Assembly (NCBI GenBank): GCA_029976805.1
Contig: JAPOLY010000001.1
Span: 1-64,000, forward strand
Source of the DNA: a bacterium
GTDB taxonomy: Bacteria > Planctomycetota > UBA8108 > UBA1146
DNA: 64,000 bases
Reading direction: 5' to 3'
This document shows positions 1 through 64,000 of the stretch, piece by piece. The notes under the pieces are model-generated. The model was not told where the DNA came from. It worked only from the letters and a program-made list of their open reading frames with translations, and did not search any database. A program made the position numbers and the translations under genes. The first letter of the stretch is position 1. Each line of letters begins with the position of its first letter.

Positions 1-2
1 GC

Positions 3-98
3 CGTCTGGTGCTCTCTGAAGATCTGACCGGTGAGTATGAAATCTTCTACCTCGACCCGAATGGCACACGACATCCTTTGGGAAATCTCACCTTTTAG
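3..98 (+). CDS. C-terminal fragment of an unidentified protein running in from the window edge (...RLVLSEDLTGEYEIFYLDPNGTRHPLGNLTF*)
   Basis: Open frame from the window edge to TAG at 96-98; its stop overlaps the stop of the convergent xylulokinase ORF. Confidence 0.5.
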   Translation, partial: RLVLSEDLTGEYEIFYLDPNGTRHPLGNLTF

Positions 99-1516
99 GA
101 CTCCGCTGAAGTCGCCTCGGGTGTAATCATTTCCGAAGAGACCGGCACCCAGCGATTTGTTTTTTCATGGCAGGAAATTTCTGAACTTTCCTCTCCTGCA
201 CAGATCCAACTGGCCTGCAATGCCGCTCCCAAAGCCGCCGATTCCGGTTCCTGTGGTAGCGTAATCGGAACCTGCAGGGTGTCGGCGATCATTTGGCGCC
301 AGAGCGGGTTCTTGGATCCGCCGCCGACCAGGCGCAGGGCGTCGACCTCGACTCCGAGGCGTTTCATGCGCGCCACTCCCGAACACAGGTTGGCAGTGAT
401 GCCCTCGAGGGCCGCGCGGAAGATCACTCCGGGCTGCAGACCGCCCGGGCGAATGCCGGTGATGGTGCCGGTGGCGTGGGGGAGATCGGGAACCCTTTCC
501 CCATGAATGAAGGGCACGAACTCCACTCCACCACATCCGGGTTCGACCGCAGAGGCGAGGTCCGTCAGCCGTTGAAGGGCATCCGGATCATCGGGGAAGT
601 AAGCCTGTCGGATCTCTTCGGTGACGTTGGTGCAGTTCATGACGCACAGGAGCGGCAGCCAGCCTCCGTCACTGGAACAGAAGGGGGCGATCAGTCCTTC
701 CGGATCGATCACCGGCTGATCGGTGCGGGTGAAGACGGTGCCGCTGGTTCCCAGACTCATGACGACCACTCCGGACCGGGTCGCCCCGGATCCGATGGCA
801 CTCATCATGTTGTCGCCACCGCCGGGGGCGACCGGGATGCCGGCGGTCAACCCGAGAGCGGATGCTGCACTCTCACTCACGTGGCCCGCGACTTCACCGG
901 TTTCGAGCAGTCTGGGAACCTTCCCTGCCAGACTTTCATCGACCGCGTTCATGGCGACCTCATCGAACTGGCGTGCCTCGACATCAAACCATCCGGTTCC
1001 CGAGGCGTCTCCGGCCTCCATCGTCATCGATCCGGTGAGTCGGTAATTGATGAAATCGTGGGGGAGGAGTACGTGGGCGGTTCGTTGCCAGTTTTCCGCT
1101 TCATGACGGGCGAGCCAGGTGACCTTGCTGGCGGTAAACCCGACGGGAACCGATCGACCCAGTTTCTGGGTCAACTGCTGCGCCTCGTCCGCAGTGGAAG
1201 TGTCGCACCACAGTTTTGCCGGACGGACGACGGCACCAGAATCATCGAGAAAGACGGAGCCGTGCTGCTGGCCACTGACGCCCACCCCGGCAATCTTGCT
1301 CAGGTCCGTCTGTTCGGCCAGCTGTTGGAGGACCTGGGTGACCGCCTGCCACCAGTCATCGGGGTGCTGTTCGGCAGCACCGGCGGGGAACCCCGGAAGC
1401 AGATCGAGAGGCTGGCCAGCCCGGGCGATGACTCCATGATCCTGTTCCGGATCAAAGACGAGACCCTTGACGCTCTGGGTCCCCACATCCAGTCCGAGAT
1501 AGTGCTTTTGGCCCAT
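95..1516 (-). CDS. xylB: Xylulokinase (FGGY carbohydrate kinase family)
   Basis: N-term LGLDVGTQSVKGLVFD, GVGVSGQQHG, PGGGDNMMSAIGSG and LVGGGSKNPLWRQMIADTLQVPI motifs of xylulokinases; a xylA gene is present in the same window. Confidence 0.9.
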   Translation of the reverse strand: MGQKHYLGLDVGTQSVKGLVFDPEQDHGVIARAGQPLDLLPGFPAGAAEQHPDDWWQAVTQVLQQLAEQTDLSKIAGVGVSGQQHGSVFLDDSGAVVRPAKLWCDTSTADEAQQLTQKLGRSVPVGFTASKVTWLARHEAENWQRTAHVLLPHDFINYRLTGSMTMEAGDASGTGWFDVEARQFDEVAMNAVDESLAGKVPRLLETGEVAGHVSESAASALGLTAGIPVAPGGGDNMMSAIGSGATRSGVVVMSLGTSGTVFTRTDQPVIDPEGLIAPFCSSDGGWLPLLCVMNCTNVTEEIRQAYFPDDPDALQRLTDLASAVEPGCGGVEFVPFIHGERVPDLPHATGTITGIRPGGLQPGVIFRAALEGITANLCSGVARMKRLGVEVDALRLVGGGSKNPLWRQMIADTLQVPITLPQEPESAALGAALQASWICAGEESSEISCHEKTNRWVPVSSEMITPEATSAES

Positions 1517-1667
1517 ATGACCTCCCTAAAGCCAGATTAGCCCCAATGAACCTTCTCCTCAATCTACAGAAAACAGATCTGAAGGCTGTCCTGCATGCTG
1601 ACGGGTTCGGATTCAAGGTGAGTGGGGATTGCTCACGGACGAAGACCCTGATGGGGAAGGAAGCGAA

Positions 1668-2501
1668 ATGAAGTATAGCCAGCAGATACAACGCTCCCCC
1701 CGTGTCAGGGTTGCGCCCGATACGACCGTGCAAACGCACCGAATCGGCATGATTGTTCCCAGTTCAAATACCACCATGGAAACCGAAATCCCCGAGCTGT
1801 TGGGAAGGGCCGGTCGTGGAACGCATCGCTTCACGTTCCATTCTTCCCGAATGCGAATGAAGAAGGTCAATCTCAGCGAGTTGGGAAAGATGAATGCTCA
1901 AGCGGACCGGTGCGCTGAGGAGTTGTCCGATGCTGCGGTGGATGTTGCGGCATACGCATGTCTTGTTGCTGTCATGAGTGAAGGTCCGCAGCGTGCGCAT
2001 GAGATGGCCCGGTCGCTGTCAGAAGTTCTTCAAGAAGGCAATCCACAGGCCCAAATGATCACGAGCGCAGGTGCATTGATCGAAGGCGTTCGTCGTCTGG
2101 GTGTCAGTAAGGTGGCTCTGGTTACCCCCTACATGAAACCATTGACAGCACTGGTGGTCGAATGTCTGGAGTCTGCAGGAATTCAGGTGGTGGATGCCAT
2201 CTCATTGGAAATCTCCGACAACCTTGCCGTGGGAAGAAGAGATCCGGAAGAACTGGTGTCGATCGCCAGGAAGTTGGATCTGAAAGAAGCGGAAGCGATC
2301 ATCCTGTCTGCGTGTGTACAAATGCCGTCCCTGGCTGCAATTCCCCAGGTCGAAGCGGAGACAGGTTTGCCGGTTCTTTCTGCAGCCACTGCAACGTTGC
2401 GATCTGTTCTGGAGGAATTGGACATTCAACTGGACATTCCGGGTGGTGGAAGCCTTTTGCAGATGAAATCAAAGCCGGAAAAAGAAGTGAGGGCAGCATG
2501 A
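1668..2501 (+). CDS. Maleate isomerase / arylmalonate decarboxylase-like protein (Asp/Glu racemase superfamily)
   Basis: IGMIVPSSNTTMETEIPEL N-terminus, 'YACLVAVMSEG' and 'ILSACVQMPSLAAIPQVEAETGLPVLSAATATL' motifs typical of maleate cis-trans isomerases; ATG at 1668 preferred over the longer ORF start. Confidence 0.75.
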   Translation: MKYSQQIQRSPRVRVAPDTTVQTHRIGMIVPSSNTTMETEIPELLGRAGRGTHRFTFHSSRMRMKKVNLSELGKMNAQADRCAEELSDAAVDVAAYACLVAVMSEGPQRAHEMARSLSEVLQEGNPQAQMITSAGALIEGVRRLGVSKVALVTPYMKPLTALVVECLESAGIQVVDAISLEISDNLAVGRRDPEELVSIARKLDLKEAEAIILSACVQMPSLAAIPQVEAETGLPVLSAATATLRSVLEELDIQLDIPGGGSLLQMKSKPEKEVRAA

Positions 2502-3199
2502 AGAGAATTCATATCGAAGAACCTGGCGCAATTGAAACCATCATTGAGTGGGTTCGGCACGAAGCGGTCATGTTGCAACTCCCCTCCGTTTACTCGCTGG
2601 CTGCTGCTCCCACTGCGAGAGGGGTCGAGCAACTCAACTTGCTCAAGAACCGCCTCTCCGGAAAGAATTATGGCACTGTGATGGGAAGAGTGGATCGTTT
2701 TCTCGGTCAGGCTCAAACCGATGCAATGCCAAAGTATTTTCGCGAGTTCGATCGACTGGAAGAATTGGATGGGGCTTTCGTACGAACTGCATTTGCTTCT
2801 AACGACTTCAACTCGGCGGTGATTCGAAACGGAACGCATCAGAGTTTAATTCTGGACGGAATTCACAGAAAGTTGTTCGTGCAAGCGGAAGAAAACCTGA
2901 GCGACATGATGGATCTGGACCTTTGGGGTGGTTGCGAAATGACTTCGTTGATCTGCACGAGTGCAAATCTCAGTGGTGACCCTCTCGGTTCGATCACCGA
3001 CCGCAAAAGAGCGGAAGCTTTTGCATTGGAGCGGGGTATCGGGCTGTTCGTTACCTGTGAGCAGGATACGAATTCAGCCGGTTCCTATCCCATCTTCGAA
3101 TTTTCGGGCAATGAAGTGAGCGTTCAACGGGATGGGCCAGGACTGGATCGGTTAATGACACGCATTCCTGCTTCGATTCAAAGAGTGAGTGCTGCTTGA
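2498..3199 (+). CDS. Sua5/YciO/YrdC-like domain protein
   Basis: PSVYSLAAAPT...LLKNRLSGKNYGTVMGR and CTSANLSGDPLGSI resemble YrdC/Sua5 motifs (TSANLSG); ATGA overlap with the upstream gene. Confidence 0.6.
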   Translation: MKRIHIEEPGAIETIIEWVRHEAVMLQLPSVYSLAAAPTARGVEQLNLLKNRLSGKNYGTVMGRVDRFLGQAQTDAMPKYFREFDRLEELDGAFVRTAFASNDFNSAVIRNGTHQSLILDGIHRKLFVQAEENLSDMMDLDLWGGCEMTSLICTSANLSGDPLGSITDRKRAEAFALERGIGLFVTCEQDTNSAGSYPIFEFSGNEVSVQRDGPGLDRLMTRIPASIQRVSAA

Positions 3200-3222
3200 G
3201 AAAAGCACCGATCAATCTGTGA

Positions 3223-5910
3223 TCAGTTGTTTTTTGCCGGTTTCATTTTTGGGGCCATCATTCTGAACTTGTTGCTGTCGGTTGGAATGAGTTTGAGGAT
3301 GTACCAGATAGGTCGAATGCCATGATACTCCGTTTTGGAGTCGGGCATGTCAGCATTACGCCTGGCAGATCTGGATTCTCTGCTTCCATGAATGAAGCTC
3401 CCACCTCGGGAGATCACCAGATCCCCTGAGAGATTAGAGGGATTTCTGGGAGGACTCTTCGAGTAAAAATCCCAATCTGCTTTATCGATGCACCACTCCT
3501 GCATGTTTCCGTGCATATCGTGTAGTCCGAATCGATTCGGTGAAAAACTGCCCACGGGTGCCGGGTAAACGAATCCGTCCTCATAATCTGGGAGTTGAAT
3601 GTGCCCCAACCATTTTTCTTCCGAGTCGCGGGCAGCTTTGTCACAGATATTGCCAATGGAGCCATCAATAATTTCAGATCCATTTTCAGCGCTTGACCAG
3701 GAGCCTTGTGATCCTGCTCTGGCGCTGTATTCCCACTGTGCTTCCGAAGGAAATCGCATGCTGAATTTTCTGAGCGTGGTTAACCCTTGCATCCAGTCGA
3801 CCGAATCAACGGGATAGTGCTGTTCGTCTTCAGCCTTGAGGTGCTTTGAAGGGTTAACCCCAGTCATGCGGAACCACTGCCCTTGAGTCAATTCGTGCTT
3901 TGAAATCATGAATGGAGACAGTTCGACTTCATGAACAGGTGATTCGTTGCGTTGATCTGCAAAAGTATCAAAATTAGGAAGTGAGGCGTCAGTGTTTTGT
4001 GCGCCCATCATGAATTTTCCACCGGGGAGCAGAACGAAAACGAGCCCACTTTCCGGTGTAGGATTCCAGCTACCAGATTCGTCCCGTAAAGGCTTTTCCC
4101 CTGAAGCGAAATGCCAAAATTCCCAAAGTCCGGTTTTCTCAGATTTTCCGAGTGGGATTAGACCGGACTGGGGGATCAGGTTGAGATCCGGATACTCTTC
4201 ATTGATCTGCGGAAGTACCTGATTCCAGAGGAGAGTGAGGTCACCCTTTGGAGAGTACCGTGACTGTACCATTTGCGCATATTGCAGTCTTTTAGGGATG
4301 TTCCAGCCATGCTCCGGTGTGTTCATGTTTTCAGGCAGATAGTTTTCATTCAGATTTTCGAGGCTTTGGACTAGCAGGGACAGTTGTCGGTTCCACCATC
4401 TGTTTTGTGGGAGTTCCTCGGGGAATTCCCATTTACAGATTAGATCAATCTTCGCCTGTGTTTTTTTAAGTTGTACTTCAATTTCTTTCCGATCAGGACC
4501 CTCTTCAGAAGAGTTCAACTGTTTCTTCAGGATTTGCAGGTTGTTGAACAAATCTGATACCTGACTGTCGGTTTGGGTGTAGCTGACCATCTGGGCCGGA
4601 ATGACCTTGCGTATGGCCGTTTTACGGATCTTTTCCAGGGTTGACAGGTGTGCGGGGAGGCCTTCAACGAGTTTGCCGGCTTTTTCAATCCAGGCTTCGT
4701 ATCTGGGGATCATATTTGGCAAGGCTGGCCAAAGCAGATCGAGCTCAGCAATGAGATCGTCATGATCTTGAATGGCAGATAATCTCAAGACTTCATCAGT
4801 CTTTTGTTGAGCTTCATCCCGAGCGAGGACCGCATTGTATTTCGCTTCTTCAGCATTGTCTCGTTCGACGAGTGCCCAACCAATACCGATTCCCAATGAA
4901 ACGATGATCATCGAAAGCACTGAAACCAGGAGTTTATGACGTTGATAAAACTTTTTTGAAAGGTAGAGCGCTCCTGGTGGGCAAGCCAAGACGGGTTCGT
5001 CCCCTTTTTGATATCGCAGTAAGTCTGCTCGGAACTCCTGAACGGTGGCGTACCTTCTTTCCGGATCAGAATCGATGGATTTAAGAACGATCCAATCGAG
5101 TTCTGAACGGTGTTTGAGGTCGGGAAGCCCGGGAATATCGATTTGTGAATCTTTGAGGAGCTTGCTGGGTCTTTTTGGGATTTCATTTTCGAGAACATGG
5201 ACGATTTCGGATTCCGTATGTTCACCATGGATCTTGAAGGGGAGATCTCCTGAGACTAATTGATAAAGCATGATCCCCATGGAATAGATGTCACTTCGAG
5301 TATCAACGTTTGAACCGCGGCTTTTCGCCTGCTCTGGGCTCATGTAATTCCATGTGCCTATGGCATAGCGATCCCCTGTTACCAATGTTTGATCTGTCAG
5401 AGGATCATGGAGTGCTTTTGCCAGGCCGAAGTCGATGATTTTTACAGACGCACCATCGTCACAATTTGTGATCATGACATTTCCGGGTTTCAGGTCGCGG
5501 TGAATCACACCCCTTTCATGGGCATGGCTGATTCCCTTGCAAAGCTGATCAAAAATGTCGAGACGCGATTCGAAATCGGGATTCTCTTTCTTTAACCATG
5601 TGTCGAGGGTCAAGCCCTCGATGAACTCCATTGCAAAATAGGGCTGGTTTCTCTCTGTTATCCCTGAGTCGATGACTCTGCAGATTGAAGAGTGGTTCAT
5701 TTTTGCAAGGGCGTTCATCTCAGCATCGAAACGAGCGAGAATTTCCCGGGTTCCCATACCCAAACGGATGACTTTGACTGCGACCGTGCGTTTGAGAGCA
5801 GACGTCTCCCTGCAACGATACACTTCTCCAAAGCCACCTTTGCCAAGAAGCGATTCAACTTCATATCCAGGTATTTTCAGATCGAAATCGTCGTCATTAA
5901 CGGGGTTCAA
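3223..5910 (-). CDS. Ser/Thr protein kinase, TM helix, C-terminal FGE-sulfatase (SUMF1-like) domain
   Basis: GKGGFGEVYRCRE, HRDLKPGNVMI, DFGLAKA, MSPEQAKSRGSNVDTRSDIYSMGIMLYQL kinase motifs; hydrophobic LLVSVLSMIIVSLGIGIGWAL; C-term FMMGAQ...ESPVHEVELSPFMISKHELTQGQW...RFPSEAQWEYSARAG...GLHDMHGNMQEWC...SRGGSF. Confidence 0.9.
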   Translation of the reverse strand: MNPVNDDDFDLKIPGYEVESLLGKGGFGEVYRCRETSALKRTVAVKVIRLGMGTREILARFDAEMNALAKMNHSSICRVIDSGITERNQPYFAMEFIEGLTLDTWLKKENPDFESRLDIFDQLCKGISHAHERGVIHRDLKPGNVMITNCDDGASVKIIDFGLAKALHDPLTDQTLVTGDRYAIGTWNYMSPEQAKSRGSNVDTRSDIYSMGIMLYQLVSGDLPFKIHGEHTESEIVHVLENEIPKRPSKLLKDSQIDIPGLPDLKHRSELDWIVLKSIDSDPERRYATVQEFRADLLRYQKGDEPVLACPPGALYLSKKFYQRHKLLVSVLSMIIVSLGIGIGWALVERDNAEEAKYNAVLARDEAQQKTDEVLRLSAIQDHDDLIAELDLLWPALPNMIPRYEAWIEKAGKLVEGLPAHLSTLEKIRKTAIRKVIPAQMVSYTQTDSQVSDLFNNLQILKKQLNSSEEGPDRKEIEVQLKKTQAKIDLICKWEFPEELPQNRWWNRQLSLLVQSLENLNENYLPENMNTPEHGWNIPKRLQYAQMVQSRYSPKGDLTLLWNQVLPQINEEYPDLNLIPQSGLIPLGKSEKTGLWEFWHFASGEKPLRDESGSWNPTPESGLVFVLLPGGKFMMGAQNTDASLPNFDTFADQRNESPVHEVELSPFMISKHELTQGQWFRMTGVNPSKHLKAEDEQHYPVDSVDWMQGLTTLRKFSMRFPSEAQWEYSARAGSQGSWSSAENGSEIIDGSIGNICDKAARDSEEKWLGHIQLPDYEDGFVYPAPVGSFSPNRFGLHDMHGNMQEWCIDKADWDFYSKSPPRNPSNLSGDLVISRGGSFIHGSRESRSARRNADMPDSKTEYHGIRPIWYILKLIPTDSNKFRMMAPKMKPAKNN

Positions 5911-6068
5911 AATGGAAATCTTTCAATCGAATGAAAACTTAAGCCCGAAAGTTTCGTGGGGTAAAACGTCGCTTGGTGAATAGTATCCGAATCAAGGATC
6001 GATGCAGGAGCCGTCTTGGAAACTATTCTTCGCAGGCGTTACTTCTGAAAGGACATAAAACTGTTCGT

Positions 6069-8546
6069 TCAGTATTGCAGCTCTCTTGCAGGACGAAGCC
6101 CGATGACTCTGTGGAGAAAGTTTTGATCCCCGGATGGACGGTTTGAAATTCTGGAATTTGGTGCATCCGAGACGAAGCAGCCGCCACGGAAGGATCTTAA
6201 ATCGGTGGATTGAGAAGTCGTGCTTCCCAATGGGATCTCGTGAAAGTCATCCAGGCACCACTCCCTGACATTGCCGATCATGTCGTAAAACCCGAAGGGA
6301 TTGGCCGCCCGGATTCCGACCGGTGTATGAAATGGAGCTTTTGCGGGATTCGGATCATTTCCCTGTGGGAAATCGATGTGATAGTACCCCGGGATGAGAT
6401 CTTCCAGATTTCCGACGGGGAAAGGTGTCTCTGTTCTCCCGCGGGCAGCAATTTCCCACTGAATCTCGGTGGGCAATTTCAGATTCCAGCGAGGTAGCCA
6501 TTTTTGGCAGTCGTTCCAGGAGATCTGTTCCACAGGGTGAAGGCCGCTCCACTCATATTGGATGCCATTCAAGGGTTTTTCGAGTCGTGTAGGGCCATAG
6601 CCACTCGGATTTGAACCGGTGAGTCGCTCCCATTGGGATTGGGTCATTTCATACTTGGAAAGAAAGTAGGCACTTTCTTTGACCAATAGAGGAGGACCTT
6701 CCCAACTTTCTGTGTATGGATCAAAGCGGGGAAGATCTCTTGATTCAGACTGGGATCCAATGAGTGAGGTGGATCCGGGGACCAAAACCAGAATGACTCC
6801 CGTTTCAGGAGTCAGAATCAATTTCCCGTCAGAATCTCTCGTGGCGAGGCCGCCACTGGGGGAGTGGGAGAACTCCCAGAGTCCTGAATCGGGGTCTTTG
6901 CCAATGGGAAGGAGATCCTCTTGGGGGGTAAGTTGGAGATCCTTTGAATACTCCGGGGATAAAGCGATTTGCTCCAGTGCCTCGTCCCACTTTTGTCGCC
7001 ATGTTTCTTTCCGGGGCTGTTGATTTTTTATGTATTGAAGGCGTCGCTGAACTCCCCAGCCATGATCCGGATGGATTCCCATTCCTGCCAGACCGGTATC
7101 CGGATCGGTGAACTTTTCGATTCTGTGAATCAACTCGGACAGTTCCCTGTACCACCAGGCATCTTTCGAATCCTCGAAAACAGGTGATATGGACTCAGAA
7201 GAGGTCGAGCGCGATCGAATGCGGTCGAGCGCTTCTTTTTGTTGCTGCAGGGAGGGAGTCCGTCGTTCTTCACCAGCGCTGTCAGTGCGAGAGGTTCCGT
7301 TGATCAATCCCTCTGCCCGAAGGAGCCATTGCTGGTATTGCGGAATCTGATTGTCCTTGAGAGGCCATAGTTCATTCGCCTCCAAAATCAGTTGGTCAAT
7401 ATCCTGATCCATGGAAAGCGACATCACTTCCGTCAATCGCTGACTGGCGATGGACTTCTGTTCATAGGCAAACCAGCCCATCGTTGCGATCGTCAAGATG
7501 AAGACGGTGCCGATCATTGCCAATGTGGTGATAAAGGGGTGCCGGCGACACCACTTCTGGAAGAGATACATTTGTGAAACTGGGCGAGCTTCGATGGCTT
7601 CTGTTCCACCCAGGTGGCGTTGGATGTCATCGGAAAGGGACTGCACGGTGGAATATCTGCGATCCACAGCGGTTTCGAGGGCTTTCAGTGCGATCCAGTC
7701 CAGTTCGTTGCGTATCGAACTGTGGTCCTCTTCCGAATGGGATAATGCTTTTCGCTGACTTGGACGCGACGGCACATCTTCACGGAGAATTCTGAGGATC
7801 TCGGTTTCATGGTTTTCCCTGAGATTCCCGAAGGGAAGCTCACCGGAGATCAGGCGATAGAGAATCACGCCCAAAGAATAGACGTCACTGCGGATATCGG
7901 CATCCGCGCCATGACTCCAGGCTTGTTCTGGACTGATGTAATCCCACGTGCCCAAAACATAGCGATCACCGGTGACCAGAGTCTTGTCCGTCAAAGGGTC
8001 AGAAAGTGCCTTCGCGAGACCAAAGTCGATGACTTTGACGTGGGGCTGTCCGTCTTTGTCTGTGATAACAATATTGCCTGGCTTGAGGTCTCTATGAAGG
8101 ATTCCTCTGGAGTGGGCGTGTTGAACAGCGGAGCAAATTTGTTGAAAAACTTCTAATTTTATCGAGAGGGTTGGAGAGGTGTCTTCGACCCAGTCCAACA
8201 GAGTCAGACCCGGGATGAACTCCATGACAAAATATGGGCTGCCATTGTCCATATGGCCACTGCCGATGACGTTTGCAATATGATCGTGGCTCAATCGGGC
8301 CAGGGCGTGCATTTCCGCGTCAAAGCGCGCAAGAATCTCGCGAGTCCCCATTCCGAGACGAATCACCTTGATCGCAACGGTTCGTCGAAGGCCAGAGATT
8401 TCGCGGCAGCGGTAGACTTCCCCGAAGCCTCCTTCACCGAGGAGGGCTTCCGTCTCATAACCTGCTATTTCCAGAGGTACCGGATCCGGTCTGCCTGAAG
8501 TCACACTCGGGTCTTTCGGAAAAGTGAGAATGGCCGTTCTCGTCAA
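6069..8546 (-). CDS. Ser/Thr protein kinase, TM helix, C-terminal FGE-sulfatase-like domain (tandem paralogue)
   Basis: Same architecture and near-identical kinase N-lobe to 3223-5910 (ETEALLGEGGFGEVYRCRE...HRDLKPGNIVITD...); C-term LPTEIQWEIAARG...FGFYDMIGNVREWC...FRGGCF. Confidence 0.9.
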   Translation of the reverse strand: MTRTAILTFPKDPSVTSGRPDPVPLEIAGYETEALLGEGGFGEVYRCREISGLRRTVAIKVIRLGMGTREILARFDAEMHALARLSHDHIANVIGSGHMDNGSPYFVMEFIPGLTLLDWVEDTSPTLSIKLEVFQQICSAVQHAHSRGILHRDLKPGNIVITDKDGQPHVKVIDFGLAKALSDPLTDKTLVTGDRYVLGTWDYISPEQAWSHGADADIRSDVYSLGVILYRLISGELPFGNLRENHETEILRILREDVPSRPSQRKALSHSEEDHSSIRNELDWIALKALETAVDRRYSTVQSLSDDIQRHLGGTEAIEARPVSQMYLFQKWCRRHPFITTLAMIGTVFILTIATMGWFAYEQKSIASQRLTEVMSLSMDQDIDQLILEANELWPLKDNQIPQYQQWLLRAEGLINGTSRTDSAGEERRTPSLQQQKEALDRIRSRSTSSESISPVFEDSKDAWWYRELSELIHRIEKFTDPDTGLAGMGIHPDHGWGVQRRLQYIKNQQPRKETWRQKWDEALEQIALSPEYSKDLQLTPQEDLLPIGKDPDSGLWEFSHSPSGGLATRDSDGKLILTPETGVILVLVPGSTSLIGSQSESRDLPRFDPYTESWEGPPLLVKESAYFLSKYEMTQSQWERLTGSNPSGYGPTRLEKPLNGIQYEWSGLHPVEQISWNDCQKWLPRWNLKLPTEIQWEIAARGRTETPFPVGNLEDLIPGYYHIDFPQGNDPNPAKAPFHTPVGIRAANPFGFYDMIGNVREWCLDDFHEIPLGSTTSQSTDLRSFRGGCFVSDAPNSRISNRPSGDQNFLHRVIGLRPARELQY

Positions 8547-8583
8547 TCTCTGGCCACTGTTCGATTCCAGATTCTATCCGAGG

Positions 8584-9387
8584 TCAAACGGGATTGCGTG
8601 TCCGATTCCGGCAGATTTCGACAGCGCTGCACTGGGCTCCCGGAATCGCCTTGGGTTTTTCTGCGCGAATCCGGGCACCGCTTACTCGAGCATCCTCGAA
8701 GCACAGTTCCGCAACTTCCTCGACCAGCGTTTCCAGTAGTTGGTATTTTCTCTCAGTGATCAGGGCCTGCGCAGTTTGGGCCAGTTGAAAATAATCGACC
8801 GTATGCTTGACGTCTTCAGTGGCTCGGGCCTGCTTGAAACAGGTTTCCAATTCGATCGTCAATCTCAGTGGCTGGGGAGTCACTCGTTCCTCTGGCAGGA
8901 TCCCGATAATGCAGTCGAACTCGAGCCTGTCGACGATGACCTTTCCCAAGGTCTGTTCGACCCTGTTCAAGGTACGGGTGGTTTCGGGGTGCTCCAGCAA
9001 GTCTCTGGTGGGAGAGTTCAAGTCAATATTCAGTGCTTCAGCCATGGATAACCAGCAGTGATCCACAGATTCATAGTTGCGGGTGACTTGTGTGGAATCC
9101 GTCACTGCGAGATACCCATGGGAGATGAAATGGGCCGGTTCATGGAAGTCAGCGGGATGGATGATTTCCTGAACAAGAATCTCGCTGGCATGCTTTAACT
9201 CAAGGCCCGTTTCTTCCATGACTTCCCGATGGAGGGCTTCGACGAGGCTTTCACCAGATTCAACCTTTCCCGCAGGCAGGGCCCATTTTTCTTGCCACTT
9301 GGGGGATTTGAGAAACAGCAGCTGTTGATCCCTGTTTTGAACCAGAGCGGCGACTGTGACCAGTGGCCTGGTTTTCTCATTGCTCAA
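8584..9387 (-). CDS. NUDIX hydrolase - dihydroneopterin aldolase (FolB-like) fusion
   Basis: Perfect Nudix box GKVESGESLVEALHREVMEETGLEL; C-terminal half VIVDRLEFDCIIGILPEERVTPQPLRLTIELE...VDYFQLAQTAQALITERKYQLLETLVEEVAELC matches FolB. TTG start overlaps the upstream stop (TTGA). Confidence 0.8.
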   Translation of the reverse strand: MSNEKTRPLVTVAALVQNRDQQLLFLKSPKWQEKWALPAGKVESGESLVEALHREVMEETGLELKHASEILVQEIIHPADFHEPAHFISHGYLAVTDSTQVTRNYESVDHCWLSMAEALNIDLNSPTRDLLEHPETTRTLNRVEQTLGKVIVDRLEFDCIIGILPEERVTPQPLRLTIELETCFKQARATEDVKHTVDYFQLAQTAQALITERKYQLLETLVEEVAELCFEDARVSGARIRAEKPKAIPGAQCSAVEICRNRTRNPV

Positions 9388-10328
9388 CTGTTTGCCCGCT
9401 TTCGTGATTTGAGGAGCTCGGAAACTTTCAGGCCAATCGTTTCTGTGGTGTTGAGAACAGAAACGGGGGCGGGGATATTCTCCAACGGTTCTTCGAAAAA
9501 GTGCGCGTGGCCTTCCTGGACCATTCTTTGAAGTGTCTGGCGGTGGTAAATCTCCATCGCTTCCTCGTCGCAGGTGACGAGGAGTGGTTTGCCTTGCATG
9601 GATGCTTCACTGCACATCGACAGACTGTCACCGGTACAAAAAATGACTTCCGCTTCTTCGAGGAGATTCTTGTAGCCTTGCGGATCACCCTGTTGCCAAT
9701 CGAGAAATGATTCCTCCACAGGTGCCAGTAGATTTCGCAAAGCGTGCAAGGCATCTTCGGGAGTTCGCCTGCTATTGGTGATGACAAATCTGCCGTTCCA
9801 GAGCTGCGCCTGCTTGAGAAGCCTGTTGGCCAACCGTTGTGCATAATCGACAGTGAAGCCAGAGCAGTAACGTGTGTTTCCACCGAGAAGGAGCGCCAAT
9901 TTCGGAGCTTTTGAGACAGGTTGAGGGGGCGTCGGGTTTGGCGGAAGACGATTGGGGACACCCAAAATGGGCAACACATGATCCCCCAAAAGTTGCGGGT
10001 GCGGTGGTGCAACGACAAGGTCGTATCGCTGAATGTCCGGATCGAGTTCGTCGGGAAGAATTGAAGCGATAAAGACGGTCAGCGGGTTACCAATATTACT
10101 GGCAAGGTCGAGGGCCAGCCGGGTGGTATCTTCCCCGGTTCCTGCAATCAGAAGGTCGTGTTCCAGCAGATCAGGTTCGATGCTTCCGCTTGCCACTTTT
10201 TCTGCAGTAGCAAGAGAGACGTGGGTGATCTCTCCTTCAAGCCACTCGGCGACACCCATTCTGCTGTTGGTCTCACCCGTGTAGTCGCTGCCCAAAATCA
10301 GGGTTCTGGGAGGAAGCGTGCTCGTCAT
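9384..10328 (-). CDS. ELM1/GtrOC1-like putative nucleoside-diphosphate-sugar epimerase family (DUF1022) protein
   Basis: LALLLGGNTRY..., FVITNSRRTPEDALHAL, VIFCTGDSLSMCSEASMQGKPLLV motifs; ATGA overlap with the upstream gene. Confidence 0.7.
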   Translation of the reverse strand: MTSTLPPRTLILGSDYTGETNSRMGVAEWLEGEITHVSLATAEKVASGSIEPDLLEHDLLIAGTGEDTTRLALDLASNIGNPLTVFIASILPDELDPDIQRYDLVVAPPHPQLLGDHVLPILGVPNRLPPNPTPPQPVSKAPKLALLLGGNTRYCSGFTVDYAQRLANRLLKQAQLWNGRFVITNSRRTPEDALHALRNLLAPVEESFLDWQQGDPQGYKNLLEEAEVIFCTGDSLSMCSEASMQGKPLLVTCDEEAMEIYHRQTLQRMVQEGHAHFFEEPLENIPAPVSVLNTTETIGLKVSELLKSRKRANS

Positions 10329-11317
10329 TTGGACCTGCGCAGATCGTATTCGACCGTTTTTGCGACCTGAGCACCTCCGGCGAGGGAGGACACAACAGCG
10401 GAAACTTCGTGTCGATTCAAATCGCCACAGCAGTAGATTCCTTGAGCGCACCATCTCCCTTCAGAATCCAGTTGGGGGAAGCCCTGCTGGTCCGTGGGGA
10501 GTTTCAAGTTTTTCAGGATCTCTTCCATGCCTTCAAATCTGGGAGTGAATCCCAATCTCAGGTAGACCTTGTCAACTTCCAGAATGAACGAATCCGATGA
10601 GCCTGACATTTCTACTTCCAGAGAAGAACCTGTTTGGCGAAATGAAGACGGACTGCCCTGAATGACCCGGAGTTTCCCTGAATCGACATGGGATTTGATC
10701 TGAGACTGGATCAATGACTGTGCTTTGGGGAGTGAACGGCAAGCGAGCGTGACGTTTGCACCTGAATTCACGAGGTCATTGGCTGTAAAGAAAGCGTTGT
10801 CTGCTCCACCGACGACAAGCGATCGTTCTCCATCATGGCTGGTTCTTCCAGTGAGATGGCCAAGGGGATCAAGTTCGATGTATTCGGATTGAATCTCCTG
10901 GTCTTTGGAATCCACGGATTCAAGAGACCGGGGTCTGACTCCGGTTGCAAAGATGATCGCCGCGCAGCCGATCTCTGCTGTGCCGTCGGTGGTGGAGTAT
11001 GTGACTTTGAAGTTGTGAGATTCAGCACAACAGACAGAAAGAACTTTGACCTCTGTCAGGACTTGCAGATCTGAAACTGTGCATTGTTCCTGGAGTTTTT
11101 GTGCAAGGCCGAGGCTAGTGATTTCAGGCATGCCCGCAATCCATCGATTGGGACGGTCTATTTGACCCGGGGTTCCACCTGTTTCAGATCCGGACTCGAG
11201 AATGATCGGGTGGTGCCCCAGATTTTTCAGCCACAGGGCACAGGAGATTCCAGCAGGGCCGCCACCAAGAATGACAACGGTCTCAGGAGTGTGATCCAAC
11301 AGGGCTACTGTCTGCAT
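10325..11317 (-). CDS. FAD/NAD(P)-binding oxidoreductase (thioredoxin/ferredoxin reductase-like, no CxxC)
   Basis: VVILGGGPAGISCALWLKNLGHHPIILE dinucleotide fold, IIFATGVRPR, VVGGADNAFFTANDL, GIYCCGDL. Confidence 0.8.
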   Translation of the reverse strand: MQTVALLDHTPETVVILGGGPAGISCALWLKNLGHHPIILESGSETGGTPGQIDRPNRWIAGMPEITSLGLAQKLQEQCTVSDLQVLTEVKVLSVCCAESHNFKVTYSTTDGTAEIGCAAIIFATGVRPRSLESVDSKDQEIQSEYIELDPLGHLTGRTSHDGERSLVVGGADNAFFTANDLVNSGANVTLACRSLPKAQSLIQSQIKSHVDSGKLRVIQGSPSSFRQTGSSLEVEMSGSSDSFILEVDKVYLRLGFTPRFEGMEEILKNLKLPTDQQGFPQLDSEGRWCAQGIYCCGDLNRHEVSAVVSSLAGGAQVAKTVEYDLRRSK

Positions 11318-11330
11318 GGTTCCTTTTGTT

Positions 11331-12506
11331 TCAGCGGGCGCCGAAGAGGTGCTCCATGAGAATCTGGTCGAGTCGTTCCCAACGCAGCCCTCTGGCACCG
11401 ATCGTATCGGCATCGATTTCCAGTGCTTTGATGCTGGCTGCATTATCCGCACTGTATGCGCCGAGTAATCCATCGATGGCTGGATTCCTGATATCGGCGA
11501 TCAGTTCGCGGACTTCGGGATCAGAATCAAAGGCCTGGGCCTTTTCCTTGAGAATCTTGTAGGTCCGCATGCAACCGCGGGCAAAGTCCCAGACCCCCTC
11601 CAGATCCTCGGTACGATAGGCGTGGGCATCAAAGTGACGGCTGCCCTGCCAGCGGGGAGTCCCGGAAGTGCCCTCCAGAAGACGCACTAGAAGAAATGCC
11701 TGTTTGGGGTCTTCTGCTCCGAAGCGGAAGTCCTGATCGTATCGACCGATTTTCTGGCTGTTGAGATCGATGTGAAAAAGTTTACCCGCTTCCATCGCCT
11801 GCCCGACTCCATGAACGAAGGAGAGCCCTGCCATCGTTTCATGAGCGACTTCTGGATTGACGCCGACCATTTCAGAATGCTCGAGCGTCTCAATGAAATG
11901 AAGCATATGGCCTGTGGTTGGAAAGTAGATGTCACTGCGGGGTTCATTGGGTTTGGCTTCGAGAGCAAACTTCAGCGAGTAGCCCTGATCCCTGACGTAT
12001 TCACACAAAAAGTTCATCGATTCGCGAATCCGCTGGATGGCGCTTCGGGGATCCCGGCATGCTTCCACTTCCGTTCCCTCACGTCCGCCCCAGAAGACAT
12101 ACGTCTCTGCACCCAATTCGACCCCGAGATCGATGCCCTGCATCGTTTTCTGAAGGGCAAATGCTCTGACTTCAGGATCGTTGGCAGTGAATGCCCCATC
12201 TTTGAAGATGGGATGGGAGAACAGATTGGTGGTAGCCATGGGGACCTTTACGCCACTCTCCTCACAAGCATTTTGAAACGCTGAGACGATCCGGTCTCTC
12301 TCAGAGGCACTGGCTCCAAAGGGAACCAAATCATTGTCGTGAAGATTGACGCCGTAAGCTCCGAGCTCGCCCAGTTTGCGAACGATGTCACAAGGATCCT
12401 GGACGGGACGAACCGCTTCCCCAAAGGGATCTCTTCCAGGATTACCCACAGTCCAAAGTCCGAAGGTAAACCGGTCTTCAGCGGTGGGGGAGAAAGAGTC
12501 TGACAT
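11331..12506 (-). CDS. xylA: Xylose isomerase
   Basis: [118 protein letters not shown]. Confidence 0.95.
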
Positions 12507-13654
12507 CAGCAATCCTCCGCAGGCAGTGACACCCAACTGTGGTTTTCATTTGATTCCAGAGCGGCGCCGATGAATCGGACTCCGCGAATGCCATCGATGA
12601 TTCCCGGGAAGGGCAGTTCCATGGTGCTGTTTTCCCCACGGACCGCCGCTGCAAAGTTCTGGTAGATATTGGCGAAGGCCTCCAGGTATCCCTCCGGATG
12701 ACCCGCTGGGGTGCGACTCAGTGCATTCGCGGATTCACCGACCGCACCGGTCGCAGTCCGCAGATTACGGGTGACACCATCCTCGCCCGTGATTTTCAGG
12801 TCATTGGGGTGTTCCTGATCCCATTCCAGTGCACCACGGGTACCAAAAACCCTGATCTTCAAACCGTTCTCACGGCCAAAGCAAACTTGACTGGAGCAAA
12901 GGGTTCCCGTTGCTCCCCCTGCCATGCGGACAAGAATCATGTCGTCGTCATCGAGAGCTCTGCCGTCGACAAAGGTGTTGAGCACGGCGAGAAGTGAGTC
13001 GACCCGGTCTCCAGTGATGAATTCCAGCAGCTGATGTGCATGGGTTCCAATGTCGCCGAGCGCTCCCACCGGACCCGACCTCGCTGGATCCGTTCGCCAG
13101 TCCGCCTGCTTCTGACCACTTTCTTCCAGTTTTTCAGAGAGCCAGCCTTGCAGGTATTCCACATAAACCTTGCGAATCGTTCCCAACTCACCGGCGAGTA
13201 CCCGCTCACGGGCCTCACGGACCATCGGCGATGCAGAGTAGTTGTGTGTCAGGGCAAAGATTTTGCCTGATTCCTGCGCAGCAGCTTTCATCTCCAGAGC
13301 TTCTTCCAGAGAGATGCACAGTGGCTTGTCGCAGATCACATGGAACCCTGCTCGGAGTGCCTTGCAAGTGGGGCCATGGTGGACGTGATTCGGGGTGACG
13401 ATGCTGATCGCTTCAATTCGATCGGATTCAGGAAGCGCAGTTTCCGAATCGATCATTTCTTCCCATGTTGCGTAGCAACGGGATGGATCGAGCCCCAACT
13501 CCTCTCCGGTAAGGCGAGTGTTTTCCGGGTCTCTGCCAAAGCAGCCAGCGACCAGTTCAAACTGATCATCCATGCGCAGGGCAATCCGGTGCACTGCCCC
13601 GATAAAGGCACCCTGACCTCCTCCGACCATTCCGATACGGACACGACGAGCCAT
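12506..13654 (-). CDS. Gfo/Idh/MocA family oxidoreductase
   Basis: [88 protein letters not shown]. Confidence 0.9.
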
Positions 13655-13662
13655 GGGGCCTC

Positions 13663-14718
13663 CTAGTTTTCCAGTCCGAGAATTCTTCGGTTCAGAGCCG
13701 GGTCACTGCCACCTGCAAAATCATCGAAAGAGGATTCGGTCACCTGCAGAATGTGTTCGGCGACAAAGTTGGCTGCTTTCGCGGCACCTGCGGATTTGTC
13801 TTCATAGGGACATTCCCACTCAACCACTGCCCAACCGTCGAAACCATGTTTTGTGAGGGCGGTGAAAATTCCCTGGAAGTCGATGGCGCCATCACCCGGG
13901 GTACGGAATCGCCCTGGCCGGTGTTTCCAGTCGAGGTATCCTCCATAGACACCGCTTCTTCCAGAGCGAACCAGTTCTGCGTCCTTGACGTGGAAGGACT
14001 TGATGCGTTCGTGGTAGATATCAATGAAGTCGATGTAATCCAGTGCCATCAGCTCGAAGTGACTGGGATCATAGTTGATGCATGCTCGCGGATGATCCTT
14101 GACCTGCTCGAGAAACATTTCAAAGGAAGCCCCATCGTGAAGATCTTCACCGGGATGAATTTCAAAGGAACAGTCGACCCCACATTCCTCAGCATGGTCG
14201 AGGATCGGCAGCCAACGCTTGCCCAGTTCAGTGAAGGCTTCTTCGATCAGTCCCTCCGGGCGTTGCGGCCATGGATAAACGTATGGCCATGCGAGAGCTC
14301 CACTGAAGGTGACCATCGAAGTGAGTCCCAGATTCTTGCTGGCTGTCAGGCAATTCTTGACCTGTTGAATAGCCCACTCGGTTCTTTCCCTGGGCTTTCC
14401 CCGGACCGATTCATCGGCGAATCCATCAAACATGGCATCGTATGCAGGGTGGACCGCAACCAGCTGGCCTTGCAGGTGTGTTGAAAGTTCAGTAACCGTC
14501 AATCCTCTCGATTCGACTCCGCCACGCCAATCGTCACAGTACTGCTGTGATTCAGCAGCCAATCCGAGGTCGATGCAGCGAGGATCCCAAGTGGGGATTT
14601 GCACCCCGAGGTAATCCAGATCACGGCACCAATCGAGAATGGTGTCGAATTGATTAAAGGGTGCGTCGTCGGCCATGTATTGGGCGAGAAATAGGGCTGG
14701 GCCCTGAATGGATGCCAT
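13663..14718 (-). CDS. Sugar phosphate isomerase/epimerase (xylose isomerase-like TIM barrel)
   Basis: LDYLGVQIPTWDPRCIDL, SFEIHPGEDLHDGASFEMFLEQV, NYDPSHFELMALDYIDFIDIYHERIKSFHVKDAE, GDGAIDFQGIFTALTKHGFDGWAVVEWECPYEDK. Confidence 0.85.
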   Translation of the reverse strand: MASIQGPALFLAQYMADDAPFNQFDTILDWCRDLDYLGVQIPTWDPRCIDLGLAAESQQYCDDWRGGVESRGLTVTELSTHLQGQLVAVHPAYDAMFDGFADESVRGKPRERTEWAIQQVKNCLTASKNLGLTSMVTFSGALAWPYVYPWPQRPEGLIEEAFTELGKRWLPILDHAEECGVDCSFEIHPGEDLHDGASFEMFLEQVKDHPRACINYDPSHFELMALDYIDFIDIYHERIKSFHVKDAELVRSGRSGVYGGYLDWKHRPGRFRTPGDGAIDFQGIFTALTKHGFDGWAVVEWECPYEDKSAGAAKAANFVAEHILQVTESSFDDFAGGSDPALNRRILGLEN

Positions 14719-15107
14719 CGGTTACCTCCTGCAAATGCCAAACTCCTTGCCGTTGGGTCCCCAAAAGGGAGATCCGGATAAAGAGCGGCTGAATTATGGC
14801 GGGGGCTGTCCCCGCACAAGCATTCAAATTCAGGCACGGAGTGGGAGGCGTCAAGGGTGATCAGGAGGGCCGAAAACCGGGTCAGGGGGCAGAATAAGAT
14901 CGGAAATACCTGTCATTTGGGCAATTTTACAGAAATTTCGGAAAATAGGTCCGATATAGAACAGTAAGGGGATTTTTGAGTGGGTTGGGAGCGTTTGCCC
15001 TCCCGATTGGGGAGTGTGTGCCCAAATACCGAGTTGGTACACCTTCCCCATTCTCATTCAGGTCGATAGGGTTGAAATCCTATATTTCATGGAACAGGAA
15101 TCCCAAA

Positions 15108-15722
15108 ATGAGCATAAACAAGACCGCATTGTTGTTGATCGGTTTTCAAAACGACTACTTTCACAAGGACGGCATTTTGACAGGGGCGTTGGAGGATGTC
15201 AGCGGCCGAGACAGAATGCTTGAAAACACCCTTAACCTGGTTGAGAAGGTCAAGGACAGAGATGATTTTCTGGTGATCTCCACTCCTATCCAATTTACTG
15301 AAAACTACTCCGAGCTGAATGAGCCCACGGGAATTCTCAAGTTGATCAAGGATACAGGGGCATTCCTGAAAGACAGTTCCGGATCAAAAACGATTGAAGA
15401 GTTTTCTCGATTCTCCGATTCAATTCTCGAGATCAAGGGCAAACGTGGTCTGAACGCATTTTCCAATACAAATCTGGAGGATTTTCTCAAGGAGAATGGT
15501 GTCGACCGGATTGTCTTGGCAGGCGTGGTGACCTCTGTCTGCATCGATTCAACGGGCAGATCGGCTCACGAAAAAGGGTTTGAAGTGACTATTCTTTCCG
15601 ATTGCACCGCAGGAAGAACCAAATTTGAGCAGCAGTTCTATTGCGATGAGATTTTCCCGCTCTATGCAACGGTCGAAACAAAGGAAAAACTGATTCGAAC
15701 GAAACCTGAGGTTTCTGCGTGA
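15108..15722 (+). CDS. Isochorismatase-family cysteine hydrolase
   Basis: TALLLIGFQNDYF (catalytic D), IKGKRGLNAFSNTNLEDFL (catalytic K region), VLAGVVTSVCIDSTGRSAHEKGFEVTILSDCTAG. Confidence 0.85.
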   Translation: MSINKTALLLIGFQNDYFHKDGILTGALEDVSGRDRMLENTLNLVEKVKDRDDFLVISTPIQFTENYSELNEPTGILKLIKDTGAFLKDSSGSKTIEEFSRFSDSILEIKGKRGLNAFSNTNLEDFLKENGVDRIVLAGVVTSVCIDSTGRSAHEKGFEVTILSDCTAGRTKFEQQFYCDEIFPLYATVETKEKLIRTKPEVSA

Positions 15723-17287
15723 TCGATGGAGACTTGACCCGCTCTCAAGAACTTCAAATCGAGGCGAATAACAGGCTGATCGAAGAGTTGGCCGGCAAGA
15801 ATCAGAAACTGGAAGAATCCAGAAAGCGTTTTCAGGACCTGATGGATCAACTTCCCTGTGTAGTGCTTCGATTTGATGAAGATGGGCAGGTGGAATATGC
15901 GAATCGCACCTGGTCTTTTTTTATCGGTAGCGACCCTGAAGCCGTAGTTGGGGAAAATCTGGAGTCCCTGATTCATGAAGAGGATCGCGGGAGCCTTGTT
16001 CGCAGTATGCGGAAAAACAACACAGTGGAGTTGAGGTTCATCCAGGAGAATGATGAATATCGCTGGGTCCGTTTCAGTTGCCAAAAGGTCTCAGAGAACA
16101 CCTATCAGGGTCTATTGGTTGATTTGATGGAGACCCGCAAACTTGAAGAGTTGCTGCGCAGATCCCAGAAGATGGAAGCGATCGGCAGGCTTTCCGGAGG
16201 TGTTGCCCACAACTTCAATAATTTGCTGACAGTCATTACGGCTGCAGTGGACAGACTCTCGGGAATGATCCCCGCACAGAGCGCAAGGTCGGTGAAAGAG
16301 GTCGAGAGAATTCAGCTGGCCGCAGGTGAGGCAGCCAGTGTGACTTCCCAACTTCTCGCTTTCAGTCGTCAACAAGTGTTGGCGCCTGCACTGTGGGATG
16401 TCCGGAATATTTTTGAAGAATGCGAAATTCTCGCTGGTGACCTCGTCAAATCCCCGAGTGTGGAATTTGTCGTAAACAAACCGGATCCAGACGAAGTCTT
16501 TGTATTTGTAGACAAATCCCAGATCCATCAGGTCTTGCTGAATCTGGTCCTGAATGCACGAGATGCTGTCGGGGAAGCTGGCAGAATCACCGTTGGAGTT
16601 GGAAGTGCAACTCTGGGAGTTCAGGAAGCAGCCGAGCACGATATCGACAGTGGTGAATTCGTCCAGATTTGTATCAATGATGATGGAGTGGGAATGTCGC
16701 CACAGGTGATGGAGAAAATCTTTGAGCCATTCTTCACAACCAAGGACGTGGACAAGGGAACCGGTTTCGGATTGGCCACGAGTTACGGAATCATGCAACA
16801 GAGTGGGGGAGCCATCCGGGTTTCCAGCGAGTATGGCTTCGGAAGTACCTTTGAAGTTCTATTGCCGATTCCCAGTGGAGATGAAGAGAAGTCTCATTGT
16901 GATGAGGCCCCTGACGATTCTGCGGGAAAAATCGGCAACATTCTCGTGGTTGATGACGAGGAGATGATTCTGGAGTTGACTTGTGAAGCCCTCCGCGAAG
17001 ACGGGCATACTGTGACGGGAGTCTCAGGGACTCTGGAAGCCCTGGCGGAGTTAAGTAATCCCCAAAACCGTTTTGACTTACTGATCACTGACGTGGTCAT
17101 GCCCGACGGAGGCGGTCGAAGATTGGTTGATGAGGCAGAGAAACTCGAATCCAAACCTCAAATTATTATTGTCTCAGGATATGATCGCGATTTCCTCGGC
17201 GACGATCAAAACTTCGGTGCATTTATGCAAAAGCCCTATTCTCTGAGTGATTTAATGCAACAAGTTCAAAGAATTCTTGCGAAATAG
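15719..17287 (+). CDS. Hybrid sensor histidine kinase (PAS - HisKA - HATPase - REC)
   Basis: PAS-like [88 protein letters not shown] domain [14 protein letters not shown]...[13 protein letters not shown]...QKPYS. GTG start overlaps the upstream stop. Confidence 0.92.
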
Positions 17288-17414
17288 CATGATCAGCCCC
17301 GTCTCAATCATTTTCTGAGCCGGTTCTCCAGTTGCAACCTTCCCCTGACTTTGCCAAACTCCCCAAACCTGTGTGTTACCTGACACAATCCACTGGCAAA
17401 GGAGCGAGGCGTTC

Positions 17415-19415
17415 ATGTCTTCCAAATTTCTGACTTCTCCACCTTCAACGGAAGAAGTCCCAAAGGGGATTCCCTACATCATTGGAAATGAAGCGGCAGA
17501 GCGATTCAGCTTCTACGGCATGAAAGCCATCCTTGTGGTTTTCATGACCCAGTATTTGCATTTGTTGCCAGGAGCAACCGGTGATGAGGCAATGCGAAAT
17601 ACAGAGGCTCTCGAGAATTATCATCTCTTCACGTCTCTCGTGTATTTCACTCCGATCATGGGTGCATTGCTTGCAGACATCTTTTTTGGCAAGTATTTGA
17701 CGATTCTGTCTCTGAGCCTTGTTTACTGTGCTGGACATGGGGCTTTGGCATTCATGGGGTTGTCAGAAAACATCGATCCCCAGCTCGCTCTAATTTCAGG
17801 ACTGGTATTGATCTCGATCGGCTCAGGGGGGATCAAACCCTGTGTCAGTGCCCATGTGGGTGATCAATTTGGCAAGAAGAACGCACACCTCCTGACCAAG
17901 GCATTCGGCTGGTTCTATTTCTCCATCAACCTTGGAGCGTTTATCTCCACCCTGCTGACACCGTGGTTGCTGAACTGGTATGGCCCTCACTGGGCATTCG
18001 GTATTCCGGGTGTCTTGATGGCAATTGCAACTCTGCTCTTCTGGATGGGGCGAAACGTCTTCGTTCACATTCCGGCCGGTGGAAACGAATGGGTGAAGGA
18101 AACTTTCAGCCCTGAAGGTCTCAAGTCCATCGCCAAGGTCTCCGTGGTCTTCCTGTTTATCGCAGTTTTCTGGTCCCTGTTCGACCAGACCGGATCATCG
18201 TGGGTGCTTCAGGCAGAAGATATGAACCGGCAATGGCTTGGGGTGACATGGCTTTCCTCACAAATTCAGGCCATCAATCCGATTCTGATCCTGCTCTTTA
18301 TCCCACTCTTCCAGTTTGTGGTGTATCCGGCCATCAATCTCGTTTGGACACTGAATCCGATTCGCAAGATCACTCTCGGTCTTTTCATTACTGCGGGCTC
18401 ATTTGCCATCGTTGCGATCACTCAGTCGTGGATCGATCAGGGGCAGCAACCCAGCATCGCTTGGCAACTTTTTGCCTATGCGGTCATCACGTTTGCTGAA
18501 GTGATGGTTTCCATCACAGGGTTGGAGTTCGCTTACACTCAGGCACCCAAGAAGATGAAGTCTGTCATCATGGCACTGTTCCTTTTCAGTGTCTCATTGG
18601 GCAACGTCGTGACTGCTGTCGTCAATAACACCATTACGATTGAAAGTGGTGTACAGGTGGCCAGGGAAACGATGCTGGATGAAACTTCCACTGCGGCTGT
18701 GCAGACCACGAGTTTTGATTCTGGTGACGAGATTGTTTGGGTTAAAAAAGATGCTGAGCCGTGGAAGTTGTCAGCTATCCGATTGAAGGACATGTCGGTT
18801 CTGGAACAGGCGGGAGACCGAATCGGGGAGTTCTGGAATCAACAGGATCGCTTGCCCAGCAATGAAGAAGGGCAGCAGCAAATCGCCGGTCTTCAGGATC
18901 AATTTGGTACTCCTCTCAGGTATCTGTTGCTCAACAGTAAAAACTTCCACATTTATTCTGCAGGTTTGGACAAGGCCGCTGAAACAAAGGATGACGCCTG
19001 GATCAAGGTCACGAGGACCTGCGCTTCGGTGTCGGAACAGAAGCTGGCCAGTGAAAATACGGCAGCGGCTTCCGAGGCTTACACCTGGCTTGAGCGCCGT
19101 CAGGCGGAACTGGATTTCAAAAAGGCCCAATCCGCGAATGCAACAGGAGGTGCATCGGAGAGTTGGGAGGATTATCTCCCCAAGAGAGAGCCTGTGGTGG
19201 CTGCCGAGATTACCGCACAAAAATTTGCGTCGACAGTGGATCCCAAGATTGGTGGAGACGTGACCCTCAAGGGGGCCGGTTATTTCTGGTTCTTCACCCG
19301 TCTCATGCTCGGAACAGCAGTCTTGTTTATCGTGGTGGCTTTCTTCTACAAGCCCAAGACCTACATTCAGGGAGATGACGACGAAGCGGAGAGCGAGAGC
19401 TCGGACGAGGATTGA
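17415..19415 (+). CDS. POT/PTR-family peptide transporter with a large hydrophilic insert before the last TM helix
   Basis: IPYIIGNEAAERFSFYGMKAILVVFMTQYL, PIMGALLADIFFGKYLTI, GSGGIKPCVSAHVGDQF, FGWFYFSINLGAFISTLLTPWLL are POT signatures; ~215-aa non-membrane insert ~18620-19265. Confidence 0.9.
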   Translation: MSSKFLTSPPSTEEVPKGIPYIIGNEAAERFSFYGMKAILVVFMTQYLHLLPGATGDEAMRNTEALENYHLFTSLVYFTPIMGALLADIFFGKYLTILSLSLVYCAGHGALAFMGLSENIDPQLALISGLVLISIGSGGIKPCVSAHVGDQFGKKNAHLLTKAFGWFYFSINLGAFISTLLTPWLLNWYGPHWAFGIPGVLMAIATLLFWMGRNVFVHIPAGGNEWVKETFSPEGLKSIAKVSVVFLFIAVFWSLFDQTGSSWVLQAEDMNRQWLGVTWLSSQIQAINPILILLFIPLFQFVVYPAINLVWTLNPIRKITLGLFITAGSFAIVAITQSWIDQGQQPSIAWQLFAYAVITFAEVMVSITGLEFAYTQAPKKMKSVIMALFLFSVSLGNVVTAVVNNTITIESGVQVARETMLDETSTAAVQTTSFDSGDEIVWVKKDAEPWKLSAIRLKDMSVLEQAGDRIGEFWNQQDRLPSNEEGQQQIAGLQDQFGTPLRYLLLNSKNFHIYSAGLDKAAETKDDAWIKVTRTCASVSEQKLASENTAAASEAYTWLERRQAELDFKKAQSANATGGASESWEDYLPKREPVVAAEITAQKFASTVDPKIGGDVTLKGAGYFWFFTRLMLGTAVLFIVVAFFYKPKTYIQGDDDEAESESSDED

Positions 19416-20254
19416 TGACGATTTGGACGATCTTTCTGTTTTTCGGTATGGGGTGGGTGTCGTTTGACGACACCCACCCCGTTTCGTCAGTAACGACCGT
19501 CGAAGTCGAGGCTGAGGGTTGGGGGGACGCAAGGCCGGAGGATGTGCAAAAAATCCTGCTCTCGGTGGTCGAATGCATGGAGTCCAAGTCAGGGGTGACG
19601 ATTGGCAAACCGTTGCGCGTACAGCCGACCGGTGGACCAATGGTGCTGTATAAAAGAGAACCGGATGGCGGATATCGGGTATGCCTGCAGGTGTCTGGTC
19701 GATATTGGAGTCAGCTGGTTTATCAGTTTTCTCACGAGGTCGGCCATATTCTCGCGCGATACCAGCCGAAGCCGGGACCTCAGGCATGGCTGGAAGAAGC
19801 GGTCTGTGAAGCACTGAGTTTTCAGGTATTGAAATCACTTTCCAAAAGCTGGAAGAAAAACCCACCCTTTGAAAGTTTGCGCGACTACTCCCGACACCTC
19901 ATGGAGTATGCGGAGGCGATGGCTTCTCGCTGCAAGCCTGTGAAGGAGAGCGGACTCAGTGAGTGGTATCAGTCAAATCGGGAACAACTCGAGAAGGGGC
20001 ATCATGATCGCCCGTTGATTCGTGTTTTCAGCGGTCACTTTTCCATTTGGTTGGAACAGAATCCGGACCTGTGGAAACGAGTCCCTGATTTGGGTAAGGG
20101 ATTGGCAAATCCCGGTGAAACGATGAAAGAGCGAGTCCAACGATGGACTTCAGGTTGGGAAGAGAGTGATTTGCCCTGGGCCAGAAAAATGCTGGAGATC
20201 TTCAAAAACATGGATGGTCAGGCAGACAGTGGTTCCTCAAAAAGCCAGCCATGA
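19415..20254 (+). CDS. Putative secreted zinc metallopeptidase-like protein (HEVGH motif)
   Basis: N-terminal hydrophobic segment; YQFSHEVGHILARYQPKPGPQAWLEEAVCEALSFQ fits a gluzincin HExxH...E arrangement; ATG overlaps the stop of the upstream gene. Confidence 0.6.
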   Translation: MTIWTIFLFFGMGWVSFDDTHPVSSVTTVEVEAEGWGDARPEDVQKILLSVVECMESKSGVTIGKPLRVQPTGGPMVLYKREPDGGYRVCLQVSGRYWSQLVYQFSHEVGHILARYQPKPGPQAWLEEAVCEALSFQVLKSLSKSWKKNPPFESLRDYSRHLMEYAEAMASRCKPVKESGLSEWYQSNREQLEKGHHDRPLIRVFSGHFSIWLEQNPDLWKRVPDLGKGLANPGETMKERVQRWTSGWEESDLPWARKMLEIFKNMDGQADSGSSKSQP

Positions 20255-21288
20255 GAGTTCAAATCTTCCACTTCAACCTTGAGGTCACCGAGAATGTAGA
20301 GGTACTCGGTGTTTTTGACATGGGAGACTTTTCCCACCTTCTCTCCTGAAGGAGCATGAATCCCGATACGAGCTCCGACATAGCGAGGGTGGATTCTCGA
20401 TAAAACCTGCAGGTTTCCGTGTTTTTCCAGCAGTGATTCCATCTCTGGCCTGGGGAGATAACCTTCGTCACTGAAAGAAATGATTTTGATGGGAGCAGAC
20501 AGGTTTTCCATCAGTTGCGTCATCGCTTGGTGAATTCCGGGCTTGGAATTGAAATCGCTGCGTTTTTCCCTGCAATCAGTTCTTTTGCAGGCGACTCCGT
20601 AAACTTCGGGCTCGTCCCATAAAACCAGAGTTTCCCAGACATGATAGTTGCCGATGTATTTGTGTTGATTGTAGGGCGGGTCGAGATAGGCGACATCTGC
20701 CTCCAATTGCAGAGCCGCCTCCTGTGCCTCAAGGCAGTGTGCTTGTGCTTTTCCCAGCGGACTTTTTGGAAGAAGTTGAGGTGTTCTCAACCGCAGAGGT
20801 TGCAGGGACCGTTTCGACCAATTTTTGAGGTAGGCCATTTGTACACCGACAGTGGAATCGACCCGATCGGCGGCTTCCATCAACTCCGCAAGAAGCACGC
20901 ATTTCAATTCCTCATCGGGATCCAGTTTTTCGATCTCTTCCCGAATCGCTTCGATACGCGCCCCATTTTCAGGGGTGAAGTAACGACTATTCCGGCAATA
21001 GGTTTCCGTAAACCAGCCATCTTTTCCGGGAAGGGCATTCAGATGATCGATGATGGGTTGAACTTCTCCAAGTCTGTCTGAGTCACACACGACGTGAGCG
21101 TTGGCCAGAACCCAGGCATACCGGTTCCAGTCATTGAGAATCACCTGCCAGCCCGAAGATTTCATGGCATGACCGACTCTGGAAGTTCCGCTGAAAAGGT
21201 CCAGAAACCGCCCTTTTTCAGGCACCCCGCTGACAACAGCCTGAATTCCGGGGATCAGTAGTCGTTTGGAGCCGAGATACTTGATCAA
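20218..21288 (-). CDS. D12-class DNA N6-adenine methyltransferase (Dam-like), orphan
   Basis: MIKYLGSKRLLIPGI, FLDLFSGTSRVGHAMKSSGWQVILND, catalytic VAYLDPPYNQHKYIGNYHVWETLV, IISFSDEGYL. Confidence 0.9.
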   Translation of the reverse strand: MIKYLGSKRLLIPGIQAVVSGVPEKGRFLDLFSGTSRVGHAMKSSGWQVILNDWNRYAWVLANAHVVCDSDRLGEVQPIIDHLNALPGKDGWFTETYCRNSRYFTPENGARIEAIREEIEKLDPDEELKCVLLAELMEAADRVDSTVGVQMAYLKNWSKRSLQPLRLRTPQLLPKSPLGKAQAHCLEAQEAALQLEADVAYLDPPYNQHKYIGNYHVWETLVLWDEPEVYGVACKRTDCREKRSDFNSKPGIHQAMTQLMENLSAPIKIISFSDEGYLPRPEMESLLEKHGNLQVLSRIHPRYVGARIGIHAPSGEKVGKVSHVKNTEYLYILGDLKVEVEDLNSHGWLFEEPLSA

Positions 21289-21452
21289 TTCGGTCCCTTT
21301 CTTGGGGCTGGCGGCATTGTTTTTTCATGTGCTGTCTCCAGCACGGGGTATCATAAGGGCTATTGTTGGTTTGTTAAAAATCGCGTCAAGGTTGTGCCCC
21401 GTATCTCATTCCACGCGATCAGAGTTTTATCCTGAAGAACAGGACGAATCCC

Positions 21453-23723
21453 GTGAAAACCGGTTTTTCGCTATTGGAGAGCTCAGGAGTGCCGAGACTG
21501 CGCTACTTCCTGATTTTCGCCACGTCAATTTTTCTGATTTCGGCCGCGGCCCCTTCCACTGCCCACAGCCAATGCCCTCCGGGCTCCTGGGTATTGACCG
21601 GGCAGGTGGTCGATGAGGCCGGGAATGGTGTTTCTGGTCTGGACCTCGATTTGGCCAGCGGCACAACGGGCCTTGCGCTCCTCGTTTCAGGGGACGTGAC
21701 TCTGGCGGACGGCACATTCAGCATGACGATTTGCCAGGCGACCACTCCGGGTACGTATCTTCTGAGCGTCAATCCTCAGTTGGACGAATTGCTGTTTCCC
21801 ATCGAAGACCTCCCGGTCGCCCTCAGTGGATCGACTTCTCTGGGAGTTTTGACTCTGGACACGGCGGCGATCATCACTGGAAGAGTGATCGGCGAGAACT
21901 TTGAAATCCTCCCTGCTGTCGATCTTGATTTCACCGAGGCGGTAACAGGAGTGGTACAGGTTTTCTCCGGCGATTACACGATTGCGGATGGCACTTTTTC
22001 AACAAAGGTGGTGCCGGGCTTCTGGGACGTTCAGTTCACAGCGAGCACCCTGAGCACGCCATTGCAGATGGTTCCCCGAGAATTAAGAGACGTTTTGGCC
22101 AGTTCAGTGACTGATCTGGGTGACGTCCGACTTCGTCAGGGACGTTTTTTGACTGGAACCGTTTTGAATCCGTTGGGATCTCCAGTGTTCAATGCTGACG
22201 TGGATGCACGTGATCTGATCACCGATGAAAAAATCGTGACTCCGGGTGACAATACCAACTCTTCGGGGGTCTTTGGGATTTGGGTTCCCGAAGGTGACTT
22301 GGAAATCGAAATCGATCCACCCAATGGATCGACGCTGGTACCGCTGCTCCAGGAAATCAACGTTCCTGCGACCGGAGTTGATTTGGGAATCTTGACGATG
22401 GTTGAGGGAGTCGCAGTTTCGGGAGTGGTCATCGATGGCACCCAATCGGTGGTGCCAGGAGTGGATCTGGACTTCCTGATATCCGCGAGTGGAGTAGAAA
22501 TCCCCACCGCGGATGACAATGCCAACTCTTCGGGTCAATTTTCGGTGCAGGTGGTTCCAGATACCTACGATATTGCATTCAGGCCTTCCTTTATCACGGG
22601 TCTGGCCCCGTTGGTGCTCTCCACCGTTTCTGTCTCCAGTAATACTGATCTGGGAACGGTATTGCTGCCGGAGGGAGCGGCTTTGACGGGGACAATTCTC
22701 GCTGGCGGAGCCCCGGTGGCTGGTGCAGAGATCGAGCTGCTGAATCCGGGGACCGGTTCCTTCACCTATCTCTTTGGTAATGACACCGATGGATTGGGTG
22801 CATTCGCAATCCGACAAGTACCGGGAACCTATGACATCAGGGTGATCCCACCCATCGGGAGTGGATATCCGGTCTATGAAGAGTCCGGTATCGATCTCAC
22901 AGCGGACCTCGATCTTTCAATTGATCTTCTTGGCGGACCTCCGCCGACCCCTCCCAATCCTGTGGCAGCCTTCGATTGTTGTTGTCCGGGAGACGTGGTG
23001 TTGCAGTGGACCAATGGAGATACCGATTATGATCTGATTCAGATTATAAGGCAGGGTGCGTTTTTGACGAATCTGCCAGGAAGCTCCACAGGATTTGTGG
23101 ATGTCTCTGCTCCTCCGGCTTTCCTCGAGTATCAGGTGATTCCGATTCGAAACAGTCTTACAGGAGCGCCGACAGGCTGCACTGTTGACAACTCTCCGAT
23201 ACAGACAACGCCTCCCGTTGAGAACCTCGTTTGTGAGCAATCCGGGAATGGGGTCTCTCTTTCATGGGCAAATGCATCCGTCACCTATGAAGAAATTCAG
23301 CTTTATCAGGACGGCGTTTTTCTCAGCACTCTTTCCGGTGCTGAGACGTCCATCTTTATCGACGGACTCTCTACCGGAATCTATCAATGGGAAATCTTCG
23401 CAGTAGAGGGAGGGCAGGTATCCATCGGGGAATCCTGCACTGTTGATGTGATCATCGTACCCGATCCAGTTTTCATACGCGGGAACGCCAATGGTGATGC
23501 TTCGGTCAATGTTGCAGATGCCATCACCATTCTGGAATACCTCTTCAGTGGTGGAGCCACTCCCGACTGCCTGAGTGCTTTGGACGTAAATGACTCGTCG
23601 ACGGTCAATATTGCGGACTCCATACATTTGCTGGGATTTCTCTTCTCGGGAGGGGTTCCTCCGGAGTTGCCTTATCCCAATCCCGGAGTCGACCCCACAC
23701 CGGATACCCTGCCGTGTAATTGA
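21453..23723 (+). CDS. Secreted protein with carboxypeptidase-regulatory-like repeats and C-terminal dockerin-like double repeat
   Basis: Signal peptide FLIFATSIFLISAAAPSTAHSQ; repeated 'LTGxVxxxxGxPVxGxDxDxxx..G' units; C-term FIRGNANGDASVNVADAITILEYLFSGG...DVNDSSTVNIADSIHLLGFLFSGG. GTG start. Confidence 0.8.
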   Translation: MKTGFSLLESSGVPRLRYFLIFATSIFLISAAAPSTAHSQCPPGSWVLTGQVVDEAGNGVSGLDLDLASGTTGLALLVSGDVTLADGTFSMTICQATTPGTYLLSVNPQLDELLFPIEDLPVALSGSTSLGVLTLDTAAIITGRVIGENFEILPAVDLDFTEAVTGVVQVFSGDYTIADGTFSTKVVPGFWDVQFTASTLSTPLQMVPRELRDVLASSVTDLGDVRLRQGRFLTGTVLNPLGSPVFNADVDARDLITDEKIVTPGDNTNSSGVFGIWVPEGDLEIEIDPPNGSTLVPLLQEINVPATGVDLGILTMVEGVAVSGVVIDGTQSVVPGVDLDFLISASGVEIPTADDNANSSGQFSVQVVPDTYDIAFRPSFITGLAPLVLSTVSVSSNTDLGTVLLPEGAALTGTILAGGAPVAGAEIELLNPGTGSFTYLFGNDTDGLGAFAIRQVPGTYDIRVIPPIGSGYPVYEESGIDLTADLDLSIDLLGGPPPTPPNPVAAFDCCCPGDVVLQWTNGDTDYDLIQIIRQGAFLTNLPGSSTGFVDVSAPPAFLEYQVIPIRNSLTGAPTGCTVDNSPIQTTPPVENLVCEQSGNGVSLSWANASVTYEEIQLYQDGVFLSTLSGAETSIFIDGLSTGIYQWEIFAVEGGQVSIGESCTVDVIIVPDPVFIRGNANGDASVNVADAITILEYLFSGGATPDCLSALDVNDSSTVNIADSIHLLGFLFSGGVPPELPYPNPGVDPTPDTLPCN

Positions 23724-23806
23724 ATCGCCAATGACACGCGAATTGGATTCTTGAATCCTTCTCTGGAAGCGGGAAAATAAGACTGGCTATTCAACGAGGA
23801 GGAATC

Positions 23807-26689
23807 TTGATTCATCCAGCAACAAGAATTCGGTTCACTGTTTTCTCAGGATCCGGGATTCTTTTCGTGATCCTGTCTCTCGCACTGTTCACCGGAAAAG
23901 CACAGGCCCAGAGTCAAACCTGGTACGTGGATGCGTCTAACTCAGGAGTCAGTGGTACTTCGTGGAGCGATGCTTTCTCCAATCTGCAAGAAGCGTTGTT
24001 GGTGGCCTTGCCAGGAGATGAAATCCGTGTTGCCGGTGGCTCCTACAGACCCGATTCCGGTGCGGGCCTGATCCCGGGAGACCCTTCGACTCGATTTGTA
24101 TTGCCCTCAGGCATTTCCATGCTGGGTGGATTTGCAGGCAGTCTCGCGATCGATCCTGATCAACGAAGCCCAGAAGTGTATCGAACCGTTCTCGATGGAC
24201 GTCTCCGGGGCATCCATGTTTCAGCGGCGGAGGGACTTGATTCCCCATTCTGCGGTTTGAATGAAGACCTTCCTTGTGCCACTTTGCAAAAGGGAATCGA
24301 CCGAGCTCTCGAGACGGGTTTGAGAATCGTCAGGGTCCAGAACGGGATTTATACGGAGACGGTCACCCTGGCAGACGACCTCATCATTCAGGGGGGATAC
24401 GACCAGCAATGGAATTGGGCGTCTGCTGAGACTCCCGGACACGATGTGGTTCTCACCGGTGGTATTAATGGGGACGGTCAAGCGGTCACCGTTGAAGCCC
24501 GGAACCTTGTCATCGGAACCACACTGGCTCACCTGAAGATTGAAGGCCCTCAGGCTTCCGGTTCCGTTTCAGGAGTGGCGAGAAGCTCCTATGCCGTCCA
24601 TGCGGTGGACTCGAATCTGCAACTGGTTGCGGTGGTGATCGAGGCGGGATCCGGCGCAAACGGTCTCGCAGGAGAGTCGGGGACAAACCTTGGCGGCAAT
24701 CCTGCTGCTGACGGACAAGCCGGAGGAAATGCGGATTCCTATTTCTCTTTCTGCGACGCAACAGCGTTCGGTGCTGGGGGGCTCGCCGGTGGAGGCGGCC
24801 CCACGGGTGGTGGCAATGGCGGCGGCGGCGGAACGATGGATTCCAATTGTTGTGGGACGATTCCCAATCCCTTCTGCGATAGTTATGACGCCACCGGTGG
24901 ATCTGCTGGAGCCGACGGTGCGGGCTTGCCTGGCTGGGGGCAGGGAGGTGGAGGCGGCTCGACCTGCAATGGTGGAGGCGATGGTGCTCCGGGTTCCCAG
25001 GGTTCTTCCGGTCAGGGAGGTGCGGGCGCCAGTGGCGGCGGTGGTCTGAATGGAATCTATTGGGCAGGAAATTCCGGATCATCGGGCTTGCTGGGAACCG
25101 CGGGAGGCGGTGGCGGCGGCGGCGGTGGATCCGGGGGGTGTGACAACGGAAGCTTCGGGACTGACAGTTATGGAGCCGGAGGAGGGGGTGGTGCCAGCGG
25201 CGGGATTCCGTCTCCCCAATCGGGAGCGGGTGGCAGTGCAGGGGGCAGCACTTTTGGAATCTTTGTTCTCGGCACCAGCAATGTGGAATTGACCCAATCG
25301 ACGATTGTCAGAGGTGAAGCGGGCGCCGGCGGAATTGGCGGGACGCCCGGAGAAGGACAGCCTGGAGGCGTCGGAGGTGCAGGTGGTAATGGTGCACCGG
25401 GAACACCGAATGCAGGTCGTGGAGGTGATGGCGGAGATGGCGGTGCGAGTGGTGGCGGTGGCGGAGGTAGTGGTGGCGACAGCCATGCTGCATGGAGTGA
25501 TGGAGCAACCATCTTTGCCTACGACACCTCAGTGCTGGGCGGACTGGCAGGACCGGGTGCCGCCGGTGGAGTGAATCCCGCTCTCGATGCCGTGACACAG
25601 GGATCTGCGGGTGCAGGCGGTCAGGTTTTTGAAGGATTGACGCATGTCACTACGACCGATCTTCCTGCAAAACCCCTCGATCGTTCCAGGCAAATCCTCG
25701 AGCTCACCGGTGAGAACAGCGTTGTCGATGGATTTGTGATTCAGGGCAGTTCCAATCAATCGAATGAAATCCCTGTGGTGATCGGATCCTCTGGGCACGT
25801 TTTGAGTCGTTGTCACTTCCTGAATCTCTCATCCGGTGCGCTCACGACAATTCAGGTAAACGGTTTCACGATTTTCGAAAATTGTCGTATAGAGAATTGC
25901 CAATCCGCGATCACCGGGGCAGTGGAGCTTCTGCCGAATACGGTGTGTCGTATGGAAAACTGCATCATTTCCGGCAATCGATCGATTCAGGGGGCAGCCG
26001 TTCTGGAGGGTGCTGAAGACAGTGTGTTGTTGATGATCAACAACACGCTGACAGAAAATGAAAACTCGGTTTCTGGCGGAATGATCATGTTGGATTCGAC
26101 CGCTCAGGCCGTGCTGCAAAACAATATTCTCTTCGGAAACTCCACTGTGGACGCAGGTCTGCAATTGCCTGCGACCGCAGTTCTGATCAGGAACATCGTC
26201 GAGGGGGGTTGGCCCGGAGACAATTTTGATGTCGACCCCGAACTGACAGGAATCGGCGAGTTCCCGTTTACACCGGGACCGGGCTCACCCTGCATCGATC
26301 AGGCATTGTCCGTAGCTTCCAGTACGACCGAGGATTGTCTGGGACAACCGAGAAATGTCTGTCAGGGAGTAGATATCGGGGCTGTCGAGCGTCAGACCTG
26401 TGGGGACGGAGATTCCCTGGATTTCATCCGTGGTGATTGCGACGGCAATGGGTCGATCGATTTGGCGGACGCGGTTGCCTTGCTCAACTACCTCTTCACG
26501 GGTGGATCGCTGACCTGTCTGGCTACGGCAGATGTCAATGACGATTCAGATCTGAATCTCGCTGACCCGGGATCATTGCTCGCCTATCTCTACATTGGTG
26601 GATCGGCTCCGCCTGAGCCGTTCACCAGTTGCGGCCAGGACACAGACGGATCACTGATCGCTTGTGAAGTCTACGGCGGTTGCCCATAG
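23807..26689 (+). CDS. Secreted choice-of-anchor/pectate-lyase-like beta-helix protein with long Gly-rich insert and dockerin-like C-terminus
   Basis: TWYVDASNSGVSGTSWSDAFSNLQEALLVALPGDEIRVAGGSYRP; beta-helix-like ENCRIENCQ...MENCIISGN...LQNNILFGNS; Gly-rich segment; C-term FIRGDCDGNGSIDLADAVALLNYLFTGG. TTG start. Confidence 0.8.
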   Translation: MIHPATRIRFTVFSGSGILFVILSLALFTGKAQAQSQTWYVDASNSGVSGTSWSDAFSNLQEALLVALPGDEIRVAGGSYRPDSGAGLIPGDPSTRFVLPSGISMLGGFAGSLAIDPDQRSPEVYRTVLDGRLRGIHVSAAEGLDSPFCGLNEDLPCATLQKGIDRALETGLRIVRVQNGIYTETVTLADDLIIQGGYDQQWNWASAETPGHDVVLTGGINGDGQAVTVEARNLVIGTTLAHLKIEGPQASGSVSGVARSSYAVHAVDSNLQLVAVVIEAGSGANGLAGESGTNLGGNPAADGQAGGNADSYFSFCDATAFGAGGLAGGGGPTGGGNGGGGGTMDSNCCGTIPNPFCDSYDATGGSAGADGAGLPGWGQGGGGGSTCNGGGDGAPGSQGSSGQGGAGASGGGGLNGIYWAGNSGSSGLLGTAGGGGGGGGGSGGCDNGSFGTDSYGAGGGGGASGGIPSPQSGAGGSAGGSTFGIFVLGTSNVELTQSTIVRGEAGAGGIGGTPGEGQPGGVGGAGGNGAPGTPNAGRGGDGGDGGASGGGGGGSGGDSHAAWSDGATIFAYDTSVLGGLAGPGAAGGVNPALDAVTQGSAGAGGQVFEGLTHVTTTDLPAKPLDRSRQILELTGENSVVDGFVIQGSSNQSNEIPVVIGSSGHVLSRCHFLNLSSGALTTIQVNGFTIFENCRIENCQSAITGAVELLPNTVCRMENCIISGNRSIQGAAVLEGAEDSVLLMINNTLTENENSVSGGMIMLDSTAQAVLQNNILFGNSTVDAGLQLPATAVLIRNIVEGGWPGDNFDVDPELTGIGEFPFTPGPGSPCIDQALSVASSTTEDCLGQPRNVCQGVDIGAVERQTCGDGDSLDFIRGDCDGNGSIDLADAVALLNYLFTGGSLTCLATADVNDDSDLNLADPGSLLAYLYIGGSAPPEPFTSCGQDTDGSLIACEVYGGCP
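24640..25625 (+). repeat. Low-complexity GGN/GGT-rich coding segment (poly-Gly/Ala, PGRS-like)
   Basis: Translation such as GGGNGGGGGT, GGGGGGGGSGG, GGAGGNGAPGTPNAGRGGDGGDGGASGGGGGGSGG inside ORF 23807-26689. Confidence 0.9.
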
Positions 26690-26717
26690 ACCGGGAATCG
26701 ATTTCAAACTCCTGAAC

Positions 26718-28475
26718 TCAGGGGCAGGCACCCTGCAGGCAACCCAGATTTCCTGGAGTGGGGTCTGGTAGACACTCGCCTCCAGCGGGTGCGGGCAATG
26801 GAGATCCACCGCCGAAGAGAGTATCCAGCACCTGAATGGCATCAGCGACATTCAACTGGTCATCGTCGTTGGCATCCGCAGCATTTTGGCATGTGGGTTC
26901 TGCTGCACCTGAAAAAAGGAAATCCAGAATGAAAATGGCATCCGCCAGGTCGACAAGAGCATCGCTGTTGGCGTCCGCTCGCTGAAAAGCGTTTACCGGG
27001 ACACCCTGAACATCAATCTGCCCATCGGTTCTGGCAGGTGAGTATCCGGCTCCGTTGTTTTGCACGATCACTGCTGAGACAGGCGGGAGTCCAGCGGTAG
27101 CAGGCAGGGACAGTGTGATATTGCTTCCCGAGGCGACGGTTGGCAGAACCGACCCCAGCAATCTGCAAAGTGTGCGATCTGTTCCAGACGGGATGTGATC
27201 CACGTCTTCTGAATCAAAAATCAGAAACACGTTGGTCAGGCCTGCGATGGCATCTGTTTCAACCAGGAAAAATTCAGCTCCAACTGCATCTGTGCCCTGG
27301 AGGTCTGCGCTCTCGAGGACGAAGAGGGCGGGGTCATAACTGATCGGAATCGAGAACCCTTCCGTGGGCAATTCGAGGGAAGCGGAGATCGGCATTTGAA
27401 GTGATTCTCCGGGGAATGCCTGCAGGCTTGGAAGAGAGACCAGATTGACAGGGATGGAGACTTCACTGGAGCAGGCCGCCGGTGCAGAGGGGAGTCCCAG
27501 GAGAATACCGCGAACCTCATATTCATTGAGTCCGGGTTCAGGACTGGTGTCGACAAATCCTGTCGCGTCACCCACTACCGTCGCAAGGCTGGAGCCGTTC
27601 CGGGAGATTTCAAGACTGGCGTAATCACCGCTGTTTTGCCATGAAAGCTGGACCGACTCTCCTGCCACTGCACAGTTCAGAGAGTTGACCGGTTGAGGTG
27701 GAGCAATCCCACCGGAGAGAGAAAAAGTCTCCTCAGCGATGACCTGAAGTCCGGAAGAGGATGTCAGGGTTGTTTGCACCTGCAAGTCTCCACCGAAGGG
27801 GGAGTGAGTCAGGATGGCAGGGGTGTTCCAGACCAATGGAACATTGAAGCCCAATGCACCGCTGAGCGGAAGACTGCCCGCATCCGAAACGTCCATGACA
27901 GCACCGGAATCTCCGGGCAAGTCGGTGTAAGTGATGTTGAACGCGGTTGCTCCCGTGGGATCGGGGATCCCCAGAAAAGCCAGACCTGGAAGCACGTTGC
28001 CGGTGACCTCTGTGACGACAGCATTTGCGTTCAGAGAGTTGGGGCCTACCGAGATGACCTGCACCTCAGCAATGATCAGTCCTTCGACAGTGAGAATCGG
28101 GCTGGGCACAAAAAGGTCTACGACCAGTCCACCGATGGTTTGCCCAGGGGAATAACCGGCGAAAGAAAACGATCCCCGGTCAAAATTGACGACGAGGCTT
28201 GCTGGACCTTCTTCACCCTCTGCAAAAAAGGCGGATTGGGAAAATCCGCTGGGGAGTCCTGCTTCCAAATTGTCGAATGAAGTTGAAAGAGTGGGTGCGA
28301 ATTGTGCACTTACCCATACCGGCGAAAACCAGAAGGAAAGTGTCAGGATCAGAATCCAAAAAACGACATTTCTCCGATTGCGAAAGAAGTCGGTCAAAGA
28401 ACGAGCAGGTTCGGCGACATCTTTGGAGCACACGGAATCGTTACGGTGCTGAAACTCTGGAAAAATAGTGTTCAC
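26718..28475 (-). CDS. Secreted protein with cohesin-like domain and dockerin-like C-terminus
   Basis: N-terminal TM/signal FWILILTLSFWFSPVWVSAQ; cohesin-like FPGESLQMPISASLELPTEGFSIPISYDPALFVLESADLQG; C-term FQRADANSDALVDLADAIFILDFLFSG...ADANDDDQLNVADAIQVLDTLFGGG. Confidence 0.75.
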   Translation of the reverse strand: MNTIFPEFQHRNDSVCSKDVAEPARSLTDFFRNRRNVVFWILILTLSFWFSPVWVSAQFAPTLSTSFDNLEAGLPSGFSQSAFFAEGEEGPASLVVNFDRGSFSFAGYSPGQTIGGLVVDLFVPSPILTVEGLIIAEVQVISVGPNSLNANAVVTEVTGNVLPGLAFLGIPDPTGATAFNITYTDLPGDSGAVMDVSDAGSLPLSGALGFNVPLVWNTPAILTHSPFGGDLQVQTTLTSSSGLQVIAEETFSLSGGIAPPQPVNSLNCAVAGESVQLSWQNSGDYASLEISRNGSSLATVVGDATGFVDTSPEPGLNEYEVRGILLGLPSAPAACSSEVSIPVNLVSLPSLQAFPGESLQMPISASLELPTEGFSIPISYDPALFVLESADLQGTDAVGAEFFLVETDAIAGLTNVFLIFDSEDVDHIPSGTDRTLCRLLGSVLPTVASGSNITLSLPATAGLPPVSAVIVQNNGAGYSPARTDGQIDVQGVPVNAFQRADANSDALVDLADAIFILDFLFSGAAEPTCQNAADANDDDQLNVADAIQVLDTLFGGGSPLPAPAGGECLPDPTPGNLGCLQGACP

Positions 28476-28532
28476 AGAACCTCCTCATATCCCATCAAGG
28501 ATAACCACCGAATACGCTGGATACGAGCCGGA

Positions 28533-30011
28533 TCAGGCGATCGCTTCCCAGATAGGCTGAGCCCCCTCCACACCGACAAGCTTTTCGTCGAGTCCTGCGT
28601 GGAAGTAACTGAGCCTGTTGGGATCGAGCCCCATCAATTGCAAAACTGTGGCATGCAGGTTTTTGACATGAAGAGGCCGGTCGACTGCTTCTGCGCCCAA
28701 TTCATCGGTCTGTCCGATACTGACTCCACCCTTGGTTCCTCCTCCGGCCATCCACATGGTGAATCCGTAGGAGTTGTGATCTCTTCCAGTGGTATGCGCG
28801 TACTCTGCGGTCGGTTGGCGTCCAAATTCTCCACCCCAGATCACCAGAGTTTCATCGAGCATGCCCCGACGCTTGAGATCTTTGAGCAGGCCAGCGATGG
28901 GCTGATCGGTGGCCCCGGCATGCTTGTCGTGGTTGTACTTGAGATCACCGTGGGCATCCCAGTTGTTGTCGTCATGGTTTCCACCCGAGTAGATCTGAAT
29001 GAATCTCACTCCTCTTTCGACCAGCCTGCGAGCCATCAGGCACTTGCGACCGAAGTCAGCGGTTTTTTCACGGTCGAGCCCATAGAGTTCGCGGGTCTCT
29101 TCATCTTCTTTGGAGAGGTCGACTGCTTCAGGTGCACTGCTTTGCATTTGGAATGCCAACTCGTAACTGGCGATGCGTGCGGCGAGATCCGGATTGCCGA
29201 CTCTGGCTGCGGCGTGCAGTTCATTTTCTGCCCGGAGATGATCCAGAACAGATCGTTGGACTCCGCCACCCAACATGTTTCCCGGTTCCAGATCGAGGAT
29301 CGGTGGGCCTTCTGATCGAAGCACTGTGCCCTGGTACTGTGCTGGCATGTATCCGCTCGACCAATTTTTCGCACCTGAGATGGGTCCCCCGGTTTTGTCG
29401 AGCATGACCACGAAACCCGGCAGGTTTTCATTCAGCGAGCCGAGACCGTAGTTGACCCAGGATCCCAGGCACGGAGCTCCACTGAGTACCTTCCCTGAAT
29501 TCATCATCAGCATTGCGGAACCATGAAGTGGCGAATCAGCAGTCATCGAATGAACGAAGGTCAGGTCGTCTGCCATCGATCCAACATTGGGAAAGAGGTC
29601 ACTGACGTATTTCCCGCATTCTCCGTAAGGTTTGAAATCCCATTTGGGCCCAACAATTCTTCCAGTGTTCTTGTGACCACCACGGCCAAAGGTTTTGACC
29701 TCCACAGTCTTGTTGTCGAGCGGGTAGAGTGCGGGTTTGTAATCAAAGGTGTCCATGTGACTGGGACCACCATACATAAACAGAAAGATGACGGACTTCG
29801 CTTTTGCGGGAATCATCGCCGACTTGGGAGCGAGCGGGCTCGAATAGGAAGTGATTCCGTCAGCAGCCAGACTCTGGTTTGCGAGGAAACCCTGTCCCAG
29901 CATTCCTCCGAGCGCCAGCGAAGTGAACCCCGCTCCTGCTTCCCAGAGAAACTCTCTACGGGTCCTTCCACAAAAGTGACCCGGTCTGTCATTGTTATTT
30001 TTTGCGGACAT
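28533..30011 (-). CDS. DUF1501 domain-containing protein (Tat-type signal)
   Basis: CGRTRREFLWEAGAGFTSLALGGML; SVIFLFMYGGPSHMDTFDYKP; VWGGEFGRQPTAEY...GRDHNSYGFTMWMAGGG, typical planctomycetal DUF1501. Confidence 0.92.
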   Translation of the reverse strand: MSAKNNNDRPGHFCGRTRREFLWEAGAGFTSLALGGMLGQGFLANQSLAADGITSYSSPLAPKSAMIPAKAKSVIFLFMYGGPSHMDTFDYKPALYPLDNKTVEVKTFGRGGHKNTGRIVGPKWDFKPYGECGKYVSDLFPNVGSMADDLTFVHSMTADSPLHGSAMLMMNSGKVLSGAPCLGSWVNYGLGSLNENLPGFVVMLDKTGGPISGAKNWSSGYMPAQYQGTVLRSEGPPILDLEPGNMLGGGVQRSVLDHLRAENELHAAARVGNPDLAARIASYELAFQMQSSAPEAVDLSKEDEETRELYGLDREKTADFGRKCLMARRLVERGVRFIQIYSGGNHDDNNWDAHGDLKYNHDKHAGATDQPIAGLLKDLKRRGMLDETLVIWGGEFGRQPTAEYAHTTGRDHNSYGFTMWMAGGGTKGGVSIGQTDELGAEAVDRPLHVKNLHATVLQLMGLDPNRLSYFHAGLDEKLVGVEGAQPIWEAIA

Positions 30012-30030
30012 GCTGGTGTCCCTTTCGCAG

Positions 30031-32892
30031 TCAGTCGAGATGGACGAATTCGTTGAGATTCAAGGTTGCGAGGCAGAAGACTGCCAACGCTTCCGTCTCT
30101 TCAAGTTGGTGGTCTGATTGCAGTTTATTCAGAAAATCAAAATGTCGATCGACCATCGATTCTGAAACCTGCTTCTGGGTGACCAGTTCCAGTGCACGTC
30201 GCACTTTTGATCGAGGATCTTTCGATTCACGATTCAATCTATCGGCAAACATCTTTGCCTGTCTGTCACTGAACTCACTGTTAAGAAGAGTCAACGCTTG
30301 TGTTGGCTGAACGGTATTGAAGCGAACGGGGCACGAGGTGTCTGTGTCAGCCAGATCAAATGAGATCAGCAGTGGATGAGGCAATGAGCGTTTGACAAAG
30401 ACGTAGACGCTTCGACGCATGGAGTTGGGATCTTCCAGTCCTGCCCCAGGCACAGCATCACCCACCGGCCATGCGGATCCTGGTCTCGAAGATGTGGACA
30501 AAACTTCTGAGGGAAGTTTTGGGAAGACACTGGTTCCGCCGATAGCCAGATTCAAGTTGCCACTCACGGCAAGAACCGAGTCTCTAATTTCTTCAGCAGA
30601 CAAACGACGCCCCGGGAATCGCCAGTAGAGCTTGTTTGTCGGATCCAGTTCGGAAGCCAGGTGGTCGTGTTCCCCCGAGATGCGAAAGGCGGTACTGGTA
30701 ACCAGTTGGCGGATCATGTGCTTCATGCTCCACCCGTTCTGGATCAGTTCACGGGCCATGGCATTCAACAGTTCCGGGTGACTGGGGGGCAAACCGAAGA
30801 CTCCAAAATCATTGGGAGTCCCCACGATGGGGGTTCCAAAAACATGTTGCCAAAGACGATTGGCCAGCACTCTTGCCGTTCGAGGGTTATCGGGGCTCGT
30901 GATCCAACGGGCGAGGGCCAATCTGCGCCCACTCGATTCCCCATCGCTCGGGGGGCTGATCGTGGCTTTTTCACCTCCCAGGAACTCGGGGAATCCTGGT
31001 AGCAACTCTTCTGATTCGTCTGGACTGCTCGCGTTTCCTCTAATTCGCACAAAACTCTTTTTGACTCTGGACAGATCAATTTCCTGTGCGGAGAGTACCC
31101 ACTCCGTATCGGTCGACGGTTTATCCATGGCGAGTATCCGGGACTCGGCAGCTCTCAAACGCTCTGCTTCAGGAACTCCCAATCGCTCTTCCACGACCTT
31201 CGAGTATTGCGGCAGGAATCCGCCCTCCTGGAAAAGGTGAAGGATTTCTGTGGGGGAAAGAACCCGATTCCAGAACCCCAATTCATCCAGAGAACCTCTG
31301 AACCGACTTCCTCCTTTGGGTGATCGTCCAATGGAGAGGTGACTGGAAGCTGTGAGCGGTTGGGTGCTTCCCTTGGAGAATCGTTCGTCGTAGGGAAGGT
31401 GTTCGATACCATCGATCCATAGTCGAATATGACCCGTGGATTGCTGACGTGTGAAACAGATGTGATGCCAGCGATCGTCAGTAATTCCTTTTGGGCCGGC
31501 AACAAAGGTTTCCGGGTTTCCGGTTCCTGCTGCGATCCGCGATCCAATAAGGGAGATTCCAAAATCGTTGTGAACGCCATTGATTTCGCCATCCACCAAT
31601 CCGGTTCCCATGAACCAGCGGGGATCTTTTTCAGCGCCAGATCCCCGGGCTGAGGATTTAAACCAGAAAGAGATGGTGAAGTCATTGGCTACCGGACTCT
31701 CAATGGAAAGATGACCCTTTCCTTTGAGGTGAAGAGCCTGACTGCCTTCGCGACCTTCGGCGAATTCAATCGTGTCGTGAATTTCCGCTCCCGGCACGTC
31801 GCCAGTGTTGAAATCCAAATGAAGGACACGACCTTCCTTCAATGAGTCTGCTGCTCCTGCAAATGCTTCCGTACCCCAACGGGCTTTGACCTCATCGATC
31901 AAATGGCGTGCTTCCAGAAGGCTCTCTGTACGGCTTCTCTTCCATGATTCGAGTTCTGCCTCGAAGTCCCGAAGTCCTAAGTCGGAAGGAAGTTCACGTG
32001 TGAAGTTTTCAGTGTTGAGGGCATTGCCAATATTCTGGTCGTAAGGTTTGAGTCGCTCAAAAAAGGAGAGCATTCGGTAGTAGTCTCGAGTCGGAATGGG
32101 GTCGCCTTTGTGATCATGGCAGCGGGCACAGCCCATGCTGATCCCCAGCATCGATCGACAGGTGGTGTCGAGCATGCTGTCAAAGTCGGTGTAGACAGCC
32201 TGCAGAGTATCGGCCGATTCATCGTTGCGAATCCCGAGGTGAAGGAAGCCGGTGGCGACATGGGTCGAAACCCGCTCGTCCTCGAGCTCATCTCCCGCCA
32301 ACTGTTCTGTCAGAAATCGATCGTAGGGCATGTCCGAATTGAAAGCGTCAATCACCCAATTCCGATACTTCCAGGCGTGGGGCTTGGTTCGATCTCTCTC
32401 GTACCCATCGGTTTCCGCCCAACGTACGAGATCGAGCCAATGTCGAGCCCAGTGCACTCCGAACTGCTCTGACGACAGGAGTTTGTCGACCTGTTTTTCA
32501 TACCGAAGCGGATCGTCACTCTTGAGGAATGTCTCGACCTCTTCTGGAGAAGGTGGCAAACCAGTGAGGACGTAATGCAGTCTGCGCAACAAAATATCCG
32601 CGCTCGCCGGGGGCGCAGGAGTGAGTCCTGCTTCCTCCAGAGGAGCAAGCCAATAATGGTCGAGCGGATGGGTTACAATCCCTGATAAGGATTTCAGTAG
32701 CGGGAGATCATCTTCTACCAGGGGCTGATCACACCAGGGTTGATCCATCAGATCAGCCGGCTTCACCTCAGCAGGTTTCAAATCCTCCTCATGGGTACTC
32801 AGGGCAATCGTTGGGAAAACCCCTGCAAGCAAGGCCCCCGTGATCAGCAAAAGTATTGTGACCTTCAGGTATTGGAAGAATCTCATACTCAT
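30031..32892 (-). CDS. PSD1/DUF1549-DUF1553 protein with internal LamG (concanavalin A-like) domain
   Basis: LRRLHYVLTGLPPSPEEVETFL, FGVHWARHWLDLVRWAETDGYERD; LamG FTISFWFKSS...WHHICFTRQ...LDELGFWNRVLSPTEI; PSD1 RRLALARWITSPDNPRTARVLANRLWQHVFG. Ends 20 nt before DUF1501 start. Confidence 0.92.
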   Translation of the reverse strand: MSMRFFQYLKVTILLLITGALLAGVFPTIALSTHEEDLKPAEVKPADLMDQPWCDQPLVEDDLPLLKSLSGIVTHPLDHYWLAPLEEAGLTPAPPASADILLRRLHYVLTGLPPSPEEVETFLKSDDPLRYEKQVDKLLSSEQFGVHWARHWLDLVRWAETDGYERDRTKPHAWKYRNWVIDAFNSDMPYDRFLTEQLAGDELEDERVSTHVATGFLHLGIRNDESADTLQAVYTDFDSMLDTTCRSMLGISMGCARCHDHKGDPIPTRDYYRMLSFFERLKPYDQNIGNALNTENFTRELPSDLGLRDFEAELESWKRSRTESLLEARHLIDEVKARWGTEAFAGAADSLKEGRVLHLDFNTGDVPGAEIHDTIEFAEGREGSQALHLKGKGHLSIESPVANDFTISFWFKSSARGSGAEKDPRWFMGTGLVDGEINGVHNDFGISLIGSRIAAGTGNPETFVAGPKGITDDRWHHICFTRQQSTGHIRLWIDGIEHLPYDERFSKGSTQPLTASSHLSIGRSPKGGSRFRGSLDELGFWNRVLSPTEILHLFQEGGFLPQYSKVVEERLGVPEAERLRAAESRILAMDKPSTDTEWVLSAQEIDLSRVKKSFVRIRGNASSPDESEELLPGFPEFLGGEKATISPPSDGESSGRRLALARWITSPDNPRTARVLANRLWQHVFGTPIVGTPNDFGVFGLPPSHPELLNAMARELIQNGWSMKHMIRQLVTSTAFRISGEHDHLASELDPTNKLYWRFPGRRLSAEEIRDSVLAVSGNLNLAIGGTSVFPKLPSEVLSTSSRPGSAWPVGDAVPGAGLEDPNSMRRSVYVFVKRSLPHPLLISFDLADTDTSCPVRFNTVQPTQALTLLNSEFSDRQAKMFADRLNRESKDPRSKVRRALELVTQKQVSESMVDRHFDFLNKLQSDHQLEETEALAVFCLATLNLNEFVHLD

Positions 32893-33044
32893 GACCTCAG
32901 CAATTGCCATAAACCCGACCCTGCTTCCAAGATTAACACCTGTTTGCTGCGCAGGTTTGCCTGCCAGTGCCCTGTTGAGATTTTACCCTCGTGTATCAGT
33001 GAGCCAAGACTGTAAACGGCAGGAAGATTTGGATGGGGAGCGGT

Positions 33045-33587
33045 TCAGACGATCACTTCAGCTTCATGGGGACGCAACGCTTCGATAATAAAACGGATGT
33101 GATCGTCAAGTTCTACCCCAAGAAGCTCTACCCCGGTGTGAACTTCACTTCGATCGACTCCCGCAGCAAAGTTTTTGTCCTTGAGTTTCTTTTTTACCGA
33201 CTTCGGAGTGAGGTCCTGTAGTTTGTTGGGGCGCAACCTTGCCACAGCGATGATCAGCCCGGTCAGTTCGTCGCTGGCGAGCAGAGCCTTGTCGAGAAGG
33301 GTTTCACAGGTATAGCCCCATTGGGTGTAATGGCAGTGAATGGCGTGGGCTTTTTCCGATTCGCCCCGTTCCTCGAGCAACTGGGTGATGATCTTGGGGT
33401 GTTCTTCAGGATGCTTCTCGTAATCGGCATCATGAAGTAATCCGGTGATCGCCCAATGATCAGCATCTTCGCCATACTTTTCTGCATACGCCTCCATGAC
33501 GATTTCCACAGAGCGGACGTGAGCCAGCAATGCGGAGGACTCCATCATTCCATGGAGGATTTCTCGGGCTTCTTCACGAGTCATCAT
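33045..33587 (-). CDS. HD-domain (HDIG-type) hydrolase
   Basis: LLAHVRSVEIVMEAYAEKYGEDADHWAITGLLHDADYEKHPEEHPKI, ALLASDELTGLIIAVARLRP. Confidence 0.85.
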   Translation of the reverse strand: MMTREEAREILHGMMESSALLAHVRSVEIVMEAYAEKYGEDADHWAITGLLHDADYEKHPEEHPKIITQLLEERGESEKAHAIHCHYTQWGYTCETLLDKALLASDELTGLIIAVARLRPNKLQDLTPKSVKKKLKDKNFAAGVDRSEVHTGVELLGVELDDHIRFIIEALRPHEAEVIV

Positions 33588-33597
33588 GGCAACCTCC

Positions 33598-34839
33598 TCA
33601 AAGGGCCCTGTTAGCCATCGCGGCTTCAATATCCTCGATGGTTTTAGGGATGTTCCCGGTCAGATTGACGGGGCCATCGGCAGTAACGAGGATGTCATCC
33701 TCGATTCGGATTCCCATTTTTTCCTCGGGGAGGTAGATGCCAGGTTCAATGGTGATGATGGCGCCCTCAGGGACGACAGTCTCGGGTTGGACATCATGAA
33801 CTTCGAGTCCAATCGGGTGTCCAATTCCATGGGGGTAATAATCACCGAAGCCTGCGTCCGTAATTATCTTCCGCGAGATGGAATCCAATTCCGAGTAGGC
33901 GATTCCAGGTTTCACTGCAGCGATAGTGGTCTCCATGGAGTCGAGAACGATGGAGTAAACTTCTTTCTGGCGATCACTGAACCGTCCATTGGCAGGGTAG
34001 GTTCTTGTGACGTCGGAGCCGTAGCCACAGGGGCCTTTTCCATAACGCGCTCCGCTGTCGATGACGACCAGATCTCCGTCCTCAACCCGGGCATTGTTGG
34101 ATCGGTAATGCAGTATCGTCGCATTGAATCCGCTGCCGACAATGGTGCCGTAAAAGGGACCGCGGGAGCCATTTGAGCGATAAGCGTGCTCTGCGGCCTC
34201 CTGAATATCAAACTCATTCACACCCGGTTCGAGGACATCGAGAATTGCTGCAAAACCCTTCGAGGTGATTTCAGCGGAGCGCTCGATCATCGCTCTTTCA
34301 GCAGCAGATTTGACCGCACGCTGAAGAGGAACCAATCGACTTCCGTCCTTGATGGAAAAACCGGGGAGGCGTTGTTGCAATTTCTGGAAGGCTTCGAGGT
34401 CAGGCCCCAACGGTTGTTCATGATTGGCGATGGGGTGCAGGCACATGCCCTGAAGTGAGACCTTGCAGGCATTGAGCAACATCTGCGGAAATGCAGAGGT
34501 CCGCATGAGAGCCTTGAATCCCATCTTCTTTCGTAACTCGGCATCGATGGGCCCCCTCCAGCCATCCCACCTTTCCAACTCGGGGAGGTGAGGTTCCAGA
34601 AACAACATTTCTCTGCGGGCAGGATTGGGGTCTTCAGGATTGAGAAGCAGGATCGCTCCGGGTTCATCAATGAGGCCGGTCAAGTACTGGAAATTGAGGT
34701 CGGGGTGAAAATCGTCATGCAAACCTCCCCCTTTTCCGGCAAAGACCACCGCAGTGGCTCCGTTCAGGCTTTGAGAGAGCTGCTCCCGTCTCGCGGCAAA
34801 CTCCTCCTGAGGGATTTCCAGTAATTCATGCTGATCCAT
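33598..34839 (-). CDS. pepP: Xaa-Pro aminopeptidase (M24B)
   Basis: LVVIDSGARYGKGPCGYGSDVTRTYPANGRFSDRQKEVY, HGIGHPIGLEVHDV, ITIEPGIYLPEEKMGIRIEDDILVT. Confidence 0.92.
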   Translation of the reverse strand: MDQHELLEIPQEEFAARREQLSQSLNGATAVVFAGKGGGLHDDFHPDLNFQYLTGLIDEPGAILLLNPEDPNPARREMLFLEPHLPELERWDGWRGPIDAELRKKMGFKALMRTSAFPQMLLNACKVSLQGMCLHPIANHEQPLGPDLEAFQKLQQRLPGFSIKDGSRLVPLQRAVKSAAERAMIERSAEITSKGFAAILDVLEPGVNEFDIQEAAEHAYRSNGSRGPFYGTIVGSGFNATILHYRSNNARVEDGDLVVIDSGARYGKGPCGYGSDVTRTYPANGRFSDRQKEVYSIVLDSMETTIAAVKPGIAYSELDSISRKIITDAGFGDYYPHGIGHPIGLEVHDVQPETVVPEGAIITIEPGIYLPEEKMGIRIEDDILVTADGPVNLTGNIPKTIEDIEAAMANRAL

Positions 34840-35013
34840 GTTGCTTCCTTTACTAACTGGGAGATCCCCACTTTGGACAATCGGGATCGTATACCGGGGG
34901 GCATTATCGATGATCTGGATGGGCATGGAAGAGGGGGGATGTTCTGGAATGATTCAGACCTGATCTTGATAAAATCTGGCGAGAACACGAAAATCAGGGT
35001 GTTGGAGGAACTG

Positions 35014-36261
35014 ATGAAATCACCCCAAATGTTGAGAAGCGTCGCCGGGCTTCTGGCCCTGATCGCAATGTGGCTCTGCTATTCCCTGCTGTCCATCCAT
35101 GCCGCCAAGTCACCGGATCTGGGTCTGCTCGCAGGGGTTTGTGGTGATTCGGGAGAGAGTTGCTCTTCTGTGGTCAATGGGCGTTGGGGTGTTTTCCCGC
35201 CAGGTGAGGAAGGGTCAGAGGGCCCCTATGAGGGGATTCCGGTCGCTGGATTGGGATTCGTTTACTTCTCACTGTTGGCAGGCTGGTACCTGTTGGTCAG
35301 CCCTGCTGCCGCACGGGTTCCGAAATTGGCAAACGCAATCTTTGGTTTCAATGTGTTGGGCCTTTTGGGTTCGATTGCCTACACCGTGATCATGCTGACG
35401 CAGATCGGCACGACCTGCGGGCTGTGTCTGATCAGTCATGGTTGCAATCTCGGTATCCTCGGAATCGGCCTGTTTTTGAGTAAGCAAAGCCAGAATGACG
35501 CACAAGTGACCGTCTCACTCTCCCGTCATCTGGTGACAGTCGGGATGGTCGTTCTCTGCTGCGCGACGATGGCGGTTCTGGTTTATTCCGAGGGCCAATT
35601 CCGATCGCGTTATGTCGCACTGGAAGAGCAATCGAAGGAACTGATGGATCTCGCCAGGGATGTGGAAAAGGTAGAAACCGCCTATCGCAATTCTCCGCGA
35701 ATGTTTGAACAGGAGGCCATTCGGAAGGATGACCCGCGACGCGAGACGACCGGTGGATTGCGATACCAGCTGGTGATCTTTTCAGATATTCAGTGCTCCA
35801 ACTGCGCCAGATTTGAAGAATATCTGAAATCGACGATTATGCCGATCTGGAATGGCCATCTTGAAGTGGTTTGGAAGCATCTTCCCAATACCCGTGAACA
35901 TGAATATGCCCAGATTTCTGCCCAAGCTCTCGAGGCTGCGAGGATTCAGGGCAAGTTTTGGGAGTTGGTGGATTATCTGTTCGAGAGAAGAAAAGTACTG
36001 GGAACGTTGGACTGGTCTGCGGTTTCTGCGGAGCTGGGATTGGAAACCCGGAAATTTTTGCAGGATATGGAATCACCTGAGGTCAAACGCAGGATCGCCG
36101 AAGATGCGGCTCTGGGGCGCAAGGCCGGAGTGAAGGGAACCCCGGGAGTATTCCTCAATCGCAGGCCTGTGAGTCGCTTAATGCGCAAAAGTCCCGGTTT
36201 CTGGGAGATTCAGGCTGATTCCCTCAGGGAGATTCGGGCCTCCCGTAATTTGGACTGGTAA
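35014..36261 (+). CDS. Vitamin K epoxide reductase (VKOR) - DsbA/thioredoxin-fold fusion
   Basis: Multi-TM VKOR region with CSSVVNGRWGVF and TTCGLCLISH (CxxC); C-terminal IFSDIQCSNCARFEEYLKS...GVKGTPGVFLNRRPV Trx fold. Confidence 0.88.
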   Translation: MKSPQMLRSVAGLLALIAMWLCYSLLSIHAAKSPDLGLLAGVCGDSGESCSSVVNGRWGVFPPGEEGSEGPYEGIPVAGLGFVYFSLLAGWYLLVSPAAARVPKLANAIFGFNVLGLLGSIAYTVIMLTQIGTTCGLCLISHGCNLGILGIGLFLSKQSQNDAQVTVSLSRHLVTVGMVVLCCATMAVLVYSEGQFRSRYVALEEQSKELMDLARDVEKVETAYRNSPRMFEQEAIRKDDPRRETTGGLRYQLVIFSDIQCSNCARFEEYLKSTIMPIWNGHLEVVWKHLPNTREHEYAQISAQALEAARIQGKFWELVDYLFERRKVLGTLDWSAVSAELGLETRKFLQDMESPEVKRRIAEDAALGRKAGVKGTPGVFLNRRPVSRLMRKSPGFWEIQADSLREIRASRNLDW

Positions 36262-36579
36262 AGACTTTCCTGCCTGCTCCTGGGTGGGACGTTGTGTATC
36301 TCGTTTCAACGAGTAAATTAGTGATACAGGGCTTTTTGCGAGGTGGTGTGTCTTGCCCGGCCGGATTCCTGACCAAACCCTATTCCGGTTTGGTGTGGAA
36401 CATTTTCGGGCTTTCCATGGACCCAGGGTCGGGTCCTTCCTCACATAAAATTCTGTCGTTGACGCATTACATCCCGAAATTCTTTTCTTACCCGGCGTCA
36501 ACGGGACAAGTGATTTTAAAAATGTGTGGGTACCGGTGTGCAGTTGCACTGGGTGCTCTTTGATTCGCCTAAAAGGTGA

Positions 36580-37980
36580 TTGATGAGGAATGAAATGTTT
36601 TCCAGATTCAACGTAGTCGTAGTTTGGCTGGCACTCGTCGTCGGTTTCAGCAGCAAACTGGTTGCACAGGATCCAACATTTGTTTTCTCCGGAGGAGATC
36701 AGTCTGTGGCAGCAGCAGGCGGGCAAGCCAATTTTTCATTGGATGTCAGTCTGGTGCAGTCGACCGGCCTTCTTGAGGAGACTCGTGGATTCTCTTTTTC
36801 TGCTGCACATGATCCTGCGGTGTTGACCGTAGTTCAGGGTGGCACCGGAACATACGTACCGGAAACATTGGGTCCGCTGAATACACTCAATGGTGGTGGT
36901 GGTCCGGACTTCATTCAGGGAGAGATTTTCCCCAGTGGAGTGACCTGCGGAGTGATCTATGCTTTCACTGCAGTGACCCAGACGATTACCTTTGATGTTC
37001 CCCAGCCGGTGATTCGAATCAATTACCAGACGGTCCCCGGTGCATTGACCGGTGTCACAGGTGATCTGGTAACCCAGATCAGTCAGGGCTCAGGCCTGGG
37101 TGATCCACCGACAGCCACAGTGGTGGTGATTGGCGCGGGAACCTCTGCTCCTGCGACCTTTGAGACCAGCAATATCACGATCCAGACTTCTCCTCCTCTT
37201 TCCTTCACCTGCCGTGCCGATGATTCATCTTCCACGTTCAATGGTGCTTCCGGAGAGGGATCGGCGAGTATAGGTGTGTCCGTCTTTGAAAACCTGCTTC
37301 CCGGAGGCAGTGCGAGCCCGACTCAGGGACTCTCGATGGGGCTGTCTTATGACGGCAGCCTTTTGACGGCATCCGGTGTGAATCAGGGAGCAACCCTTTC
37401 TGCCCTTGAAGGTGGAAATGGAGCCGAGTTCTTCCAGGTGGACCTTCTGTCTGGCGGGCTGACGGTCGGTGTGATCTACGACTTCCAGGGTCAGTCCCTG
37501 ATCCCTTACGGTTCACCGGATCAGATTTTGAGCATCGACTTCGATACCGTTGCTGCCAGCCTTGCCGGGACTGCTCCGGGAACGGTGGTCAGCACCACGC
37601 TGACTCCTGTTGCGGGATTGGGCCCGACAGGAGTGACTCTGGTGATGGTCGTGGATGGGACCTCTGTTACCATGACCCCGGAAAGTGGCACTCTTTCATT
37701 GACTTCCCTCGGTGGATTTGACCGTGGTGATTGCAATGCAGACTCCCTCTTTGACCTCGCGGACGTCATCAAACTTCTCTCAGTCCTTTTCTCTGGAGAC
37801 CCCCTTTCCTGTGAAGATGCCTGTGACGGAAATGACGACGAGCTTCTCGATATCGCAGACGCCATCAAGTTGCTCAGTGTTCTCTTCTCCGGAGATACTC
37901 CGCCACCGGGAGCAGGAACCTGCTCACCGGATCCGGCAGGAACCGCTCTCGATTGCGTGAGCTTCCCGCCCTGCGAGTAA
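36580..37980 (+). CDS. Secreted protein: two cohesin-like repeats plus dockerin-like C-terminus
   Basis: Signal peptide; two 'GFSFxxxHDP..L....GGGGPDF' repeats; C-term FDRGDCNADSLFDLADVIKLLSVLFSGDPLSCEDACDGNDDELLDIADAIKLLSVLFSGD. Confidence 0.8.
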   Translation: MMRNEMFSRFNVVVVWLALVVGFSSKLVAQDPTFVFSGGDQSVAAAGGQANFSLDVSLVQSTGLLEETRGFSFSAAHDPAVLTVVQGGTGTYVPETLGPLNTLNGGGGPDFIQGEIFPSGVTCGVIYAFTAVTQTITFDVPQPVIRINYQTVPGALTGVTGDLVTQISQGSGLGDPPTATVVVIGAGTSAPATFETSNITIQTSPPLSFTCRADDSSSTFNGASGEGSASIGVSVFENLLPGGSASPTQGLSMGLSYDGSLLTASGVNQGATLSALEGGNGAEFFQVDLLSGGLTVGVIYDFQGQSLIPYGSPDQILSIDFDTVAASLAGTAPGTVVSTTLTPVAGLGPTGVTLVMVVDGTSVTMTPESGTLSLTSLGGFDRGDCNADSLFDLADVIKLLSVLFSGDPLSCEDACDGNDDELLDIADAIKLLSVLFSGDTPPPGAGTCSPDPAGTALDCVSFPPCE

Positions 37981-38000
37981 GTAAGATTTAAGATTCCGAT

Positions 38001-38029
38001 GGCCTTTGCGGGAGATCTCCGCGAAGGCC
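38001..38029 (+). terminator. Putative terminator hairpin after 36580-37980
   Basis: GGCCTTTGCGG gagatct CCGCGAAGGCC stem (one T-G wobble); no clear T-tract. Confidence 0.45.
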
Positions 38030-38206
38030 GTCGGAAATTTTGAATAACACCCGACGATCCCCTTGGGTATTGGGGCTTCCGAGGATCAGGGCCTGAAGGC
38101 CCTGTCGTCAATTTGAGGGCCCTCCCTGTTTTTGGGAGGGGGAGTGAAAATAGGGGGGCAACCCCCCGAAAATTCCGCCCCCCGGCGGAAGAAAGAGGAG
38201 TTGGTA

Positions 38207-40084
38207 ATGTCGCCCAGACCCTTTTTGAAATCTTTTGTGACAGCAGTGTTGTTGATTCTCGTGGTGTCACATGCGTCTCTGATTCAGGGGCAGGTGTTTG
38301 AAGTCTCGTCTCCAAACCCCTCCGTTCCCGCGGGTTCCGGGTCTGCCAGTTTCGATCTGGTCTTTTCGATCGACCAGATTTCCGGAGCTCTCGAGCAGAC
38401 CTGTGGTTTCCAATTCCAGTACTCCCATGATCCTTCAGTTCTTTTGGTGAGTGGAAACGGAGCCGTCCCTTCCGGTGATCTGGCTGCCCTCGACGGAGGA
38501 AATGGTCCGGGTTTCTTCGATGGGCAAACCTTCCCCACAGGTTTCACCGTGGGAACCGTCTTTTCGTTGTCATTTTCCGAGACTCTGACTTTCGATGTTC
38601 CCAAAGAGGTCATCACCGTCGGTTACACGGCAGTTCCAGCAGCGATTGCCAATCTCTCCCAGGACCTTTTGACGGTGGTGTCGATGTCGAACACTTTGGG
38701 TTCGCCGGTGATCGACAACATCATTTCAAATTGCGCCGGAGGAACCGAAACTCTTTTGGGGGCTAATTGCACCGTGACCCTGATGCCTGCTCCACCTCTG
38801 GACTTCCAGATCTCTACCCCGGATCAGAACCTTCTGGCTTCAGAAGTGATCGCTCAGGGAATCTCTGCAGACTTTGAAATTGTGCAGGTGGCACCCGATC
38901 CCGCAGATATTACTCCGACGGATGGTTTCAGTTTCGCCTATGGCCATGATCCTTCCTTGTTGACCATCGATTCCGTGGAGCTCGGGGCAGGCCTTTCCAG
39001 TCTGGACGGAGGTGCTGGCCCAGAGTTCTTCCAGGGAAGCCTTTTTGCTGCGGGAGCCGCTGTCGGCTGTCTCTACGACTTTCAAATTCAGGAAACAGTG
39101 ACCTTTGATTCAGCGATCCTGGTTGCCACCTTCAACTACAGTTCCGCTGGAGGCTTGGCAAACTTGACCAATCCGGTGACGACCCAGATTCAGCAATCCA
39201 CGGTTCTGGGATCTCCGGCCATTGAGAGTGTTGTGGTGGTCGGTGGAGGAACTGCTATTCAGGCGACCGTCAATCCTGCTTCTTTCACCATTCAGCCGAC
39301 ACCTGCTTTTACTCTCAGCGCTCCTGATCAGACGGCCTCTTTCTCGCCCACTTCAGGTGCGGGCAGCTTTGATGTCACCTTTGAATTGCTGGAGGACCCA
39401 TCGAACAGTGGGTTCCCCAATGCGACTCAGGGTTTTTCCATCGGACTGGGGCATCCTTCCTCGTTGTTGTCCGTCACAGGTGGCGGAGCTGCAGGAGTGA
39501 CTCTGGGGTTGAATGGCGGAAACGGACCCGATTTCTTTGACGTCAACACGTTTGCGTCCGGCATCACTTTCGGATGCGTCTACTCATTCACGAATCCGGG
39601 CACCAGCACACTCTTTTTTGACGTTGCCCAACCCCTCGTCTCTGCAAGTTATGAGACGATTCCCGGAGCTTTCACAGGTCAGCAAAACCCGGTGATTGTG
39701 TCACTGACCAGCAACAGTGGGTTGGGGTCTCCTCCTGTAGAGCAGGTTGTGGTGGTCAACAGTCAGTCCCAGGGCCTCTTTGTTGCTGGTTGCGATATTG
39801 AGTTGGCACCGGGTGGAGGCATCGATCGCGGAGATTGTAATGATGATGGCAATTTTGACATCGCCGATGCAGTGGTCCTGCTTTCGTTCCTCTTCCTTTC
39901 CGGATCCGTCAATTGTCAAAACGCTTGCGATAACAATGATGACGAACAGGTCAACATTGCGGATGCAGTGACCGCCCTTTCAGCCCTGTTTACGGGAGGT
40001 CCGCCTCCCCCGGGCAATGGACAGTGTGGTCCTGATCCGACCCCCGGAACCTTGAGTTGCGATACGTTCAATTCCTGCCTGTAA
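38207..40084 (+). CDS. Secreted protein: three cohesin-like repeats plus dockerin-like C-terminus
   Basis: MSPRPFLKSFVTAVLLILVVSHASLIQGQ signal peptide; three ~160-aa repeats (CGFQFQYSHDPSVLLV / GFSFAYGHDPSLLTI / GFSIGLGHPSSLLSV); C-term IDRGDCNDDGNFDIADAVVLLSFLF. Confidence 0.8.
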   Translation: MSPRPFLKSFVTAVLLILVVSHASLIQGQVFEVSSPNPSVPAGSGSASFDLVFSIDQISGALEQTCGFQFQYSHDPSVLLVSGNGAVPSGDLAALDGGNGPGFFDGQTFPTGFTVGTVFSLSFSETLTFDVPKEVITVGYTAVPAAIANLSQDLLTVVSMSNTLGSPVIDNIISNCAGGTETLLGANCTVTLMPAPPLDFQISTPDQNLLASEVIAQGISADFEIVQVAPDPADITPTDGFSFAYGHDPSLLTIDSVELGAGLSSLDGGAGPEFFQGSLFAAGAAVGCLYDFQIQETVTFDSAILVATFNYSSAGGLANLTNPVTTQIQQSTVLGSPAIESVVVVGGGTAIQATVNPASFTIQPTPAFTLSAPDQTASFSPTSGAGSFDVTFELLEDPSNSGFPNATQGFSIGLGHPSSLLSVTGGGAAGVTLGLNGGNGPDFFDVNTFASGITFGCVYSFTNPGTSTLFFDVAQPLVSASYETIPGAFTGQQNPVIVSLTSNSGLGSPPVEQVVVVNSQSQGLFVAGCDIELAPGGGIDRGDCNDDGNFDIADAVVLLSFLFLSGSVNCQNACDNNDDEQVNIADAVTALSALFTGGPPPPGNGQCGPDPTPGTLSCDTFNSCL

Positions 40085-40131
40085 GGTGGGATTGATCGAT
40101 TGTTAATCGATCGGATTCTCTGCTCTGCATC

Positions 40132-40167
40132 AGGACCCGACCTGTCTAAAGTGACAGGCCGGGTCCT
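40132..40167 (+). terminator. Putative terminator hairpin after 38207-40084
   Basis: AGGACCCG-A-CCTGTC taaagt GACAGG-C-CGGGTCCT, 14 bp with a single mismatch; no obvious T-tract. Confidence 0.45.
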
Positions 40168-40215
40168 GAACTCCGCTCGGCTGACGGTGACCCAGCCCTT
40201 GAGCAGTAATTGCCC

Positions 40216-40377
40216 ATGGTGCCTCCCTCGAATACGATGGAGTCATTGGACTATGAGGCTCTTGTTGTAAGAAGACGATTCAAGCTGGAACCCGATCATT
40301 TTCGTGGGGTTCTCGATTTGATTATTGCCTGTATCGAAAGACATCAGGTCGGTTTTACAACCCGTGTTGCCTTTTAG
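40216..40377 (+). CDS. Possible 53-aa small protein (MVPPSNTMESLDYEALVVRRRFKLEPDHFRGVLDLIIACIERHQVGFTTRVAF)
   Basis: Short ATG-to-TAG frame between two large genes, below the ORF-track cut-off; no family recognised. Confidence 0.2.
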   Translation: MVPPSNTMESLDYEALVVRRRFKLEPDHFRGVLDLIIACIERHQVGFTTRVAF

Positions 40378-40419
40378 ACTTCTGTCAGATCTCTGCTCTT
40401 TTCGTGAGGACGATTATTC

Positions 40420-43400
40420 ATGAGGTTCAACTTCAGAAACGCACTGTTCCTGCTCACTCTCGTTCTTGCCCCCTTCTGTGTTTCGATTTCTGCACAGGGG
40501 CAGGCACCGCAGGAAGATTCCCTTGTCCGGCATTACCATCCAGCCACGGGGAAACTCCATTTCCTGGGTGGGGTGAATCATTCCCCTCTGGGGCTTCCGA
40601 AAGGGGTCACTCCTGACCTTGAAGATCCCCTGCAGGCACTGCGTTCTTACGGGGCTGAGTTTGGAATCCGCCACCCGGAGGTTCAGCTTCAGTTGTTGCG
40701 TACAGAAAAGTGCAACGTGGGTCAGATCCATCACACTTTCCAGCAGGTTTACCGTGGAGTGGAAGTGTTGACCGGAAATATCAAGGTCCACTTGAAAGCG
40801 GATGGTACTCCTCTCTCCATCAATGGAGATTTTTACTCCGTACCCAAAAAATTGGAGATCGCTCCAAAGATTGGTTCTGAGCAGGCTTTGGAACTTGCCG
40901 CACGTGATTTGGGGCAAGAACTTCTGATTGAGACTGATCAGCCACGCCTCGTGATCGTCAACCCGGGTTGGTACGGCGATGATCCCATCGATCAGCCGGT
41001 CCTCGCTCATCATCTGGTCGCCGAGGGTGATGGAATGATGGCGAAGAACATTCTGGTCGACGCGAGAACAGGAGTGGTGCTCGATCACTGGCCCGCAGTT
41101 CACAGTGCCCTTCTCAGGGAAATCTATGACGGTGCCGGTGGAGGAGGCCTTCCGGGAACCCTTGCCAGAACCGAGGGATCTCCAGCCAGTGGAGATTTGG
41201 ATATCGACAACTCCTATGACACTTGCGGGGACCTCTATCGAGTTCTTTCCGATTCACTCGGAAGAGACAGCCTCGACGGGAATGGCGGCCCCATGATCAT
41301 CACCGCCAATTGGAGTAGCAACATTTGTCCCAACGCCATTTGGAACGGGACACAGGGTGCTTTCTGCAATGGGTTGGGAACGGATGACATCATTGCTCAT
41401 GAGTTGGCTCATGGCCTGACCCAGTTCACTGCAAACCTGATCTACCAAAACCAGTCTGGCCAATTGAACGAGGCCATGTCTGACATCTTTGGTGAGGTGA
41501 TTGACCTTTACAACGGAAACGCTTCCGTAGCCGGAACCCCCGGAGGAACTCCATGGCCAATCCCGGGTACCAGTGGATCGGGTCTCGATACCCCGAACAC
41601 ACCGCGTACCGGCTGCAGTGATGGATCGGCACGCTGGAGAATGGGAGAGGAATCTTCCATTGGTGCTATCCGCGACATGTTCTACCCGGAGTGTTTCAAT
41701 GATCCTCCGAGCACGACGGATCCGCTTTACAATCAGAATGCCTGCGGTCCCTTCGACAATGGAGGGGTCCATATCGGCAGTGGTGTTTTGAACCACTCCT
41801 TCGCCATGTTGGTGGATGGCAAGACCTACAACGGACAGACCATTACTCCGATTGGCATGACCAAGGCTACTGCGGTCTACTTCCGTGCTCTTTCAGTCTA
41901 CATGACGGAAGGAACGAGCTTCCCCCAGGCAGAGATTCATATCAATCAGGCCGCCGCTGATTTGATCAACACCAACCCCATCGATCCCCGCACAGGCGTG
42001 GGTGGAGGAGTTTTCACTCAGGCAGATGCCGACATCGTTGCCTCGGTGATGACTTCTGTGGGCATGTCCGAATTGGTCTGTGGTCAGGTTCCTCCGGGGC
42101 CCCCTCCTGCCAATGACAACTGCGACGCTGCTGTCCCGGTTTTCCTCGGACTGAATGACGTCGACAGCAACAATGCTACTACTGGTGGACCCGCACCCGA
42201 CGACAGCGTCTGCCCGGGCACCTTTATCGGTGATTGTGGCAATGATATCTGGTACAGCTACACCGCCCCTGAAAACGGGCTTTTGAGTGTGAGCCTTTGC
42301 AGTACCGTCAGTTGGGATACCGACCTGCAGATCTTCGACGGAAACTGTGGTGCCCTGAATCTGATCGCCTGCAACGGTGACTTTGGTGGTTGCTCCACTT
42401 TCACCTCGCAAGTAGATAACGTGCCCGTGATCGGCGGCAGTAACTACCTGATCCGGGTCTCCTCCTGGAGTGACGGAACCACTGGAACAGGTCAGATGGA
42501 TGTTTCCTTTGTTCCCGATTCCGGTCCAGGTGTTGAGAACTGCACCAACGGAGTGGACGACGACGGCGATGGTCTCGTCGATTGTGAAGACGCAGACTGC
42601 GCAACCAATCCCGTGTGCATTCCTCCCGCTGCGGGTGACGAGTGTATCAGTGCAGAAATCGCCTCCCTGGGAACCAATCCTTTCGACAGCACCAATGCCA
42701 CCACGGGAACTGATCCGATTCCGGATCCGGCGACCTGTAATCAGGGCTTGGGTGACATGCTGGGCGACATCTGGTTTGAGTATGTACCGACTGAGTCGGG
42801 TTCTCTCTTCGTGAGCACCTGCTCTCCCGGCAGTTTTGACACCGATCTTGTGGCTTACACCGGATCCTGTGCTTCCTTGCTTACTCTGGCATGCAATGGT
42901 GACGTGACACAAAACACCTCGCCGACCTGTCAGCAGTACTGGTCTGAAGTGACCATCGATGTGATTGCCGGTGAGACCTATTGGTTCCGCATCGGTGCAT
43001 GGGGAACTCCCCATCCTGGCAATGGTCTTCCCGGCCCCGGAGCGCTCATTCTTGATCTGACTCCTTCCGGACCGATCGAGAACTGCAGTAACGGATCCGA
43101 TGACGATGGAGATGGTCTCGCCGATTGTGAGGACCCCGATTGCCTGACCGACCCTGCCTGTGTCCCGGCGATTCCCGGTGACGAATGTGATACGGCTGTC
43201 GTCGCAGTTCTCGGTTCCAACGCCATCGACACGACGGGTGCAACGACAGGAACCGATCCCATCGATGACTCGAACTGTACGGGCACCTTCCTGGGCGAGT
43301 TTGTTCAGGATGTCTGGTACCAGTTCACTCCTTCGAGCACCGGTGAGCATGTGATCGCCACTTGTGACACCGTCAACTTTGATTCTGACATTCTGGTTTA

Positions 43401-45228
43401 CAGTGGCAGTTGTGGTGCACTGGCACCGATCGCCTGTAATGGTGACGGAACCGGGTGCGGCGGTCTTACGAGCAGTGTTTCTGCCAACCTGAATGCCGGC
43501 GAAACGGTTCTGATTCGCGTTGGAGGCTGGAATGCCGCTGCCGTCGGTACCGGAACCCTGGAAATCAGTTCCGTGGCTCCTCCTCCGCCCCCAGAAAACT
43601 GCACCAACGGTGTGGATGACGATCAGGACGGATTGACCGACTGTGAAGATCCCGATTGTTTTGCCGATCCTGATTGCAACTGTCTGCCCATTTCCAATCT
43701 TCTTTGCATTCAGGGCAGCGGAACCAGCGTCAATCTCAGCTGGAGCAATGGCGAAGCCTATCAGGAGATCTCTGTCATGAGAGGTGGGGCCCAGATTGCC
43801 GTGCTTCCAGGCAGCAGCAGCAGTTATGTTGACTCTGCGGCTCCGTTGGGCAACCAGACCTATTCGTTGGTCCCGAGCTGTACCCCGATTCAGCAAGCAC
43901 CTATGGAGAACTGCAGTGTGGATGTGATCCAGACGATTGGCTTCATGTTCAGTGCAGGAGACGTCAATGGATCCTACAGCGCTTCAGGTGCTGCCTTTGA
44001 ATCGGAAATCTCCCTGATGGAGTTGGCAAGCAACCCGGGATTCCCGACCGATACCGCCGGGTTCTCTTTCGGTCTCGCACACGACAGTACTCTCTTTGAG
44101 GCGACGGGTGCACAAGCGGTTGGTCCCCTGGCTGCTCTGGATGGAGGAGCTGGCCCGGCCTTCTTCGACACATCCGTATTTGCGAATGGTGTCGGCATCG
44201 GCTGCGTCTACGACTTCAGTCTTTCACAGTCGATCCAGTTCACTTCTGCAACCGGTATCGTGTCCGTCGCATATGCGGCTTTGCCGGGTACGCTGTCTGG
44301 AGCGAGTGGAACCGTGACCTCCAGTCTGGATTTCGTCCAGACTCTGGGAACTCCTCCTGTGGAAATGATTGTTTCAACAGCTGCCGGGTCTGCGGTTCCT
44401 GCTGGGGGTAACTCCGGTTCCGTCTCCCTGAATCCGAGCGGGTTTGTCATGACCGCCGTCGATCAGTCGGTGGACTATCCGGAATCCACGGGTGAAGCCT
44501 CTGTCACAGTCTCGGTCACCCTTGAGGAGGATCCTGGTAATACTGGATTCCCGAATGAAACTCAGGCGTTCTCATTCGGATTGGTCCATGATCCAGCCGT
44601 ACTGACGGGTCAAGGAATCAATGCTGCCTCGATTCTCTCTGCATTGAACGGCAACACGGGTCCCGATTTCTTCGATGTGAACAGCTTCGCAGACGGCATG
44701 ACCGTGGGTTGCGTTTACACCTTTGTCGGTACTGACGTTCTGACCTTTGCCACTGCCACAGAATTGGTGACCGTGGATTACTCAACGGTCGCTGCAGGAC
44801 TGATCGGGGCTACGACTCCAACGGAAACCCAGTTGCAGTTTTCACAGACTCTGGGAACACCTCCGGTGGAACTGGTCGTGGTGGTCGGTGCAGCCTCCCA
44901 GGGAGTTCAGGGTGAGACTGGTACCGTGACGCTGACCCCGGTTTCAGGTACAGGATTCGTCCGCGCAGACATTAATGACGATGCGGTCGTCAATCTAGCT
45001 GACGCAGTTCAGTTGCTGAATGCTCTCTTCCTTGGAGGAGTGACCAACTGTGATGACGCTGCTGACACCAACGATGATGAACTGAAGAATATCGCCGATG
45101 CGGTATATCTTCTGAGTTATCTCTTTACCAGTGGTCCAGACATTCCTGAACCTGGTGGAAATGGTAGCTGTGGTGCTGATCCGGTTGGTGATGCCCTTGA
45201 TTGTGCAGAGTACAACTCGTGCCCATAA
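40420..45228 (+). CDS. Secreted M4/thermolysin-like metallopeptidase with FTP region, three PPC-like repeats, two cohesin-like repeats and dockerin-like C-terminus
   Basis: FTP-like region; DIIAHELAHGLTQFTANLIYQNQSGQLNEAMSDIFGEVID (HExxH + NExxSD); three 'DECxxA..xLGxNxxDxTxATTG...DIWYxYTPxxxG' repeats with ENCTNGVDDDGDGLVDCEDADC linkers; FVRADINDDAVVNLADAVQLLNALF C-term. Confidence 0.88.
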   Translation: MRFNFRNALFLLTLVLAPFCVSISAQGQAPQEDSLVRHYHPATGKLHFLGGVNHSPLGLPKGVTPDLEDPLQALRSYGAEFGIRHPEVQLQLLRTEKCNVGQIHHTFQQVYRGVEVLTGNIKVHLKADGTPLSINGDFYSVPKKLEIAPKIGSEQALELAARDLGQELLIETDQPRLVIVNPGWYGDDPIDQPVLAHHLVAEGDGMMAKNILVDARTGVVLDHWPAVHSALLREIYDGAGGGGLPGTLARTEGSPASGDLDIDNSYDTCGDLYRVLSDSLGRDSLDGNGGPMIITANWSSNICPNAIWNGTQGAFCNGLGTDDIIAHELAHGLTQFTANLIYQNQSGQLNEAMSDIFGEVIDLYNGNASVAGTPGGTPWPIPGTSGSGLDTPNTPRTGCSDGSARWRMGEESSIGAIRDMFYPECFNDPPSTTDPLYNQNACGPFDNGGVHIGSGVLNHSFAMLVDGKTYNGQTITPIGMTKATAVYFRALSVYMTEGTSFPQAEIHINQAAADLINTNPIDPRTGVGGGVFTQADADIVASVMTSVGMSELVCGQVPPGPPPANDNCDAAVPVFLGLNDVDSNNATTGGPAPDDSVCPGTFIGDCGNDIWYSYTAPENGLLSVSLCSTVSWDTDLQIFDGNCGALNLIACNGDFGGCSTFTSQVDNVPVIGGSNYLIRVSSWSDGTTGTGQMDVSFVPDSGPGVENCTNGVDDDGDGLVDCEDADCATNPVCIPPAAGDECISAEIASLGTNPFDSTNATTGTDPIPDPATCNQGLGDMLGDIWFEYVPTESGSLFVSTCSPGSFDTDLVAYTGSCASLLTLACNGDVTQNTSPTCQQYWSEVTIDVIAGETYWFRIGAWGTPHPGNGLPGPGALILDLTPSGPIENCSNGSDDDGDGLADCEDPDCLTDPACVPAIPGDECDTAVVAVLGSNAIDTTGATTGTDPIDDSNCTGTFLGEFVQDVWYQFTPSSTGEHVIATCDTVNFDSDILVYSGSCGALAPIACNGDGTGCGGLTSSVSANLNAGETVLIRVGGWNAAAVGTGTLEISSVAPPPPPENCTNGVDDDQDGLTDCEDPDCFADPDCNCLPISNLLCIQGSGTSVNLSWSNGEAYQEISVMRGGAQIAVLPGSSSSYVDSAAPLGNQTYSLVPSCTPIQQAPMENCSVDVIQTIGFMFSAGDVNGSYSASGAAFESEISLMELASNPGFPTDTAGFSFGLAHDSTLFEATGAQAVGPLAALDGGAGPAFFDTSVFANGVGIGCVYDFSLSQSIQFTSATGIVSVAYAALPGTLSGASGTVTSSLDFVQTLGTPPVEMIVSTAAGSAVPAGGNSGSVSLNPSGFVMTAVDQSVDYPESTGEASVTVSVTLEEDPGNTGFPNETQAFSFGLVHDPAVLTGQGINAASILSALNGNTGPDFFDVNSFADGMTVGCVYTFVGTDVLTFATATELVTVDYSTVAAGLIGATTPTETQLQFSQTLGTPPVELVVVVGAASQGVQGETGTVTLTPVSGTGFVRADINDDAVVNLADAVQLLNALFLGGVTNCDDAADTNDDELKNIADAVYLLSYLFTSGPDIPEPGGNGSCGADPVGDALDCAEYNSCP

Positions 45229-45260
45229 GAAGTGACACCCATACTATGGGGTCATGCATC

Positions 45261-45300
45261 AAAAAGAGGAGTGACGCGAAAGCGTCACTCCTCTTTTTTT
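45261..45300. terminator. Bidirectional rho-independent terminator
   Basis: AAAAAGAGGAGTGACGC GAAA GCGTCACTCCTCTTTTTTT: 17-bp stem, GAAA tetraloop, A/T tracts both sides, between convergent genes. Confidence 0.93.
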
Positions 45301-45315
45301 CAGGCGTTCTTTTAA

Positions 45316-45675
45316 TCAGATCTCTTCGTAGTTTTCGACAGTGATCTCCGATTTGACGTCGCCAGTATGTTGAGTGCTCATCGGTTCAAACAGGAGCAAG
45401 TAAGTTTCATCTTCTGCAACTGGCTTGTGCTCCACACCTTTGGGGACGATGTAGAACTCACCGGGATTGATGACCACTGTTTGGTCCCGTAACTCCAACT
45501 TTAGTTGGCCCTTCATCACCATGAACAGTTCATCTTCATCGTCATGTTTATGGAAGACAAACTCCCCCTGAACCTTGGCAATGATGACCTGTTGTCCATT
45601 GAGCTCACCAATTCTCTTCGGTGACCAGTGATCGTTGAAGAGAGAGAATTTTTCAGAAATATTGACGACATTCAT
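45316..45675 (-). CDS. Cupin-domain protein
   Basis: KVQGEFVFHKHDDEDELFMVMKGQLKLELRDQTVVINPGEFYIVPKGVEHKPVA. Confidence 0.85.
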   Translation of the reverse strand: MNVVNISEKFSLFNDHWSPKRIGELNGQQVIIAKVQGEFVFHKHDDEDELFMVMKGQLKLELRDQTVVINPGEFYIVPKGVEHKPVAEDETYLLLFEPMSTQHTGDVKSEITVENYEEI

Positions 45676-45876
45676 GACGACCCACTTTCTGGAGTCAGGG
45701 AGAAACAGATTCAGTTCCAGATTCAATCTAGCGGAGAAAGGCCTGTCGACAAGTGGGGAGCGTTCTCCTTGCAAAAAGGAATCCTGATTCTCGACTTGAC
45801 CTGAATACTTCCCGGTTGAGGATAAAGCAGTCTTCGTTTCCCCTCATTGGCCGGGAGTGCGGAGTGGAGGGGGCCC

Positions 45877-46434
45877 ATGGAGATTGCTGTTTATTGTTCA
45901 GCAAGTGATACGATCCGATCTCTCTTTCTGGAGGATGCGGCTGAACTGGGAACCGCCATTGCAAAGCAGGGGCATGCTCTGATCTTTGGGGGAGGGAACA
46001 TCGGTTCGATGGGGCGACTTGGAAGAGCGGTTCACGAATCGCAGGGAAGAGTTGTTTCTGTTATTCCCAAATTTTTTGACGATCAGGGCCTGACTCTCGC
46101 TGAGTCGGATGAAATCATTCTCACCGATGACATGCAGGAACGTCGGAAGATCATGTGGGAAAGAAGCAAGGGAGCTCTGGTTCTTCCCGGTGGTCTGGGG
46201 ACTCTGGAAGAAGCAGTCGAGTTTTTGGTGCTCAATCAGTTGTCACTGATCGACAGGCCTCTGGTTTTTGCAAACATCGATGGATACTGGGATCCGTTCT
46301 TTGAAATGATCGAGCATATGCTCACGGAAAATATGCTGACGGATGAGCATTCAAAAATCTTTGATCAAGCGGACTCCGGAGTCGGAGCATTGAATCGACT
46401 GGAATCGTTGATATCGAAAGATATGAATCCCTGA
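45877..46434 (+). CDS. LOG family protein (cytokinin riboside 5'-monophosphate phosphoribohydrolase-like)
   Basis: IAVYCSASD, LIFGGGNIGSMGRLGRAVHE, ERRKIMWERSKGALVLPGGLGTLEEAVEFLVLNQLSL. Confidence 0.9.
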   Translation: MEIAVYCSASDTIRSLFLEDAAELGTAIAKQGHALIFGGGNIGSMGRLGRAVHESQGRVVSVIPKFFDDQGLTLAESDEIILTDDMQERRKIMWERSKGALVLPGGLGTLEEAVEFLVLNQLSLIDRPLVFANIDGYWDPFFEMIEHMLTENMLTDEHSKIFDQADSGVGALNRLESLISKDMNP

Positions 46435-46961
46435 TGAACGATTTTTCGCAAGAAAACAGTTTGCAGACCAACAGTATCCAGCGGTTGGCCTCTTCGCTGG
46501 GGGCGATCACTGCAATGGTGGAATCGATTCCCGAAGCCTCTTCCGACTGGGTAGCAGAATCGGACCAGTGGTGTTTGCGTGAGGTGCTGGGTCACCTGAT
46601 CGATGGTGATCGGGAAATCTTTCGGGCTCGACTGGAGTTGTTCTTTTCAGGATCTTTGGAAGAGTGGCCTGCGCTGGACCCTGAAGAATGGGTGATTGAG
46701 CGAAAATACTCTGAAAGGCCTCTTCGGGAATTATTGAGATTGTTTCAGGATGAAAGACAGAGATCTTTGGCCTGGCTGGCAAGCCTTGAAGATCCGGATT
46801 GGTTTATAGAGAGAACTCTTCCAGACGGTTCATTGAAGGCGGGGGATCTCCTGTTGGCGTGGTGTACTCATGATGTGCTGCATCTGGAGCAGATCGCTCG
46901 CTGGTGCACTGCGAAGGCACTTCACGATCATGACCCTTTCAGAGATGATTTTGCATTCTGA
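46434..46961 (+). CDS. DinB-like (DfsB) family protein
   Basis: WCLREVLGHLIDGDREIFRARLELFF ... LLLAWCTHDVLHLEQIARW, DinB four-helix metal-ligand pattern; TGATG overlap with LOG gene. Confidence 0.8.
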   Translation: MNDFSQENSLQTNSIQRLASSLGAITAMVESIPEASSDWVAESDQWCLREVLGHLIDGDREIFRARLELFFSGSLEEWPALDPEEWVIERKYSERPLRELLRLFQDERQRSLAWLASLEDPDWFIERTLPDGSLKAGDLLLAWCTHDVLHLEQIARWCTAKALHDHDPFRDDFAF

Positions 46962-46984
46962 TCAGGAATCTCCATCCAGGGGTT

Positions 46985-47998
46985 TTACCGTGGCGGAATC
47001 ATGGGATCCGTCACTTCTATCTCCGTATCCCATTTCTTGTTGAGACGCCGACCTTTCAAAACATGTCTGCGGTAGTTCTTCTCAGAGATTCTTGAGGACT
47101 GAAGAGCGGTCGCCAATTCGGACTCGATTTTTTGATCATAAGCAGACTCGGGAATATGTGAGATCACACTGGAAGTGAGTCCGAATTCTCCAGGTCTGAC
47201 GATGGAAATCCCCGGTTCCTTTGCCGGTAATCCAATTTGCCTGGCTTCTTTTGCAGAATTGGTCAATCCCCAGGCAAGTCTTCCACGGAACGGTTCTTTC
47301 CATGCAAGTAATCGTAATTTGTTCAGCACGGCTTCCGAGACTCGATCTGCAACCACAAGCAATTGCCGATCGCAGGAGGCGACATTCAGGGATCTGCGCA
47401 GATCCTTGCAGGTAGGAAGAGGAGGAAGTCCGGAGGTTACGGATTTGGCTGAATATTTCTGGGAGATGGCATGCATCTCAAGGGCAAGAATTGAAGATTC
47501 CCAACCCACCGATCCTCCAAAGACCATCTGGGGAGAGCGACCTGATTTGCTGAGGCGTGTTTTTCCATCGGGAGCGAGGATCACAAAGACGGTGTTTTCC
47601 AACTCTCCGGTTCTTCCCCGATACAGGCTTTTGAGGAACTTGCCTTCGGTGGCATCTTCGTAGGTGGCGAGTCGGGCACAGACAAATCGCTCTGAGAGTT
47701 TGATCACTTCCGGGTCGGACCAGTAACTCTGGTCCATTTCCTGTTTGCCCGGTCACCAAACTCCAGGGATTCCCCTGCACTGTGGGGCAGCCGAAAGGAG
47801 CAGAATTGGCTTTCCGGTTCTCTCGGCTTCGGCTTTCGCTGCCTGCCAGGTTCCGATCCATGCAATGCTTTTGGGGTACTGGAAAGTGCTCTCGACCGAA
47901 GGAGGAGATTTCGGCGTTGCTTTGGGGTCGTCATGATTCAACCCCACGGCAGTTGTCCACAGGGTCGTAAAGAGGCTGATTGTCAGCAGATTGAACAT
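46985..47998 (-). CDS. Candidate selenoprotein: secreted thioredoxin-like protein with one in-frame TGA (47753-47755)
   Basis: ORFs 47753-47998 and 46985-47737 lie in the same frame separated only by TGA: ...GKPILLLSAAPQCRGIPGVW-[TGA]-PGKQEMDQSYWSDPEVIKLSERFVCARLATYED... Signal peptide MFNLLTISLFTTLWTTAVG; GGAG upstream of ATG; hairpin immediately after the TGA. Confidence 0.55.
47710..47752 (-). promoter_or_regulatory. bSECIS-like hairpin immediately downstream of in-frame UGA
   Basis: mRNA: UGA CCGGG-CAAACAGGAAAU-GGACCAG(AGUUA)CUGGUCC-GA-CCCGG: perfect 7-bp apical stem plus 5-bp lower stem; apical loop with G at position 2 starts 25 nt after UGA. Confidence 0.5.
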
Positions 47999-48072
47999 GG
48001 AAATCTCCGTTCCAGTATCCCAAGATAACCCCGTGATCCCCTTACCGGTTTCGCTTTGAAAAGGAAATTCGT

Positions 48073-50013
48073 ATGTCCTCGAAAATCGTTCCCTTTTTTG
48101 CTGTATCCGTGGAGCCGTGTTCTGCGAAACCCCTCTGGCGAAGGGTATTGGCGTATTTCATTCTCCTGTTTGCTCCGGTATCGGTAGTGGCACAGCCGGT
48201 CAATGTGGAATCTCCCTTCCTGCACTGGGAGTTTCGCAGCTCCTACATGGGCGAAGACGGTTCCTTTGTCACTCGGGATGGACGAATCAAGGGGAATGTC
48301 AGTGGAGACCTCTCCCTTGGCGAAGCAGCAGGAGGTGTGGCACTTCTCTCAGAAGGGGGAAGTGGAATGTTGCTGATGGGTGATACATTTTCTGATCTCA
48401 AGGACCTCTTACCCCGAAGAGAGATCACTGTCTCAGGATGGATCTCACAAGAGGAATCCCAGGAGTGGGGCGGCTTGCTGGGATATCTTCAGGACAATGC
48501 AGATTATGAAAAAGGTTGGTTGCTGGGTTCCAGAAAAGGTCAGGCTTGCCTGGCCATTGCTTCAAAAGACAGAGACGACGGGGATGGCTACCTGACCTAC
48601 CTTGCCGGCGGAGAAACGATGAGGCCGGGTCAGTGGTATCACATCGCGGGTACCTATGACGGTCAACGAATGGTGGTTTATCTCAATGGCAAGCAGGTCG
48701 CTGTCTCAGAGGACCAGAGTGGCGACATTCTCTACTCGCAAAACGCTCCTTTTGTGTTGGGTGCTTATCGGGATGACAATGAATTTCATCCTCATGTGGG
48801 AGCATTGCAGGATTTCCGATTGTGGAAGACCGCGTTGAGTGCAGAAGCGATTCAATCTGTTTTTCAAGAGAGACCAGAGTGCACAAATCATGAACCTCCC
48901 AGGCCGCCGCTCAAATTTGCGGTCTCTCCATGGTTGCAATGGGCACAGGATGACGAAATCACGGTCAGTTGTGAAACTTCCATGGACTGTGAAGTGGTCG
49001 TTGAATATGGCAAGGATGACAAACTGGGAGAGGCAGTGTCTTCCTCCTCAGAAGGCAGGTTGCACCATATCAGGCTTCAATCCCTCTCAGAGGGAACACC
49101 TTACTTTTACAGAGTCAGGGCACAGAGGAGCGGTGATACCGATGAAGCACTGGAATCTCCGATTCTGACTTTTCAGACACGAACTGCCAAAGATCAGGCC
49201 TTTGGATTTTTGGTGATCGGGGATACACAAAACAATCCTCTTGTGACGGAGGCGGTCACAGATCTGGCGTGGGGGCACCGTCCCAACTTTGTCGTCCACT
49301 GTGGTGATCTCGTGGGGACCGGTTCCAACAAGAGAGAGTGGGTTCATGAGTTTTTTGCAGGTGCAAAAAATCTCCTTCAAAGAGCACCGATCTTTCCAAC
49401 GCTCGGGAATCATGAACAAAACGCCCAGTTGTACTACGATTACTTCACTCTTCCCGATCCAGAGTTTTATTACGACTATGTTTGGGGAAATACGCACTTT
49501 TTCGTCATCGACACCAACAAGTCCGTGAGTCCAGATACTGATCAGGTCAAGTGGCTCGAAAAAGCTCTCAAGAGGAGCAAGGCTGAATGGAAAGTGGTCT
49601 ATCATCACCATCCGGCATGGACCTCTGACGAAAACGATTACGGGAACACCTGGAAGGGCAGTTCGGCTCAGGGAGTCCTGGCGATTCAGGATCATCTGGT
49701 TCCCATTTATGAACGACATGGTGTGGACGTCGTTTTCAATGGGCATATTCATGTCTATGAGCGCACTTGGCCTATTCGGAACGGCAAGACGGTTGGTCCT
49801 GGCAAAGGTGTTGTTTACATTACTGGGGGTGGTGGAGGCGGACATTTGGAAGGTTTTGCTCCCAATCGAACCTGGTTCAGCAGTAACAAGCGGGTCGATC
49901 ACCACTTCCTGATGGTCAATGTCAACGGCGGTCAAATGGAGATTTCTGCCTATGACATCGAGGGAAGACTGTTTGATCGACTCCTTTTGAACACAACAGA
50001 CAGGCGCAAATGA
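48073..50013 (+). CDS. Secreted LamG + purple-acid-phosphatase-like metallophosphoesterase
   Basis: LamG EITVSGWISQEES...GQWYHIAGTYDGQRMVVYLNGKQVAVS; FN3-like; FLVIGDTQNN, VVHCGDLVGTGSN, PTLGNHEQN, VVYHHHPAWTS, VVFNGHIHVYERT. Confidence 0.9.
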   Translation: MSSKIVPFFAVSVEPCSAKPLWRRVLAYFILLFAPVSVVAQPVNVESPFLHWEFRSSYMGEDGSFVTRDGRIKGNVSGDLSLGEAAGGVALLSEGGSGMLLMGDTFSDLKDLLPRREITVSGWISQEESQEWGGLLGYLQDNADYEKGWLLGSRKGQACLAIASKDRDDGDGYLTYLAGGETMRPGQWYHIAGTYDGQRMVVYLNGKQVAVSEDQSGDILYSQNAPFVLGAYRDDNEFHPHVGALQDFRLWKTALSAEAIQSVFQERPECTNHEPPRPPLKFAVSPWLQWAQDDEITVSCETSMDCEVVVEYGKDDKLGEAVSSSSEGRLHHIRLQSLSEGTPYFYRVRAQRSGDTDEALESPILTFQTRTAKDQAFGFLVIGDTQNNPLVTEAVTDLAWGHRPNFVVHCGDLVGTGSNKREWVHEFFAGAKNLLQRAPIFPTLGNHEQNAQLYYDYFTLPDPEFYYDYVWGNTHFFVIDTNKSVSPDTDQVKWLEKALKRSKAEWKVVYHHHPAWTSDENDYGNTWKGSSAQGVLAIQDHLVPIYERHGVDVVFNGHIHVYERTWPIRNGKTVGPGKGVVYITGGGGGGHLEGFAPNRTWFSSNKRVDHHFLMVNVNGGQMEISAYDIEGRLFDRLLLNTTDRRK

Positions 50014-50885
50014 TCTCTCTTCTTCCTTTGGAATCGGAGCCTGACCTCTCCCTGAATGAATTGGGAGACCAACTCAGGGATCTTCTCGGCGATGAAACCA
50101 TTATTCGTCTCGCGGATGAGGGCAGTACGGTGGTGGCGGAAATCGCTGGGGTTTCTGTCAAGGTCACCCTTTGTGATGAGCCGGTTCCTGCGGAAATCCT
50201 CGAAGGTCCCTTGTCGGCCGCCTGGTATTGGGAAGATGGGGCCTCAGTCCTCCAGCGTCATGAAGCCCATTTGTTTGTGGTGGTCAGTGATCCCCGCCTT
50301 CCTGAGCAGTCTCCTGAAAGTACTTCCGACAGTGAAGCAGTGCCGGATGTCAGCCCCAGCAAGGGGGTGATTGAGATATACCCTGAGGCCCCGGCAGCTC
50401 CTGTTCTCGATGAGGAGGCGATTCGTTTCTCAGTTCAGGATGCCCTGCTTTTGACGAGGGTTTCCCTGTTGCTGGGGGATTGCTGCTCTGCTTTGGCAGT
50501 TTATTGGGATGGATCAACTTCGATTCATTCATGGACCGCCTTTGAAGAATCCTGCGCTGCGATGACCCCGACAAATTTGCCTTTGAGAATCTGGATCGAT
50601 TTCCGGCTTTGGGAAGCCAAGGATGGAACCCGGGGATTAGTCACACGGGGAATGACAGCCCTCGGTCAGCGAGAACTGGAAGTGATTGGTTCTACCAGCA
50701 GTGCCCAACAGATCCGGGCTTGGAGTTATACCGTGGCTCATTATTGCCTCGAAAAGAACAAGGTTCTCGAGCATGGTCAAGCTGTCGGAATATCACCGAA
50801 GGAGTGGATCCGGACATGGATCGTCAACAGTCGCCTCGAACCGGGTTCGTGGGCGATCTGGCTTGACCTTGAGGCGGAAGAATAA
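50010..50885 (+). CDS. DUF4261-like uncharacterised protein
   Basis: LPLRIWIDFRLWEAKDGTRGLVTRGMTALGQRELEVIGSTSSAQQIRAWSYTVAHYCLEKNKVLEHGQAVG resembles DUF4261 C-terminus; ATGA overlap with upstream gene. Confidence 0.55.
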   Translation: MISLLPLESEPDLSLNELGDQLRDLLGDETIIRLADEGSTVVAEIAGVSVKVTLCDEPVPAEILEGPLSAAWYWEDGASVLQRHEAHLFVVVSDPRLPEQSPESTSDSEAVPDVSPSKGVIEIYPEAPAAPVLDEEAIRFSVQDALLLTRVSLLLGDCCSALAVYWDGSTSIHSWTAFEESCAAMTPTNLPLRIWIDFRLWEAKDGTRGLVTRGMTALGQRELEVIGSTSSAQQIRAWSYTVAHYCLEKNKVLEHGQAVGISPKEWIRTWIVNSRLEPGSWAIWLDLEAEE

Positions 50886-50890
50886 CTGCT

Positions 50891-52078
50891 TTGCGAAAAC
50901 TGTTGGCCCTGACCACGAGCCGTGCTGATTGGGGACATTTGTCCTCGCCCCTCAAAGCCCTGCGACGGGTTTCCGGGCTTCAGGTGTCTCTCGCAGCACT
51001 GGGCTCACACCTTTCACCCGAGTTTGGCTACACCGTCGATGACATTCTCGCCGATGGGTTTGAAGTGGATCACCGGGTGGAGTGTCTGCTCAGTAGTGAT
51101 TCTGAACAGGGAATGGCGAAAACCATCGGATTGGCGACCCTCTCTCTTTCCGACCTTTTCGCCAGAGAAAAGCCGGACCAGCTTCTTCTGATCGCCGATC
51201 GTTATGAAATGCTTGCACCCGCCTCTGTTGCTTTGGCTCACAGAATCCCTGTGGCGCACATTGAAGGGGGAGAGGTTTCCGAGGGGGCCATCGATCATGC
51301 CGTCAGACAGGCATTGACCTCGATGTCGCATATCCACTTCGTTCCAACCGCCACTGCCCGCAAAAGGTTGCTGGCTTTCGGAGAAGAACCCTGGCGTATT
51401 CATCAGGTGGGTGCCCCCAGTATCGATCATCTGGTTGCAGGGAAATCACTGTCAGAAGTGGAAGTCCGAAAGACGCTGGATTTGAGAGAGGGTGTTTCTC
51501 CTCTGGTGGTCGCATGGCACCCGACGACCCTTGATGGAAATGTGGCTCTGGAAACAGATCCTTTTTTCGCTGCTCTCGAGACTGTCCGGGAGCCCCTGAT
51601 TTTCTGTTTTCCCAATGCGGATGCAGGTAGCCGGGCGATTCGGGATCGGGCCCGAGAGTATTGTTCTCGTCATGACCACGCCTCGATGCACGTCAATCTT
51701 TCCCATCATCTGTATTGGGGTTTGCTGAGAGTCGCCAAAGGAATCATCGGCAACTCTTCCAGTGGGATTATGGAAGCCCCGGCCATCGAATTGCCCTGTC
51801 TGAATGTGGGCCGTCGCCAACAGGGACGTGAACGCAGTCGCTGCATTGTCGATGTTCCTGCAGTCGAACAGGAAATCGTCACCGGTCTTGCAAAAATCTG
51901 CGACCCCGAATTCAAAGCGTCCCTGAACGGTATGACTCACGCTTATGGAGACGGAAACGCCGGGGAAAGAATGGCATCGGTTTTGGCAGATCTTCCGAGT
52001 CGCGAAAAACTGTTGTTGAAGAGAGCGATGCCCGCAAACAGGATTCCGGAAATTCCCGAGTGGCAACCGGAGGACTGA
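50891..52078 (+). CDS. neuC: UDP-N-acetylglucosamine 2-epimerase, hydrolysing type (NeuC-like)
   Basis: LLALTTSRADWGHLSSPLKAL, LLLIADRYEMLAPASVALAHRIPVAHIEGGEVSEGAIDHAVRQALTSMSHIHF, GIIGNSSSGIMEAPAIELPCLNVGRRQQGR. TTG start. Confidence 0.88.
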   Translation: MRKLLALTTSRADWGHLSSPLKALRRVSGLQVSLAALGSHLSPEFGYTVDDILADGFEVDHRVECLLSSDSEQGMAKTIGLATLSLSDLFAREKPDQLLLIADRYEMLAPASVALAHRIPVAHIEGGEVSEGAIDHAVRQALTSMSHIHFVPTATARKRLLAFGEEPWRIHQVGAPSIDHLVAGKSLSEVEVRKTLDLREGVSPLVVAWHPTTLDGNVALETDPFFAALETVREPLIFCFPNADAGSRAIRDRAREYCSRHDHASMHVNLSHHLYWGLLRVAKGIIGNSSSGIMEAPAIELPCLNVGRRQQGRERSRCIVDVPAVEQEIVTGLAKICDPEFKASLNGMTHAYGDGNAGERMASVLADLPSREKLLLKRAMPANRIPEIPEWQPED

Positions 52079-52088
52079 GCTGTCGGAG

Positions 52089-53690
52089 TCAGTTCCTGTT
52101 TTGCAGAGTCCTGCCAGCGGCTGCGCGAATGACCACCCACATCGAGTCAACCTCCGCCACCTTCAGCCAACGACCCACCCCTGTGGCAATCAATACTCCC
52201 AGCAGGATCGCAGTACCCAGAATCAGGTAGGCCCGCCCCGGAAATCCGGGGGTCCAGTCGGTGAGACCCTGAATCCAGTGATGAGCCCCCTGATGAACGA
52301 CGAGAATCAACAGGGTCAATTTCAGTCCTTGGCTCCATCGAAGACGGGGGAGAGTCAGTGATCGACGAATCAATCCCTGCAGTGCCAGCCAGGTGAAGAT
52401 TGCTGAGATGACATAGGACTGGGCAATCAGGTCGGTACCCACCTCGAAGAATCCTCCGAATAGAATGACGGTTTGCAGGATGAGACCGAGCAGCGTGATC
52501 CCCAGTACTGCCTTGCGAAGACCGAGTGTGATGGCGGTTCTCTGCAGGCCGACATTCAAGGCTGCAAAGGGGATCGCCAGGCAGTACCAACTCAGGATTT
52601 CTGCAGTTTTCAGTCCATCCGCGGGTGTGAATTCGCCCCACACAAAAAACGATTGAATTACGAGACCTGCAGTGGCCAGTAGCCCGGCACCGGCGAGTCC
52701 CCCGACAAATGCGGTCAGTCGCTGATTGCGCGTCAGCATTCTGGAGAGCTGTCCCCGTTGTCCCCGGCTGAGGAGGTCTGCGGATTCGTCGGCGGCGACG
52801 ATGCCGCTGCTGACACCGATCAGTGCGATGGGGAAAAAGTGAAATCGGAAAGCGGTTTCGAGGCAGGTCAGGCTTCCGGTCTGCAGCCCCGAGGCGAGAT
52901 GAAAGGCGAGCAGGGAATACGATTGGATGAGAATCTGACTGAGGAGGAGAGCTCCAAAGTCGAGAAGGAAACGGCCATGACCGGGGACCTTCCAGCGCAG
53001 TGTCGGCCAGGGGATCGGGGCATGACGGGAAACATCGCGAAGCATCCCCAGAGCCCCCAGCAAGGCACCTCCCAGAAAGGCCCAGATCCACCCCTGTGCC
53101 CGTTCAAGGTCCGAGACTCCCATGACCAACATGATGCTTCCGGAGGCCAACAGGGTCAGATTCTGGAAGATCTGTGGCCTCAGAGCCTGAGAGTCCTGGC
53201 GATGGCAGTGCAGCAAACCTCTGAAGACGGCAAAGAAGGGAACGAGGGCGAGATAGGGCAGGAGGCTTCGCAGTCCGCGGACTGCCTGATCCCTGTTCTC
53301 GAGTCCGGGAAAAACCGTACCGATGATCCAATCGGCCTGCCAGGCGAGCACGGTGAGAAGGGTCAGCGACAGCAGGGTGATGGACCCCATCGCCGCACGG
53401 GCGAATTGATGACTGGCAGTGGAATCCGCAGACTGCTGTTGCTCCCGGTAGGCCGGTGAAAAAGAGGCAGAAAGCGCTCCTTCAGAAAGCATGTCGCGGA
53501 GAATCACCGGAATTCGCAGTGCCGCCCGAAGTGCATCCGCAGTGGCACTGGCACCCAACAAGGTGGTGAGAAGAATATCCCTGAAGAGGCCGAGGATTCT
53601 GGAGATCAGCATCGTTCTGCCGAGAGGGCCGACCCGACGTACCTCCGCATCGCCTCGATCAGTTTTTGGCGAGTTCTCAGGGGGCATCAC
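52089..53690 (-). CDS. murJ: MurJ/MviN lipid II flippase
   Basis: TMLISRILGLFRDILLTTLLGASATADALRAALRIPVILRDMLSEGALSASFSPAYRE; polytopic MOP-family profile. Confidence 0.9.
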   Translation of the reverse strand: MMPPENSPKTDRGDAEVRRVGPLGRTMLISRILGLFRDILLTTLLGASATADALRAALRIPVILRDMLSEGALSASFSPAYREQQQSADSTASHQFARAAMGSITLLSLTLLTVLAWQADWIIGTVFPGLENRDQAVRGLRSLLPYLALVPFFAVFRGLLHCHRQDSQALRPQIFQNLTLLASGSIMLVMGVSDLERAQGWIWAFLGGALLGALGMLRDVSRHAPIPWPTLRWKVPGHGRFLLDFGALLLSQILIQSYSLLAFHLASGLQTGSLTCLETAFRFHFFPIALIGVSSGIVAADESADLLSRGQRGQLSRMLTRNQRLTAFVGGLAGAGLLATAGLVIQSFFVWGEFTPADGLKTAEILSWYCLAIPFAALNVGLQRTAITLGLRKAVLGITLLGLILQTVILFGGFFEVGTDLIAQSYVISAIFTWLALQGLIRRSLTLPRLRWSQGLKLTLLILVVHQGAHHWIQGLTDWTPGFPGRAYLILGTAILLGVLIATGVGRWLKVAEVDSMWVVIRAAAGRTLQNRN

Positions 53691-53765
53691 TTCTCCTCTT
53701 TGCAGCCTCGAGGCCGAATGATAGCGGATTCCCGTGGAGTATGGCTATCGACGATTCGACACCGA

Positions 53766-53802
53766 CAAAAAAAGAGGCCCGGGAGTGATTCTCCCGGGCC
53801 TC
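53766..53802 (-). terminator. Rho-independent terminator of 53829-57068
   Basis: GAGGCCCGGGAG tgatt CTCCCGGGCCTC, 12-bp perfect stem followed on the minus strand by TTTTTTT. Confidence 0.93.
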
Positions 53803-53828
53803 CAATCTGCCTTGTTCCTGAAGAAAGA

Positions 53829-56800
53829 TCAGGGGCAGGGGTCGTAGGCGCCACAATCGAGGCTGTCCGCAGTCGGGTCATCGCCACATGCACCGAATGG
53901 ATCGGGAAGGGGGCCGGAACCGCTAAAGAGGCTACCCAAAGAGGAAATCGCATCGGCAATGTTGATGCTGCCGTCGTCATTGGAATCGCAAGAATCGACG
54001 CAGGTTCCGTCGGGTCCTCCCGAGAAGAGGTTGCCGAGAAGGAAGACGGCGTCGGCGATGTTGAAGGCCCCATCCGAGTTGCAGTCACCTCTCTGGAAAC
54101 CACCTCCGGGGGTGACACCGCCACCCGCCAGGAAATCGCGGTAAGCCGCAACCAGAGCGTTTTGATCTCCACCATATCCACCCAACTCGAAGGAAGAGCA
54201 GATCACGCGTCCACCGTTGCCAGGAATGTAGGCAGTGGTGACCCCGTAGGCGAGACCAAGGGCGTCATCGAACTGCCACACCAGACCTGCATCTCCGCCA
54301 GCAGGTTCAGCCGTGGCAGGGATCAGGATATTGGTGAAGTCATTGGCGTTGCCGGTCGCAGACTGGTTGTCCTGGTTGTAGGGCACATTCTGATTGGCGG
54401 ACATGTCGAGGCCGAGGCCGCTGTCCTGACCATCGAGGCTGACCAGTGAATCGGTGTCGTCCTGAGCGTAGGGCTCAGCGACTCCGTCGCGGTCATCGAA
54501 GGCGGAGATCGGATGCTGGAAACTCCAGTGGTCTGCACTCTCGAAGTAGATGGCGACTCCCGCTTCCGCAAGGCTTGCAACCAGATTGGCCTCGTCAACG
54601 TTGAGCTTGGCGTTGGTGGGGAAGGTACCGAGGAGGATCCAGACCTGCGAAACCTGTGCCGGATCGAGGCAGAGGTATTCGTCGATCTGCATGCGCACCA
54701 ACTTGGAGTTGGCCCCCGCTGCAAGAAGTGCCTGCTGGACAGCAGCACCGGTATCGTTGGATCCGGTGTCTCCACCGTCGAAGAGACCTTCCATGGCGAT
54801 CACGATGGTGTCTTCGCCATTGTAGCTGTAGTGATCGGTGGACCCGGAGGCTTCGCCGGCACCGGCAGTACAGTTGCCTCGCACGATGTAGCTCAGGAAG
54901 CCCTCTGGCGGAGAAGCGTCCGAGTAGGTCGTGGCATCACCGGGCAGGTTAGCGATCACGACACCGTCGCGCTCGATGGTGACTCCGGTGTAAGCACTGT
55001 TGTTGATCCAGGCCAGATCGACACTGTCGAGGGCACAGGAACTGGTAACAGTCAGATCGGTTGGGGCATTGCATTCCGCAGCACAAACCTGCAGGGCCCA
55101 GCCGGAAAGGGTGGCGGTCGCAGCGGTGTTCGCCACAGTCAGTGTCCAGTCACCACCGAGAGTCTCACCGTCGAAATCAGCCAAAATACCCGGACCGGAC
55201 GGAATCAGGGATCCGAAACCGTCATTGTTGCCAGTGGCATCATCGAAGCGTCCGATCAGATCGGTTCCGGCACCGTTGTCATGCAGGCGAATACTGGTGC
55301 CTGCCGGAGAGAGCAGGTCGATGGCCACGCCGCTCAGATCCGGTGCTGCCAGATTCATGTCCACGTCGAGGTCGTTGATACCGATCAGCGAAGTGGGGTC
55401 GATACTGATGGTGTAGGTTTCGACACCATTGATGGCCGCAGGCTGGGCGATCTGAACGCTCCAGCTGTCGAGGGTTCCACCTCCGGTACTGGGGAAGATA
55501 TCCGCGATCACGATGGCCCAGCTGCCACTGACCGGCTCACCGTCGAAATCGGCAAGGGATCCGGTGCCCTGGGAAAGGGCGTAGGGCTGCATGCGGACGC
55601 CACTGAAAGTGGTGTTACTGCCGTAGGGAACTCCTTCGTCATCGAAGATCAAGTTCATGTTGTCATCGGAGTTGTTTTCGTTCTGGTACAGACGCACCTG
55701 AGTGTTGCTGGGTGCGACCACATCGATGTCGAGGTTACCGATGAAGCCGTGGGTGATATTCACGCCGACGTCGAGGTCATCGATGGTTCCGGTTCCGGTG
55801 ACATTGATGGTGTCAAAGGTGAAGTTGGTTGCAGGGTCACCCACATAGGCGATCGGTGCCGCGGGTGCACTGGTGCCACCGATACCGATGAAGCCGTCGA
55901 AGGAAAGGTTCGGATTCGGGAACTGGTGACAGTCTGCAGGCGGGCAACTGACGGTCAGGGTGAGATCACCCCGCTCGCCATTGAAGCCACCAATCTGGAC
56001 CAGGTAGGTCTCACCGGCGATGGCGTCGAGGAAGATCTCCGGCTCACCGGAACCGACACAGCTTCCGGAGTCACAGGCCAGTTCTGATGCGGCATCCGGA
56101 GGGCAGGCAGAGGTTCCAGGGTAGATGGCCATCTGAGGGTTGAAGTCGGCCGTGCCGCAGGTGGTTAGCGTGATGAGTCCACTGCAGGACGCGGTGTAGA
56201 GGTACCAGACGTCATTGAGATTGCTGCCACCGCATGAGGAGGGACCATCACTGGAGGCTCCCAGAGTGGTGACGGCGACGCTTCCCTCACCAATGGGGGT
56301 GGCGTCCGCACAGTTGTCATTGGCAGGCGGTGCCGCACAGAAGGGGTCACCGGTGCAGTCGTCATCAAGGCAGTCCACAAGTCCGTCGCCATCGTCATCG
56401 CCACCGTTGTCACAGACTTCAGGGCAGATGTTAGGCAGTCCCGGGGTATCCAGAGTGAGATCTCCGAAGGGCTGGATCTCCCAGCTACCGTTTCCGTCAG
56501 GGCAGCGGACGGGGTGAGCCGGGACAAAGGTGCCATCGGGACCCAGAGTGGTGGAGCAGTAAACGAGTTCTCCGCCAGTGGGAAGTCCGGTCGTCGGATC
56601 CAGAGGATTTTCGAGGACGGCCAGGCAGTCGATGATGGATGTCCATGGAGTGACATCGAGAACACCGTCGTCATCAGTGTCCAGATCATCACCGGCGGCA
56701 CCTGTGAATCCTTCGACGAGAAGGTGGGTGACGTTGTCGCTGTTTTCAAAGGCGAGATCGGTGATCAGATCTGCGGTTCCCAGAGTGAAGGAACTTTCTG

Positions 56801-57068
56801 CAGCCACAAAGATCCCGGTCAAACCGATGGAGTTTCCGGCGAGACTGACGACGGCTTCCACGGTTCCACTGCCGGTGGAGCCATCACCGATGACGATGTA
56901 GGTGAAGGTATCCAGACTCGAAGCCGCTGGACCCCACAACTCAAAATATTCATCAGTGTCTGAACCACCCTGATCGATGCGGAATTCATTGATCGTCACC
57001 TGGGCCTGGGCCGAAACGGTGAAGACGGTGAAAAGGAGCAGGAGCACCCCTGTTAAAACTCTGTTCAT
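53829..57068 (-). CDS. Secreted lamin-tail-like / P-domain (proprotein convertase-like x2) protein with dockerin-like C-terminus
   Basis: VTINEFRIDQGGSDTDEYFELWGPA; two P-domain-like units (GFIGNLDIDVVAPSNTQVRLYQNENNSDDNM..., ...LSGVAIDLLSPAGTSIRLHDNGAGTDLIGRFDD...); PPC-like ANDNCADATPIGEG; C-term FQRGDCNSDGAFNIADAVFLLGNLFSGG. Confidence 0.8.
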   Translation of the reverse strand: MNRVLTGVLLLLFTVFTVSAQAQVTINEFRIDQGGSDTDEYFELWGPAASSLDTFTYIVIGDGSTGSGTVEAVVSLAGNSIGLTGIFVAAESSFTLGTADLITDLAFENSDNVTHLLVEGFTGAAGDDLDTDDDGVLDVTPWTSIIDCLAVLENPLDPTTGLPTGGELVYCSTTLGPDGTFVPAHPVRCPDGNGSWEIQPFGDLTLDTPGLPNICPEVCDNGGDDDGDGLVDCLDDDCTGDPFCAAPPANDNCADATPIGEGSVAVTTLGASSDGPSSCGGSNLNDVWYLYTASCSGLITLTTCGTADFNPQMAIYPGTSACPPDAASELACDSGSCVGSGEPEIFLDAIAGETYLVQIGGFNGERGDLTLTVSCPPADCHQFPNPNLSFDGFIGIGGTSAPAAPIAYVGDPATNFTFDTINVTGTGTIDDLDVGVNITHGFIGNLDIDVVAPSNTQVRLYQNENNSDDNMNLIFDDEGVPYGSNTTFSGVRMQPYALSQGTGSLADFDGEPVSGSWAIVIADIFPSTGGGTLDSWSVQIAQPAAINGVETYTISIDPTSLIGINDLDVDMNLAAPDLSGVAIDLLSPAGTSIRLHDNGAGTDLIGRFDDATGNNDGFGSLIPSGPGILADFDGETLGGDWTLTVANTAATATLSGWALQVCAAECNAPTDLTVTSSCALDSVDLAWINNSAYTGVTIERDGVVIANLPGDATTYSDASPPEGFLSYIVRGNCTAGAGEASGSTDHYSYNGEDTIVIAMEGLFDGGDTGSNDTGAAVQQALLAAGANSKLVRMQIDEYLCLDPAQVSQVWILLGTFPTNAKLNVDEANLVASLAEAGVAIYFESADHWSFQHPISAFDDRDGVAEPYAQDDTDSLVSLDGQDSGLGLDMSANQNVPYNQDNQSATGNANDFTNILIPATAEPAGGDAGLVWQFDDALGLAYGVTTAYIPGNGGRVICSSFELGGYGGDQNALVAAYRDFLAGGGVTPGGGFQRGDCNSDGAFNIADAVFLLGNLFSGGPDGTCVDSCDSNDDGSINIADAISSLGSLFSGSGPLPDPFGACGDDPTADSLDCGAYDPCP

Positions 57069-57335
57069 TTGATTTTCCTCCAGAGTGGAACCCTCGCGTA
57101 CCACTCAGTTGAAGTCGCATAAAACTTTGAATCTTGTTCTGCCAGATGATTGTCCATCAGTGATGAGTACCGTCGAAGGAACGATCAAACCGAGGTCTGA
57201 ATCCGTGAACCCAATAGTGAACCCATATTGTGAAAATCACCCACATCTCATCGTAAGGGTCGAATAGGACTCTGGCAACATTCTCGGCCCTCGATCTTTC
57301 CCGGAATCCGCTGTTTCAGGGCCAAAAACAAAAAA

Positions 57336-57369
57336 ATGGGTGGTGAGAGGAAAGCCTCTCACCACCCAT
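57336..57369 (-). terminator. Rho-independent terminator of 57407-60853
   Basis: ATGGGTGGTGAGAGG aaag CCTCTCACCACCCAT, 15-bp perfect stem followed on the minus strand by a T-run. Confidence 0.93.
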
Positions 57370-57406
57370 CAAGCGGACCTCATGAGATCCGATTCGCCGC
57401 TGTGGA

Positions 57407-60400
57407 TTAGCAGCCGTTGTAAGTGTCGCAGGTCAGACCATCGTCGGTCGGATCTTCGCCACAAACTGCCGGTCCCGGATCAGTCGGTGCAGGTCCACCG
57501 GAGAAGAGGGCAGCCAGACCGTAGATGGCGTCGGCGATGTTGACGCCGCCGTCGTCGTTCTGGTCACAGCTGTCGGCACAACCACAGGGGGTACCACCGG
57601 AGAAGAGGGCTGCCAGCAGGAAGACCTCGTCCGCGATGTTGAAACCACCGTCTTGGTTGGTATCACCACGCTTGAAGACGGGACCTCCGCCACCACCGCT
57701 CAGGAACTCAGCGTAGGCAAGAGACAGTGCAGACTGGTCTCCACCGTAACCACCGATCTCCCAGGACTGAACCACAGTGTTACCACCGACGGTGGTCTCA
57801 CTGGCGATACCGGTGTTGTACTGCGGAATCGCTGCGCCAGTAGTGGGGTCGACAAGGGCGTCGTCAGAAGCCCAAATGACTCCAGCAGCGGCCACTCCGG
57901 CATCCGCACCGGCAAGGGTCAACTGGTCAGTCCAGTCGTTGTCAGCCTGGTCCTGAGTGTAGGCCACGTCCTGGTTGGCACTCATGTCGAGTCCTGCACC
58001 AGAATCGAAACCGTCCATGGAGGTGAAGGTATCATCTCCGTCACCGGTGTCGTAGGTGCCGTCATCGACACCGTCACGGCCGTCGAAGAGGGAGGCGACG
58101 TGGAGGAATCCGAAGTGATCTCCACCCTCGAAGTAAACGCCTTTTCCGGCTTCACCGAGGAGGGCCAATTCGTCACCTTCAGCGGCGGTGATGCGGTAGT
58201 CGTTGGGGACCGTACCGGTCAGCGCCCAGATGTTGGCAACGCCGGCATCGCTGGCACAGGGGTAATCGACCCAGCTACCGCGAACGATGGCAGCGTCGCG
58301 ACCAGCACCGACGAGGGCGCTGAGAAGCAAATCGCCACTGTCGACAAGACCGACGTCTCCGCCAGTCTGAAGTCCCTCGACTGCGAAGATCAGATCGGTC
58401 TGACCTGCGTAGGTGAGCACGGAAACGCTGAGACCAACGGGGTTCGGACCACTGCCGCAATCGGTGACCACCTCGTACTGGTAGGTGCCGTCAGCCACGC
58501 CAAGATCGACGTAAGTGGCGTCAGCAGCACCCAGAGTGGCCACGGAGACACCGTCACGAAGGACCTCTTGAGAGGATGCATTCGGGTTCGGGGTCCAGTT
58601 GAGGGTCACGTCACCATTGGTGCAGTCAGCGGCACCGGTGAGGTTGGTCGCCGGAACGCAGTCATTAATGGTGTACTCAAGGGTTCCCACACCGGCAGCG
58701 TTGAAGGTACCAAGGCGGATCAGGTATTCCTGACCAGCAGTGGCAGCGAAGACAGTCTCCGCAAGGAACACGTTGCAGGCGGGGTTGTTGGTCGGGTTGG
58801 CACCCACATTGACGTCGTCACTGCAAGCCACGACCAGAGTCGGATCATCGAGCAGTGCGGCATCGTAGGTGTAGACGGCCAACATGGTGTCGGCACCGGC
58901 AATCACAGTATTCGGGCTGCAGGTGCTCACCAGCAGATCCCCGTCCACGGATGCGGTGTAACGAAGGAAGATGTCGTTGTTGATCTGGGTGATTCCGGTT
59001 CCGGGGTCACAAACAGCCAGATCGATCGGCACACCGGTTGTGGTGGTGTAAGGCGTCGCAATCTCCTGCTGGAAAGTTCCAACAGCAGCAACGGAAGCAC
59101 CAGCGGGCCAGTTATTGGCCGGAGCAGTCTGCAGGGTGCAACCGGCAGAGTTGATCAGAGCACCGGTACCACCTGCTCCAGACCAAGAGGTGATCAGAAC
59201 ATCGAGGTCCTGATACTCCGGCTGGGGAAGGGTCAGGAAGGAAAGATCAGTAGAGGGCAAGGTGGCTTCGACATTGCCATCGATCTCGATGATCCAGGAA
59301 GCGGCTCCTCCGGCATCATCCCAAGTCAGGTTCCAAGAAGTATCTCCCACGTTCTGATCGCACTGGAGATTGGCGATTCCACCCGCAGATCCGCAGGTTC
59401 CTGCAACAGCAACGGAGTAACCGATATCCATGATGTAACGGTTGTTGGGGAAACCAATTCCTGAAAGGGGGCTCGGTGAAGCGAGTCCACAAGCACCAGC
59501 AACGATGTAGCTGGTTCCAATCTCACCAGTGGCAGTAGCGTCAGTGAGTCCCATGTACCAGGAGTCTCCACCGTTGGCATTTCCATCGGGGGTGAAGATT
59601 TCCACAGCCAGATTTGCACTGGGGCCATAGGAAGTCATGCACTGAAGGGTGTTGGAGTTGGCGCCCAATCCATCAGGATCGACGACACCGGTTCCGAGAA
59701 TGAAGTTGTAGATGTTGTCAGCAAGTTCAGGAACCTGGAACTCTTCCTCGTACACCATCAGCATGGTGGTGTTACCGGGATCGGGGGTTTGTCCGACGTT
59801 GGTTCCGGCAAGGTAGGTGAAGTTCTGGGGGCCACCTCCATTGAGGTCGATGATCAGACGGATACGAACCGGCTGGGTTCCACCTGCGAGCGCAGGGGTC
59901 GAAACGTTGACAGCAGTGGTCACACACTCGACGGTAATCTCGTCACTGACGCTGTAGCCGTTGACCAGATCGAAGGAACGCAGGTAAGAGTTGTCTGCAT
60001 GAATACCACCGGCACCACAGGCGACACCGCCACCGAGCGGAAGAACCGTCGGGATCGGAATCATGGAGCCAACCACAGTTGACGGGCAGGGCTCGGCAAT
60101 GAAAACGGTGCAGCAGATCTGAGCACTGGCAACACCAGCGACCACACCCTCAAGACAAATGACGGTCAGACCCGGGGGGAATCCGGTCAGAATGTCCGTT
60201 GCCGCTCCGGCAGTTCCATCAAAGGTACCGGTGAGGGTTCCGTTGAGGTAGTAGTTCACAGTGTCGTACTGATCCTGGTTTTCCCAGGTCAGAGTCGCGG
60301 TGTCGGTTGGCTCATCGTAAGCGCAAACCAAGTTTGCGGGTGCGATGGTGCCCAATGTGAAGGTGACGTCCATGTCTGTTGTTCCAACAGAAGCGGCGTC

Positions 60401-60853
60401 CCAACCACCGACACGAATGAAGTAGGTAACACCGGCGAAAACACCCGCACCTACGAGGTCGGATCCAAAGGCGGTGCATCCGGCTCCGTCACCGTTACAG
60501 CCGATCTCGATGAGACCAGTGCAACCTGCGGAGGCATCATAAAGAATGATATCTGTATCAAGACCGCCTGGATTGACACAGGTACTCAGGTCGAGAAGAC
60601 CATTGGCCGGAGCAGTCCAGCTGAACCAGACATCTGACTCAGTCGTTCCCAAAGCGGTGCCGGGGCAGGTCGCGCCTCCAGCGGGAATCGCAGTGCTGCT
60701 GGTTGCAGCGGTGTTGTCGATCGCCACCGTCACCGTACCCGGTGCGGTCAAGTTGATCGGCTGAGCATTGGCACATTCATCCGCTCCCTGTGCGCCAACG
60801 ACGCCACAGGAGAGAATCATGAATGCAGCCACCAAAAACGGTAGGTGTCTCAT
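57407..60853 (-). CDS. Large secreted multi-domain protein with PPC-like repeats and dockerin-like C-terminus
   Basis: MRHLPFLVAAFMILSCGVVGAQG signal; ADECANAQPINLTAPGTVTVAIDNTAATSS...SDVWFSWTAPANGLLDLSTC; VQSWEIGGYGGDQSALSLAYAEFL; C-term FKRGDTNQDGGFNIADEVFLLAALFSGG. Confidence 0.8.
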   Translation of the reverse strand: MRHLPFLVAAFMILSCGVVGAQGADECANAQPINLTAPGTVTVAIDNTAATSSTAIPAGGATCPGTALGTTESDVWFSWTAPANGLLDLSTCVNPGGLDTDIILYDASAGCTGLIEIGCNGDGAGCTAFGSDLVGAGVFAGVTYFIRVGGWDAASVGTTDMDVTFTLGTIAPANLVCAYDEPTDTATLTWENQDQYDTVNYYLNGTLTGTFDGTAGAATDILTGFPPGLTVICLEGVVAGVASAQICCTVFIAEPCPSTVVGSMIPIPTVLPLGGGVACGAGGIHADNSYLRSFDLVNGYSVSDEITVECVTTAVNVSTPALAGGTQPVRIRLIIDLNGGGPQNFTYLAGTNVGQTPDPGNTTMLMVYEEEFQVPELADNIYNFILGTGVVDPDGLGANSNTLQCMTSYGPSANLAVEIFTPDGNANGGDSWYMGLTDATATGEIGTSYIVAGACGLASPSPLSGIGFPNNRYIMDIGYSVAVAGTCGSAGGIANLQCDQNVGDTSWNLTWDDAGGAASWIIEIDGNVEATLPSTDLSFLTLPQPEYQDLDVLITSWSGAGGTGALINSAGCTLQTAPANNWPAGASVAAVGTFQQEIATPYTTTTGVPIDLAVCDPGTGITQINNDIFLRYTASVDGDLLVSTCSPNTVIAGADTMLAVYTYDAALLDDPTLVVACSDDVNVGANPTNNPACNVFLAETVFAATAGQEYLIRLGTFNAAGVGTLEYTINDCVPATNLTGAADCTNGDVTLNWTPNPNASSQEVLRDGVSVATLGAADATYVDLGVADGTYQYEVVTDCGSGPNPVGLSVSVLTYAGQTDLIFAVEGLQTGGDVGLVDSGDLLLSALVGAGRDAAIVRGSWVDYPCASDAGVANIWALTGTVPNDYRITAAEGDELALLGEAGKGVYFEGGDHFGFLHVASLFDGRDGVDDGTYDTGDGDDTFTSMDGFDSGAGLDMSANQDVAYTQDQADNDWTDQLTLAGADAGVAAAGVIWASDDALVDPTTGAAIPQYNTGIASETTVGGNTVVQSWEIGGYGGDQSALSLAYAEFLSGGGGGPVFKRGDTNQDGGFNIADEVFLLAALFSGGTPCGCADSCDQNDDGGVNIADAIYGLAALFSGGPAPTDPGPAVCGEDPTDDGLTCDTYNGC

Positions 60854-61145
60854 AGGTGAAAACCCTTCCTGGTTAATGAATCCCTTTACCGGAATTCGGA
60901 TATCCATTGCGAAAGTCAAAATTCCTCGCAGGAATAAAAACAAATCCAAAGTTTCATGACAGAAGCACAAGCCCTGACGGACACCTGATGATCGGAGAGA
61001 TTCCGATCTGTCAGACCACCTGAAAAGACCGCAAGTTGTCACAAAGTTACATTTAGCCCATTAACTTCAAATTTACCGGACATTCAGCACGGGTCAAGCA
61101 CCCGCTCCGGTCTCAAAAAAGCCTTAATTAGTCTAGGGGAGTGTT

Positions 61146-63203
61146 TCAGGGACAATTTGCCGATTCGTCACAGGTCAGGAGAGTCGCTTTCGTGGGATCT
61201 TCTCCACAGGCTCCTTCCGGCTCAGGCAGGCTGGGAGATCCTGGAACAAAGAGGTGTGAGAGCAGAAAGATGGCATCCGCCAGATTGACTCCTTCGTCGT
61301 CATTACAATCTGCAGAATCCCGACAATCGACCATGGCCGACCCTGGAACAAAAAGTGACTCAAGAAGGAAAATGCCATCGGCAAGGTTGACCGAATCGTC
61401 ACCGTTGATGTCTCCCCGGCGGAAGGGCGAGGCGATGAAGGACCCCTTGAAGGAGGCGATGAGATGAGTATCCGGGTATCCGAGATCTGAAAGTGGAACG
61501 GGAAGATCATTGCCACAGAACGGAGCCGAGAATCGGGTGGGATCGGACTCTCCGGAGTCGTTGGTTCCCAGAATCAGCAGATGGCCATTTGCCGTGCCAT
61601 CAGGCAGATGAAATTCGACGACCACATTCATGCCGCAGGGAAGTTCCACAGGGTTGTCCAGAGTCAGGCACATGTGGGATGTCTCGAATGCGGGGACTTC
61701 GAAGGACTGTTCATGAATCAAATCCAGCAAAGAAGGATCGTTGATTCCGGACCCGGTCTGATCTTCATAAATCCGCAGGACGAGCGGCTGCACAGTAAAA
61801 CCGGTCCCCGGATTGGAGTTTTCAATGCCGATGCGGATCGCCTCGAGATTCATGCCATTGCTGAGCTGAAAAGGGCTTTCACACGGGGAAAGTAGTCGCC
61901 ATAACGATTGGGCCTGGTGACCGGTCGCGTCTCCACAAAAGGGTGTTCCCTGAGTGATGCTTTCTGTATCCACACTGTGACTGATCTCAACAGTTGCGGG
62001 ATCACAACCGGGTGCCAACAGGTCGCAACTGACAGAGGGGGTCCAACTGTTGCCTGAAAATCCTTGCGCCTCAATGCGTACCAGGGAAGGAAGACTGGCT
62101 GTCACTCCAGCCCAACTTCCAGGATTTGCAGGCACGGTATCGATCAGAATCCCATTTACGCGAATCTCAACGAAATCTGCAGAAGTGCTCGGATCCCATG
62201 AAGCAAGGAGGGTTCCGTCACTCAAGGAGGAGCAGGAAAATCCGCTCAGTGCAGGAATCAGGGTTGGGCAATCATCGTGCCCCTCGACTACTGATATGGT
62301 GTTGCTTGAGTTGTCGACCACCCAATAGGAAGAGATACCGAATGGATCTGCAGTCGGTGCTGAAGCGGGTCGCGAACTCTCGACGCCATTGATAAAGAAA
62401 CCGTGATTACTCAAATCGACCGGTGCCAGTGCGATGGAACTTTGAGTGGATACGGAAGACAGGGTGGTGACGCGTCCAGCAAGATCATGCCCATGGGGAA
62501 TGCTGAGCCGGTTGCAGTCGGCTCGAAACGCCAGACCGTTTCCGAGCCCGTTACCATCGGGGTGGTTCACTGAATTTCCAAGATAGGATCCATCGTTGAT
62601 GGAGAGCAGGTCATAACGATCCGCAGTGATATCTGCTGCCCAGATGCCATCGGCTCCATCCCAGCACAGTCCACCAATGAATCCTCCGCCCTGAATATCC
62701 GCGATTCCGACGAGCAGGGGATCTGTTCCATCCGGATTGGAGCGCCAGATCTCATTGGGTCCAGGTGGGTTGATCACACCCCAGTAAAGCCATGTTCCAT
62801 CGGTGGTCACACCGGTCACGGAGATCCCTGCAGGAGGATTCAGAATCGGACCAATAGGGGCAAGGGTCAGGGCATCGTAGACCCAGCTCTCTGCACTGAA
62901 GAGTTCGGCGACGACCACGATGGGTTGAGCCCAGGGATTGTTGTCTGGCATGAAGCAGATGCCATAGGCACTGGTACCGGAAAGAGGGAAGGGCCCTGCC
63001 AGAAGATCCGCAGGATTCATCGGCGCTGTAGAAGTGGCCGAATTTCTGTCCTGTTCAAGCAATCCACGAGGAATCCCCTGGGCCACCACCTCCGAGGCGC
63101 TGAGCCAGAAAATCAGTATCGGAATCAGAACTGGAATCCGGGAGTGGATCCCCTTGCCCAAAATTCGGGCAGGAGTCATTCGTGGCATCTTCATCTTCCC
63201 CAT
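61146..63203 (-). CDS. Secreted protein with beta-propeller-like N-terminal half and dockerin-like C-terminus
   Basis: Signal IPVLIPILIFWLSASEVVAQ; C-term FRRGDINGDDSVNLADGIFLLESLFVPGS...ADCNDDEGVNLADAIFLLSHLFVPGS. Confidence 0.75.
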   Translation of the reverse strand: MGKMKMPRMTPARILGKGIHSRIPVLIPILIFWLSASEVVAQGIPRGLLEQDRNSATSTAPMNPADLLAGPFPLSGTSAYGICFMPDNNPWAQPIVVVAELFSAESWVYDALTLAPIGPILNPPAGISVTGVTTDGTWLYWGVINPPGPNEIWRSNPDGTDPLLVGIADIQGGGFIGGLCWDGADGIWAADITADRYDLLSINDGSYLGNSVNHPDGNGLGNGLAFRADCNRLSIPHGHDLAGRVTTLSSVSTQSSIALAPVDLSNHGFFINGVESSRPASAPTADPFGISSYWVVDNSSNTISVVEGHDDCPTLIPALSGFSCSSLSDGTLLASWDPSTSADFVEIRVNGILIDTVPANPGSWAGVTASLPSLVRIEAQGFSGNSWTPSVSCDLLAPGCDPATVEISHSVDTESITQGTPFCGDATGHQAQSLWRLLSPCESPFQLSNGMNLEAIRIGIENSNPGTGFTVQPLVLRIYEDQTGSGINDPSLLDLIHEQSFEVPAFETSHMCLTLDNPVELPCGMNVVVEFHLPDGTANGHLLILGTNDSGESDPTRFSAPFCGNDLPVPLSDLGYPDTHLIASFKGSFIASPFRRGDINGDDSVNLADGIFLLESLFVPGSAMVDCRDSADCNDDEGVNLADAIFLLSHLFVPGSPSLPEPEGACGEDPTKATLLTCDESANCP

Positions 63204-63453
63204 CAAGGACAGTGATATAGGTTGCTCCTGTATACACAGAAGCGGGTTTTGGCCGCCCTTTGTCATATTTGTGCCCCCAAGATTAGCGGGGGGGGAAGTG
63301 GCAAGCGAGGGGTGAGGGACGCTTCTGGCACTTCTGTCATGAATGACAGGTCTGACATTTGGGAATGTCGATCTTCAACGAGGATTCCTGAAATCGTCGT
63401 CTTTGGGACCAGATCGGGAATAACAGCATGGCCTTGACCTGGAAGACAAAAAA

Positions 63454-63485
63454 AAGGGCCCCTCTGCGATTGCAGAGGGGCCCTT
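63454..63485 (-). terminator. Rho-independent terminator of 63533-64000
   Basis: AAGGGCCCCTCTGC gatt GCAGAGGGGCCCTT, 14-bp perfect stem followed on minus strand by T-run. Confidence 0.92.
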
Positions 63486-63532
63486 CGCGAAACCTTCCCG
63501 AAAAGGAAAGGCTTCAGAACTTCCGGCCAGGC

Positions 63533-64000
63533 CTAGGGGCAGGGCGGGAAGGAAGCACAGTCGAGCGGATCAGTGTCGGTCGGATCGATTCCGCAGCTGG
63601 TCGGCGTCGGAGCAGGTCCGCCACTGAACAGGGCTGCAAGAGCGTAGATCGCGTCCGCAATGTTGATACCGCCGTCGTCGTTGGCGTCGCAGGAATCCAG
63701 ACAGGTTCCAGCAGGGCCACCACTGAAGAGGGCTGCCAGCAGGAAGATGGAGTCAGCAATGTTGAATCCACCGTCAGCGTTGCAGTCACCACGGACAAAC
63801 TCAGGAAGGGTCGGTCCGCCACCACCACCACCGAGGGCAGCAATGATATCGGCAGCCAACAGAACCTGATCGCCTCCGTAACCACCAAACTCCCAAGACT
63901 GGACGAGCACGTTACCGATCGGTGAGCCCGCAAGATCCTGGTTCTGGCTGTACGCTCCGGTGATGTAGGCACCGTTACCCTCTTGCCAGATGGCGCCGAC
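63533..64000 (-). CDS. C-terminal part of a dockerin-like-module secreted protein (continues past window edge)
   Basis: Frame open to position 64000: VGAIWQEGNGAYITGAYSQNQDLAGSPIGNVLVQSWEFGGYGGDQ...FVRGDCNADGGFNIADSIFLLAALFSGGPAGTCLDSCDANDDGGINIADAIYALAALFSGG. Confidence 0.85.
   Translation of the reverse strand, partial: VGAIWQEGNGAYITGAYSQNQDLAGSPIGNVLVQSWEFGGYGGDQVLLAADIIAALGGGGGGPTLPEFVRGDCNADGGFNIADSIFLLAALFSGGPAGTCLDSCDANDDGGINIADAIYALAALFSGGPAPTPTSCGIDPTDTDPLDCASFPPCP

Follow-up and report, generated by a model that had tools for sequence, protein, structure and literature searches.

A putative exported selenoprotein family with a thioredoxin-like domain, apparently undescribed, in Planctomycetota

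The UGA codon at positions 47753-47755 of the window, by which we mean the whole 64,000-nucleotide stretch of DNA that was analysed, almost certainly encodes selenocysteine (Sec), making the gene around it a bacterial selenoprotein gene. The basis for this is conservation of the UGA among homologues, a covarying hairpin, the Sec machinery, and alignment of the Sec position with the catalytic Cys or Sec of relatives; from these we infer that Sec is actually incorporated. The gene would specify a putative exported selenoprotein in which a Thioredoxin_7-type domain is accompanied by another conserved region at the C-terminal end. A selenoprotein had been proposed here in an earlier, sequence-only reading, and every named check that was run supported it.

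The gene occupies 46985..47998 on the minus strand. ORF analysis bore out the earlier claim that two minus-strand ORFs, 47998-47753 (81 aa) and the remainder down to 46985, lie in the same frame with only the TGA at 47753-47755 between them. Read through, they give a 337-aa product with Sec at residue 82 in the motif W-U-P-G-K, starting at an ATG (47998-47996) that has a Shine-Dalgarno-like GGAG upstream of it and ending at a TAA stop (46987-46985). The earliest start codon in the downstream ORF is the ATG at 47737, which lies within the thioredoxin (Trx) domain, as had also been claimed. The N-terminus carries a hydrophobic segment, MFNLLTISLFTTLWTTAVG (47940..47998, minus strand), which we judged from the sequence to be a probable export signal. 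A hydrophobic leader is likewise seen at the N-terminus of most homologues whose start is clear, and the 337-aa product is probably exported.

We searched for homologues with stops read through, in 100 related genomes and then in 395 Planctomycetota genomes; such a search would score Cys forms no worse than TGA forms. Relatives were present in 50 of the 395 genomes, about 1 in 8 of those sampled, and came from 15 families. TGA was found at the identical site in 53/53 full-length homologues, whose identity went down to about 33% and whose coding sequence is conserved over the entire length of the protein. A Cys or other sense codon at the Sec82 site was seen in none of these 53 from the 395 genomes, and UAA or UAG was never seen there in the family. 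The matches without TGA were contig-end fragments (G007, G270 and G219:C1), a match in G081, and distant DsbD-like or other Trx proteins. The G081 homologue (L026/L028, G081:C33:18953-19899) is split over two frames at about residue 95, an apparent frameshift or assembly error, and the TGA is still there. Divergent paralogues from the window's class (L025 and L027) read WUKGKQ, with the upstream Cys moved to -9 or -11, and one genome, G024, has both a WUKGKQ-like divergent copy and a WUPGKQ copy. A scan of the contig collection (genome_contigs) returned three near relatives only, and a search of the plasmid collection for the family gave zero matches.

An otherwise intact ORF split by a single TGA is also what would be seen if the gene were a nonsense-mutated pseudogene or contained a sequencing error, the UGA being a recent lesion or an artefact. 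However, the same TGA recurs in homologues from separate assemblies and from all 15 families. In addition, dN among the four closest relatives was well below dS on either side of the TGA (downstream, for example, 0.035 vs 0.293), indicating that purifying selection acts on both sides of the UGA, and invariant residues flank it on both sides (G79, U82, C107, R109, E114, N135, R154, G273 and W323). Because the TGA is conserved, dN is below dS and invariant residues stand on both sides, we consider a pseudogene or a sequencing error to be excluded for practical purposes, its probability being negligible.

The mRNA that follows the UGA folds as the sequence-only reading had described (47710..47752, minus strand), with an MFE of -19.2 kcal/mol (z = -3.05; 2 of 200 shuffles were as stable). 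The apical part of this computed fold, the hairpin GGACCAGA-GUU-ACUGGUCC (47717..47735, minus strand; 7-8 bp), is conserved in relatives with compensatory changes, whereas the lower CCGGG/CCCGG stem is confined to the nearest relatives and was rejected as part of the SECIS element. The position of the hairpin is fixed, with 25 nt from the UGA to the loop G, and the loop is GUU in most copies. Across 52 distinct sequences 93.3% of the hairpin cells were paired, and in five of the eight pairs both partners had changed in a compensatory way. The hairpin's covariation score was 0.400, compared with 0.178 (sd 0.017) for shuffles and 0.06-0.12 for slid partners. It is chiefly this covariation, together with the constancy of the TGA in the 53 homologues, that rules out chance.

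The codons that face each other in the stem change together: Q-CAG stands opposite W-TGG (C-G, A-U), R-AGG opposite L-CTG (A-U, G-C), and E-GAG opposite F-TTC (G-U, A-U). Arg opposite Trp is encoded by CGN, restoring the C-G pair (2 cases), while Arg opposite Leu is AGA or AGG in 20/22. Overall, Arg90 is AGA or AGG in 20/24, against 145/1138 (13%) of Arg codons across the family genes, and Ser91 is AGT in 45/45, against 105/1038 (10%) of Ser codons. This skew in synonymous codons at Arg90 and Ser91 indicates selection on the RNA, and the protein code does not account for the pairing.

The published rules for bacterial SECIS (bSECIS) elements call for a hairpin within 16-37 nt, a G in the first two loop positions, and an MFE of -7.5 kcal/mol or lower (PMC13188914, Fig. 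2A). The family hairpin conforms to them, a few distant members having less clear folds, so that the loop G and the UGA-to-loop spacing, which had been called bSECIS-compatible, fit the published model. We noticed no notable difference from that model; spacing and sequence are unusually fixed in this family. An Rfam search with the hairpin region gave a chance match only.

The machinery for Sec was then sought by name, as the sequence-only reading had suggested, and all of selA, selB, selC and selD were found in the gene's own genome: selA (528 bits), selD and the tRNA-Sec gene are grouped on contig C61, while C157 carries selB. The first three appear to form a cluster, and the selD (L039, G000:C61:11104-12027) has an in-frame TGA of its own, i.e. 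it encodes a Sec-containing SelD. Among the 50 genomes with a homologue, 48 have selA, compared with 197 of the 345 others (Fisher p=3.8e-9, uncorrected for relatedness). The two homologue genomes without a selA match are incomplete assemblies, and selB scored above its cut-off in both.

A conserved hairpin 3' of a stop codon could also stimulate programmed read-through or a regulated truncation, in which an ordinary amino acid would be inserted at the UGA. Against this, the codon is only ever UGA and never UAA or UAG, the homologue genomes possess Sec machinery, relatives have a catalytic Cys or Sec at the aligned position, and the hairpin obeys the bSECIS rules; we consider ordinary read-through very improbable. 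Under the Sec reading, which we prefer, the hairpin just 3' of the UGA would recruit SelB and Sec-tRNA-Sec, and the UGA would be decoded as Sec82.

Residues 46-111 (47666..47863, minus strand) form a Thioredoxin_7-like region (PF13899, E=1.9e-5; 25.1 bits vs a cut-off of 27), no Pfam model scoring above its cut-off for this protein, and 36 of 42 homologues matched PF13899 at E<=0.01, the best at 1.3e-7. The family motif is GxW-U-P-G-[KY], in which the +3 position, that of the second Cys of CxxC, is mostly Lys or Tyr. When the homologues were checked for TGA or Cys at the site, TGA was found in the family and the first Cys of CxxC in distant DsbD-like relatives, TWCQKCHEMD aligning over VWUPGKQEMD. 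This alignment suggests that Sec82 holds the site of the nucleophilic first CxxC Cys, with the usual second Cys missing. The Sec/Cys pair that supports Sec82 is formed with distant DsbD-like domains, as no Cys form of the family was found in the 395 genomes. In VPGUxxT proteins, their own Sec aligns with U82 and their VPG with the family's [IV]PG.

Two cysteines could serve as the partner of Sec82. Cys74 (47777..47779, minus strand) lies in an extended loop eight residues before the Sec and is conserved in 51/53 homologues, the other two having a Cys at -9 or -11 instead. Cys107 (47678..47680, minus strand), in FVCxRLxTYE, is present in 53/53 and is also invariant in alignment A2. Thus, of the C-x7-U redox motif proposed earlier, the Cys at -8 proved to be conserved, and the redox pair is a candidate, Cys107 being invariant. 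We rather favour Cys74 as the residue that would resolve the selenenyl intermediate; Cys107 is possibly the resolving Cys, with less likelihood than Cys74. The thioredoxin site would then have been rebuilt as Cys-(loop)-W-Sec-P-G-[Lys/Tyr], placing the resolving thiol before the catalytic selenol, not after it, and the relocated Cys amounts to a testable prediction on selenol chemistry in a thioredoxin fold.

An exported, Sec-dependent thiol-oxidoreductase function is probable for this protein, which would most likely act outside the cytoplasm to reduce a substrate of the disulfide or peroxide type; the Cys partner, the substrate and the compartment are what we infer from the sequence comparisons. 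A profile search of the PDB gave nothing significant (TXNDC12 at E=0.33), and AlphaFold2, run on the window protein and three near relatives, gave a mean pLDDT of 36 and no usable model. The gene neighbours (metallophosphoesterase, UDP-GlcNAc 2-epimerase and others) are shared only within the window's taxonomic family, and none is shared phylum-wide or favours a particular substrate.

We compared the family with known selenoproteins using NCBIfam release 20.0 (June 2026), in which the whole-protein cut-offs are 275 bits for NF041383 and 300 bits for NF041199. No NCBIfam model reached its cut-off among 42 members, the best being NF041199 (E=2.4e-5) and NF041383 (E=0.0012). The 337-aa product scored 13.3 bits against NF041199 (Trx7/PDZ), below 300, and gave no match to its PDZ C-terminal part. 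An inventory of 119 families from May 2026 (PMC13188914), compared by name, domain and Sec motif, held no WUPGK or PF13899 entry, and a text search of the literature consulted found no paper containing WUPGK. The suspicion that the motif is not that of a described Trx selenoprotein was thus upheld, and relative to NCBIfam, this inventory and the literature text, the family, as sampled within Planctomycetota, is apparently undescribed.

The family could nevertheless be a divergent branch of the described VPGUxxT or Trx7/PDZ selenoproteins, a question of classification only that is compatible with the selenoprotein claim. The Trx domains are homologous (hhalign E=1.5e-11 for VPGUxxT type 2 and 2.6e-7 for Trx7/PDZ). 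Like the VPGUxxT families (NF041383, type 2; NF041382, type 1), the present family has a Thioredoxin_7-type domain, a VPG before the redox site and an aligned Sec. However, planctomycete VPGUxxT members combine UxxC with a C-terminal MsrA-like domain, whereas the present family has W-U-P-G-[KY] without their +3 Cys, an extended loop with the Cys at -8, and a different C-terminal region that matches neither an MsrA-like nor a PDZ domain. Trx7/PDZ proteins, which are common in Planctomycetota, likewise have a Thioredoxin_7-type domain and a Sec that lies within the redox motif or close to it, but their motif is [CU]xx[CU]xxC, followed by a PDZ-type C-terminal part, and both the Sec context and the downstream region differ. 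The Thioredoxin_7 (PF13899) and DsbD-like C-terminal Trx domains probably belong to the same fold family, the first Cys of their WCxxC aligning with Sec82; they have a CxxC dithiol where the present family has UxxK/Y and a Cys shifted upstream. Given these differences and scores far below the NCBIfam cut-offs for all members, membership in a known family is unlikely, and we favour a separate one.

Cys homologues exist for nearly all selenoproteins (PMC13188914). A Sec-only family is therefore unusual, and its form would make it poorly visible to methods that use Cys/Sec pairs; searches built on such pairs would miss it. The UGA also makes standard gene calling split the gene in two. The family is absent from the curated models and the inventory examined, and yet about 1 in 8 of the genomes sampled from this major environmental phylum carry it. 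We lean slightly toward a broader picture, in which an exported Sec-only family with the rebuilt site extends across Planctomycetota and belongs to a wider, uncatalogued W-U-P set that includes a WUPAAE-type group.

This WUPAAE-type group is a second, apparently uncatalogued, Trx-like selenoprotein group (L117:2493-3569, plus strand, and L130-L143) with the motif G[CG]WUPAAEVLRxGP. TGA was present in 12/12 of its longest homologue matches, most of them with a downstream hairpin, from several Planctomycetota families. It had no NCBIfam match at cut-off, only a weak one to Thioredox_DsbH. The L117 ORF (GCW-UGA-PAAEVLRAGP) adjoins a VPGUxxT gene. The planctomycete NF041383 (VPGUxxT type 2) proteins at L108-L117 are fusions of a Trx_7 domain with an MsrA-like domain, and several have a second in-frame TGA within an MsrA-type motif (GMTUFW). 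The window itself also encodes, at 40420-45228 on the plus strand, a 1602-aa protein that we judged by eye to be secreted and to have a thermolysin-like HExxH motif (HELAHG) and C-terminal dockerin-like repeats.
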